A DNA stretch of 33,526 bases, taken from IMG/VR virus record IMGVR_UViG_3300020202_000176, positions 1-33,526 of that record, one strand, 5' to 3'. Of this stretch, positions 1-33,526 are shown in pieces (the stretch's first letter is position 1; the number at the start of each line of letters is the position of its first letter). Below the pieces are notes generated by a model. The model was not told the DNA's origin. It saw only the letters and a list, made by a program, of their open reading frames with translations, and ran no database searches. This DNA comes from a virus. Made by a program: the position numbers and the translations under genes.

Positions 1-462
1 GCATCGCTCGCGGGTTTCCGAATCCATTCCGACGTATGGACGCGCGGGGATCGTCACTTGCTTGGCGAAGCGCCGTTGCCCGCCGTGGCCAATCCACGAC
101 AGCATCTTGGCCCGCACCGGCCGGATGACCGCCCCGAACTGGTGAACGAACGCCCCGGCAAGACTGCCGATGCCCTTCGCCACGCCGACCACCAGTGAGT
201 TCGCCGTGATTCGCTTGACGTGACCTTCACCCCCGGTCGCCGCCGCTCGCAGTCGTCCGGTGACGTTGAGCAGTGGCGCCGGGTTCGCATCCCTGCGAGG
301 CGCCCACGCCGAGCCGTCCGGCCCGACCTGATCGGCAAATGCCCGATTGATGCCGTCGACGTAGGCCGTATGAACCTCGGCAAGTGCCGCCGAGTAGTCC
401 GCGCCGACCACACGAGCCCGCATCGCGTCCATCTCTTGCTCAAATTCGGCCATCGTGCTCAT
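1..462 (-). CDS. Phage virion morphogenesis / tail completion protein, gpG-like (partial)
   Basis: The reading frame starts at ATG 462 and is open to the left edge, so the C-terminus is missing. The visible 154 residues have the layout of the phage virion morphogenesis family (Mu gpG, P2 gpS): a helical N-terminus, then VGPDGSAWAPRRD, a 'LLNVTGRLRAA' stretch near the middle, and 'IPARPYVGMD' near the visible end, where the family usually carries an IPARPFLG-type motif. The family acts at the head-tail joint or in tail completion. GGAGG lies 4 nt before the ATG, and the start overlaps the stop of the upstream gene (ATGA). The position after capsid and neck genes fits. The assignment rests on motif recall rather than a search. 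Confidence 0.72.
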   Translation of the reverse strand, partial: MSTMAEFEQEMDAMRARVVGADYSAALAEVHTAYVDGINRAFADQVGPDGSAWAPRRDANPAPLLNVTGRLRAAATGGEGHVKRITANSLVVGVAKGIGSLAGAFVHQFGAVIRPVRAKMLSWIGHGGQRRFAKQVTIPARPYVGMDSETRERC

Positions 463-1100
463 GCGGCCTCCGTGGCTCGCGATTCCGTCTCCGACCAAGG
501 CCCCGCCCCTTCTGCGTTCGTGTGACGAACTCGGATGTAGTAGATGGTGCTCGCGGTCAGTCCGGTCAGCGTCGTGGTCGGATTCAGCAGCGCCGACGTT
601 CCGGTGGTTGTCGTGGGGCTGGTGAACGCCGAGGAGGTCGAGCGCTGCACCTCCCACGTTTCCGTCGCGCCCGGCTTTCGGTGCGTCCAAGTGACGACGA
701 TGGACGTTGATGGGTTGACGACCGGGGCCGAGAGAGTGACGCCGGGGACTTGGAGCGGTGTCGAGTCGTCGTCGTTAATCGCCACGCAGTTGCACTGGAA
801 GCACGTATCCATGACGGCCTTTTCGACCGATAAGATACGCCAGTCTTTTGAGTCGCCGTCGATCAGTCGCCAGCCGACCTTGGGGGTGGACGAGCAATTC
901 ACGGCGGGCAGACTGAACGTGCGGGCCTCGTCCTGAACGCCGACGAAGCCGATTTGCTGCATAGCCCTAAACGACATCCGCGACGACGTAACGCCGGCGA
1001 CGGAATCGCTTGAGCCATCCAGGTCATTGCGCAGCGTGGCCGTGTGAACGAAATCAAAGATTTCGTGATCGTTGACTATGAGGTCTTCTAAGTCGGTCAC
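459..1100 (-). CDS. Neck/adaptor-region structural protein with C-terminal fibronectin type III domain
   Basis: This 213-residue protein starts at GTG 1100, with GAGGG 8 nt upstream. Residues 1-115 form an unrecognised domain with several Cys (near 69, 96 and 99) and sit where head-tail adaptor or head-completion proteins are normally encoded. Residues about 118-207 look like one fibronectin type III repeat: 'VPGVTLSAP' opens it, 'IVVTWTHRKPGATETWEVQRS' is the core strand region, and 'LTGLTASTIYYIRVRHTNAEG' closes it. Ig-like and Fn3 domains on phage virions are generally surface-exposed and are thought to help adsorption to glycans; that role here is inference. It overlaps the next gene by 4 nt. 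The N-terminal function is unassigned. Confidence 0.75.
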   Translation of the reverse strand: MTDLEDLIVNDHEIFDFVHTATLRNDLDGSSDSVAGVTSSRMSFRAMQQIGFVGVQDEARTFSLPAVNCSSTPKVGWRLIDGDSKDWRILSVEKAVMDTCFQCNCVAINDDDSTPLQVPGVTLSAPVVNPSTSIVVTWTHRKPGATETWEVQRSTSSAFTSPTTTTGTSALLNPTTTLTGLTASTIYYIRVRHTNAEGAGPWSETESRATEAA

Positions 1101-1101
1101 G

Positions 1102-1314
1102 CTAGTAGCCCTCGGTCACAATCTCGTATGGCTGCGCGGCGGCAATCTGGTTGTTGACGGTATTGAGCTGGTCGCTGAGCATTTTGAATAGCTGAGCCCA
1201 TGACACGGACTGCCCGTCCTTGGAATAGTCAGGCTTCGGGTTCTCCGACATATCCGCCAACTGCGCGGCGATGTTGTCTCGCGTCGTAGTTAGGTTTTCG
1301 AGATAGGTGGCCAT
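1102..1314 (-). CDS. Small head-proximal protein of unknown function (70 aa)
   Basis: The start is ATG 1314 with TTGGAG 6 nt upstream. The protein is hydrophilic and helical: residues 1-22 are amphipathic, a 'KDGQSVSW' turn follows, and a second helix 'LSDQLNTVNNQIAAA' ends the fold. Short helix-turn-helix proteins of this size encoded just after the major capsid protein are often neck accessory or structural proteins, but no family is recognised. It ends with TAG one base before the GTG of the Fn3 protein, so the two are probably co-translated. Confidence 0.7.
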   Translation of the reverse strand: MATYLENLTTTRDNIAAQLADMSENPKPDYSKDGQSVSWAQLFKMLSDQLNTVNNQIAAAQPYEIVTEGY

Positions 1315-1338
1315 GCTTCACTCCAAACGCAAAGAGCC

Positions 1339-1359
1339 GGCCGGCTGCCCGGTCCGGCC
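1339..1359 (-). repeat. Inverted repeat (6-bp GGCCGG stem, 9-nt loop) between two head genes
   Basis: GGCCGG at 1339-1344 and CCGGCC at 1354-1359 can form a GC-only hairpin in the 71-bp gap downstream of the 84-residue gene. On the minus strand it is followed by CTCTTTGCG, which lacks a real U-tract, so it is a weak attenuator or processing hairpin at best. Confidence 0.35.
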
Positions 1360-1385
1360 CCATGCGCGACGGTGCTGCGGCGTCG

Positions 1386-1640
1386 TTACTTCTTCTTGGC
1401 CTCGTCCGCCTCGAACCCGATCCGCTTGCCGTTGGCCGTGCCGGTGCGCGGTGAAGCGCCGGATAGCTTGTTCTGGTCGCAAAACACGGCCCATGCCTCG
1501 ATGGAATCGCGGGCGCGTACCCTGCCGGATTTCTCGCCGCACGCAATGTCAAACGTAGGCAGTGTGACTTCGACCGGAATGCCCATGTCGTCCGTGGGAA
1601 CGGGCGGGGGCGGTTCCGGCTTCTTAAATTTGTCGCTCAC
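1386..1640 (-). CDS. Hypothetical small protein downstream of major capsid protein (84 aa)
   Basis: It starts at GTG 1640 with AAGGAG 6 nt upstream and lies 13 nt after the capsid gene stop. The N-terminus is Lys/Pro-rich with a run of four prolines near residues 10-13, followed by a more structured middle (about 20-60) with two Cys and a Lys-rich tail. The codon pattern and tight spacing mark it as a real member of the head operon. No domain is recognised; a decoration or neck role is possible from position only. Confidence 0.65.
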   Translation of the reverse strand: MSDKFKKPEPPPPVPTDDMGIPVEVTLPTFDIACGEKSGRVRARDSIEAWAVFCDQNKLSGASPRTGTANGKRIGFEADEAKKK

Positions 1641-1653
1641 GGTTCACTCCTTG

Positions 1654-2859
1654 TTACGCGACATTCCAGACCATGCAGCGAGGCTCCATCGTCGCGTAGG
1701 CGCCTCGCTCGTCCGCTCGATAGCGGTAGGCGATGTCGTTGGTGAACTCCATTTCACTGTTCGGCGGGGCCGTCAGGACTTGAATTCCCCAATTCTGCAT
1801 GTAGGCGAACGCCCGGCCGGGATTGCCGAGAAACCAATCAGTGTCGGTCGCTAACTGCGGCGGGATGAAGCGACTCGACACGATCTTGTAAGTGCCGCTG
1901 TATGGCGTGCGGCCGATCGGGTTGATGGTGGCCGTGGCGTAGAGCGTGCCGCTCGTGGCGTAACCGCCTTGGTGGATCGTGGCGCCCATCGCCGCAATCG
2001 CCATCAGGGCCTTGGCGTGGTTTTGCGGGGTGACGACGACCGTATCGGCGCCGACGGTGATCGGCTCGCCGGTGTTCGGGTCGAGCATGTTCGCAAGCAG
2101 TTGCTCGGCGGCGTCGAAGTTCGTCCAATCTACCAAGCCGTTCGAAGTCTTTTTGTTAATGAACGGCGTCGAGGTTTGGTAGGTGGCGTACGTCGTGCCG
2201 CGCCACTTGTAGCGGTGAGCGGTCGTGTTCTGGTCGATAAGGCAATTGATAGCCCGCTTTTCCTTGTTGATGCCGAGCGCTTCGCCGACATCGCGGGCGT
2301 TTCGCAAGAGCATCCCCGTTCGGTCGAAGAACACGGCCTCCTTCGTCACCGGCACCATCAAACCGCGCTTGAGCGTGCTCGGGGTGTCGATATAGTCCTC
2401 GCCGACGCCGGCCAGGGGGAACGTCCCGCCTTCGGGAATGACGCTCGCCATGTCGCCGATATGCGTGATGCCTGGCACCCGCTCGCCGCTAAGCTGCGTC
2501 GGAACGGTCGGAATCAAGCTCGTAATCGTAAAGGCTTCGGAATTGAAGCCCTCAAGGAACTTGTTGTAGAAAATCTGGCCTGTGATGTTATTGAACGACG
2601 TTGACGACACGGCGCCGGCGGCTTCCGCCATGTGGACGCTCTTGCGCGGGCCGCGCGGGTCAAAGCACTCGGCCATGATGTCCGTGCCGACCTGCTCGCC
2701 GTCGCGATTGACGACGAGCGCCTCGAACAGCCCCTTGATCGAGAAATCTTCTGGTGTGAGTTCTTTCTCACGGAGCGCCTCGGACAGATGCACGACGGTC
2801 TTTTCGACGCCGTACGACCGGGCCATTTTTCTGAGTTCGAGTGACTTGATGGCGGGCAT
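1654..2859 (-). CDS. Major capsid protein
   Basis: This 401-residue protein has the length and position of an HK97-fold major capsid protein: it follows a protease-scaffold gene and precedes neck genes. The first 100 residues are charged and helical and could be a delta-domain removed by the adjacent protease. The core has typical capsid stretches, including 'IPEGGTFPLAGVGEDYI' around residues 141-157, 'KRGLMVPVTKEAVFFDR', 'AINCLIDQNTT', 'VVTPQNHAKAL' and a C-terminal 'IAYRYRADERGAYATMEP' strand region near residue 380. This resembles the Mu gpT-like or planctomycete-phage branch more than HK97 itself. The start ATG 2859 has GGGGAG 7 nt upstream. Confidence 0.9.
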   Translation of the reverse strand: MPAIKSLELRKMARSYGVEKTVVHLSEALREKELTPEDFSIKGLFEALVVNRDGEQVGTDIMAECFDPRGPRKSVHMAEAAGAVSSTSFNNITGQIFYNKFLEGFNSEAFTITSLIPTVPTQLSGERVPGITHIGDMASVIPEGGTFPLAGVGEDYIDTPSTLKRGLMVPVTKEAVFFDRTGMLLRNARDVGEALGINKEKRAINCLIDQNTTAHRYKWRGTTYATYQTSTPFINKKTSNGLVDWTNFDAAEQLLANMLDPNTGEPITVGADTVVVTPQNHAKALMAIAAMGATIHQGGYATSGTLYATATINPIGRTPYSGTYKIVSSRFIPPQLATDTDWFLGNPGRAFAYMQNWGIQVLTAPPNSEMEFTNDIAYRYRADERGAYATMEPRCMVWNVA

Positions 2860-2999
2860 CCCTAGGCTCCCCGTTGCAATGGGGGCTGGTCGCTTTTAGG
2901 ATGCAGTTGCTTAGGCCGGCATCTATGGGCGACAAGCCCTGGATTCTGGTTGCCCTCGGCGGTCTTGGCGGATCGCCGGGGGTTTTTAGTTTCTCTTGG

Positions 3000-3731
3000 C
3001 TAGCGGCTCTGGTAGGCGGCGATGTAGTCGTTCAGCATGACTTCGGCGTTGGCGCCGCCGGTTTTGCCGCCCCAAATCGGGCTCATATTTACTGCGTTGG
3101 TGTAAACGAGGTCGTGGACAATTGCGCGACCGGCGGTATCGAGCATGGCCGCCCCGTCAATCGTGTAGATCACTTTCGCGTTCGTTGCGCTGTAGGGCTG
3201 GATTTCGACGCCGAGCGTTTGATAGGCCGCTCCTCCGGCGGTGTGCTGCGAAATCGTGTCGGTTTGGCCCACCGCCGCGCCGATTTGCGATCGGCAGCGC
3301 CAGACGGTGCCGCCGTCGACTTTGTAAATCAGGGCCATCGTGGCGCTGGCTACCGGCCCGCCGCCGTTGTCGATCAATGTGTTCGCGGCGAACGTCGAGC
3401 ACCAACCGGCGATGGCGTTGTTAGCACTCGTCGCCAGCTCGGAATACTGCATCCGCGTTTCGTAGTAACACGGTTTGTTGTTCGCGATCTTGAAGCACGA
3501 TTTGGTCATGCCGTAGTAGAACTCGTCGTTGTCGGTCGCGTCGTTCGTGACCGACAGAATGCCGCCGACGCCCGTGGTTGCGAGCACCAAGGCTTGCGTC
3601 GCCGCGTCCGTGAGGTCGGAGGTCAGCGGCGTCCAGCGGTCGCCTGTGACGTAGTTCGACTCCCAATCCTCGAAGATCCCGAAGATGTCTTTGTCGCGAA
3701 GAGAAACGGGAAGTCGCAGGATAGTGCCCAT
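3000..3731 (-). CDS. Putative capsid decoration or structural protein (243 aa)
   Basis: ATG 3731, with GCGGAG about 13 nt upstream, is preferred over an in-frame TTG at 3752 that sits inside the Shine-Dalgarno region. The protein is beta-rich, with many Thr, Ala and Gly. It has a 'FYYGMTKSCFKIANN' stretch near residue 70, a repeated pattern of alternating hydrophobic strands, and 'AKVIYTIDGAAML' near residue 197. The pattern resembles concanavalin-A-like jelly-roll proteins, but no diagnostic motif is seen. Its place between protease-scaffold and major capsid gene is the usual slot for a head decoration protein. It ends with TAG and is followed by 140 nt without a gene that holds only short hairpins and the capsid gene's ribosome site. 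Confidence 0.72.
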   Translation of the reverse strand: MGTILRLPVSLRDKDIFGIFEDWESNYVTGDRWTPLTSDLTDAATQALVLATTGVGGILSVTNDATDNDEFYYGMTKSCFKIANNKPCYYETRMQYSELATSANNAIAGWCSTFAANTLIDNGGGPVASATMALIYKVDGGTVWRCRSQIGAAVGQTDTISQHTAGGAAYQTLGVEIQPYSATNAKVIYTIDGAAMLDTAGRAIVHDLVYTNAVNMSPIWGGKTGGANAEVMLNDYIAAYQSR

Positions 3732-3770
3732 AATGGATTCAAAGCTCCGCAAATGGCGGTTGAGACGGTG

Positions 3771-4655
3771 TTAGGTGATTGACGCCACGAAGGTTTTGAC
3801 GTTGGCGTCGGACGACTTGCCGCCGTTGTCGCCCGCGCCCTCTTTGAAGTGGCGGGGTCCGGCGCTCTCGGGCTTCGCAGCGGCTTCGGCCAGCGACCTG
3901 ACTTCCTTGGCCGCGTCGTCGGCACTGAGGCTTTCGAGAAACGACAGCACGTATTTGGTGCGGTGGGCGGCCGGCAGCTTGGCGTCGTCCAGTAGCTTGA
4001 GCACGGCGGCCTTGTGGTCGGCCGCTTTCTGCGCTGCCTCGAACTTGGCGACGCTCTCTTTGAGGGAAGCGACTTCGCCGCTCAGTCGGGCGTTTTCCTT
4101 GGTCAACTCGGCAACTTGGCCGTTGGCGGCATTCAGTTGTTCTTGGAGCTCCACGTCAAGATTCTCCGATTCGCGGAAGCTGTGATTTGTGGCCGGGTTA
4201 TCCACGATGTCGACCGACCGCACGCGCGAGATGTTCTCGACGATACGAACGCCGTCGCGGATCGGCCCGTTGCCGTAATGATTCGGCGAGAGCCCGATGC
4301 CCTTGGTGTCGTTTTCCACGTCTTCTAGCACCGACTCGGCGAGTGGGTGGGCTTTCTTGTAGTGCAGGTCGCCGTAGAGCCCCGACTCGCCCATGTGGAC
4401 GTTCTTGAGGGTGCCGAATCGCTCGGTGTACGAACGGTCGGCCCGGTCGTCCTTCGGGTGATCGACGTAGACCGTCGCGCCCTCGTACATGGGCAGTGCA
4501 CGTCGAAGCGCCTCGGGCAGGTATCGCCGCTTGTTCTTGGACTCGAAGCCGACGATTTTGACGCCGGGAATCACCCCTGCCTCGCGGTTCGGCTTGATGC
4601 CGGGGCCGCTGCTGCCGAAGGATTCCCGAAGCGAGATTGAAGCCGTTGCTCCCAT
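3771..4655 (-). CDS. Capsid maturation protease fused to scaffold domain
   Basis: The 294-residue protein has two parts. Residues about 25-157 match a phage prohead serine protease: 'YVDHP' gives a candidate catalytic His66, 'GIGLSPNHYG' gives a candidate Ser123, and 'RVRSVDIVDNPATN' at 144-157 is the usual end of the fold. Residues about 163-230 are a long coiled coil rich in Glu, Leu and Ala ('LTKENARLSGEVASLKESV'), and the tail to 294 is Ala/Glu/Lys-rich, as in scaffolds removed during maturation. It would shape the procapsid and then cleave scaffold and capsid N-termini. No Shine-Dalgarno precedes ATG 4655, while an extended -10 element ends 7 nt before it, so a leaderless message is possible. 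Confidence 0.87.
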   Translation of the reverse strand: MGATASISLRESFGSSGPGIKPNREAGVIPGVKIVGFESKNKRRYLPEALRRALPMYEGATVYVDHPKDDRADRSYTERFGTLKNVHMGESGLYGDLHYKKAHPLAESVLEDVENDTKGIGLSPNHYGNGPIRDGVRIVENISRVRSVDIVDNPATNHSFRESENLDVELQEQLNAANGQVAELTKENARLSGEVASLKESVAKFEAAQKAADHKAAVLKLLDDAKLPAAHRTKYVLSFLESLSADDAAKEVRSLAEAAAKPESAGPRHFKEGAGDNGGKSSDANVKTFVASIT

Positions 4656-4671
4656 GTGTGGATTAATACCA
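4656..4671 (-). promoter_or_regulatory. Candidate extended -10 promoter for the capsid genes
   Basis: On the minus strand TGG followed by TATTAA (4671-4663) forms a TGn extended -10 element. No good -35 is seen (ATCTAT 17 nt upstream). The predicted start falls at about the ATG of the protease gene at 4655, which lacks a ribosome site. The element lies directly downstream of the terminator at 4722-4767, where a new promoter would be needed. Confidence 0.4.
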
Positions 4672-4698
4672 CGGGGAGCGGGCAGATAGATGCCTGTC

Positions 4699-4716
4699 GC
4701 GGATAAGGTAATCCGC
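4699..4716 (+). repeat. Inverted repeat GCGGAT/ATCCGC, possible plus-strand terminator
   Basis: GCGGAT at 4699-4704 pairs with ATCCGC at 4711-4716 across a 6-nt loop and is followed on the plus strand by TTTTAG. This could stop antisense transcription entering from the left, or act as an RNA hairpin on the minus strand. The short stem and U-tract keep confidence low. Confidence 0.4.
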
Positions 4717-4721
4717 TTTTA

Positions 4722-4767
4722 GAAATCAAATAAAAGGCAGGCCGGGCAGTCGCACGCCTCGGCCTGC
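4722..4767 (-). terminator. Rho-independent terminator after the integrase fragment
   Basis: On the minus strand GCAGGCCG (4767-4760) pairs with CGGCCTGC (4744-4737) across a 15-nt loop and is followed at once by CTTTTATTTGATTT. The 8-bp GC-rich stem and T-rich tail are classic. It starts 13 nt after the stop of the recombinase fragment and would also block readthrough from the portal genes into the capsid protease gene. Confidence 0.75.
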
Positions 4768-4779
4768 ACGAATCCGCAA

Positions 4780-5127
4780 CTACATCGAAGCGGGCGTCAG
4801 GCCGGCTCGTTTGATAATCCGCTCCATCATTGTGCGTGGGTTTTTCCCAAGGCGAAAAGCCTCGCTGAACACAAACCCGTCAGCATCGCCTCGCTCGGCT
4901 TTGAGGGCGCGTAAGTGCTTCATCACCTCTGGAAACTTTGGCGTCCACCGAATTCCGCCATGATGGCATCGCTCTGATTTCGGCGCATGAACCCGAAACT
5001 TGTACTTTTCCGCCTCGAAGTCGATCCACCGCAGGTTAATAATTTCGCTAGGGATGCGCAGGCCGCCGTAGCGAGCCATGACAAACAATGCTCGCCACCC
5101 CTGTTCATCGGACTGAATGGTGAGCAT
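4780..5127 (-). CDS. Truncated tyrosine recombinase (integrase fragment), 115 aa
   Basis: The sequence matches the front half of a phage-integrase catalytic domain: 'ARYGGLRIPSEIINLRW' around residues 18-34 is box I with the first catalytic Arg, 'VHAPKSER' is the beta-hairpin with the catalytic-Lys-type segment, and 'TMMERIIKRAGLTP' is the helix that precedes box II. Translation stops right after this helix, so the HxxR box and the nucleophilic Tyr are absent, as are the N-terminal core-binding and arm domains. Full integrases run about 300-400 residues. It therefore cannot cut DNA on its own. It still has a strong promoter, an operator, a good ribosome site (AAGGA 9 nt before ATG 5127) and a terminator, which argues that it is expressed rather than random decay. 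It could also be an integrase remnant. Confidence 0.75.
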   Translation of the reverse strand: MLTIQSDEQGWRALFVMARYGGLRIPSEIINLRWIDFEAEKYKFRVHAPKSERCHHGGIRWTPKFPEVMKHLRALKAERGDADGFVFSEAFRLGKNPRTMMERIIKRAGLTPASM

Positions 5128-5144
5128 TGCGAAATCCTTTTGCC

Positions 5145-5162
5145 GTAGTGAGCGTTCACTAC
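5145..5162 (-). promoter_or_regulatory. Operator-like perfect inverted repeat at the +1 region
   Basis: GTAGTGA (5162-5156) and TCACTAC (5151-5145) form a perfect 7-bp inverted repeat with a 4-nt centre. It starts 4 nt after the -10 hexamer, so it covers the predicted transcription start. A dimeric repressor bound here would block transcription of the integrase fragment. The regulator is unknown; no obvious CI-like repressor is in the window. Confidence 0.6.
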
Positions 5163-5166
5163 AGCA

Positions 5167-5194
5167 ATATTAGCAAATGCCACCTATTGGTCAA
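5167..5194 (-). promoter_or_regulatory. Strong sigma70-type promoter upstream of the integrase fragment
   Basis: The minus strand carries TTGACC (5194-5189), a 16-nt spacer, and TAATAT (5172-5167), with TG-C just before the -10 as an extended element. Match to consensus is high, and the region is AT-rich compared with its GC-rich surroundings. Confidence 0.72.
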
Positions 5195-5210
5195 TGACCG
5201 AACAGGCCGA

Positions 5211-5384
5211 CTAAGCCCGTCGCCGAACAGACTCCGCGAGCGCAATTTCTTTATCCTCGTGCACCTGTTTGCAATGGTTGCACTTGAGCGTTCGATACTG
5301 ATACCGACGGTCTCCGGACTGGATCGACTTGGAGATAAAGAACCGCCCCTGCTGGCACTTTGGGCACTTGTCGCCTGTTTTCAC
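5211..5384 (-). CDS. Small zinc-ribbon protein (57 aa)
   Basis: Two knuckles, CPKC near the N-terminus and CNHC about 30 residues later, form a zinc ribbon with a beta-rich middle ('YQYRTLKCNHC'). I chose GTG 5384 because AGGAGG lies 6 nt upstream; an in-frame ATG at 5408 has no ribosome site. The GTG is one base after the upstream stop, so the gene is translationally coupled. The family resembles small phage DNA- or RNA-binding ribbons, but the role is unknown. It ends 17 nt before the promoter of the integrase fragment. Confidence 0.68.
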   Translation of the reverse strand: MKTGDKCPKCQQGRFFISKSIQSGDRRYQYRTLKCNHCKQVHEDKEIALAESVRRRA

Positions 5385-5385
5385 A

Positions 5386-5553
5386 TCAGCCTCCTTTGCG
5401 TGCGGCATTCACAAATGCACTGCGAATGCCCACCGCTAGTTCGCCCACCGATTCGTCAAATGCTCGCTGCTCAAATTCAACCGGCGCGGCCTTGACCCAT
5501 CGCCAGAGCCCGAAAAAACCCGCCGCCGCCGCAATAAACGATCGCCGCTGCAT
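5386..5553 (-). CDS. Tat-signal-like microprotein (55 aa)
   Basis: ATG 5553 overlaps the upstream stop (TGATG) and has GGAGG about 7 nt upstream. Residues 1-20 resemble a twin-arginine signal: 'QRRSFIAAAAGFFG' has the RR-x-F pattern followed by a hydrophobic helix and a positive end. An AxA-like 'KAAPVEF' site is near residue 23. The mature part would be only about 30 residues. It may instead be a membrane anchor. No function is known, and its presence inside a head-assembly operon is odd. Confidence 0.6.
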   Translation of the reverse strand: MQRRSFIAAAAGFFGLWRWVKAAPVEFEQRAFDESVGELAVGIRSAFVNAARKGG

Positions 5554-6290
5554 CACAGCACCCTCCACTCCAAATAGCATCGACACATCTCATGCGCCGT
5601 CGGCCCGCTCGGAAAGCGCCCAATCCATACTGCCTCGGGCTGACCATCCAGCGGCCGACAAATCGAGCACGTCCGATCTCGCCCGACGCGACTCGTCACC
5701 CAGTAGGCAACGAGATGCCGATTCACTACCCGGACATCGCCCCCGTCTCGCCCCATCCGCTCGAAAAAGTCTGCCACGGCGAACTCACCCGCACTCGTTG
5801 CATCCGTCACCGCCGACACCGAATAGAGCACCGCCCGCCGAGTGTCGCTGATCGGGAACAACTCGCGAACCGTAGCCAATCGAGCCTGCCGAGCAATCGT
5901 GCCGACCACATCAGGGCCGCCGCGCTCGATCTCGGCCGCGTCGACCTTGGCTTTGGCGATGATCTTCTGCGTGTTGTCCACGATTCGCTCGGCCTCGGCC
6001 TTGGCGTACGTCTGCGCCCACTGCCCGAAAACCCGCTCGACCTCACGGCCGCTCACGTAGACACCGTGGCGCCCCGCCAAGCCGCCGTAGGACTGATGCC
6101 ACGGCCCGCCGAGTATCAACAGGTAGATCGCAATCAGTTCGTCGCTGTAGCGGTCCCAATCGCTCTTAGGCAGTTCGGCGGCGCGATCCAGGCCCATAGA
6201 CGCCAGTTGTTGACGCTGGCGCTCTAAGACCGCTCCTAGACGGCTTGCGGCTTGCGCTTCGTAGGTGGGGCGGCCGGGTAGGTCAGGCAT
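5553..6290 (-). CDS. Phage head morphogenesis protein (Mu gpF / SPP1 gp7-like minor head protein)
   Basis: The C-terminus has the family's hallmark: 'VTSRVGRDRTCSICRPLDGQ', then 'WIGRFPSGPTAHEMCRCYLEW', with paired Cys and the HxxCRC motif near residues 233-240. The N-terminal two thirds are helical. These proteins bind the portal, are ejected or sit inside the head, and help head assembly. It follows the portal gene, separated only by a microgene, as usual. ATG 6290 is preferred to an in-frame TTG at 6308, since it overlaps the microgene stop; the ribosome site is weak (GGGGCGG). Length 245 residues is short but within the gp7-like range. Confidence 0.86.
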   Translation of the reverse strand: MPDLPGRPTYEAQAASRLGAVLERQRQQLASMGLDRAAELPKSDWDRYSDELIAIYLLILGGPWHQSYGGLAGRHGVYVSGREVERVFGQWAQTYAKAEAERIVDNTQKIIAKAKVDAAEIERGGPDVVGTIARQARLATVRELFPISDTRRAVLYSVSAVTDATSAGEFAVADFFERMGRDGGDVRVVNRHLVAYWVTSRVGRDRTCSICRPLDGQPEAVWIGRFPSGPTAHEMCRCYLEWRVL

Positions 6291-6417
6291 TAGCAGACAC
6301 CGCCCCAATCACAGCAAGCCACAACGCCAGCGGCGCGAGCCCTTGCCGCTCCGTCTTGGTATGGCAAATGGAATTCGCACCGAGCCACATCATCAGTAGG
6401 AACCAAGAAAACGCCAT
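6283..6417 (-). CDS. Two-helix membrane microprotein between portal and minor head genes (44 aa)
   Basis: ATG 6417 overlaps the portal stop (TGATG) with GGAGG 7 nt upstream, and its stop overlaps the next start. Residues about 2-14 (AFSWFLLMMWLGA) and 27-41 (LAPLALWLAVIGAVS) are hydrophobic with a polar 'CHTKTERQ' loop between, so a hairpin membrane protein is likely. No family is recognised. A holin, superinfection-exclusion or inner membrane role could be imagined, but nothing shows it. Confidence 0.62.
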   Translation of the reverse strand: MAFSWFLLMMWLGANSICHTKTERQGLAPLALWLAVIGAVSANA

Positions 6418-7985
6418 CACTTCGCCTCCGTCAACAACTGCGCAATCTCCGGTAGATGCGCCAACTGTTCCAGCTTCGCCCGCTGCGCCCCGCCAATCGC
6501 AGGCCCGTCGATAGGCTCGCCATCCGGCCCGACCTGCGGCGGCACATCGCCCGCCATCTTGCGCCCAGCCGCCCGGTGCGCCTCGATGTTGGCCTGCTCC
6601 TGCTCGTAGTCCAAGCCCTCCTCGCCCGACCACGTTTGCGGCGACAGAATACCCGCTTCCATCTGAATCTTCTTGGCGTTCGCCTCCTCGCCGGGGTCTT
6701 TGGTCGCCAAGTTCGGCAACCTGCATTGAATCTCGCAGACCTCCAAGATATCAGGGGGCAGCTTTTCGCGATCCACGGCCCATTCGACGGCCTCGCGGAT
6801 AATCTCCATGTCGTCGTCGCGGATGATCGCCTGTAGCGCCCCCATCGCTCGCACGACCGGCCCCTCGGCTACCATCGTGCTCGAATAGTTGGCGTTGCTG
6901 GCGTCGGCCGTCAGCATGAACTCCGTGACCTCGAAGATCGCCGCCAAGGCCCGCAGCAGTTCCTTGTTGCCGGACACGATCTCCTCGATGCCCTCGGCGA
7001 TGTTCAGCGCCTCGTATTCCACGGATGACGAGTAATCGAGTGTGGTTTGCGGCCCCCACTTGCGTACGTTGACTTGACGGCCGGTGAGCGGGTCGGTGCG
7101 CTGTCCGGTCGCCACGCTACTGGCAAACGTGCTTGCCCCTGACGAATTGCCCCCGGTGTGCTTGCGCCCGACGCACATGGCCGCTGCCATTTCCGCCTTC
7201 GCCGAGATGTTGTGGAGCGTCCGATGGGATCGAACGATGTTCTTGCGCCCTGCCCACACGAGTGGCACGCCTCGGCGCACCTCCATGTCGACGTTGGCTT
7301 TGAGGTGGTAAACCTCTTCGGCCGGCACGGGCTTTCCGTCGACCCAATACGCTACAACCGTCTCGGCGTCTTCGGGGTCGGTCTGGATGCCGAATTCGTA
7401 GTTCGGGTCGTCGGTGCGCTCCTTCGGCTGGTAGACCTGCCAAGGCTGGATAAAGCGAATAAGTGTCGTGCCGTCCCGCTGTCGGAATCGTCGCCGAAAC
7501 GCCTCGCCGTCACGGTCGTACCGCAGGACGGTATTCCGTTGCCGTAGCATCCACTTATTGACGCGGCGGAAGTCGTCCAAAAAATCTTGCAACTGCTGAA
7601 TCTTGGCCTCGTCGGCTTTTTTTCCCTTGCGCACCGTGGCCGTGTAGATGTGCCCGGTATCCACGGCGTAGTTCTGCCGCAGCTTATGGCCGTTCGTGAC
7701 ATGCTCGCTGTAGGCGAACATGCGGCGGCACGTTTCACGGGCCACGGTCAATTCGTGCTCGTCCACAAAGCCCGAGAAGTCGGAATACCGATTCGGCCCT
7801 GTCTTGCCGACCGTGCCGACCGTGTTCCATTGCGAGCCGTCATCATCCAAGTATCGGTCGCGGGGGTCGACCCAATTACCGAGAAGATCCTGTGACTCAC
7901 GCATCGCCCGCTCTTGGACTTCCTCGAATCGGTGTTGCTCGGATAGCCAGCCGAGAAAGCTGTTGGTTTCGGTCATTGCGATCAT
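6417..7985 (-). CDS. Phage portal protein
   Basis: The 522-residue protein lies between large terminase and minor head genes and has portal-like content. An N-terminal 'SGFVDEHELTVARETCRRMFAYSEHVTNG' region leads into a wing, a long clip/stem region 'LIRFIQPWQVYQPKERTDDPN' is followed by 'VYHLKANVDMEVRRGVPLVW', and an Ala-rich helix 'AIFEVTEFMLTADASNANYS' is close to residue 365. The C-terminus is Pro/Gly-rich, as in the crown. It forms the 12-fold DNA entry ring at one capsid vertex. ATG 7985 overlaps the terminase stop (ATGA) with GAGG 6 nt upstream; ATG 7976 is the alternative. Confidence 0.88.
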   Translation of the reverse strand: MIAMTETNSFLGWLSEQHRFEEVQERAMRESQDLLGNWVDPRDRYLDDDGSQWNTVGTVGKTGPNRYSDFSGFVDEHELTVARETCRRMFAYSEHVTNGHKLRQNYAVDTGHIYTATVRKGKKADEAKIQQLQDFLDDFRRVNKWMLRQRNTVLRYDRDGEAFRRRFRQRDGTTLIRFIQPWQVYQPKERTDDPNYEFGIQTDPEDAETVVAYWVDGKPVPAEEVYHLKANVDMEVRRGVPLVWAGRKNIVRSHRTLHNISAKAEMAAAMCVGRKHTGGNSSGASTFASSVATGQRTDPLTGRQVNVRKWGPQTTLDYSSSVEYEALNIAEGIEEIVSGNKELLRALAAIFEVTEFMLTADASNANYSSTMVAEGPVVRAMGALQAIIRDDDMEIIREAVEWAVDREKLPPDILEVCEIQCRLPNLATKDPGEEANAKKIQMEAGILSPQTWSGEEGLDYEQEQANIEAHRAAGRKMAGDVPPQVGPDGEPIDGPAIGGAQRAKLEQLAHLPEIAQLLTEAK

Positions 7986-9433
7986 ATGTGGCCTCGTGCG
8001 GCGAGAATGTCGGCAACCGGGTCGGGTGCGCAAGCGGGATTGAGCATGGAAAGGCACTGTTGCACGGCCTCTTCCAAAGCGTCAGGGCCGTCGTCGTGTG
8101 CTGCGTGCGGGAACTCGCGGAGCTGATCAACGAGCATCTTCGTACCGGGCGAGCGAACAAACCGCAGTTCATGCGCTCGCAGGTAGGCGTCGAGCCGCTG
8201 AATGCGCAGCTCTTTTTTCATTTGGTGGTTCACCGGCACGACAGTTAGCCCGTGCAGGCGATTACCGGCCAACTGCCGGTCGATCTCGAACCCCACGGCC
8301 TCTTCTTGGAAGTTGTTGGATTCGTACGCCAGCACCCGCCCTCGATACTTGAGCAGCAGCCGCAACGACTCGCTGACGGCCTTGCTGATCGGCCACCGCC
8401 CGAGAATCGCATCCACGTACGCCTTGCCCTCGTAGACCCCCACAAACACCGACGCTTGGAAATCGCCTTTCTTGGCGTCCTTGCCCTTGGACGCATCCAA
8501 GAACACCACCCCCATGTCGACGGCCTCGGGCATTTCGTCGACCCAAAACGGCGGCTCGAAGTATTCGGCGGGAAATTCGGCGTCGTCGTGCTGGCCCGGT
8601 CGCCCTTGATACAGGGCATTCCACCAGTACGTCGAACGGCCTCGGCGCTTCCGCTCCAACGCCTCAATCGGCCATCGCTCAGGCCACAGGGCCTCGCCCT
8701 CGTTGCGCCCTAGCGGATCGTCAAACTCGGCAATCGCCGGGAAGTTGATGACGCGCCACGCCTCGCCGGTCTCTTCGCTCTGCGCGATGAGCCGCCCCGC
8801 AAGGTCGTCGATATGCCACCGCGTCATTACCACGATCTTCTTCGCTCCCGGCTCAAGCCGTGTATCACTCGTCGACTGCCACCAATCCCAAATCTTATCC
8901 CGATAGGTTTCGCTCAACGCCTCTTCGGCGTCCTTTACCGGGTCGTCCACGATCAGCAGGTTTGCCCCGCGTCCAGTGATACCGCCCCCGATGCCCGCAG
9001 TGAGCATCCCGCCCTCATGCCCCGCCACATTCCATTCGTTCGCCGCCCCCGCCGTATCCGACACCGACAGGCCGAAGTAGGCTCGCCCGTGCTCGGCAAA
9101 TAGGTCGCGGCACTTTCGCCCCCACGATTTCGCAAAGCTGTTTCCATATCCGCAGTTGATGATTCGGTCGTTCGGTCGCTTCCCAAGCCAGTACGTCGGT
9201 AGCCATTTGCTGATGTATTCCGATTTCCCGTGCCGAGGCGGCATGGAAATCATCAGGCTGTCAGTTTGCTCCGTTCCCATCAACATGCCCGTTATGATCT
9301 CGTCCATTCGCGCGATGTGCCGGGCGAGCCTCCATCTGCCCCGGCTTGCCGATCTCGCAAACAGGGCCGGGGTGTACGTCGCTTTCCAAAGCTCGGCGTC
9401 GGAGGTATTCGGCGTAATCGGGGTCGAACTCAT
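7982..9433 (-). CDS. Terminase large subunit
   Basis: Both terminase domains are visible. The ATPase has Walker A 'PPRHGKS' at residues 65-71, Walker B 'LLIVDD' with Asp163-Asp164, and a coupling motif 'VMTRWHIDDLAG' at 202-213. The RNase H-like nuclease has Asp313 in 'VFLDASKG', Glu371 in 'YESNNFQ', and the last metal ligands in 'HDDGPDALE' (447, 448, 451). It packages DNA into the procapsid through the portal. ATG 9433 has GGAG 9 nt upstream, and the N-terminal segment 'RWRLARHIARMDEIITG' is typical of the family, so the 173-nt overlap with the small subunit gene seems real. Length 483 is normal. Confidence 0.95.
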   Translation of the reverse strand: MSSTPITPNTSDAELWKATYTPALFARSASRGRWRLARHIARMDEIITGMLMGTEQTDSLMISMPPRHGKSEYISKWLPTYWLGKRPNDRIINCGYGNSFAKSWGRKCRDLFAEHGRAYFGLSVSDTAGAANEWNVAGHEGGMLTAGIGGGITGRGANLLIVDDPVKDAEEALSETYRDKIWDWWQSTSDTRLEPGAKKIVVMTRWHIDDLAGRLIAQSEETGEAWRVINFPAIAEFDDPLGRNEGEALWPERWPIEALERKRRGRSTYWWNALYQGRPGQHDDAEFPAEYFEPPFWVDEMPEAVDMGVVFLDASKGKDAKKGDFQASVFVGVYEGKAYVDAILGRWPISKAVSESLRLLLKYRGRVLAYESNNFQEEAVGFEIDRQLAGNRLHGLTVVPVNHQMKKELRIQRLDAYLRAHELRFVRSPGTKMLVDQLREFPHAAHDDGPDALEEAVQQCLSMLNPACAPDPVADILAARGHI

Positions 9434-9755
9434 GGGGCTTTGCTCCGCCGTCTGCCTGACCGCCGTGCAGGTGCAAGTGCTGGTGCTTCGCGCCGCTGCC
9501 CTTCCTGTCCGAAACGTTCACGCCGTCGATCTTCGCAAGCGTCGAAATAGCGGACACCTTCACCTCGGCCTTCATTAGTGGGTTCCTAATGATCTCGTTC
9601 AACACACGAACCGCACGGCGGCGGGCCTTGCGCCCCATCGGCCAACGCTCGTTAATTCCACGCTGAACAAGCTGCAAATCCGCTGCGGTAGCAGGCGGCC
9701 CATTATTGGGTCGATCATCCTGCGGCTCCTGCGGGCCATTGCTCGCCGCGATCAT
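9261..9755 (-). CDS. Probable terminase small subunit
   Basis: The 164-residue gene directly precedes the large subunit. Residues about 1-20 are polar and flexible. Residues 25-80 are helical and basic ('RRAVRVLNEIIRNPLMKAEVKVSAISTLAKIDGVN'), resembling the DNA-binding helical part of small terminases. A His-rich 'HQHLHLHGGQ' follows, then 'PHEFDPDYAEYLRRRALESD'. The last 57 residues are in the overlap with the large subunit and become low-complexity. The start ATG 9755 has GAGG 5 nt upstream. The assignment rests on position and composition. Confidence 0.7.
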   Translation of the reverse strand: MIAASNGPQEPQDDRPNNGPPATAADLQLVQRGINERWPMGRKARRRAVRVLNEIIRNPLMKAEVKVSAISTLAKIDGVNVSDRKGSGAKHQHLHLHGGQADGGAKPHEFDPDYAEYLRRRALESDVHPGPVCEIGKPGQMEARPAHRANGRDHNGHVDGNGAN

Positions 9756-9790
9756 TGCCGCCTCACTTTCTCTAAATCTCGTTGCCTAAC

Positions 9791-9991
9791 CTACTGCCTA
9801 CGCCCCACGCCCTCGAAGGCATGAAACCCAGGCTCGCCCTTGTTGCACTCCTCGAACCCCTCGCGCTTGACCTCGGCAGGCCGCACGTTCGACCGATCTC
9901 GCAGCCACGGCGGCACGCTCGCCTTGCTTGTCACCGGCGACGCTGCGCAACCGACGGCCGGGCGTTCACTGGTTCGTTTCTTTGCTCGCAT
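9791..9991 (-). CDS. Hypothetical protein (66 aa)
   Basis: ATG 9991 overlaps the upstream stop (TGATG) and GAGG lies 8 nt before it. The protein is basic and polar with two Cys and a central 'VPPWLRDRSNVRPAEVKREGFEEC' stretch. No family is recognised. It ends 35 nt before the small terminase start, so it could be a DNA-binding accessory of packaging, which is a guess from position. Confidence 0.55.
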   Translation of the reverse strand: MRAKKRTSERPAVGCAASPVTSKASVPPWLRDRSNVRPAEVKREGFEECNKGEPGFHAFEGVGRRQ

Positions 9992-10302
9992 CAGCTTTGC
10001 CTCGACAGGAATCGCAGACGACCGCCTTTGACGTACCGTCCGAACACTCGTCGCAACATCAGACGCTCCCGAGCCACGCCCCATCGCATTCCAGCCGTTC
10101 GCATCTTCGTCATGTCTCGCTCTTGCCGCGCGTCCGCTTCCGCTTGAGTCTCGAACGGCCAGTTTTTCGGCGACTCGAACAGCAACACTCGCAACTCGCC
10201 GCCGGGAAGCCCTGGTGTCGCAAGACTAAATCCAGCCTCCAGCCGAAAGTGTTTCGCCACTCGTCGCCGCGTGCAGTTCCACCAGTCCACTCGCTCGCTC
10301 AT
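9991..10302 (-). CDS. Hypothetical basic protein (103 aa)
   Basis: ATG 10302 has GGAGG 6 nt upstream; an ATG two codons earlier abuts the ribosome site and is unlikely. The N-terminal half ('VDWWNCTRRRVAKHF', 'GGELRVLLFESP') looks folded, while the C-terminal half is a long Arg-rich helix. No domain is recognised. It is the first gene after a 295-nt gap and is coupled to the next gene. Confidence 0.6.
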   Translation of the reverse strand: MSERVDWWNCTRRRVAKHFRLEAGFSLATPGLPGGELRVLLFESPKNWPFETQAEADARQERDMTKMRTAGMRWGVARERLMLRRVFGRYVKGGRLRFLSRQS

Positions 10303-10597
10303 CGCCATCCTCCGCGCATGCCGATTCCATGACCCCGCCCTATTTACTGAATCGCCGGCACTGGCTTGCTAGCCCCGAATCGCGGACACCCGCGACCACC
10401 TTTGCGATCAAACCCAAGCACCTCGTGGCAGTCCTTGGCTAAGCCGTTTCGGCCCACCGTTGACGCGACTGCCTGCCGTGTGGCTCGTCTCGTGTTTTCC
10501 GACCTATCAATCCTTTCCTACGGCACAAATCTTTCAGTTTGCGTCGCCCCCGCGCCGATCAGTCCAGATGCGTACCAGCGTGAGATTGGCGCCTCAA
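10303..10597. other. 295-bp gap with weak features only
   Basis: No ATG-initiated gene is convincing here. It holds a 6-bp inverted repeat (TCGCGG at 10380-10385, CCGCGA at 10390-10395, 4-nt loop) and a minus-strand open frame 10344-10457 that could start only at a GTG without a ribosome site. No promoter with both hexamers was seen. Confidence 0.5.
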
Positions 10598-10996
10598 TCA
10601 GGGACTACGGACATGCTTGCCGAAGTCGAAGCGGGCCGCGTTTGGTTCTACATCGTCCTCACGGCCGTCGTCGTGTTCGCCCTGACCGCGATTTACTTCC
10701 GCCGCCGCCGCTAGCTGCTCCACCAGCGGCTCGAACCACATCGCGGCCTTTCCTTGCCGGTCGAGAATGTCGGCGATGCGCTGCAACTGCTTGGCGTTCA
10801 GCGCGTTCGTAGCCTGAACGCCGTCGATCATGGCGATCTTGGATTTACTCTCGGGCACGAGCACCTCATCGAAGTACCGTGACGCCCAGTGGTGCGCACC
10901 AAGGCCGATGAAGCCCACGAGCACGATAGGGAATCCGGTTTGCCGAATTTCCTTCATCGTCGCGGGTATGTCGATGTTGATGCTCCCGATGGTCAT
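10598..10996 (-). CDS. Hypothetical single-pass membrane protein (132 aa)
   Basis: The start ATG 10996 overlaps the upstream holin-like gene stop (ATGA). Residues about 21-37 (GFPIVLVGFIGLGAHHW) form one membrane segment. The rest is a soluble helix-rich region with 'NALNAKQLQRIADILDRQ' and a very acidic end ('GEHDDGREDD'). Small one-helix proteins next to a holin are often lysis accessory proteins such as antiholins, but this is only positional. Its C-terminus is antisense to a short plus-strand frame that itself looks like a membrane peptide. Confidence 0.62.
   Translation of the reverse strand: MTIGSINIDIPATMKEIRQTGFPIVLVGFIGLGAHHWASRYFDEVLVPESKSKIAMIDGVQATNALNAKQLQRIADILDRQGKAAMWFEPLVEQLAAAAEVNRGQGEHDDGREDDVEPNAARFDFGKHVRSP
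10613..10714 (+). CDS. Possible antisense single-pass microprotein (33 aa)
   Basis: This is the only plus-strand frame that looks protein-like in its own right. It has a short polar start, a 17-residue hydrophobic helix ('WFYIVLTAVVVFALTAIYF') and a terminal RRRR, the textbook layout of a one-pass protein with a positive anchor. A weak AGGGA lies about 9 nt before the ATG. It lies entirely within the 3' part of the minus-strand gene 10598-10996, and no promoter is seen, so it may be a composition artefact. Confidence 0.25.
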   Translation: MLAEVEAGRVWFYIVLTAVVVFALTAIYFRRRR

Positions 10997-11229
10997 GGTC
11001 GCCCGCTCTTATCCCGCAAGGCGTGCTTGCCGCCGACGTAGATCGCAATCGCCCCCACGGCATAGCCCGCCATCTCGCCGTAGTGCTCGATAACGAACTC
11101 ACGAAAGCCGGGCATAGCTACGAGTATCGCCACGCACGCCAGCAGCACCGCGCCGATCTTCTCGGCCGAGTCGATGAGGATCGGCACGATGTCGGAGCTG
11201 TTGAGCTTGAACCGCGGGCTACTTTCCAT
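10993..11229 (-). CDS. Holin-like two-helix membrane protein (78 aa)
   Basis: Residues about 24-40 (GAVLLACVAILVAMPGF) and 53-67 (AGYAVGAIAIYVGG) are membrane helices joined by a short polar loop, with a basic C-terminus, which fits a class II phage holin in size and layout. ATG 11229 has GAGGGGG 8 nt upstream. It is coupled to the next membrane protein gene by ATGA. No endolysin is adjacent, so the lysis role is inferred from topology. It may also be a general membrane protein of the envelope cassette. Confidence 0.6.
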   Translation of the reverse strand: MESSPRFKLNSSDIVPILIDSAEKIGAVLLACVAILVAMPGFREFVIEHYGEMAGYAVGAIAIYVGGKHALRDKSGRP

Positions 11230-11244
11230 TTCACTATCCCCCTC

Positions 11245-11295
11245 AAAAGCCCCTCGGCGCCCCGCGACCACGCAAAGAAAGCGGAACGCCGAGGG
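11245..11295 (-). terminator. Hairpin plus T-run: possible terminator or attenuator
   Basis: CCCTCGGCG (11295-11287) pairs perfectly with CGCCGAGGG (11259-11251). The loop can extend the stem by CCGC/GCGG after a 2-nt internal loop. GGCTTTTG follows on the minus strand. The T-run is only four, so partial termination or attenuation upstream of the holin-like gene is more likely than a full stop. Confidence 0.45.
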
Positions 11296-11298
11296 CGG

Positions 11299-11607
11299 TT
11301 ACACGAAAATCGCAATCAGCGACTCGATTAGCCGAATGATCGCGTCTTGGTTCTTGACGACCCACTCCAGCAGCCACTTGACGAACTCGCCCACATTTCC
11401 GGTCCGGCCACCGCCCTCCAAATAAGCCTCGTAGGCGTTCGCCAAGAACTGCCGCCGAACTCGCGGACGCCTCAGCCCGAGTCGGAAGCGTCGCTTGCGC
11501 TCGACGCCGAATCGCGTTACGCTGCGAAGCGCCCCGACCGCTCGGAATACCTTCGCCTCGTCTTGACCGAGTTGCGGTATGGTCGCGTTCTTTGTTGCTG
11601 CTACCAC
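11299..11607 (-). CDS. Hypothetical protein with basic core and hydrophobic C-terminus (102 aa)
   Basis: It starts at GTG 11607 with GGAG 6 nt upstream. Residues 30-60 are strongly basic (many Arg), and the C-terminal 30 residues form an amphipathic to hydrophobic helix ending 'IIRLIESLIAIFV', which could associate with the membrane. No family is recognised. It sits between a secreted protein and the holin-like gene in the envelope cassette. Confidence 0.55.
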   Translation of the reverse strand: MVAATKNATIPQLGQDEAKVFRAVGALRSVTRFGVERKRRFRLGLRRPRVRRQFLANAYEAYLEGGGRTGNVGEFVKWLLEWVVKNQDAIIRLIESLIAIFV

Positions 11608-11616
11608 TTCTCACTC

Positions 11617-11907
11617 CTATCGAACGAGATACGCTCCGCAGCCCGATTGCACACCGAGCGGAGCGACGAACTGCTGCACCCGAAGCTGCTGCACCTGATA
11701 AGGCACGACGAACTGCTGAACGTGCGGAACCACAACCGGCGCGACGAAGCGCTGCCGAACGACCAGCGGAGCCACGACGGCCTGCTGCTGAACGACGACA
11801 CGTTGCCGGCTCAAGGCCAGCCGAGGAAACAAAACGGCGGCATCGGCAGGGGCGGCTGACACCAACCCCATCGCCAGCGCCACGACAAACAGAATCAAGC
11901 CCTTCAT
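11617..11907 (-). CDS. Secreted Val/Gln/Pro-rich repetitive protein (96 aa)
   Basis: A clear Sec signal peptide covers residues 1-23 (MKGLILFVVALAMGLVSAAPADA) with an ADA-A cleavage site. The mature part is built from degenerate units of Val, Gln, Pro and Ala such as VVVQQQAVVAP, RQRFVAPVVV and VQQFVVPYQVQQ, ending with a Cys. The neighbouring cytochrome-like protein contains related Ala-Pro-Val stretches ('PAVVAPVVAPSV'). ATG 11907 has GGGGAG 8 nt upstream and lies 5 nt after the cytochrome gene. Such proteins are common in planctomycete exported proteomes; the function is unknown. Confidence 0.7.
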   Translation of the reverse strand: MKGLILFVVALAMGLVSAAPADAAVLFPRLALSRQRVVVQQQAVVAPLVVRQRFVAPVVVPHVQQFVVPYQVQQLRVQQFVAPLGVQSGCGAYLVR

Positions 11908-11912
11908 GAAAC

Positions 11913-12875
11913 TTACTCCCCGGATCGACGCCGAATGATCGTCGCGACCTCGTTTAGAATCGCCGCTCGCTGTTCGTCCGTCGGCTGCGGCGCGTTAGCC
12001 GGCGGCATGGTCTTATCAGTGCCGACCGCTTGGGCCAGCTCGTAGAATTTGGCCTTCATGCCCTTGGCCGTTTCGGTATCGTCACCGATGAATAATCCGC
12101 CCTTCGGCGCGGCCACATCGAGCCCGTGGCACTTGCCGCAGAACTGGCCGAGCAGACTCGTCGGCTGCCCAACGACTTGCGGGTGCGGAGTGGTGGCGAC
12201 CGATGAGGTAATCGTGGTTGAACTGGCCGTGATCTTGGCGACCTCGGAGGATGCGAGCGGCAACACCTGCACCTGCCCCTCGGCGTTCCGACTGATCACC
12301 ACGGCTGACGATTGACCGCTGACGTTGTGAGCCGGGTCCAGACCGGCGGCCCGTAGCACCTGGCTAGCCGCTTGACCGGCGGCGAGCCTTTCGACCGTGG
12401 GAGCCTGAAGCTCCAGGGTTCGCTGAGCCGTCGCCTGCGCCTGGGTGTGGGCGAGCGTCGCCGCGTCCTGCCCGGCTTTAACCAACTGCAGCGACTGTGA
12501 AAGAAATGCGGTCGGGTCGAATTGACTGATCGTGAGCGACTGGTAGCCGCCGTTTGAGACGAGCGACGAAGAACCCTGGCCGACGAGTGGCGCCGGGTAC
12601 GAGTTCTGGATCACGTAAACATTCGAGACGCTTGGAGCGACCACTGGCGCCACCACGGCGGGCTTGTAGTAGTAGCACGCCGTGCCGTACCTGTTGCAGC
12701 GGTTGCAGGCCGAAGCGTCGGCGGCCGTCAGGGCGAGTATCGCGAAGCCGATTGCCAGCGTACCCAGCTTTCGCGGTCCCTTCGGCTTTCGGCCGATGCT
12801 CAGCAGCAAGAGGGCCAGTGCGGACACTGCCGCCGTGATCAGTAAAAACACACCCACAACCTTGAACAGCAACAT
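11913..12875 (-). CDS. Membrane-anchored c-type cytochrome-like protein (320 aa)
   Basis: ATG 12875 (GGAG 7 nt upstream) is chosen over TTG 12890. Residues 4-27 and 37-56 are hydrophobic and would anchor or export the protein; a Cys cluster 'CNRCNRYGTAC' follows at 57-67. A long Ala/Gln/Ser-rich region with a possible coiled coil (about 125-175) leads to a C-terminal cytochrome c domain at 238-320. There CGKCH at 246-250 is a CxxCH heme c site, and 'DKTMPPANAPQPTDEQRAAILN' supplies the distal Met290 and the last helix of a class I cytochrome c. Established family features are CxxCH and the MPP loop; covalent heme and electron transfer are inferred. It is coupled to another CxxCH gene. Confidence 0.8.
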   Translation of the reverse strand: MLLFKVVGVFLLITAAVSALALLLLSIGRKPKGPRKLGTLAIGFAILALTAADASACNRCNRYGTACYYYKPAVVAPVVAPSVSNVYVIQNSYPAPLVGQGSSSLVSNGGYQSLTISQFDPTAFLSQSLQLVKAGQDAATLAHTQAQATAQRTLELQAPTVERLAAGQAASQVLRAAGLDPAHNVSGQSSAVVISRNAEGQVQVLPLASSEVAKITASSTTITSSVATTPHPQVVGQPTSLLGQFCGKCHGLDVAAPKGGLFIGDDTETAKGMKAKFYELAQAVGTDKTMPPANAPQPTDEQRAAILNEVATIIRRRSGE

Positions 12876-12879
12876 TCGC

Positions 12880-14421
12880 TTACTCCACAACTAGGGCCGG
12901 CCGCGTCTCAACTGCGCGGCGGGCCAATTCGACATAAACGGCATCGAAATCGTCTCGTTTGATCGACGCCCCGTTTTTCAACAGGGCGATCACGATGTCT
13001 TCGGCTTGGCCGGCGGTCGGCGCCGGAACCAACTGCCGCAGCGTCGCCCGTGCCCGCTCGGCCGGGACTCGCACGCCCAATTCGAGGCAAGCTTGCTGCG
13101 TGTCGATCCGCCTGTATCGGTAGCCGTGGTAAACAGTTTTGAGCTTCGCCCCGAGCTGCTGAACGCTCGTCGGTCCGTCGGCCGTCACCGGGTAGTCGGT
13201 GAGTTCGTCGACCTTGCGGATGTAATCGCGACGCGCCCGGCCCAAAACGCCATCAGGCTCATCGATACGCTCGCCGTATCGGCCGGCGACGATCGCCACC
13301 GCCTCGGCCCGCGTAAGCGTCTTACCGCGGTAGACGATTTCATCGCCGAAGTAGTCGGCGTCGGCGCCCTGCAATAACTCCAAGTCGTTGCGAGCAGTCC
13401 GATAGCCGTTGTCCGTCGAGTGACACAAGATGCACGACATGCCCATTTCGAGTTCTTTGGTGTGGCCGTCCGGTTTCGTCGAATCGGCAACGACGTCGGG
13501 TGGCGCGACTCGTTGTAGATTTCCGGCACCGTCGGCAAGCAGTCCCTCCCACAGGCCGTTCGGAAGCGGCACCAGGGCCTCGGATGCGTCGGACCTGAAC
13601 TCGATCAGGTTGCGTACGAACTGAGCGTCTGGCCGGGTCGTCGAATCCTTCAGGTCGAACGTCACGGCGACCGGCAACCGGCTCGCCACGCCGTAAGCGG
13701 TGAGCACCGAGCGACCCTTGCCGGTGACATCGGACGCCAGCAAGACGGCCCCTTTTTCGCCGCGGAGATCCTTCGTTTCCCCAAAGAAAAAACCACGCTT
13801 CGCCAAGTGGTCGCCGAGCTTCTTCGTGAAATCGATCTGGCGAAACTCCGGGTACTTTCCGCGAGCGCTTGTCAAAAGCTGTTCGATTAAAAAGTCTGCA
13901 CGGTAGATGCCGCCCGTTGACTGCGTTAGTTGTGCAACGAGCACGTCGATTCGCTCGGACTTATCCGGATCCGACACGTGTCGAGCGAGTGCGGCCTGTA
14001 GGTGCGGCGCCAGCACCGCCCCCGATCCGACGAGATTCACTTCGGGAACATGAAAAAACGGGTCGCGAACCGCCAGTGAGTTTATGTCCTTGCGAAGCCG
14101 CTCAAGTTGCTCGGGCTCCGGGCAAAGCAATCGCAAGTTGTAAACGACGAGCCATCCCCCGGCATGCTGATCGCCACGAACTAATGTCGTCGTATGGGAC
14201 AGCGCCGAGTTGGCGGCGAAATCCATCAGCCCGATCCAATCGCGATCACCCCAAGGCGGAATCCATGCGGCCAAGAGATACGGCCGATCGGCCTCTTGGT
14301 ATTTGAGCGCAGCTTCAAAGTGCCAACCGACGGCATCCGCTTCGGTCGGAAGCAGTTCAAGCTTCGTCGGCTTCGCCGGTTCGGCGGCGAGAAGTGCGAC
14401 GGCGAGAATCAGAGCGTTCAT
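12880..14421 (-). CDS. Secreted CxxCH protein resembling planctomycete cytochrome-domain proteins (513 aa)
   Basis: Residues 1-16 are a short signal peptide (MNALILAVALLAAEPA). The protein then has a large unrecognised N-terminal region. Around 285-335 it shows a segment known to me from planctomycete exported cytochrome-type proteins: 'LPNGLWEGLLADGAGN', 'APPDVVADSTKPDG' and then 'GMSCILCHSTDNG', where CILCH at 330-334 is a heme c attachment site. No obvious MxP distal ligand follows closely. The C-terminal 180 residues are helical. ATG 14421 overlaps the upstream stop (ATGA). It likely acts outside the cytoplasmic membrane. CxxCH could instead bind metal, so heme loading is an inference. 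Confidence 0.75.
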   Translation of the reverse strand: MNALILAVALLAAEPAKPTKLELLPTEADAVGWHFEAALKYQEADRPYLLAAWIPPWGDRDWIGLMDFAANSALSHTTTLVRGDQHAGGWLVVYNLRLLCPEPEQLERLRKDINSLAVRDPFFHVPEVNLVGSGAVLAPHLQAALARHVSDPDKSERIDVLVAQLTQSTGGIYRADFLIEQLLTSARGKYPEFRQIDFTKKLGDHLAKRGFFFGETKDLRGEKGAVLLASDVTGKGRSVLTAYGVASRLPVAVTFDLKDSTTRPDAQFVRNLIEFRSDASEALVPLPNGLWEGLLADGAGNLQRVAPPDVVADSTKPDGHTKELEMGMSCILCHSTDNGYRTARNDLELLQGADADYFGDEIVYRGKTLTRAEAVAIVAGRYGERIDEPDGVLGRARRDYIRKVDELTDYPVTADGPTSVQQLGAKLKTVYHGYRYRRIDTQQACLELGVRVPAERARATLRQLVPAPTAGQAEDIVIALLKNGASIKRDDFDAVYVELARRAVETRPALVVE

Positions 14422-14600
14422 CCGTTCCCCCGCGCGATTCGCTCGTCTAGCCGCTTTTGGTCCCGTCGCGCCGCCGCCTTCGTTTTCGGTAGCGCTGCGT
14501 ACGCTTGCTTAACGCCAGAATCCTTCGGGGCATCCACCAGCAGCGACGGGTGGACGCGCGGCCGATGCTCCGACGGATCGACGTAGGTAAAGTCGGACAT
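14418..14600 (-). CDS. Hypothetical small polar protein (60 aa)
   Basis: ATG 14600 overlaps the stop of the membrane protein gene upstream (TGATG), and its own stop overlaps the next start. The protein is hydrophilic, with Pro and His in the first half and a Lys/Arg/Ala-rich helix in the second. No signal peptide or motif is seen. Coupling on both sides shows it is a real member of the cassette. Confidence 0.6.
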   Translation of the reverse strand: MSDFTYVDPSEHRPRVHPSLLVDAPKDSGVKQAYAALPKTKAAARRDQKRLDERIARGNG

Positions 14601-14806
14601 CAACGCGTCACCTCGTCGATTACTGCCCGCACCGCATCGTCGGCAGCTTCGCCCAAATTTTTCGCGCCTGCGCCGGCTGCCTCCACGCCGTTAAAGATCA
14701 CCCTCTCAACCCAGGCAAACCCCGGCGCCTCCGCGACGGCCGCACCGACGAAGGCCAGCGGCACGCCTACGACTCCGACGACTGCCTGTGCTAAAAAGCT
14801 GAGCAT
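14600..14806 (-). CDS. Small membrane protein (68 aa)
   Basis: ATG 14806 overlaps the protease stop (TAATG), with GGAGG 8 nt upstream. Residues about 4-27 (FLAQAVVGVVGVPLAFVGAAVAE) are strongly hydrophobic, followed by a second weaker helix and an Ala/Glu/Asp-rich tail. It could be a membrane anchor or an exported helical peptide. No family is recognised. Confidence 0.62.
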   Translation of the reverse strand: MLSFLAQAVVGVVGVPLAFVGAAVAEAPGFAWVERVIFNGVEAAGAGAKNLGEAADDAVRAVIDEVTR

Positions 14807-15438
14807 TAAAGCGCCCTCCTCGCGTCGAATTCCCAAGCGCCGCCGCCAACCATGAGGCGAATTTTCTCGGCTCCGCCGGCCGGCGGGTTGACGGGGGGCG
14901 GGGTGGTCGGAGCCGGCGCACCGTACCGAGCCCGAGCCTCCGTCACGTCACCGTTTCGCGGCAGGGCAATCGAGGTCGAGTAAGTCGGCGCCATCAGGTT
15001 GCCGTCGGAGATATGCCCAATCCCGATCGCGTGGCCGATTTCGTGGGCCATCACTCGGCCGAGATCGATCCGATTGGCCGGCGGGTTGGCCGAAAGCGTC
15101 CACGCTTCGCCGGTGTCGTACTGCTGCCCAAGCCGCCGGATGAAGCCGGGCGAGAAACCGATGGGCAGCTCGGATTGCGCCAGAATGCCGTTGCGACCAT
15201 CGATCAAGCCTTGGCTGACGGCGATGTTTGCGGTGCGCGAGTTCGTCGTGTGCGTGAGCCGCAGGCCGCAGACGTCGTTCCAGGCTTTGACCGCGTAGGC
15301 GAGCGCATCGGCGAACGGCACGCCGCCAATCGATCCTTCGGCGAAAATCGACACGTCAAGCATCGGCCACTTGGCCGTGACGTCACCCAGGTGATCGGGT
15401 ACGCCGCAGATTTTCACGCCGTCGAAGGTGTCGGCCAT
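14806..15438 (-). CDS. Matrixin-type metalloprotease (metzincin)
   Basis: The active site 'HEIGHAIGIGH' at residues 132-142 is the zinc motif HExxHxxGxxH, with Glu133 as base, and 'NLMAP' at 148-151 is the Met-turn, so this is a metzincin of the matrixin (M10) type. The N-terminal part (24-75) has the usual 'W....V.I.....F..A...AVKAWNDVCGLRL' strand-helix pattern. The C-terminus has a Pro-rich linker (175-190) and a short tail. It lacks a signal peptide at ATG 15438, but the 30-codon signal-peptide frame upstream is in the same frame and is separated only by TAG-CCG. GGAGG lies 8 nt before the ATG. It may cut envelope or surface-layer proteins of the host at release or entry. Confidence 0.87.
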   Translation of the reverse strand: MADTFDGVKICGVPDHLGDVTAKWPMLDVSIFAEGSIGGVPFADALAYAVKAWNDVCGLRLTHTTNSRTANIAVSQGLIDGRNGILAQSELPIGFSPGFIRRLGQQYDTGEAWTLSANPPANRIDLGRVMAHEIGHAIGIGHISDGNLMAPTYSTSIALPRNGDVTEARARYGAPAPTTPPPVNPPAGGAEKIRLMVGGGAWEFDARRAL

Positions 15439-15441
15439 CGG

Positions 15442-15534
15442 CTAGACCTCCACCGGCGGGCTCGGCTGCGAGCCTGCCGGCGACACCAGGGCCAGGGCGA
15501 GGAATGGGGCTGTGAGTAGGGTGAGGTACTTCAT
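15442..15534 (-). CDS. Orphan signal peptide ORF (30 aa) in frame with the metalloprotease
   Basis: ATG 15534 overlaps the stop of the ligase-like gene (ATGA). The product has Lys2, a hydrophobic core (YLTLLTAPFLALALVSPAG) and a Pro/Ser spacer 'SQPSPPVEV', which is a Sec or lipoprotein-like leader with nothing behind it. It ends at TAG 15444-15442; one CCG codon later the protease ATG follows in the same frame. It may be the true N-terminus of the protease, reached by amber readthrough or lost by a recent nonsense change, or it may be a separate leader peptide that couples translation. Confidence 0.65.
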   Translation of the reverse strand: MKYLTLLTAPFLALALVSPAGSQPSPPVEV

Positions 15535-16247
15535 GCGGGTCTCCAATTCCAAACGGGATCAAACCCGCTTATTTCGGGCAAATAGCGACCGACGACATGG
15601 CCGGGGCGCACCCACTTGGCAAGCCATTCGACCTTGCTGCCGTTTTCAAGGCGAAATACGCAGCCCTCGGGGCGGCCTTCGGCGCCATGCCCTGACGTGC
15701 AGAGGTTTGCCAGCATGTCAGGCCAGCAGATTGGGCCGCCAGAATCGAGCACTCGCGGCGTCACGAACTCATAGGCCAGAACGCGCGACCAGAACTCCGA
15801 CCGCAATGCTCGCTCATCGCCGCGCATCAGATCGAAAGCCACGAAGGGTTCGTGCTGTAGTTCGTACTTGGTTCCGCACGCTTGGGCCAGCCATTCGCCA
15901 CACAGCCGCTCCCCGTCGTTGAGAAGCCGGCTAAACCGCCGCATGTTCTCGGGCTGGCGCACCCACGAATCGAATAGGTGATGCTGCTCATGCGGGCTGT
16001 CCACGCATCGGTAGCCGGCACGAATCAGCGGCACGATCTCCGAGCCGATTCGGACAACGGCGACACAGGTGCCGTCTAGTTTTTCCTCGCAGCAGACCCA
16101 ATCGCGGCTACTCCGCAATCGCTGGGTCATAATCCGAAAGCAGCCCTCGTCGATGTGGTGGTCGCCGGGGCCTAGCTGGCTTTCCGGGATGTGCGGAATG
16201 CTTCCGTACGCCCGTTTCTTTAGCGGCTTTTCAGCCTTCGTTGTCAC
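15531..16247 (-). CDS. RNA-ligase-type covalent nucleotidyltransferase
   Basis: The motifs of the ATP-dependent ligase and capping superfamily are in order. Motif I is 'EEKLDGTCVAVVRIG', with nucleophile Lys56. 'GERLCGEWL' around 112-120 supplies the motif III-like Glu118, followed by 'FVAFDLM' at 135-141. Motif IV is 'PEGCVFRL' near 193-200, and motif V is 'KVEWLAKWVR' at 205-214. At 238 residues it has only the nucleotidyltransferase core and no OB fold, which suits the RNA_ligase (Rnl2-like) family better than DNA ligases. It probably seals nicks in RNA or DNA. The start is GTG 16247, overlapping the upstream microgene stop (GTGA). Substrate preference cannot be read from the sequence. Confidence 0.82.
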   Translation of the reverse strand: MTTKAEKPLKKRAYGSIPHIPESQLGPGDHHIDEGCFRIMTQRLRSSRDWVCCEEKLDGTCVAVVRIGSEIVPLIRAGYRCVDSPHEQHHLFDSWVRQPENMRRFSRLLNDGERLCGEWLAQACGTKYELQHEPFVAFDLMRGDERALRSEFWSRVLAYEFVTPRVLDSGGPICWPDMLANLCTSGHGAEGRPEGCVFRLENGSKVEWLAKWVRPGHVVGRYLPEISGFDPVWNWRPA

Positions 16248-16315
16248 GCCCCACCCCGCTCAAAAAGGCAGCCCACCGGAATACCCACGACGACGATCAG
16301 AGCCAAAACCCACAT
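16244..16315 (-). CDS. Membrane microprotein (23 aa)
   Basis: ATG 16315 has GGGAG 7 nt upstream and follows the previous stop by 3 nt; its own stop overlaps the ligase start. Residues 1-17 are hydrophobic (MWVLALIVVVGIPVGCL), with a Cys, and the tail is ERGGA. The precise ribosome site and junctions on both sides argue that it is translated. It may mainly serve translational coupling. Confidence 0.5.
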   Translation of the reverse strand: MWVLALIVVVGIPVGCLFERGGA

Positions 16316-16318
16316 GGC

Positions 16319-16525
16319 TCAACTCCCGTTCTCAACCACCGCCCGCAACCGCGCCTCGTTCTCGCCAACCCACCGCCCGACCGAACCCTCGTCGGCCGTG
16401 CGCTCGGCGTTACCGTCCGCCCGGTCCATCGCGTACAGGTCCGCGAAGTGGCGGGCCAGCCGAGCCTGTCGCGGCCGGCCGAACCGCTCGACGTGAGGCT
16501 GCATCAGGTCGGGGAGCGTGGGCAT
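16319..16525 (-). CDS. Hypothetical protein (68 aa)
   Basis: ATG 16525 is the best start, though no clear Shine-Dalgarno precedes it; TTG 16552 is an alternative. The middle is helical and charged ('RPRQARLARHFADLYAMDRADGNAE'), and the end 'GRWVGENEARLRAVVENG' is also helical. No family is recognised. It lies 3 nt upstream of the 23-residue microgene. Confidence 0.5.
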   Translation of the reverse strand: MPTLPDLMQPHVERFGRPRQARLARHFADLYAMDRADGNAERTADEGSVGRWVGENEARLRAVVENGS

Positions 16526-16580
16526 GCCCAAATTTTGCCAGCAGCAGCCCAAAGGGATACGCCGCCGGCCAAAAAGTGGG

Positions 16581-16793
16581 CTACTTAGCGAGCGGGACTA
16601 TCAAAAGTCGCCCGCTCTTATAAAGACGCCGTAGATTTTTCAGAGTCGGCGTGTCTGGCTTGTGCCGCTGAACCGTCTTTTTCGTGACCTCGATCTTGTG
16701 GGCCGCGCCTCGTAGCGACTGGCCGGCGATGAGGGACAGAACGATTTCATCTATTTTGTCTTGGGCGAGCCGTCGCCGTTTAATTTCTTCCAT
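16581..16793 (-). CDS. Small helix-turn-helix protein (70 aa)
   Basis: Residues about 13-44 have a helix-turn-helix pattern: 'IDEIVLSLIAGQSLRGAAHKIEVTKKTVQRH', in which Gly/Ala turn positions and a basic recognition helix resemble resolvase or transposase-type HTH proteins. Both ends are basic. ATG 16793 has AGAGG 6 nt upstream. It may regulate the cassette to its left or be a small DNA-binding protein. The 84 nt upstream hold no gene. Confidence 0.62.
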   Translation of the reverse strand: MEEIKRRRLAQDKIDEIVLSLIAGQSLRGAAHKIEVTKKTVQRHKPDTPTLKNLRRLYKSGRLLIVPLAK

Positions 16794-16877
16794 GTGTGCC
16801 CTCTCTTCCGATTCCTTACTCGGTCACCGTCCGGTTGCCCATCGGTCGTTCCCTCAGTTAGTTCCCGATCCCTGCCG

Positions 16878-17036
16878 CTAATATCCCATTCCAAGTTGCT
16901 GCGCTTGTGCCGACAGTTCGGCGAGCGCCCGCCTGATGGATTTCGGTTGCCTGTACCGCCGTTTCACTCGGTTCATCTCCAGGACAATCGCCGCATGGCG
17001 CAACAGCCTCTTCCATAAATCTCGCCGTGCTCGCAT
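16878..17036 (-). CDS. Hypothetical basic helical protein (52 aa)
   Basis: ATG 17036 has AAGGA 8 nt upstream and follows the previous stop by 17 nt. The protein is very rich in Arg and is helical ('LWKRLLRHAAIVLEMNRVKRRYRQ', then 'SIRRALAELSAQAQQLG'). It could bind nucleic acid. No family is recognised. Confidence 0.5.
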   Translation of the reverse strand: MRARRDLWKRLLRHAAIVLEMNRVKRRYRQPKSIRRALAELSAQAQQLGMGY

Positions 17037-17053
17037 CTGTGCGATCCTTGTGG

Positions 17054-17500
17054 TTAGGTGACGATCGCAATGGGCTGTTCGCCATCGTAGCCGCATCGCG
17101 GACAAACAAACTTCCACTCCCTGCCGACAGTCTTTGTTTGAATCCGTCGCTCGTGGCATCGCGGGCACGCCTGCGGGTCGGGCTTTTCTTTGCGCTTTCG
17201 CTTTTTCTTGGTGCCCGGCTCCTCGCGGCTGCGCATCTCGCGAACATAATCCTTGCCGAGCTTTTGCAAGTCGACGGCGCGAGTGTCGACGGAGAATCGC
17301 CGCTTGCCGTCAGTGACGCACAGGAACGGTAGTGAGATTGCGAGGATCTCCAGCGGCTCGCCGGTGCCGGAAGTTTTGCGCTTTCGCCGCTCATCATCCT
17401 CCGTGATCCACATTGGAAAGCCGAACGGGCTTCGCTCTTGTTCCGGCTGATCCAGAATCGCCACAAACATTCCAACGTCCAAATCGTCGATATAGGTCAT
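17054..17500 (-). CDS. Hypothetical protein with C-terminal zinc ribbon (148 aa)
   Basis: Residues about 1-90 are a mixed domain with beta strands ('GMFVAILDQPE', 'LEILAISLPFLCVTD'). A Lys/Arg-rich linker spans 93-108, and a zinc ribbon of CPRC and CPRC knuckles closes the protein (113-140). This layout suggests a nucleic acid-binding accessory. ATG 17500 has AGGAG 5 nt upstream. No known family is recognised. Confidence 0.65.
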   Translation of the reverse strand: MTYIDDLDVGMFVAILDQPEQERSPFGFPMWITEDDERRKRKTSGTGEPLEILAISLPFLCVTDGKRRFSVDTRAVDLQKLGKDYVREMRSREEPGTKKKRKRKEKPDPQACPRCHERRIQTKTVGREWKFVCPRCGYDGEQPIAIVT

Positions 17501-17552
17501 TTCTTGCTCCTCGTTTCCATCTTCCCCTCGCCCATTCCGAAGTCAGGATTTG

Positions 17553-17759
17553 CTAGTCACTAGTCGGCTCTGGATCGCCGAACTCCCAGTCCACAAGACT
17601 GCCTTGCTTCTGAAACATCTCCTCATCGAAGTCGAACGCCTCGACCTTCGCCTTGGCGTCCTCCTCCGACGCGGCTTCGATGTAAACGTAGCCTTCGTAG
17701 GTCATGCGACCACGCACGCGATACTCACGCATCTCAGGTTCTTTCTTTTGTCGTGCCAT
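17553..17759 (-). CDS. Hypothetical acidic protein (68 aa)
   Basis: ATG 17759 has a GGGGAGAGG purine run just upstream. After a basic start, residues 11-45 have a beta-alpha pattern 'YRVRGRMTYEGYVYIEAASEEDAKAKVEAF' like small phage proteins that read 'v.v.a.s.eeA...' (DpnD/PcfM-like folds are a possibility). The C-terminus is acidic. Function is unknown. Confidence 0.6.
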   Translation of the reverse strand: MARQKKEPEMREYRVRGRMTYEGYVYIEAASEEDAKAKVEAFDFDEEMFQKQGSLVDWEFGDPEPTSD

Positions 17760-17781
17760 CCTCTCCCCTCCCGATAGGTTT

Positions 17782-18285
17782 TCATTGGGCGGCCTCGGCA
17801 CGAGCGAGAAACCGCGCGACATCGCGATGCGTTGCAATCTCGGGGAACTTCGCCACGGCTTCGCGAATGTACGTTGCCGCTTCGTCGTGCTCGGACAACT
17901 CCTCCCACAGCCCGCACAACGACGGCTGTTGCGCGTCGACCGGGCAGCCTTCGCGCTGCTCGTGCTCCTTGATCGACTCCAGCACCTTGAAGCACGTTTC
18001 GCAGCAGACGTAATCGAACGTCTCGCCGTAGTAACAGGTGTGACTCCTGAGAATGTCGGCGGCAATGATTCGCTCGTCATAGACGCCGGTCTGACTAACG
18101 AACTCTGACGAGCATTCATCCTCGCAAATCTGGCACAGTTCATGCTCTTGTTGGTGGATTGTTCGCCGCCACGCTTCGGGCGCGATCGGCTCGTGGCACT
18201 CGTCGCACTTTGTCGCTGGTCCACTCGTCAGCAGAGACGCTTCGTTGACCTCGGCGGTCCATTCGCAATCGTTGTAGAAACACAT
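17782..18285 (-). CDS. Cys-rich zinc-binding protein (167 aa)
   Basis: There are about a dozen Cys, grouped as CDECHEPI near residue 28, CQICEDEC near 52, and CCETC near 95, which suggests two or three zinc sites of RING- or ribbon-like kind. The last 60 residues are helical ('LWEELSEHDEAATYIREAV'). ATG 18285 lies right after the upstream stop; a TTG one codon earlier is the alternative. No enzyme motif is seen. The pattern resembles small phage proteins of unknown role. Confidence 0.65.
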   Translation of the reverse strand: MCFYNDCEWTAEVNEASLLTSGPATKCDECHEPIAPEAWRRTIHQQEHELCQICEDECSSEFVSQTGVYDERIIAADILRSHTCYYGETFDYVCCETCFKVLESIKEHEQREGCPVDAQQPSLCGLWEELSEHDEAATYIREAVAKFPEIATHRDVARFLARAEAAQ

Positions 18286-18288
18286 CAA

Positions 18289-18492
18289 TCACCCCGCTTT
18301 CTTGGTTTGGTCTTCCACCTCGAACGTCGCAATCTCGGCGACTCCGACATGCGCCTCCTCAGGCCCGGTCCACTCCACGTCGTAGACGCGCCACTCGCTG
18401 CCGGCGATGCGAACCGTGTGGTCGATACCGGGCGGGTAGTCCATCGTCCACGACTCCACTTCGTCGTCGCCTTTGAAAAATCGTGCGATCAT
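18289..18492 (-). CDS. Hypothetical beta-rich protein (67 aa)
   Basis: ATG 18492 overlaps the resolvase stop (ATGA). The sequence alternates short strands and turns ('HTVRIAGSEWRVYDVEWTG', 'HVGVAEIATFEVED'), suggesting a small beta-barrel or SH3-like fold. No family is recognised. It is coupled to the RusA-like gene. Confidence 0.58.
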   Translation of the reverse strand: MIARFFKGDDEVESWTMDYPPGIDHTVRIAGSEWRVYDVEWTGPEEAHVGVAEIATFEVEDQTKKAG

Positions 18493-18857
18493 TGCGCCAA
18501 AGCCTCCTCGATTTCGACCACCACGCACTTCTCGTCGGACTTCTCAAACTTCACCGGCTCGTGCCGAAAGCCCGAGTCGTTCGCGATTACGCCCGCGTCA
18601 GCGAACCCGTCGAGATACGGCTTGAGCATCGCCAGATGGTTGTCGCCGTCGCGGCGGTTCGGCTTCACGAACCGAAACGTCGCCCGCACGGTCGCGGCGT
18701 TAACCTTCTTCCAGCCGCAACGACGCATCGCATCCGTGGACGCCAAGAAGCCGTCGAGCCGAGCCTTTTGCACGGCGCGATTTTTAGCTGACCAGTGACA
18801 ACGGCCGTTCGGCGACAACGCCCTCACGGGCCACGGCAGGATGATGCGGAGTTTCAC
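18489..18857 (-). CDS. RusA-like Holliday junction resolvase
   Basis: At 122 residues, the protein matches RusA in length and layout. 'LPWPVRALSPNGRCHWSAKN' opens the fold, and 'RRDGDNHLAMLKPYLDGFADAGVIANDS' has the catalytic acidic cluster of RusA (DxDN, then D in YLDGF, then the ND pair). It cleaves four-way junctions made during recombination or replication before packaging. The start is GTG 18857, with GGGGGAG 5 nt upstream and a GTGA overlap. Partner recombination genes RecT and exonuclease are 11 kb upstream in the same orientation. Confidence 0.85.
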   Translation of the reverse strand: MKLRIILPWPVRALSPNGRCHWSAKNRAVQKARLDGFLASTDAMRRCGWKKVNAATVRATFRFVKPNRRDGDNHLAMLKPYLDGFADAGVIANDSGFRHEPVKFEKSDEKCVVVEIEEALAQ

Positions 18858-19045
18858 GGCTTCTCCCCCCTGGGCTTCCGTTTGATTTCCTTGAGCGATT
18901 CGCACACCACCTCGTAGACGCCGAGCGCGTTCCAACCGAGCGCCGCAAGTGCGTCCGTGACTCGACGCCCCATCGCAGTATCAGCCTCGGCGAGTCGCCG
19001 CTCGATGACCTGTTGAACCTCGGCCGGGTAGATTCGTTGTTTCAT
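18854..19045 (-). CDS. Hypothetical protein (63 aa)
   Basis: ATG 19045 overlaps the upstream stop (ATGA). The protein is helical, with 'PAEVQQVIERRLAEADTAMGRRVTDAL' and a central 'LGWNALGVYEVV' turn, ending in a Lys/Arg-rich tail. No family is recognised. Confidence 0.58.
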   Translation of the reverse strand: MKQRIYPAEVQQVIERRLAEADTAMGRRVTDALAALGWNALGVYEVVCESLKEIKRKPRGEKP

Positions 19046-19395
19046 TTCACTTCCCCCGTCACCGTCGGCACGGCGGGGATGGGCGGGATGACAACCGACA
19101 CGATTGCGGCGTGCGTCACGTTCTCGCTGGTGTAGTCTCGCTTGGCTTCACGCATCAGCTTGTCGTCGGTCCAAACCGGCGCGAGCGCCGAGAATGTTCC
19201 GACCATATCGCGCTCGTCTATCGCCACCGCGATTCGCACCGGGATGCCTTCGGCGGGCGGGAAGACCTCGGACCAGACGGCTTGGAGACCGGCCTTTACG
19301 TCGTCCTCGGCGTCGCCGTATCCGTAGCCGGACCTGTAGAGGTGTCGCGACACGGCTTTCGCCAGCTTTTCAAATTCTTCTTTCGTCGGCGTCAC
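19042..19395 (-). CDS. Hypothetical protein (117 aa)
   Basis: It starts at GTG 19395 with GGAG 7 nt upstream. Residues 1-45 are helical ('KEEFEKLAKAVSRHLYRSGYG'), residues 50-75 are beta-like ('GIPVRIAVAIDERDMVGTFSA'), and the end is Pro/Val-rich. No motif is recognised. It is coupled to the next gene by ATGA. Confidence 0.58.
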   Translation of the reverse strand: MTPTKEEFEKLAKAVSRHLYRSGYGYGDAEDDVKAGLQAVWSEVFPPAEGIPVRIAVAIDERDMVGTFSALAPVWTDDKLMREAKRDYTSENVTHAAIVSVVIPPIPAVPTVTGEVK

Positions 19396-19422
19396 TTCTT
19401 CGCTCCTTTTCGTTTCGGTCGG

Positions 19423-19656
19423 TTAGGGCGCGTGCTTGGTGCAGGTGTTCCGATAGCCGGCGGGCGTCGGCGTGCCACGCGACACCTCGCTCGTGCATCC
19501 CGGCTCGTCGCACGCAGCCACCAACGACTGATCGCAGCAGTCAGGGCAGGCGGTGAGCGTGCAGCCTTCGTTGAATGGATCGGGGGCCGACAGAGCTTCG
19601 TCAACGTCTCCGCACCAGCGGCAGCCGTGGTTGCTGCAAACGACTTTATTGCTCAC
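19423..19656 (-). CDS. Small Cys-rich zinc-binding protein (77 aa)
   Basis: GTG 19656 overlaps the upstream stop (GTGA) with AAGGA 5 nt upstream. Ten or so Cys/His residues are arranged as CSNHGCRWCGD, CPDCCD and CDEPGC, so at least two zinc sites are likely. No larger domain is recognised. It belongs to a run of small Cys-rich genes. Confidence 0.6.
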   Translation of the reverse strand: MSNKVVCSNHGCRWCGDVDEALSAPDPFNEGCTLTACPDCCDQSLVAACDEPGCTSEVSRGTPTPAGYRNTCTKHAP

Positions 19657-19868
19657 CGCTTTCCTTTCGGTTTTCGTTTCGGTCGTTTCGAGTCGACAAC
19701 TTCTCGCTTGTAGAGCGTCTGCGCTTCGCGCCATTCGACGAGTCGCCGATTGACTCCATCGCGTTCGATTGGCAACAGCGAGATTCTTTCGCTAAGCGAC
19801 AGTTTGACCAGCATTTCGGCCATCGACTCGCCAGCCGCCAAGATCGCTTCTCTCGTGGCTTTCTTCAT
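19653..19868 (-). CDS. Hypothetical helical protein (71 aa)
   Basis: ATG 19868 overlaps the upstream stop (ATGA). The first half is an amphipathic helix ('REAILAAGESMAEMLVKLSLSERISLL'), and the C-terminal 15 residues are nearly all Lys, Arg and Pro, so nucleic-acid binding is possible. No family is recognised. Confidence 0.57.
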   Translation of the reverse strand: MKKATREAILAAGESMAEMLVKLSLSERISLLPIERDGVNRRLVEWREAQTLYKREVVDSKRPKRKPKGKR

Positions 19869-20179
19869 GGGGCTGCCTTTCGGTAGGCGATGAGGGGGAC
19901 GACGCGATAGCCCGCCATGTCCTCAACGAACATTTCGGCGATGTATTTTGCGTTTCTAGCGCCAAGGATTCGCCCATCGCTAATGGACTCGATGCCCGCA
20001 AGCTCGATGTGCTCGCCTTCGACAACGGTGAACTTGTGCGCGTACAAATCAGGCATGATGTGGCCGCACTCGGTTTCGACCTCGGCGACCGGCAGTGCGC
20101 CGTCGGCAATGTCGTCGTAGCAGTCAGGGTCGATTACGACCATCGGCGCGGTCACAATCACCTTGTCACCGGGTTTCAT
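19865..20179 (-). CDS. Hypothetical beta-rich protein (104 aa)
   Basis: ATG 20179 has AAGGAG 6 nt upstream. The opening 'MKPGDKVIVTAP' is typical of small beta-barrel (KOW or SH3-like) phage proteins, and the rest alternates strands and turns ('HKFTVVEGEHIELAG', 'YRVVPLIAYRK'). It overlaps the upstream gene by 14 nt. The function is unknown. Confidence 0.6.
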   Translation of the reverse strand: MKPGDKVIVTAPMVVIDPDCYDDIADGALPVAEVETECGHIMPDLYAHKFTVVEGEHIELAGIESISDGRILGARNAKYIAEMFVEDMAGYRVVPLIAYRKAAP

Positions 20180-20495
20180 TGGTTGCTCCTTGCTCGGGGT
20201 TCAGGGCGGCGCGAAGGGCGTCTAGCGCCGTTTGAAGTGCGGGCATCCAAAGGTCGTGATCGCCCCCGTACGGATCGGCTTCGAGTGCTTTCGGTATCGC
20301 TTCTTCCGCCGCCTCACAGGCTGCTTTTAGGGCGGCGTGCTGGTTGACGGCTTCGACGATTTCATGAGCCTTGGTCGCAGCGATGAAGCCGCAAACCTGC
20401 GCTCCATTTGCGGCATCGGTCGATTCCACGACGCACGCGAGCGACGGGTCCATGGGATGCGGAACGACGTCCAGCGGTAGGTGGAACATGCTCAT
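20166..20495 (-). CDS. Hypothetical protein (109 aa)
   Basis: ATG 20495 has AAGGAG 7 nt upstream. The N-terminal 45 residues look folded ('DPSLACVVESTDAANGAQVCGFIAATKAHEIVEAVN'), and the rest is an Ala-rich helix with 'ALKAACEAAEEAIPKAL', common in phage proteins that read '...aAiAKA'. A 58-nt gap precedes it, containing a short minus-strand frame that ends at the same ATGA but lacks a good start. Confidence 0.6.
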   Translation of the reverse strand: MSMFHLPLDVVPHPMDPSLACVVESTDAANGAQVCGFIAATKAHEIVEAVNQHAALKAACEAAEEAIPKALEADPYGGDHDLWMPALQTALDALRAALNPEQGATNETR

Positions 20496-20553
20496 GCTTG
20501 CGCTCCTTGGAGTTGGTAAAGCGGCACCACGGGCGGCTCGTCGGCGCCGCCAT

Positions 20554-20748
20554 CTACGCACTCTTCCACGAAAGATTCGGCATCGGCTGGCCGACCCACA
20601 GGTACGACGACCCTGGCTTGTCGAATGAGTCCTCGTAGTCGCCGATTGCCGACGACGCTTTGATCAAGCAGTCGCTCTCCTTGCATCCGGGCGGGTAGGG
20701 CTCGCATCGGACGATGGGAAAGCCTCGTTCGGTTTTGCTGAGTTCCAT
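20554..20748 (-). CDS. Hypothetical protein (64 aa)
   Basis: ATG 20748 has TAGGAG 4 nt upstream and lies 7 nt after the upstream stop. Two Cys in 'CEPYPPGCKESDC' give a third nearby, hinting at a metal or disulfide site. No family is recognised. Confidence 0.57.
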   Translation of the reverse strand: MELSKTERGFPIVRCEPYPPGCKESDCLIKASSAIGDYEDSFDKPGSSYLWVGQPMPNLSWKSA

Positions 20749-20755
20749 AACTCTC

Positions 20756-21016
20756 CTAACTGTTGAAAATGTTGTCTGCGGCTTGGCGCTGGCGTTCTTC
20801 AATCGGCGTCACGTACTGCAAGCCGCGCCACTCGGGGCGCAGGGCGTCGAGCTGGCGGGTAAGCTCGGAGATGCGTTTCAGGCTGCCCGGCTCGTAGTTG
20901 CTGCCGTGGCTGCACCAGTGATTCGCGAGACGCGACAATTCGCGGTCGAGCGCTTCGATGTGCGCGAGTTCGTCGGCGGAATGTTCGCCGAGAGGCGGGC
21001 GGTGGCGCGGCTTCAT
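20756..21016 (-). CDS. Hypothetical helical protein (86 aa)
   Basis: ATG 21016 overlaps the stop of the LexA-type gene (ATGA). It is mostly charged helix ('ADELAHIEALDRELSRLANHW', 'LKRISELTRQLDALRPEW') and may be a small coiled-coil protein. No family is recognised. Confidence 0.58.
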   Translation of the reverse strand: MKPRHRPPLGEHSADELAHIEALDRELSRLANHWCSHGSNYEPGSLKRISELTRQLDALRPEWRGLQYVTPIEERQRQAADNIFNS

Positions 21017-21345
21017 TGAACACCTCGGCGAGATTTGCGAATCTCAAACATTCGGCCGCACGTCGGGCAGCAGTTGTCGCCGGGATCTGGCACAACCGCG
21101 ACCGTGCGAGCACTGCCTTTTGGGCCTTGCGTCATCCAGCCTTTTTTGACCAGCCGGCCAACGTGTCCCACCACCGCCTCGGGCGACTTGAAACCCATGC
21201 CGGCCATAACTTCACGAACCGTCGGCCAGAACCCGGTTCGCTCATGGAACGTCCGGTAGAAGTCGAGTACGTCGCGCTGCCGATCGGTCAGGTCGTGCTG
21301 GGCGCGATTTGCCGCTTGGCTTTTCAGTTGGTCGTCGGTTTCCAT
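21013..21345 (-). CDS. LexA-type winged-helix protein with C-terminal zinc knuckle (110 aa)
   Basis: ATG 21345 overlaps the upstream stop (TGATG). Residues 18-70 match the LexA DNA-binding domain: 'LTDRQRDVLDFYRTFHERTGFWPTVREV' and 'AVVGHVGRLVKKGWM', which form the three helices and wing. The S24 peptidase half is absent; instead the C-terminus has a CPTC motif near residue 95 with only one pair of Cys visible (plus Cys94). It would bind DNA as a regulator without RecA-triggered cleavage. It could repress an early promoter; the target is unknown. Confidence 0.75.
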   Translation of the reverse strand: METDDQLKSQAANRAQHDLTDRQRDVLDFYRTFHERTGFWPTVREVMAGMGFKSPEAVVGHVGRLVKKGWMTQGPKGSARTVAVVPDPGDNCCPTCGRMFEIRKSRRGVQ

Positions 21346-22100
21346 CAGTTCACCCGCTTTTGTTCGGCAGCCTTTTTGATCATCGCTTTCAAAGCATCTT
21401 CGTCGGAATCGTCCAGATACTCCCAATGCGGCTCGCGATCGTCGTTGATGCCGACAACCCACTTAAACAGCCCGACGGGCCGTGCGCACTTCTTCGCCGA
21501 GTAGTCGCGCAGAACTTTTGCCGCCGTCGTTTGGACGTTGTGCCAAGTGTGCTCGGAGTCCTTGAGAGGCGTGTCCGAGCGGGTTATCTCGTCCTCGTAC
21601 CACTTCCGCAGATCGCCAAGGTCGCGAAGCGTTTTCTCCGAAACCATCGGCCGCATAGACGCCCGAGCCCCCGAGCCCGAGGGCTTGCGTGGTCCTCGGT
21701 GCTCTGGTGTTTGGGTGGTCGGTGCTCGGTGCTCGGTGCTCTGGTCTCTGGTAGTGGGCGTTTTAGTAAAACCACCCCCGTTTTCTTCTAAACCCTTTCG
21801 TGATCGGTGTTTCGGGTCTTGGTAATCTCGCCAGTTCTTTAGCGTCACCTCGTCGCCCTGACGGGTGATCGCCCCTGCTTTGGTCGCCCTGACCAACATT
21901 TCCTCTACCGCCTCGACACTGAGGCGTTTTTGCTCCGCGAACTTTCGCACGCGCAGCCGAACACAACCAGCCCGCCCTTGGGCCTTGGTTACAGACAGCA
22001 ACTCGATCCAGGCGAGCCTTACGCCGTGGGAGGAGTCGTCGAACATTTCGGAATCTGACCAGTCGCACGCGAGCGCCAGCCAGGGGGCCGATGCGCTCAT
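21345..22100 (-). CDS. Replisome-organizer-like protein (251 aa)
   Basis: The N-terminus resembles phage replication initiator domains: 'WLALACDWSDSEMFDDSSHGVRLAWIELLSVTKAQGRAG' then 'LRVRKFAEQKRLSVEAVEEMLVRATKAGAI...LKNWRDYQDP', a winged-helix layout found in phage replisome organizers. Residues about 105-145 are a Thr/Pro/His/Arg linker built from tandem repeats in the DNA. The C-terminal 100 residues are helical and acidic at the end. It probably recruits helicase at an origin. No origin iterons were seen inside the gene beyond the linker repeat. Confidence 0.65.
   Translation of the reverse strand: MSASAPWLALACDWSDSEMFDDSSHGVRLAWIELLSVTKAQGRAGCVRLRVRKFAEQKRLSVEAVEEMLVRATKAGAITRQGDEVTLKNWRDYQDPKHRSRKGLEENGGGFTKTPTTRDQSTEHRAPTTQTPEHRGPRKPSGSGARASMRPMVSEKTLRDLGDLRKWYEDEITRSDTPLKDSEHTWHNVQTTAAKVLRDYSAKKCARPVGLFKWVVGINDDREPHWEYLDDSDEDALKAMIKKAAEQKRVN
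21698..21741 (-). repeat. GGTGCTC minisatellite in the linker of the replisome-organizer-like gene
   Basis: Three perfect head-to-tail copies of GGTGCTC lie at 21721-21741, and one more copy at 21698-21704, with degenerate GGTCTCT-like units between and around. On the coding strand they give a Glu/His/Arg/Ala/Pro/Thr linker. A 7-bp unit changes frame on each copy, so copy number changes would shift the frame unless in threes. Confidence 0.7.
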
Positions 22101-22102
22101 TT

Positions 22103-22651
22103 CTAGACTTCCGCCAAAAGCATTTCAGACAACTCGAATGTCTCGTACCACGTTGCAGCTTCGGCGTCTTGCTCTATCGTGATTTCGTCTTTGACGGCCT
22201 GCATTGCCGCCTTGAATTCGGCTATGGTCGGCTCATCGGTCTTGCGGCTAGCTTCGCCAAATCGACGATCCGCCCACGACAGTGCGTGCAATGCGCCGAG
22301 CTTGATAGAGAGGTCCGACAGTCGTAAATGGCCGGCCTTCAGCTTTGACTTAACCAGCGCATACCCGAGAACCTCCTGCACTTCGTGCCAGTCCATGGCG
22401 GACAGTGCGGCAAGAATGGCGGTTTGCGTTTCGCGGCGCCAGTTGTGGCAGTTTTCACAGACTGTGCGCAAAGACCATTTTGGGTAATCCCACGGGTCTT
22501 TTCCGCGCTCGTAAAATCCGTGATGCACCTGAAGTTGCGAGTCGGACTTATTGCAGTCGCGGCACTTCCATTCATCGCGCTCAAGGATTTCCAGCCGCTT
22601 CTTTTGCCATCGGGGATCGCGGTACTTTGCCCAAAACTCTGATTCGGCCAT
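22103..22651 (-). CDS. HNH endonuclease-like protein (182 aa)
   Basis: The N-terminal 70 residues are a classic phage HNH layout: 'FWAKYRDPRWQKKRLEILERDEWKCRDC', then 'LQVHHGFYERGKDPWDYPKWSLRTVCENCH', with CxxC ... VHH ... CxxCH zinc and catalytic His residues. The C-terminal 110 residues are helical and unrecognised, which is long for packaging-associated HNH proteins. ATG 22651 has GGAGG 9 nt upstream. It may nick or cut DNA in recombination. Confidence 0.75.
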   Translation of the reverse strand: MAESEFWAKYRDPRWQKKRLEILERDEWKCRDCNKSDSQLQVHHGFYERGKDPWDYPKWSLRTVCENCHNWRRETQTAILAALSAMDWHEVQEVLGYALVKSKLKAGHLRLSDLSIKLGALHALSWADRRFGEASRKTDEPTIAEFKAAMQAVKDEITIEQDAEAATWYETFELSEMLLAEV

Positions 22652-22691
22652 CTTCGGTTCCCTCCAATCCGTGCGGGTCGTTCGTTCCGTC

Positions 22692-22713
22692 CACCGCGCA
22701 TCATCGCGCGGTG
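22692..22713. repeat. Perfect 8-bp inverted repeat CACCGCGC/GCGCGGTG
   Basis: The two arms are separated by ATCATC and sit in the 75-nt gap between the methyltransferase and HNH genes. No U-tract follows on either strand. It could be an operator or RNA hairpin. Confidence 0.45.
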
Positions 22714-22726
22714 CTGTATTTGCCGG

Positions 22727-23455
22727 TTAGGCGCTAGCGTCAAACATCAATCCCTGCTGCCTCCACGCATTCCAAGCCCGCGTGACGGCCCCGCTACCTG
22801 GAAACTCGTCGTGCAATTCGTCGTCTCGCTCCATGCCCAGCACCTCGAACAGCCAGCGGCAGAACGCCTCAGGCTTCGCGCCGCATAGTCCGCGTTTGAG
22901 CGTAATGTTTGCCGACACCCAATCATGCGGCTTGCGGCCATGCTCTCGGGCTAGCGCCGCAATGCACTGCTCTACGAGTTCGTCGAAGTAGTTTTCGTCG
23001 ACATACGAGCAACCTTCTTCGTTGTACGGTGCGCCTTGGCGAGCCCGGATTCGGTTCAGGATTTGGGTGGAAGCGGCAAGCAATTCCCACTTATCGGCGG
23101 GCATCGGCTCGGCAGCGCTAACCCAATCACGGACGGTGGCTTGCTCGCGGGTGCGGCGCCGGCCGCCGCGAACAATCACAGGCTCCCATGCGTAAGCCGG
23201 GTTGACGTTTGGCTTGAACACCGCAAACGGCTTGACCCACGCCATCACGCGCACGTCGGCCGGGCACATCGGAAGAATGGTATGCAGGCTCGTAGACGAC
23301 AGGCTCATCGCCCAACCGTCGGGAAACTGCTCAGAGGCGCGTGCGATCAGCTGCCGGTGCGTCTCGGGGTCATCCCAAATGAGCGCATCGGGGTGGTGCT
23401 CGGCATAGCGAGCCCCGCAGCCAAGGTACGGCGGGTCAAAATAGCCAAATCGCAT
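22727..23455 (-). CDS. DNA methyltransferase (DPPY class, permuted motif order)
   Basis: 'FDPPY' at residues 6-10 is catalytic motif IV, found at the very start, and 'DEFPGSGAV' at 216-224, preceded by 'GAKPEAFCRWLFEVLGM', supplies the SAM-binding motif I region near the C-terminus, an order found in beta-class-like phage methyltransferases. It probably methylates adenine N6 or cytosine N4 to protect phage DNA. ATG 23455 overlaps the upstream stop (TGATG). The start leaves only five residues before motif IV, as seen in related phage proteins that I recall, so it is not evidently truncated. Confidence 0.78.
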   Translation of the reverse strand: MRFGYFDPPYLGCGARYAEHHPDALIWDDPETHRQLIARASEQFPDGWAMSLSSTSLHTILPMCPADVRVMAWVKPFAVFKPNVNPAYAWEPVIVRGGRRRTREQATVRDWVSAAEPMPADKWELLAASTQILNRIRARQGAPYNEEGCSYVDENYFDELVEQCIAALAREHGRKPHDWVSANITLKRGLCGAKPEAFCRWLFEVLGMERDDELHDEFPGSGAVTRAWNAWRQQGLMFDASA

Positions 23456-23619
23456 CAGGCACCCCCGCCTTGATGCTGTTGGGCTTGATTCGCGCGAGAA
23501 TGCGCGTATCGTTGGCGATTAGCCATGATGCCTTGCTCCTCGAAAGCGGGCTGATTGGTGAGTCGAGCCAGCGTGGTCTGATCCCCACGTTGGCTCGCAC
23601 TATTTAATGACCTTCGCAT
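23455..23619 (-). CDS. Small hypothetical ORF upstream of the methyltransferase (54 or 23 aa)
   Basis: The frame overlaps the methyltransferase start by TGATG. ATG 23619 gives 54 residues but has only a weak GCGGAA upstream. ATG 23526 gives 23 residues and has GAGGAG 9 nt upstream, which is better. The last part is Gln/Arg/His/Gly-rich. A strong inverted repeat lies between the two starts, so the region may be a regulated leader rather than a long gene. Confidence 0.4.
   Translation of the reverse strand: MRRSLNSASQRGDQTTLARLTNQPAFEEQGIMANRQRYAHSRANQAQQHQGGGA
23564..23597 (-). promoter_or_regulatory. 13-bp inverted repeat with GGAUCAGA loop, candidate leader hairpin
   Basis: On the minus strand, positions 23597-23585 pair with 23576-23564 with one A-C mismatch; the 8-nt loop is GGATCAGA. 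A TTGACA hexamer lies upstream at 23624-23619, but the -10 is poor. A GGA also occurs in the ribosome site of ATG 23526 about 45 nt downstream. The layout could be a CsrA-type double site or an operator. Confidence 0.5.
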
Positions 23620-23656
23620 GTCAAAAAGTTCCGCAAAAAAGCCGAGAAAACCGCCT

Positions 23657-23680
23657 CCCCCACCCCACCCCATTCCGCCC
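23657..23680 (-). other. Potential G-quadruplex motif
   Basis: On the minus strand, a GGG run (23680-23678) is followed by GGGG (23671-23668), GGGG (23666-23663) and GGGGG (23661-23657), with loops of 6, 1 and 1 nt. This meets the usual G3+N1-7 rule. It lies in the untranslated gap downstream of the HNH gene. Confidence 0.5.
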
Positions 23681-23703
23681 GCACCAGCCGGCTAGACCTA
23701 CGG

Positions 23704-24177
23704 CTAATCAAACACAAACTCCGCAACGGGCTGCTGCCGCTTCCATTCCCGAAAGTCGTCGAACGTCCTGAAGTTCTTTCGGTGCTCCGCAGAACTCACG
23801 TAGGCGTGATACCAGCCGTGCTCGTCAGCGTGCTGCAATAGCAGGTTGTGAATCCCGTTCACCAACTTCCCGAGCTTACCGTGATGGATCTGGTGGTTGG
23901 CCGGAACGCACTGGCGATTCGCAGCCATCCACACGAGTCTGTGGAGCGCGACCGATCGCCGGCGGCCGTCCTTGTAGATGCGAACGTGCAAATATCCGCG
24001 GTGGCACGGCCTAGTTGTCAGGAGTCGATCTGGTTGAGCGGCGCGAAACGCCTCGGCGGTCGCCGTGTTCACGACAAGCTCGCCATCCAAGAGCATGTTG
24101 AGAACGTCGGTTTCCGTGAGCGGGCCGTATCGCCGCTTCGGCTTGCGTCGTCGCTTTGTCGTCGAAATCCGTTTCAT
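23704..24177 (-). CDS. HNH homing-type endonuclease-like protein (157 aa)
   Basis: After a basic start, residues 60-125 look like an HNH_3/NUMOD-type phage homing nuclease: 'RGYLHVRIYKDGRRRSVALHRLVWMAANRQCVPANHQIHHGKLGKLVNGIHNLLLQ' has the HRLVW strand-helix, the H-x-x-H metal region and the final N-x-x-NL. These proteins cut DNA site-specifically and are mobile. ATG 24177 has AAAGG close upstream. It is free-standing, with gaps on both sides. Confidence 0.75.
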   Translation of the reverse strand: MKRISTTKRRRKPKRRYGPLTETDVLNMLLDGELVVNTATAEAFRAAQPDRLLTTRPCHRGYLHVRIYKDGRRRSVALHRLVWMAANRQCVPANHQIHHGKLGKLVNGIHNLLLQHADEHGWYHAYVSSAEHRKNFRTFDDFREWKRQQPVAEFVFD

Positions 24178-24216
24178 AGCCTTTCCCCCACCCCCAGCCT
24201 TCGATTCGCCGCCCGG

Positions 24217-25122
24217 TCAGCGGGCTAGGTTTGTAATCAATACTTCCGGCTTCTCGCCGTTGTTCGCTTGGTCTCGCCCCTTGAGCCGTCGCCAGTGCCA
24301 GCGGTCGCCTTCGGGGTAGAGTTCGCGGACGAGCGGATGATCGTAGAAGCGCAGCACGATGCGGACGTTCACAAAGGCCACCAGGGCGTCACGTAGCCGC
24401 GTGTGCCACGCACGTTGTTCGGCTTCGGTCTTGCCGCAGTTGTGCTTGTAGCGGTCGCCTGGGCCGGGGAAGGGTGGATCGAGATAAAGCCCGTTACCCT
24501 CGGCGTCGTTTACCCGTTCAAGGAAGTCGAAGACATCGAGTGAAACAAAGTCACACCGGGCGATGCACTTCCGCCACGCCCGCAGACCCGAGACGGCCGA
24601 ACGAAATCGCGTCGCACTGCTGCCGCCGTTTCCGGTCCATCGGATGCAGGGGCCGCCGGTGAATTCCGACGACATCCCAGCACGGGCCGAGCGACCCATC
24701 CAGACGCAGACGAAGTACGATTCGGCGTAGTTCAGTCGGGCGTCTTCGTCTCGCTGAAACCACTCCGCACCGATCGGCGGGTCGTACGTTGCGCAGAATC
24801 GTTGCGCAACTTCAAGCGACCACGGATGGAACGGCACTCGTCGAAGCCTGCGGTAGAGCTTCGGACCGAGAACCGGGTCTTTTATCACTCGGGCTAGGTG
24901 AATGACGTGCAAGTGCAGGTCACTTACCAGAATGGTCGGTGCTTTGATGTAAAGCAGTTCCGTCATGCCGCCGGCGAACGGAACGCCCACCCACTTGCAC
25001 CCAGCGAGTTCCTTCCCGACTTCGTGTGCCAGCATTCGATTACTCCCAAACCAAGGTGCGAGCGCCGTGATTTTCGGTGCCGCCGTTTCTTCGGTGTCGA
25101 ATAGCGTTTTCATCTCACCCAT
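24217..25122 (-). CDS. Dam-type DNA adenine methylase (D12 class)
   Basis: 'PWFGSNR' at residues 23-29 and 'VPFAGGMTELLY' at 47-58 are the SAM-binding motif of the D12 (Dam) class, and 'LYLDPPFPGPGDRY' has the catalytic DPPF at 215-218. Length 301 is typical. It would methylate adenine N6, perhaps to avoid restriction. ATG 25122 overlaps the upstream stop; ATG 25113 is an equal alternative. It is encoded apart from a matching restriction enzyme, so it is an orphan phage methylase. Confidence 0.85.
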   Translation of the reverse strand: MGEMKTLFDTEETAAPKITALAPWFGSNRMLAHEVGKELAGCKWVGVPFAGGMTELLYIKAPTILVSDLHLHVIHLARVIKDPVLGPKLYRRLRRVPFHPWSLEVAQRFCATYDPPIGAEWFQRDEDARLNYAESYFVCVWMGRSARAGMSSEFTGGPCIRWTGNGGSSATRFRSAVSGLRAWRKCIARCDFVSLDVFDFLERVNDAEGNGLYLDPPFPGPGDRYKHNCGKTEAEQRAWHTRLRDALVAFVNVRIVLRFYDHPLVRELYPEGDRWHWRRLKGRDQANNGEKPEVLITNLAR

Positions 25123-26575
25123 CGCTCCCGGTTCGCGGCGAAGAGGGAAGCGGCATCCAATGCGTGGGCTCGCAGGGCATGGTTCGCGAAACCCACCAGC
25201 CGCCGCCTGTGCGGTTATAGGGCGTTGCGTACCATGCGCAGGTGTCTTGGTAGAATCCCGGCGCGCCTTCGAGTCGCAGCCACGCCCAAAACACGGTTCC
25301 GTCTTTCGGCGCGGTGCTAATTGGTTGCCAACTCGACTTCTCTCCCTCCCCCTGCCCGCCGGTGGTCGGGGCCAGGGCCAAAGCCGTTGCCGCTTCGTTG
25401 ACGTACTTTCTGGTAAGCGAACAGCACACCGTTTCTGGATGCGATTTCAGCGTGTCGGTGGTCGCCTTGGTGAGGTTCTCCAGGCACGCCCGCAACCTCT
25501 CGGCCCGTCCCTCGGCGTCCTCGGCGCGGCGGACGGCGGCGGTGAGATCGGCGCGAAGCTGCTCGATCTCCTGAATGTCCTTGCCGTTTCGCCAGTTGCC
25601 TGGAAGTTTCGATGCGCCGGATTCCTTGAGTCGCTCGGTCAACTGCGCGATCGCGTCAGCGTGAATCGTTTGGTACTCGGCAACCTTGGCGTGAAGGGCG
25701 GCAACCACCTTCGGAAGGTTCGGCGTGCATCGCATCAGCGGGATGCCGTTTGCGTCCATAATGTGCTCGCAGACAACTTCGGAGCCGTTTTCTTCGTGCT
25801 CTTGGATCGTGTGTTGGGCGAGCCGTAATCGCTCTTCCGCCGCGTCGCGCTCGGCGGTGAGTTGGGCGAGTTGAGTTTGCACTTTTGCCAGTTCGCCGGT
25901 AACGGACTCGACACCCTTTCGACCCGTGGCGCGAAGTCGTGACACTTCGGCCATCGCGTCGTTCCACTTTTGCTCGTAGTTTTCTCCCTTCGCGGGCTCG
26001 GCGGGGGTGATTTCACGCCAGAGTTTAGACGACTCGGCTTCTCGTAGGCTCCAGTGGTCGCCGTCGCCGCATCGTGGCCGGTCGCCAGCACTGGTAAACG
26101 TGATTTGATCGTCGACGTTCTTGGTGTACACGAACGTACGTGGAAACCCCGGCTCGCTCGGCTTGCCGGCGGGGGTGACGAGCGTGCAGTCGGCGGCAAG
26201 GAACTCTCCACGCGACGAGTCGGCAAACTCCAATTTCACGTATTCGCCGTATGCCGCGAGAACTTTGGGCGTCGATCCACTGGCGAACCGCAGCCTCACC
26301 CTGTCGCCCATTTTGAACGGCGGCCCCTCCGTCCCATCCGCCGGGGTCGGTTGCGCGGGGGCGGGGTGGTCGGGCTCGTCGTCCGCTGGAAGCAACGCAA
26401 ATTGCAGCATTGCGTTCGTCCACTCACACTCGTCGGCGGGCCGCGTCTTCAGGCATTCGGCGCATTGCCACAGGGGAACCTTCACGGTCCGCGGCTGCGG
26501 CTTTACGCGCAACGGTTTTCCGCAATTCGGACACGGCGGTTTAGTCAGTTCACCGCTACGGGTTCGCTCGCTCAT
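25115..26575 (-). CDS. Zinc-ribbon, coiled-coil and DUF551 protein (486 aa)
   Basis: ATG 26575 overlaps the upstream stop (ATGA). An N-terminal zinc ribbon has CPNC and CAEC knuckles around residues 15-43. A beta domain 'GDRVRLRFASGS' follows a Pro-rich linker. Residues about 205-395 hold long coiled coils ('ELAKVQTQLAQLTAERDAAEERL'). The C-terminus from about 415 is DUF551, with 'WQPISTAPKDGTVFWAW' and the closing 'PTHWMPLP' motif. DUF551 is common in phages, usually in short proteins; the long fused architecture is unusual. The function is unknown. Confidence 0.75.
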   Translation of the reverse strand: MSERTRSGELTKPPCPNCGKPLRVKPQPRTVKVPLWQCAECLKTRPADECEWTNAMLQFALLPADDEPDHPAPAQPTPADGTEGPPFKMGDRVRLRFASGSTPKVLAAYGEYVKLEFADSSRGEFLAADCTLVTPAGKPSEPGFPRTFVYTKNVDDQITFTSAGDRPRCGDGDHWSLREAESSKLWREITPAEPAKGENYEQKWNDAMAEVSRLRATGRKGVESVTGELAKVQTQLAQLTAERDAAEERLRLAQHTIQEHEENGSEVVCEHIMDANGIPLMRCTPNLPKVVAALHAKVAEYQTIHADAIAQLTERLKESGASKLPGNWRNGKDIQEIEQLRADLTAAVRRAEDAEGRAERLRACLENLTKATTDTLKSHPETVCCSLTRKYVNEAATALALAPTTGGQGEGEKSSWQPISTAPKDGTVFWAWLRLEGAPGFYQDTCAWYATPYNRTGGGWWVSRTMPCEPTHWMPLPSSPRTGSDG

Positions 26576-26973
26576 GTTCGCACCTCGGTTTCGAGTTCGG
26601 TCGCTAGTTCTCGCCAAGCCGCCAGAGTCGCGTTCACGGCAGCCAGATGCATCGCTTTTGCTCGCTCGGGGTTCTTGCTGTATTCCTCGAGCCGATCGGC
26701 GCGGGCTCGCAGTTCGGTTGCCAGTTTCACCCGGTCCTCCCGCACCCGCGCCGCGATGATTTGGGCGGTAGGTTGCGCGGCGCGAAGTCGCTCAACTTCA
26801 TCGCAAAGAGCCAAGGCCATATCGTGGCAAAAGTCGCCGGAATCGATTGCTCGTCGAATTGCGTTGGTGTCTGCGGATTGCTCGACGCTCCTGGGGCATG
26901 CTCGCTGGTGATCCAGGCACTCCTTGAGGCTGTAGAACGGAATGCCGCAGTTGTCGCATGTATAGCCAAACAT
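26572..26973 (-). CDS. Zinc-finger coiled-coil protein (133 aa)
   Basis: ATG 26973 overlaps the microgene stop (TGATG). Residues 5-27 form a C2H2/C3H-like finger 'CDNCGIPFYSLKECLDHQRAC'. The rest is helical, with an Arg/Glu-rich segment like short coiled coils ('LATELRARADRLEEYSKNPERAKAM'). No enzyme motif is seen. It may be a small adaptor. Confidence 0.6.
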   Translation of the reverse strand: MFGYTCDNCGIPFYSLKECLDHQRACPRSVEQSADTNAIRRAIDSGDFCHDMALALCDEVERLRAAQPTAQIIAARVREDRVKLATELRARADRLEEYSKNPERAKAMHLAAVNATLAAWRELATELETEVRT

Positions 26974-27035
26974 CACTGAACTCCCTGTAACTTGGTCTGA
27001 TGCTTTGCCGCCTCTGACGGCTTGGGGGTGGTCAT
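26973..27035 (-). CDS. Microprotein (20 aa)
   Basis: ATG 27035 overlaps the upstream stop (ATGA) and has AAGGA 6 nt upstream; its TGA overlaps the next ATG. The peptide is polar (Thr, Lys, Gln). Precise junctions on both sides support translation, perhaps only as a coupling device. Confidence 0.4.
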   Translation of the reverse strand: MTTPKPSEAAKHQTKLQGVQ

Positions 27036-27481
27036 CGGGTTTCCTTGAGTGTGATGCCGAACAGCCGGGCCGCCGTGCGGACTTGGCCGCGAGCAGGGTT
27101 CTTGATTCGCGCACAGCCGCCCAAGAACACGTAGACGCCTGCGGGTACGTCGTCCACGGCATCGACCACGCGGATGTACGGACCAAGACTGTCGTAGGCG
27201 TAAAGCTGGTAGTCGCGGTATCGCAGCGGCGTTACATCGGTGCAAAGCAGGCCGAGCGACGCAATCCACGCTTCATCCGCCGGCGTCTCGTCGAGTTCGG
27301 CGAGATAGGCGTCGGCGAGCGTGTGCCGGTCCTCGTCGGCCAGCGAGCACGCCACCGCGAACGATCCGTCCATGCCGTCCGCTCGTAGTTGCTCGGCGTA
27401 CACGTTGACGTATGCGTCGCCGGCTTTCACTCGCCTCAGTCGCCCCGCCGCTTGGCTGATGTCGTTGGGGTTAGACGGCAT
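27032..27481 (-). CDS. Hypothetical protein (149 aa)
   Basis: ATG 27481 overlaps the previous gene by 11 nt. The protein has a mixed fold: an Ala/Glu/Asp helix ('EDRHTLADAYLAELDETP'), strands around 'DYQLYAYDSLGPYIRVVDAVDDVPAGVYVFLGG', and a basic C-terminus. No family is recognised. Confidence 0.6.
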   Translation of the reverse strand: MPSNPNDISQAAGRLRRVKAGDAYVNVYAEQLRADGMDGSFAVACSLADEDRHTLADAYLAELDETPADEAWIASLGLLCTDVTPLRYRDYQLYAYDSLGPYIRVVDAVDDVPAGVYVFLGGCARIKNPARGQVRTAARLFGITLKETR

Positions 27482-27716
27482 GGACAACGACCCCCTCTCC
27501 GTCGCAGTCGGGGCAAATCTCGTTCTCGCCATCGGCCGCGAAACCGTCGCCGCCGCAGTTGCACGTATTGCCGAGCGCGGGGCAGTGCTTGCAAATGAAG
27601 TCGACGGTTTGCAGTTCTTCCGGCGCTTCGTGATCGCCAAGGCGCAGGTTTGGTAGCCAGTGGTGGGAGTAGCCGTCACACTCGGAGCATCGCGGGCATT
27701 TTGTAGTTTCAATCAC
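27471..27716 (-). CDS. DnaJ-like zinc-finger protein (81 aa)
   Basis: GTG 27716 overlaps the upstream stop (GTGA) with GGAGG upstream. Cys pairs 'CPRCSEC', 'CKHC', 'CNCGGDG' and 'CPDCDGEG' resemble the CxxCxGxG repeats of the DnaJ Cys-rich domain. Such mini-DnaJ-type ribbons occur in many phages. It may bind nucleic acid or help folding; neither is shown. Confidence 0.65.
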   Translation of the reverse strand: MIETTKCPRCSECDGYSHHWLPNLRLGDHEAPEELQTVDFICKHCPALGNTCNCGGDGFAADGENEICPDCDGEGVVVHAV

Positions 27717-27985
27717 GTCTGCCTCCGGGTCGCGGGTTTGGGGAGAAGTTGGTGGGGAGCGATGTCGAGCCACGGAATCCAAAACTGGACTCGGTGCCAC
27801 GGCTCCCCTGCGACACCGCGCCACTTGCGCACGGAGATGCTATCTTCGGAAAACACCAGTGCGACCATCTGGCCATACTCAGGCGGGACGCTGGCCTCGG
27901 ACTCAAGTGGCCCCTTCCGCCAGCGGATCAGGCCGCCGACTGCGCGGGGACCTACAGAATGGCCGGGCTTTCGCTGCTTGGTCAT
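27713..27985 (-). CDS. Hypothetical protein (90 aa)
   Basis: ATG 27985 overlaps the upstream ASCH-like gene stop (ATGA). The middle is beta-like ('MVALVFSEDSISVRKWRGV', 'HRVQFWIPWLDIAPHQL'), and both ends are basic. No family is recognised. Confidence 0.57.
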   Translation of the reverse strand: MTKQRKPGHSVGPRAVGGLIRWRKGPLESEASVPPEYGQMVALVFSEDSISVRKWRGVAGEPWHRVQFWIPWLDIAPHQLLPKPATRRQT

Positions 27986-28620
27986 CGTGCGGGCTCCGTG
28001 GGGCGGAAGGAAATGACCCATGTCCAGGGATTGGCTGCCCATGAGCCGGAGCCGTTGATGGAGTTCCAGAGGTTCTCAAACCCGACCTTGTGGGTCGCTC
28101 CCATTAGCGAAAAAGGAACGCCCTCGGCTTCCGCGTCCGCCTCGCTGATGTCGTTCAGCCGCTCGATCCGAACGCCCGTGATTTCGAGCCGCAGATTTCT
28201 GGCATACGCCGGCGGCAAGTGGACGCCGCGAAGGTGCCCGTCCCTGTAACCGCGAACCTTTGCCATTAGTTCGGGGTCGCCGTAGCGAACGACGAGGCTT
28301 CGGTCTGCGTGAAACAGGACTTCGTAGCCGGCTTTCTCGTACGGCGTTACCGTAACTTCCTCGGAGATTCGCAACTGGTCGCCGACCTTGCCGTAGGGGC
28401 CGAAAGCGTCGTGTGTCTTGGTGGCCTTTCCATCGGAAGCAGAAAAACGCCAAAAATGATCGTGCGGCTCGCCGACGTACTGCATTCGCTGAACGTGGGA
28501 AAAGTTATCATCGGGCAGCTTCACCACGCGCCGCGTCTGCGTCTTGCGACCGTCGAGGATCGCGCGGACCATCTCGCCGGAAAATAAGATGGGCTTTTCG
28601 CGTGTTGCTGTCGTGCTCAT
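27982..28620 (-). CDS. ASCH/PUA-like phage protein (212 aa)
   Basis: The opening 'KPILFSGEMVRAILDGRKTQTRRVVK' and later 'PYGKVGDQLRISEEVTV' are the signature of a widespread phage protein with an ASCH-like (PUA-fold) RNA-binding domain. The segment near residue 150 'LEITGVRIERLNDISEADAEAEGV' also fits this family. It is thought to bind RNA or modified nucleotides; no catalytic role is proven. ATG 28620 is the only plausible start. It heads a run of tightly coupled genes to the left. Confidence 0.75.
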   Translation of the reverse strand: MSTTATREKPILFSGEMVRAILDGRKTQTRRVVKLPDDNFSHVQRMQYVGEPHDHFWRFSASDGKATKTHDAFGPYGKVGDQLRISEEVTVTPYEKAGYEVLFHADRSLVVRYGDPELMAKVRGYRDGHLRGVHLPPAYARNLRLEITGVRIERLNDISEADAEAEGVPFSLMGATHKVGFENLWNSINGSGSWAANPWTWVISFRPTEPAR

Positions 28621-28644
28621 CTATCTCACTCCTCGGCGTCGGGG

Positions 28645-28899
28645 TCAGGCTGCTTCATTCCAAAGAACGGTCCATCGCTTCGCGGTCGGCAGTCCGTAGG
28701 CGTCTACTACGAACTCGCCGGTCATCGATTTCAGGCATCGAAATCCGCGGCACTTGATCAGCCGTTCGCGACGCCCTGCGCGAATCAGCTTGAGCATCAT
28801 CGCGATGCACTTGCGGTTCATGTCGACATGCCGCCGCTCCCAACGCATCTTCGTTGCGTAGGCAACTACGGCTTCGGCGGCTGTTTCTTTGGTCGTCAT
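28645..28899 (-). CDS. Hypothetical protein (84 aa)
   Basis: ATG 28899 is preceded by a weak AGG 11 nt upstream. The protein has an N-terminal amphipathic helix ('ETAAEAVVAYATKMRWERR') and a basic middle with two Cys, then strands 'FVVDAYGLPTAKRWTVLW'. No family is recognised. Confidence 0.55.
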   Translation of the reverse strand: MTTKETAAEAVVAYATKMRWERRHVDMNRKCIAMMLKLIRAGRRERLIKCRGFRCLKSMTGEFVVDAYGLPTAKRWTVLWNEAA

Positions 28900-28910
28900 G
28901 GCGGTTGGGC

Positions 28911-29120
28911 CTAGTGGTTGGTTATCGGACGAGCCAGCAGGACATCGCGTTTCAGTGGGTGATACGACACCGACCCAGGCTCAACCCCGAGTTCGGCGTA
29001 CAGTTCGGACGTGGCGTAGGTCGCCCGATCCTTGAGCGTCACCCCAGGACCGTGAACTGCGTCCCGAATTAGCTTCGATAGCTGCTCTTCTGTAAGGTGG
29101 TATTCGCGCCGTACGCTCAT
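28911..29120 (-). CDS. Hypothetical protein (69 aa)
   Basis: ATG 29120 has GAGGAG 8 nt upstream. The first half ('REYHLTEEQLSKLIRDAVHGPG') is an amphipathic helix, with a middle 'DRATYATSELYAELGVEPGSV' and a basic tail. No family is recognised. It is the first gene after the structured 226-bp gap. Confidence 0.58.
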   Translation of the reverse strand: MSVRREYHLTEEQLSKLIRDAVHGPGVTLKDRATYATSELYAELGVEPGSVSYHPLKRDVLLARPITNH

Positions 29121-29150
29121 CGCTCTCGCTCCTCGGTCGCAGTGGAAAGT

Positions 29151-29206
29151 GCCGGTTACGTTTTCCGGCGTCGCGAGCATTTAGTCGCGACCGTTCGGTC
29201 ACCGGC
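29151..29206 (-). ncRNA. Candidate structured leader or small RNA
   Basis: On the minus strand, an outer stem GCCGGT (29206-29201) pairs with ACCGGC (29156-29151). It encloses hairpin GACCG/CGGTC (29200-29189) and hairpin GTCGCGA/TCGCGAC (29191-29185 with 29176-29170, 8-nt loop). The two inner hairpins share a few bases, so alternative folds are possible, as in a switch. It lies 31 nt before the ATG of the 69-residue gene. Confidence 0.35.
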
Positions 29207-29284
29207 TAAGCCCATGACCATGATTTGGGCTTCCCGTACTTAAGTGCCATCGGGCACAGTTCCGCATGGTCAGAACAGCCAGAC

Positions 29285-29300
29285 CGGCGATTACTCGCCG
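29285..29300 (-). repeat. Hairpin CGGCGA/TCGCCG with GUAA tetraloop
   Basis: A 6-bp stem is capped on the minus strand by GTAA, a GNRA tetraloop typical of structured RNAs. It lies 8 nt after the larger hairpin at 29309-29339. Confidence 0.45.
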
Positions 29301-29308
29301 CTGTAGTT

Positions 29309-29339
29309 GCGCCGGGCAGGGCCTTTGCCTGCCCGGCGC
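29309..29339 (-). repeat. 12-bp perfect GC hairpin downstream of the 88-residue gene
   Basis: GCGCCGGGCAGG (29339-29328) pairs with CCTGCCCGGCGC (29320-29309), with a 7-nt loop. It starts 7 nt beyond the stop of gene 29347-29613. No U-tract follows, so it is not a classic terminator; it could stabilise the 3' end or stop polymerase with Rho. Confidence 0.55.
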
Positions 29340-29346
29340 GGGGTGG

Positions 29347-29613
29347 TTACTGCTTGCCGATATACATGGCCGCCAGCTCGCTGGCCTTTGCGTAAATGAT
29401 CGCGGAGTCCGCGCACTGACCCGATGCACAAAGGCCGTTGACTGCGGCCTTGAAAACCTCAAACGCACGGCAGTCGAGAACCGCCTTTTTCACGCCTTCG
29501 TCACGGGACTTCGAGGATGGGACGAGCAGGTCTGCCAACTCGCCAACGGTAAGCGGTTGCGACTCGCTACCGTCACGAAGAACGTCATCGGCACGGCAAA
29601 AGATCGAAAGCAT
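29347..29613 (-). CDS. Hypothetical protein (88 aa)
   Basis: ATG 29613 has GGAGG 5 nt upstream. The protein is helical with three Cys and a pattern 'VGELADLLVPSSKSRDEGVKKAVLDCRAFEVFKAAVNGL' that suggests two or three helices. No family is recognised. It follows the RecT gene by 45 nt and ends before a strong hairpin, so it closes the recombination operon. Confidence 0.6.
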   Translation of the reverse strand: MLSIFCRADDVLRDGSESQPLTVGELADLLVPSSKSRDEGVKKAVLDCRAFEVFKAAVNGLCASGQCADSAIIYAKASELAAMYIGKQ

Positions 29614-29658
29614 TCAAACCTCCAGTGAAAGGACTCTAGAAAAACGGGTTGTTTGTGG

Positions 29659-30639
29659 TTACTCGGTCAGGTTGCGCTGCGACCGCTTCGACTGCTTGAG
29701 TGACGCCAGCTTGGCCGTGATCGCGGCGGCGGCCGTTGCGTCGTCCTGCCACTTGTCCAGCAGCGTGTCGCACTGCTCGACGGTCTCGCAGTCGGCGAGG
29801 GCCATTTCCCAAGCTGGCGGCCCGCCTTCGACTTGCGATTCGGACGTGTCGAGGGTCAGTGTGTCGTTGCCTGCGGCGTGTTCGGCTACGAGCGAGTCGA
29901 GACTGGCGGCAATCCGCGTCGGTGTCGGCCGGTGGTCGATGTCGATGGCCTGATCGTCGTCGCCGTCGACTGCATCCAGAATCTCGGCTGACCACGGGAG
30001 CCACTTAGAGCACCGCCGGAAGACGGTCTTCTTCGCCATCTCGTTCCAGTCCGTAACCCACGGCCCGCTCGATCCGGCGCGGGACCGCTTTCGGATCGCC
30101 TCGATTTCATCCCGAGACATCACGTCGTGCTTCGCCGTCCCGCCTCGCATTTGCACGACGCAGTAGGCCGCGAACACTTCGCCCGCTTCCTTCGGCTTGT
30201 CCGCATCGATTCGGAGAAACCACGGTGTATGCTTGGTGACGTGCCCGCACGAATACTCGAACAAGTCGCCGCGTCGAACGATGTCCGCGTGAATCGCGTT
30301 GACGTTGCCCGAGCGGTAGCAGAGTTCAGCAATTCCCTTGTAGTCGACGATCAGGGTGCATTTGTCGCCGTAGGGGATTAGGTGGGCTCGGCGGCCGTCG
30401 GGCTCCAATCCCCATTGGCTGCAATTCAGCAGGCACTCGAAGAACGAGGCTTGCGTGCATTGCGCCAGCTTCGGCGTCTTGGTGAGCGCTGTCAGGGCGA
30501 CGCGAATCATCCGGTCTGGCGTCAGGTGCTTGGGTAGCACGCGGGCGATTTCGGCCATCAGACCCGGCGAGTTCAGGTGGTCGCGAATCGTCATTTGCCC
30601 GGCGGGCTTCTTCTGCTGGTTGCTCACTGCGGTCGACAT
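29659..30639 (-). CDS. RecT-family single-strand annealing protein
   Basis: The 326-residue protein has the RecT core: 'PDRMIRVALTALTKTPKLAQCTQASFFECLLNCSQWGLEPDG', 'AHLIPYGDKCTLIVDYKGIAELCYRSG', and 'MAKKTVFRRCSKWLP' near residue 205. It anneals complementary strands and promotes recombination of phage genomes. The C-terminus has an acidic region ('DGDDDQAIDIDH') and a Lys/Arg tail. ATG 30639 has AGGAG 7 nt upstream. Its partner exonuclease is encoded 4 nt upstream in the operon. Confidence 0.93.
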   Translation of the reverse strand: MSTAVSNQQKKPAGQMTIRDHLNSPGLMAEIARVLPKHLTPDRMIRVALTALTKTPKLAQCTQASFFECLLNCSQWGLEPDGRRAHLIPYGDKCTLIVDYKGIAELCYRSGNVNAIHADIVRRGDLFEYSCGHVTKHTPWFLRIDADKPKEAGEVFAAYCVVQMRGGTAKHDVMSRDEIEAIRKRSRAGSSGPWVTDWNEMAKKTVFRRCSKWLPWSAEILDAVDGDDDQAIDIDHRPTPTRIAASLDSLVAEHAAGNDTLTLDTSESQVEGGPPAWEMALADCETVEQCDTLLDKWQDDATAAAAITAKLASLKQSKRSQRNLTE

Positions 30640-30643
30640 GCTT

Positions 30644-31585
30644 TCACTCCTGCGGTTGATGAACTTCGGACTCGATGATTTCTGCCGGGGCGTCGTCGGG
30701 CTTCCGCTTGTGGACCCGAAACACCCGCTTGGTGAACGGCTTCACTTCGTAGCCGCCGCCGTTCTCGGTGCGCCACGATGCCCACTTGCCCGACTGGAAA
30801 CCGGCGAACGTGCAATCGCCCATGCGGGCTTTGATCCGGTTCTCGATTTCGTCGCGCTTCGCGGTCAATTCCTTGATCTGCTTGGAGAGATCCGCCAATT
30901 GGTCGTCGATGTTCTGGAACTCGTCGTCGTGCAGGGCGATCGCCTTGCCGTTGTCGTTGGGATGCAGCCGCCGAATGGCCACAGCCGTCGCCTCGCTGCC
31001 GTCAATCTCGGGCGGCGTCTTTGTCTCGACGCACCGCCAGAACTCGTCACAGAGCTTGCAGAGCGTTTGGATGAACGCCTCGTGCCGCTCGAACGGATGC
31101 CACTTGAGCCGGTTGCCGCCGACGAGCCCGGCCGCAATGCCCCACTCGTAGCCGGTCACGTACATTTCGTGCTGCACTTGGCAAATGACCCGCAGCGGCG
31201 GTTGGTCGGCCCACTCGCTGGCGAAGTACGAACCGACGTTCTTGATCTGCACCACGCCGGGGGTTTCGCGGCTGTCGTTGAAGGCTCGGGCGTCCAGCGT
31301 GCAGCCCATGTGCGGTCGTTCCGTGCTGCGTAGAAACTCGTGTTGCAGCGCCGGCTGAACGTCCAGGCCCGCATCCTCGCGAAGTGCTTGGATGATGACG
31401 GGCTCCATGCGCTGGCCCCATCGCACGCTTTCCACGTCGTCCAAGTCGTCTCGCTCGATCAGGCCGAGCTTTTGCGCCCAGAGCTTGTAGACGCTGGTGT
31501 TCGCGTAGCCCTGCCGGAACAGGATCGGGCTTTCGGATGCGCCGATACCCTGCGAGCGGTCGTTGAGCCATTGTTCCCGTGTCAT
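30644..31585 (-). CDS. YqaJ/RecE-type exonuclease
   Basis: The protein has the lambda-exonuclease-like fold motifs: 'GIGASESP' at 13-20, Glu61 in 'WGQRMEPVI', Asp98 in 'CTLDAR' and 'QIKNV' with Gln113 and Lys115. Residues about 225-260 are a coiled coil ('IDDQLADLSKQIKELTAKRDEIE'), and the tail is beta-rich. It resects double-strand ends 5' to 3' to feed RecT. ATG 31585 overlaps the upstream stop (ATGA). Together with RecT it forms a two-component recombination module. Confidence 0.9.
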   Translation of the reverse strand: MTREQWLNDRSQGIGASESPILFRQGYANTSVYKLWAQKLGLIERDDLDDVESVRWGQRMEPVIIQALREDAGLDVQPALQHEFLRSTERPHMGCTLDARAFNDSRETPGVVQIKNVGSYFASEWADQPPLRVICQVQHEMYVTGYEWGIAAGLVGGNRLKWHPFERHEAFIQTLCKLCDEFWRCVETKTPPEIDGSEATAVAIRRLHPNDNGKAIALHDDEFQNIDDQLADLSKQIKELTAKRDEIENRIKARMGDCTFAGFQSGKWASWRTENGGGYEVKPFTKRVFRVHKRKPDDAPAEIIESEVHQPQE

Positions 31586-32004
31586 TCCGCCCCCTCCGCG
31601 TCGGCGAGGGGCTTGGCGAGGGCGGGTTGACGAATCTCGCGGTCAAGTCGCCTTTGCCACTCGGCGAAGGGCTGAAGGGCCGCTCGGAGTTCGTCGCCGC
31701 GAAGCTTTTCGATATCGCGAATTCGGCTAGGCAGTCGAGCGTCGGCACGAATGGCCGCCGTAAGGTCTGCGGTCGTGGCCTCATTGCGGCCTTCGCGAAT
31801 TTGCGTTATGCAACCGCATCGATCACCGGGGGCTGCGTAGCCGCTCGCGTTTGCGGCTTGAAACAGAACGTGCGCCGCCGTAAGTCCGTAAGGATCGCCG
31901 GCATCTGGATACGACCATGCGGCGAATACTGCCGAACACCCGGTGAATCGCTCGTCGGCGTGTTCCACCAACCACTCAATCGCGTCGTCGTATTTGTCTG
32001 TCAC
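31582..32004 (-). CDS. Hypothetical protein (140 aa)
   Basis: It starts at GTG 32004 (GTGA overlap). The N-terminal helix 'KYDDAIEWLVEHADERFTGC' is followed by an Ala-rich region with 'ANASGYAAPGDRCGCITQIREGR' and a basic helical end. The pattern is common among phage proteins encoded near exonucleases. No family is recognised. Confidence 0.6.
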   Translation of the reverse strand: MTDKYDDAIEWLVEHADERFTGCSAVFAAWSYPDAGDPYGLTAAHVLFQAANASGYAAPGDRCGCITQIREGRNEATTADLTAAIRADARLPSRIRDIEKLRGDELRAALQPFAEWQRRLDREIRQPALAKPLADAEGAE

Positions 32005-32423
32005 TTCGCTTCTCCTCGTGCTTGGGCCAGGGCGGCTTTCCGAAGCGTGGCGAGCCAGTCGATGCGCAGGCCGTGCTTGGCGTATTCGTAGCCGTGCCGC
32101 GCGAAAACGGCGTCGGCGTCCATGCTCGGATTGGCGTACGCTTCTTCGAGTTCGGTGTAGGCCAGGAGCGCGTCGTGGGCGTTCCAGCAGAGGGCAAGCC
32201 GGGCGGCGTTGGCGTCGCGCTCGGCACACTCGGATTCGTGACCATGCCCGCGCTTGTAGTCGGCTTGGCAGTTCACCAGGGCGATGCAGGCGTCGCCGAT
32301 CCGCAAGGCAATCTGCCCGTCGTTGGTCAGTTGTCGGACCGGCTGCAAGCCGACCGCGCGAAGCTCGTCGATGTTGTCGACGGTCCACGTACGAAACGTC
32401 ATGGTTCCAGGCGTATGGGTCAC
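32001..32423 (-). CDS. Hypothetical protein (140 aa)
   Basis: It starts at GTG 32423 with GGAGG 6 nt upstream and a GTGA overlap; ATG 32402 is an internal alternative. It contains 'IALRIGDACIALVNCQADYKRGHGHESECAERDANAARLALCWNAHDALLAY', with Cys and His and a helical pattern seen in many phage hypothetical proteins. The C-terminus 'LRIDWLATLRKAALAQARGE' is helical. Confidence 0.6.
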   Translation of the reverse strand: MTHTPGTMTFRTWTVDNIDELRAVGLQPVRQLTNDGQIALRIGDACIALVNCQADYKRGHGHESECAERDANAARLALCWNAHDALLAYTELEEAYANPSMDADAVFARHGYEYAKHGLRIDWLATLRKAALAQARGEAK

Positions 32424-32971
32424 TTGTTGCCTCCGGGCTTGGGGGTGTTGCGCCTGCGATTGGCGATCTGCTCTTTGGGGGTTGCCCATCGGCAGTTGCC
32501 GGGTTCGTAATTCCCGTCGTTGTTGATGCGGTCGATGGAATGCGTCGATGTCGGCGGCTGCCCCATGTCGGCCAAGAAGTTCTCAAATGAACTCTCCCAT
32601 CTCTTGCAAACCGCGATGCCGCGACCTCCGTATCTGAAGTAGTCCTTGCAGCGAGGGTTGCGAATGCGGTTCAGCATTCCGCCCCAAATCCGATAAAGGC
32701 GTGTGCCTTTCTGGCCGTGTTTGGTGTTGGCTTCTCGTGATCGGTCCAATAAGAGGCAGCCACAAGACTGCGTTTGCCCGCGTCGCAACTGTTTGCCAAT
32801 GACATCGACCGCCTTGCCGCAGTCGCACTTGCATCGCCACACGAGAAGGCCGTCGGCGGTTCGTTTTCCCGCCAGTCCGTTCACGACAAGCCGACCAAAT
32901 CGCACTCCCGCCATATCAACGAAGTTGTGCGGGTGCCGTATTGCGGGTGCTAGGTTAGGTGCGCTAATCAC
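32420..32971 (-). CDS. HNH-like/AP2-related phage DNA-binding protein (183 aa)
   Basis: It starts at GTG 32971 with AGGAG 6 nt upstream (GTGA overlap with CsrA). The N-terminal half has a 'FGRLVV' strand and a zinc-like 'WRCKCDCGK' ... 'SCGC' set, and the C-terminal half has the familiar phage pattern 'LYRIWGGMLNRIRNP', 'YGGRGIAVCKRWESSFENFLADMG' and 'SIDRINNDGNYEPGNCRWAT', which belongs to a homing-nuclease-like family with an HNH-related core. It may bind or cut DNA. Mobility is likely, since such genes are scattered in phages. Confidence 0.78.
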   Translation of the reverse strand: MISAPNLAPAIRHPHNFVDMAGVRFGRLVVNGLAGKRTADGLLVWRCKCDCGKAVDVIGKQLRRGQTQSCGCLLLDRSREANTKHGQKGTRLYRIWGGMLNRIRNPRCKDYFRYGGRGIAVCKRWESSFENFLADMGQPPTSTHSIDRINNDGNYEPGNCRWATPKEQIANRRRNTPKPGGNK

Positions 32972-33150
32972 TTCGTACTCCTTTGGATTGCTTCGTAGAC
33001 CTCGCGCCGGTGGATCTTCACGGCGGCCGGCGCCATCCATCCGATGCGCACTTTGTCGGGCGCGATTCGCACGACTTGGGCGATGATTTCGGTGCCGTCG
33101 GGAAGTACCACAACCGTCTCTTCGTAAAGCTTCCTGCCAAGAACCAACAT
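32968..33150 (-). CDS. csrA: CsrA-like carbon storage regulator (60 aa)
   Basis: The protein starts 'MLVLGRKLYEETVVVL', the hallmark CsrA N-terminus, with 'VRIAPDKVRIGWMAPAAVKIHRREVYEAIQ' completing the five-strand, one-helix fold; Arg at position 48-49 (HRRE) is the RNA-binding Arg region. CsrA dimers bind GGA in hairpin loops and block or stabilise mRNAs. ATG 33150 has GGAGG 6 nt upstream. An in-frame ATG at 33267 overlaps the upstream stop and would add 39 residues, but known CsrA proteins start at MLVL. It lies at the transcriptional front of the window, suited to early takeover of host mRNA use. Confidence 0.9.
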   Translation of the reverse strand: MLVLGRKLYEETVVVLPDGTEIIAQVVRIAPDKVRIGWMAPAAVKIHRREVYEAIQRSTK

Positions 33151-33263
33151 GCCGAACCTCCGTGTGAAAAGTGCCGGGCTTCCCTCGTCCGAGATTGAGT
33201 TCCGCCCGGCGTCTCCTCCTTGGTGCCGCCTGCTTCGTGCCGGCGGTCGTGTGCGAACTAGGC

Positions 33264-33526
33264 TCATGCGTAGGCGTCGTCGTCGTCCGTCTCCACGTCC
33301 GCAGCCGCCACAAGCGCGGGAGCGGCATCGACGCCGAAGTATTCGCGAATGATCGCTTCGACCTTCGGGCGAATCGCCGCAAACGAGTAGATTCGCGACC
33401 GCTCGATGGAGATGCCGTACTTGCGGTGCGACGACGCCGTTTCGACGCCGGGAACGGCGGCCAGCTTGTCGTGCAGCGCGGCGGCCTCGGCGGTCATCTC
33501 CTTGCGACTGAGCCACGGTATTGCCA
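33264..33526 (-). CDS. Hypothetical protein (partial, N-terminus off the edge)
   Basis: The frame is open through the right edge. An ATG at 33497 has AAGGAG immediately upstream with no spacing, and the codons before it read smoothly, so the gene probably starts outside. The visible part has a helix ('AEAAALHDKLAAVPGVE'), a strand 'YGISIERSRIYSF', and a helix 'PKVEAIIREYFGV', ending in an acidic Asp/Ala tail. No family is recognised. Confidence 0.55.
   Translation of the reverse strand, partial: AIPWLSRKEMTAEAAALHDKLAAVPGVETASSHRKYGISIERSRIYSFAAIRPKVEAIIREYFGVDAAPALVAAADVETDDDDAYA

Follow-up and report, generated by a model that had tools for sequence, protein, structure and literature searches.

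A recurrent three-gene phage cassette pairs a predicted exported class I cytochrome c with a second CxxCH protein of no known family

The DNA analysed here (the window) is a virus record of 33,526 nucleotides with its genes on the minus strand. RecT and RecE genes are present, indicating that the record is from a tailed phage; most tail genes are absent from the window. Two adjacent open reading frames, overlapping by 11 nucleotides, each encode an exported protein with a CxxCH motif: the large P0002 (513 amino acids, running from 14421 to 12880, minus strand) and the small P0001 (11913..12890, minus strand; 325 amino acids from a TTG at 12890). A better start for P0001 is the ATG at 12875, which lies behind a GGAG and was also chosen in an earlier note on this DNA. 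That note had described the two proteins as exported neighbours carrying CGKCH and CILCH, with the strand unstated; both open reading frames are real, both motifs are confirmed, and the plus-strand readings are packed with stop codons. Its placement of the pair between a matrixin and a terminase was also correct: a matrixin-type (M10) metalloprotease of 210 amino acids is encoded at 14806..15438 (minus strand; Pfam PF00413, E=1.7e-13) and the terminase at 7982..9433 (minus strand; phrog_38, E=1.3e-97).

The remaining neighbours are all on the minus strand too. Just upstream of the matrixin lies an RNA ligase gene (15531-16247; PF09414), and the interval between protease and large gene holds a small hydrophobic open reading frame of 78 amino acids (14600..14836), of uncertain status and with no family match. 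Directly downstream of the pair is the third gene of what we call the cassette, encoding an exported, repetitive, Val/Ala/Gln-rich protein of 96 amino acids (11617..11907). Three small proteins follow, two of them with clear membrane segments: a protein of 102 amino acids (11299..11607) with a hydrophobic/amphipathic C-terminus (WLLEWVV...IIRLIESLIAIFV) and a weak match (E=0.014) to phrog_4214, a family of unknown function; a membrane protein of 92 amino acids (10993..11271), a holin candidate from hydrophobic segments seen by eye; and a protein of 132 amino acids (10598..10996) with a membrane segment and a probable coiled coil, also seen by eye, which is a candidate holin or i-spanin. The last two have no family match. 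Terminase, portal and capsid genes come next. One of the 46 window proteins scanned has a weak DsrC-like Pfam match (E=0.00023).

The large gene is present in 14 copies in 13 phage records of 15-595 kb. Its first relatives, found by protein search, were on two IMG/VR contigs (53-54% identity), followed by LR756511, a deposited huge phage of 595 kb; alignment-based scans added the loci L005, L006-L012 and L050 (a 254 kb contig). No relatives came from scanning the viral collection with only the small protein or with its alignment. The search for the pair in other phages suggested in the earlier note thus revealed a fixed order of three genes (large CxxCH, small CxxCH/Met-Pro, small exported Val/Gln/Phe-rich protein) that is complete in 12 of the 13 records. 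The exception is L011, where intervening genes part the pair and the contig end cuts the small gene. Large and small genes overlap or sit at most 10 nucleotides apart in most loci, and in all 12 intact loci the small gene is followed, immediately or after a short distance, by the gene of the repetitive protein. Pairwise distances of large and small proteins are strongly correlated (Mantel r=0.895, permutation p=5e-5, 11 loci), indicating that the two proteins travel and diverge together. Almost all cassette proteins of all three types start with a Sec-like hydrophobic N-terminus; these export calls are from simple hydropathy, with some start codons picked by hand. The cassette has no match to a defence system in PADLOC, and we rejected a defence system as its identity.

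At identities of only 20-60%, the heme ligands are nearly the sole invariant residues of the two families, joined in the large protein by a Tyr, an Arg, a Glu and an Asp. When the sequences of P0001 and P0002 were shuffled, CxxCH arose in 0.08% and 0.04% of trials, respectively. Together with the conservation of the motif in 13 of 13 large proteins and, accompanied by Met-Pro, in 11 of 11 small proteins, this rules out a chance occurrence.

P0001 consists of N-terminal membrane segments, an A/Q/S-rich linker and a C-terminal class I cytochrome c domain (approximately residues 244-320). CGKCH (residues 251-255, codons at 12126..12140, minus strand) would provide the proximal heme ligand; the predicted distal ligand is the Met of Met295-Pro-Pro (Met290 if counted from the ATG), about 40 residues further on, with the Met295-Pro296 codons at 12003..12008 (minus strand). 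Both sites are invariant in all 11 aligned members of the family, where CxxCH lies near the N-terminus of the cytochrome domain, and apart from one or two others, the invariant residues of these proteins are essentially those of the heme site (Cys, Cys, His, Met, Pro). An N-terminal hydrophobic segment was found in all 12 small proteins examined, in most cases with an AxA-like site (again by simple hydropathy). PSCyt1 is detected above the Pfam cut-off in the small proteins of five of 11 records. Searched with the family profile, QcrC cytochrome c subunits are matched at E ~1e-4 and cytochrome c6 more weakly, with CxxCH and Met-Pro aligned. These matches bear out the class I cytochrome c domain that the earlier note had proposed. 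The window's own P0001 is under the PSCyt1 cut-off and has a sub-threshold Cytochrome_CBB3 match only (Pfam, E=0.0036); it is assigned to class I cytochrome c through its family profile. The AF2 model of P0001 has a mean pLDDT of 51, too low for use, and gave no Foldseek match. The small cytochrome at L009:10149-11036 has a second CxxCH (CYACH, residue 42) in its N-terminal region and may be a diheme protein.

PSCyt1 is abundant in Planctomycetota and Verrucomicrobiota, where it is a domain of the PSCyt/PSD proteins. The hosts of the cassette phages are probably Planctomycetota or other PVC bacteria, an assignment made from the PSCyt1 domain only.

The large protein is of a different kind. Its single CxxCH is CILCH at residues 330-334 (codons computed to lie at 13420..13434, minus strand), and the motif is invariant in all 13 aligned members at identities of 20-60%. 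The invariant positions are Tyr190, Ser230, Arg237, Glu281, Gly300, Pro308, Asp313, Cys330, Cys333, His334 and Gly449; among them is no Met and no His other than that of CxxCH, and His320 is present in 8 of 11. Distal Met or His is not required in five-coordinate hemes, and the lack of a conserved one suggests that the heme of the large protein is five-coordinate or otherwise ligated. Pfam, PHROGs, NCBIfam, PADLOC and the PDB sequences contain nothing that matches P0002. The earlier note had recognised in it an exported planctomycete cytochrome; this did not hold, as there is neither a library match nor a conserved distal Met/His, and for the same reasons we use the word cytochrome for the large protein only as a presumption. 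Membership in a known planctomycete family was rejected, with no match in any library searched. Two pattern-based scans of GTDB, which remote homologues could escape, found no relatives either, and plasmids yielded none.

The AlphaFold model of P0002 (pLDDT 73.6, pTM 0.77) drops below a pLDDT of 50 at residues 335-356, directly after the CxxCH. Foldseek searches of PDB and BFVD with this model, weak as it is around the motif, returned no match, so the fold may be new; structure alignments were made without the LR756511 members. The large protein represents a new family. With one CxxCH, no conserved distal Met/His and invariant Tyr190, Arg237, Glu281 and Asp313, it is more likely a heme enzyme or a redox/ligand-responsive protein that the small cytochrome would serve. 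One member (L002:4270-6003) contains an inserted DnaJ-like CxxCxGxG zinc-finger stretch that is absent from its relatives.

Many cassettes have a protease gene as neighbour, and its family changes. According to Pfam, M10 is found beside the cassette in the window and in L012, M12A in L003, Trypsin_2 in L006 and S8 in L002 and L009; L004 has a C1-like gene below the cut-off, and C1/C39-like genes in L010 and L013 were judged from sequence. No protease adjoining the pair was seen in L005, L007, L008, L011 or L050 (contig end). Nine of the 11 cassette-associated proteases have no signal peptide, among them the window matrixin, which has no N-terminal hydrophobic segment and ends with a Pro-rich linker and a short C-terminal strand. 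The protease is usually the only member of its family in the record (S8 and M10 are single per record); LR756511 has one more C1 protease elsewhere. In LR756511, a cysteine-protease-like gene precedes both copies of the large gene. The second copy (L013:6883-8789, LR756511.1, at approximately 362 kb) is solitary, with no visible small cytochrome or repetitive protein, and the gene directly preceding it encodes an exported C39-like protease. In L006-L008 a single matrixin, MMP-like with a PRCGCPD cysteine switch, is encoded 25-50 kb from the cassette.

Several further features of these proteases were observed. An MMP-like protein is found in three large phages, on contigs of 146-408 kb (L032:6540-7454; L033:7334-8248, minus strand; L034:8154-9119, minus strand). 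It has a PG-binding-like prodomain at the N-terminus, together with a matrixin domain and a 'cysteine switch' of sequence PRCGCPD. Its gene adjoins that of an exported Q/V-rich protein, which in one of the phages is similar to the N-terminal part of the small cytochrome. Proteases of different families (window:14806-15438, L010:3168-4103, L032:6540-7454, L033:7334-8248 and L034:8154-9119) end alike, with a linker rich in Pro and then a short C-terminal strand that is similar between them (e.g. ITGIDSLDQVKINGKPVADFTLI), possibly a common tail for sorting or docking. The exported trypsin-like protein at L006:11305-12069 is perhaps inactive, as both the catalytic His and the catalytic Ser seem to have been substituted (LTANL, GDLGGP).

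The cassette lies among late genes. Terminase, portal and capsid genes are nearby in the window, capsid genes in L002, portal and capsid-like genes in L005 and L012 and a Tail_P2_I tail protein in L006-L008. Pfam identified no peptidoglycan hydrolase among the approximately 160 proteins of five records, some of them incomplete (window, G001, G007, G008, G009), and no cassette neighbour matches a holin or spanin family, the holin candidates being recognised by eye. Proteins with hydrophobic helices like the one of 102 amino acids in the window are encoded near other cassettes, a likeness likewise judged by eye. Repeated hydrophobic/amphipathic-helix proteins (e.g. IEKWLPVLLQLLSLFGL) adjoin the cassette at L004:6691-7140, L050:381-1061 and L012 (approximately 6630-7028), and in L003:2267-3493 such repeated helices form the C-terminus of an astacin-like protease. 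It is possible that these repeated-helix proteins are membrane-active lysis peptides.

With its leaderless hydrolase, its small membrane proteins and its exported helpers, the late region resembles a lysis module in its logic, a protease replacing the peptidoglycan hydrolase. For this reason we favour, tentatively and at somewhat less than an even chance, an exported heme-c redox pair that acts on the envelope at the end of infection; in phages of PVC hosts, it would belong to a late module for envelope attack (lysis/egress). The pair, co-inherited and carried by many unrelated tailed phages, would be exported by Sec; the small class I (His/Met) cytochrome c of PSCyt1 type would serve the large heme enzyme or redox/ligand-responsive protein, and late in infection both would act in the periplasm of the host, joined by the repetitive exported protein. 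Endolysins cross the host membrane through a holin, and the leaderless, exchangeable protease, as the hydrolase of the module, would presumably do the same. These proteases could equally be virion components. We know of no lysis mechanism that involves cytochromes.

A more specific proposal, which we regard as unlikely, makes the large protein an exported heme enzyme of a new class, which would oxidatively modify or cleave an envelope polymer of PVC bacteria or else unlock the protease. The small cytochrome c would then supply it with electrons, and proteolytic plus redox chemistry would take the place of a peptidoglycan endolysin in phage exit.

The genes could instead be auxiliary to respiration, with a soluble cytochrome c and a heme oxidoreductase keeping up or redirecting periplasmic electron flow while host proteins decay. 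In the small protein the His/Met ligand pair is that of electron carriers, and QcrC and cytochrome c6 are among its profile matches; moreover, phage genes for electron transport are known (PMC3474794). We nevertheless find this explanation doubtful: close homologues in cells are the norm for auxiliary metabolic genes, but the two GTDB scans turned up none of the large protein, the genes lie amid late genes, and neither the constant repetitive third partner nor the nearby proteases would be accounted for.

It is unlikely that the exported set remodels the surface, altering or masking PSCyt1-like envelope components to block other phages or to stabilise the envelope. The export of all three proteins, the resemblance of the small protein to a host domain type and the occurrence in unrelated phages, as expected for a trait linked to host range, are in line with such superinfection exclusion, but genes of this type usually encode single small proteins and are expressed early or from a prophage, the cassette has no counterpart in PADLOC, and the strong conservation of the heme ligands would be left unexplained. 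Quite improbable, in our view, is a role in entry, with the products joining the particle and crossing, together with the protease, the proteinaceous surface of the next host. The position of cassettes within or beside head and tail modules (L002, L005, L006-L008 and L012) would fit, but Sec signals take proteins out of the cytoplasm, where virions are assembled.

CxxCH by itself is not diagnostic, since three other open reading frames of the window contain it; these are leaderless and zinc/HNH-like in appearance. Given these three and the large protein's lack of a conserved distal ligand, the motifs of the pair could be zinc or dithiol sites and the proteins no cytochromes at all. We hold this to be highly improbable, because the motif occurs singly and in proteins that are exported, a matching Met-Pro and a cytochrome profile match go with it in the small family, and large and small genes are co-inherited. 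A mis-assembly joining host genes to a phage contig, named in the earlier note as a possible refutation, can be dismissed: the small domain is of planctomycete type, but the same cassette recurs in 13 phage records of differing sources, including the deposited LR756511, and the GTDB scans found no bacterial relatives of the large protein.

A dedicated heme-c pair would thus be carried, with its heme ligands intact, by phages of tens of kb up to 595 kb. Shared and conserved in this way, it suggests that a recurring step has gone unrecognised in the infection of bacteria whose phages have received little study, and the cassette may offer a handle on PSCyt1 domains as well as on phage exit from cells with unusual envelopes.

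Phage genes for electron transfer are usually borrowed from hosts. The cassette resembles the known auxiliary electron-transport genes in being phage-borne and tied to electron transport; these have cellular homologues, whereas the cassette is a fixed set of three genes and its large protein has no bacterial relative that we could find. Viral genes for a cbb3 oxidase subunit have been reported (PMC3474794), and in another study cytochromes were not observed in the phages studied there (PMC8115048). No phage cytochrome cassette is described in the literature searched, which was mostly without subscription papers and preprints. The large family and the three-gene arrangement appear to be new, matching neither known families nor the descriptions searched; the cytochrome domain of the small protein, taken alone, would be of a known kind. 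It is similar to PSCyt1, 'Planctomycete cytochrome C' (PF07635), in CxxCH, a Gly-rich stretch and Met-Pro. Host PSCyt proteins have no known function (PMC5615132). The cassette differs from host PSCyt/PSD proteins in being phage-borne and in combining the domain with a protein of a new family and an exported protein of repetitive sequence, and Pfam detects no PSCyt2 or PSD domains in the pair or the window. With class I cytochromes c such as QcrC, cytochrome c6 and c55X, the small protein shares CxxCH and a Met about 40 residues on, but it has a long A/Q/V-rich linker, is phage-borne and is the partner of a protein with an unmatched fold. Finally, the cassette has the late location, the leaderless hydrolase and the nearby small membrane proteins of holin-endolysin-spanin modules; it differs from them in that a protease of changing family would serve as the hydrolase and in its two putative heme-c proteins.
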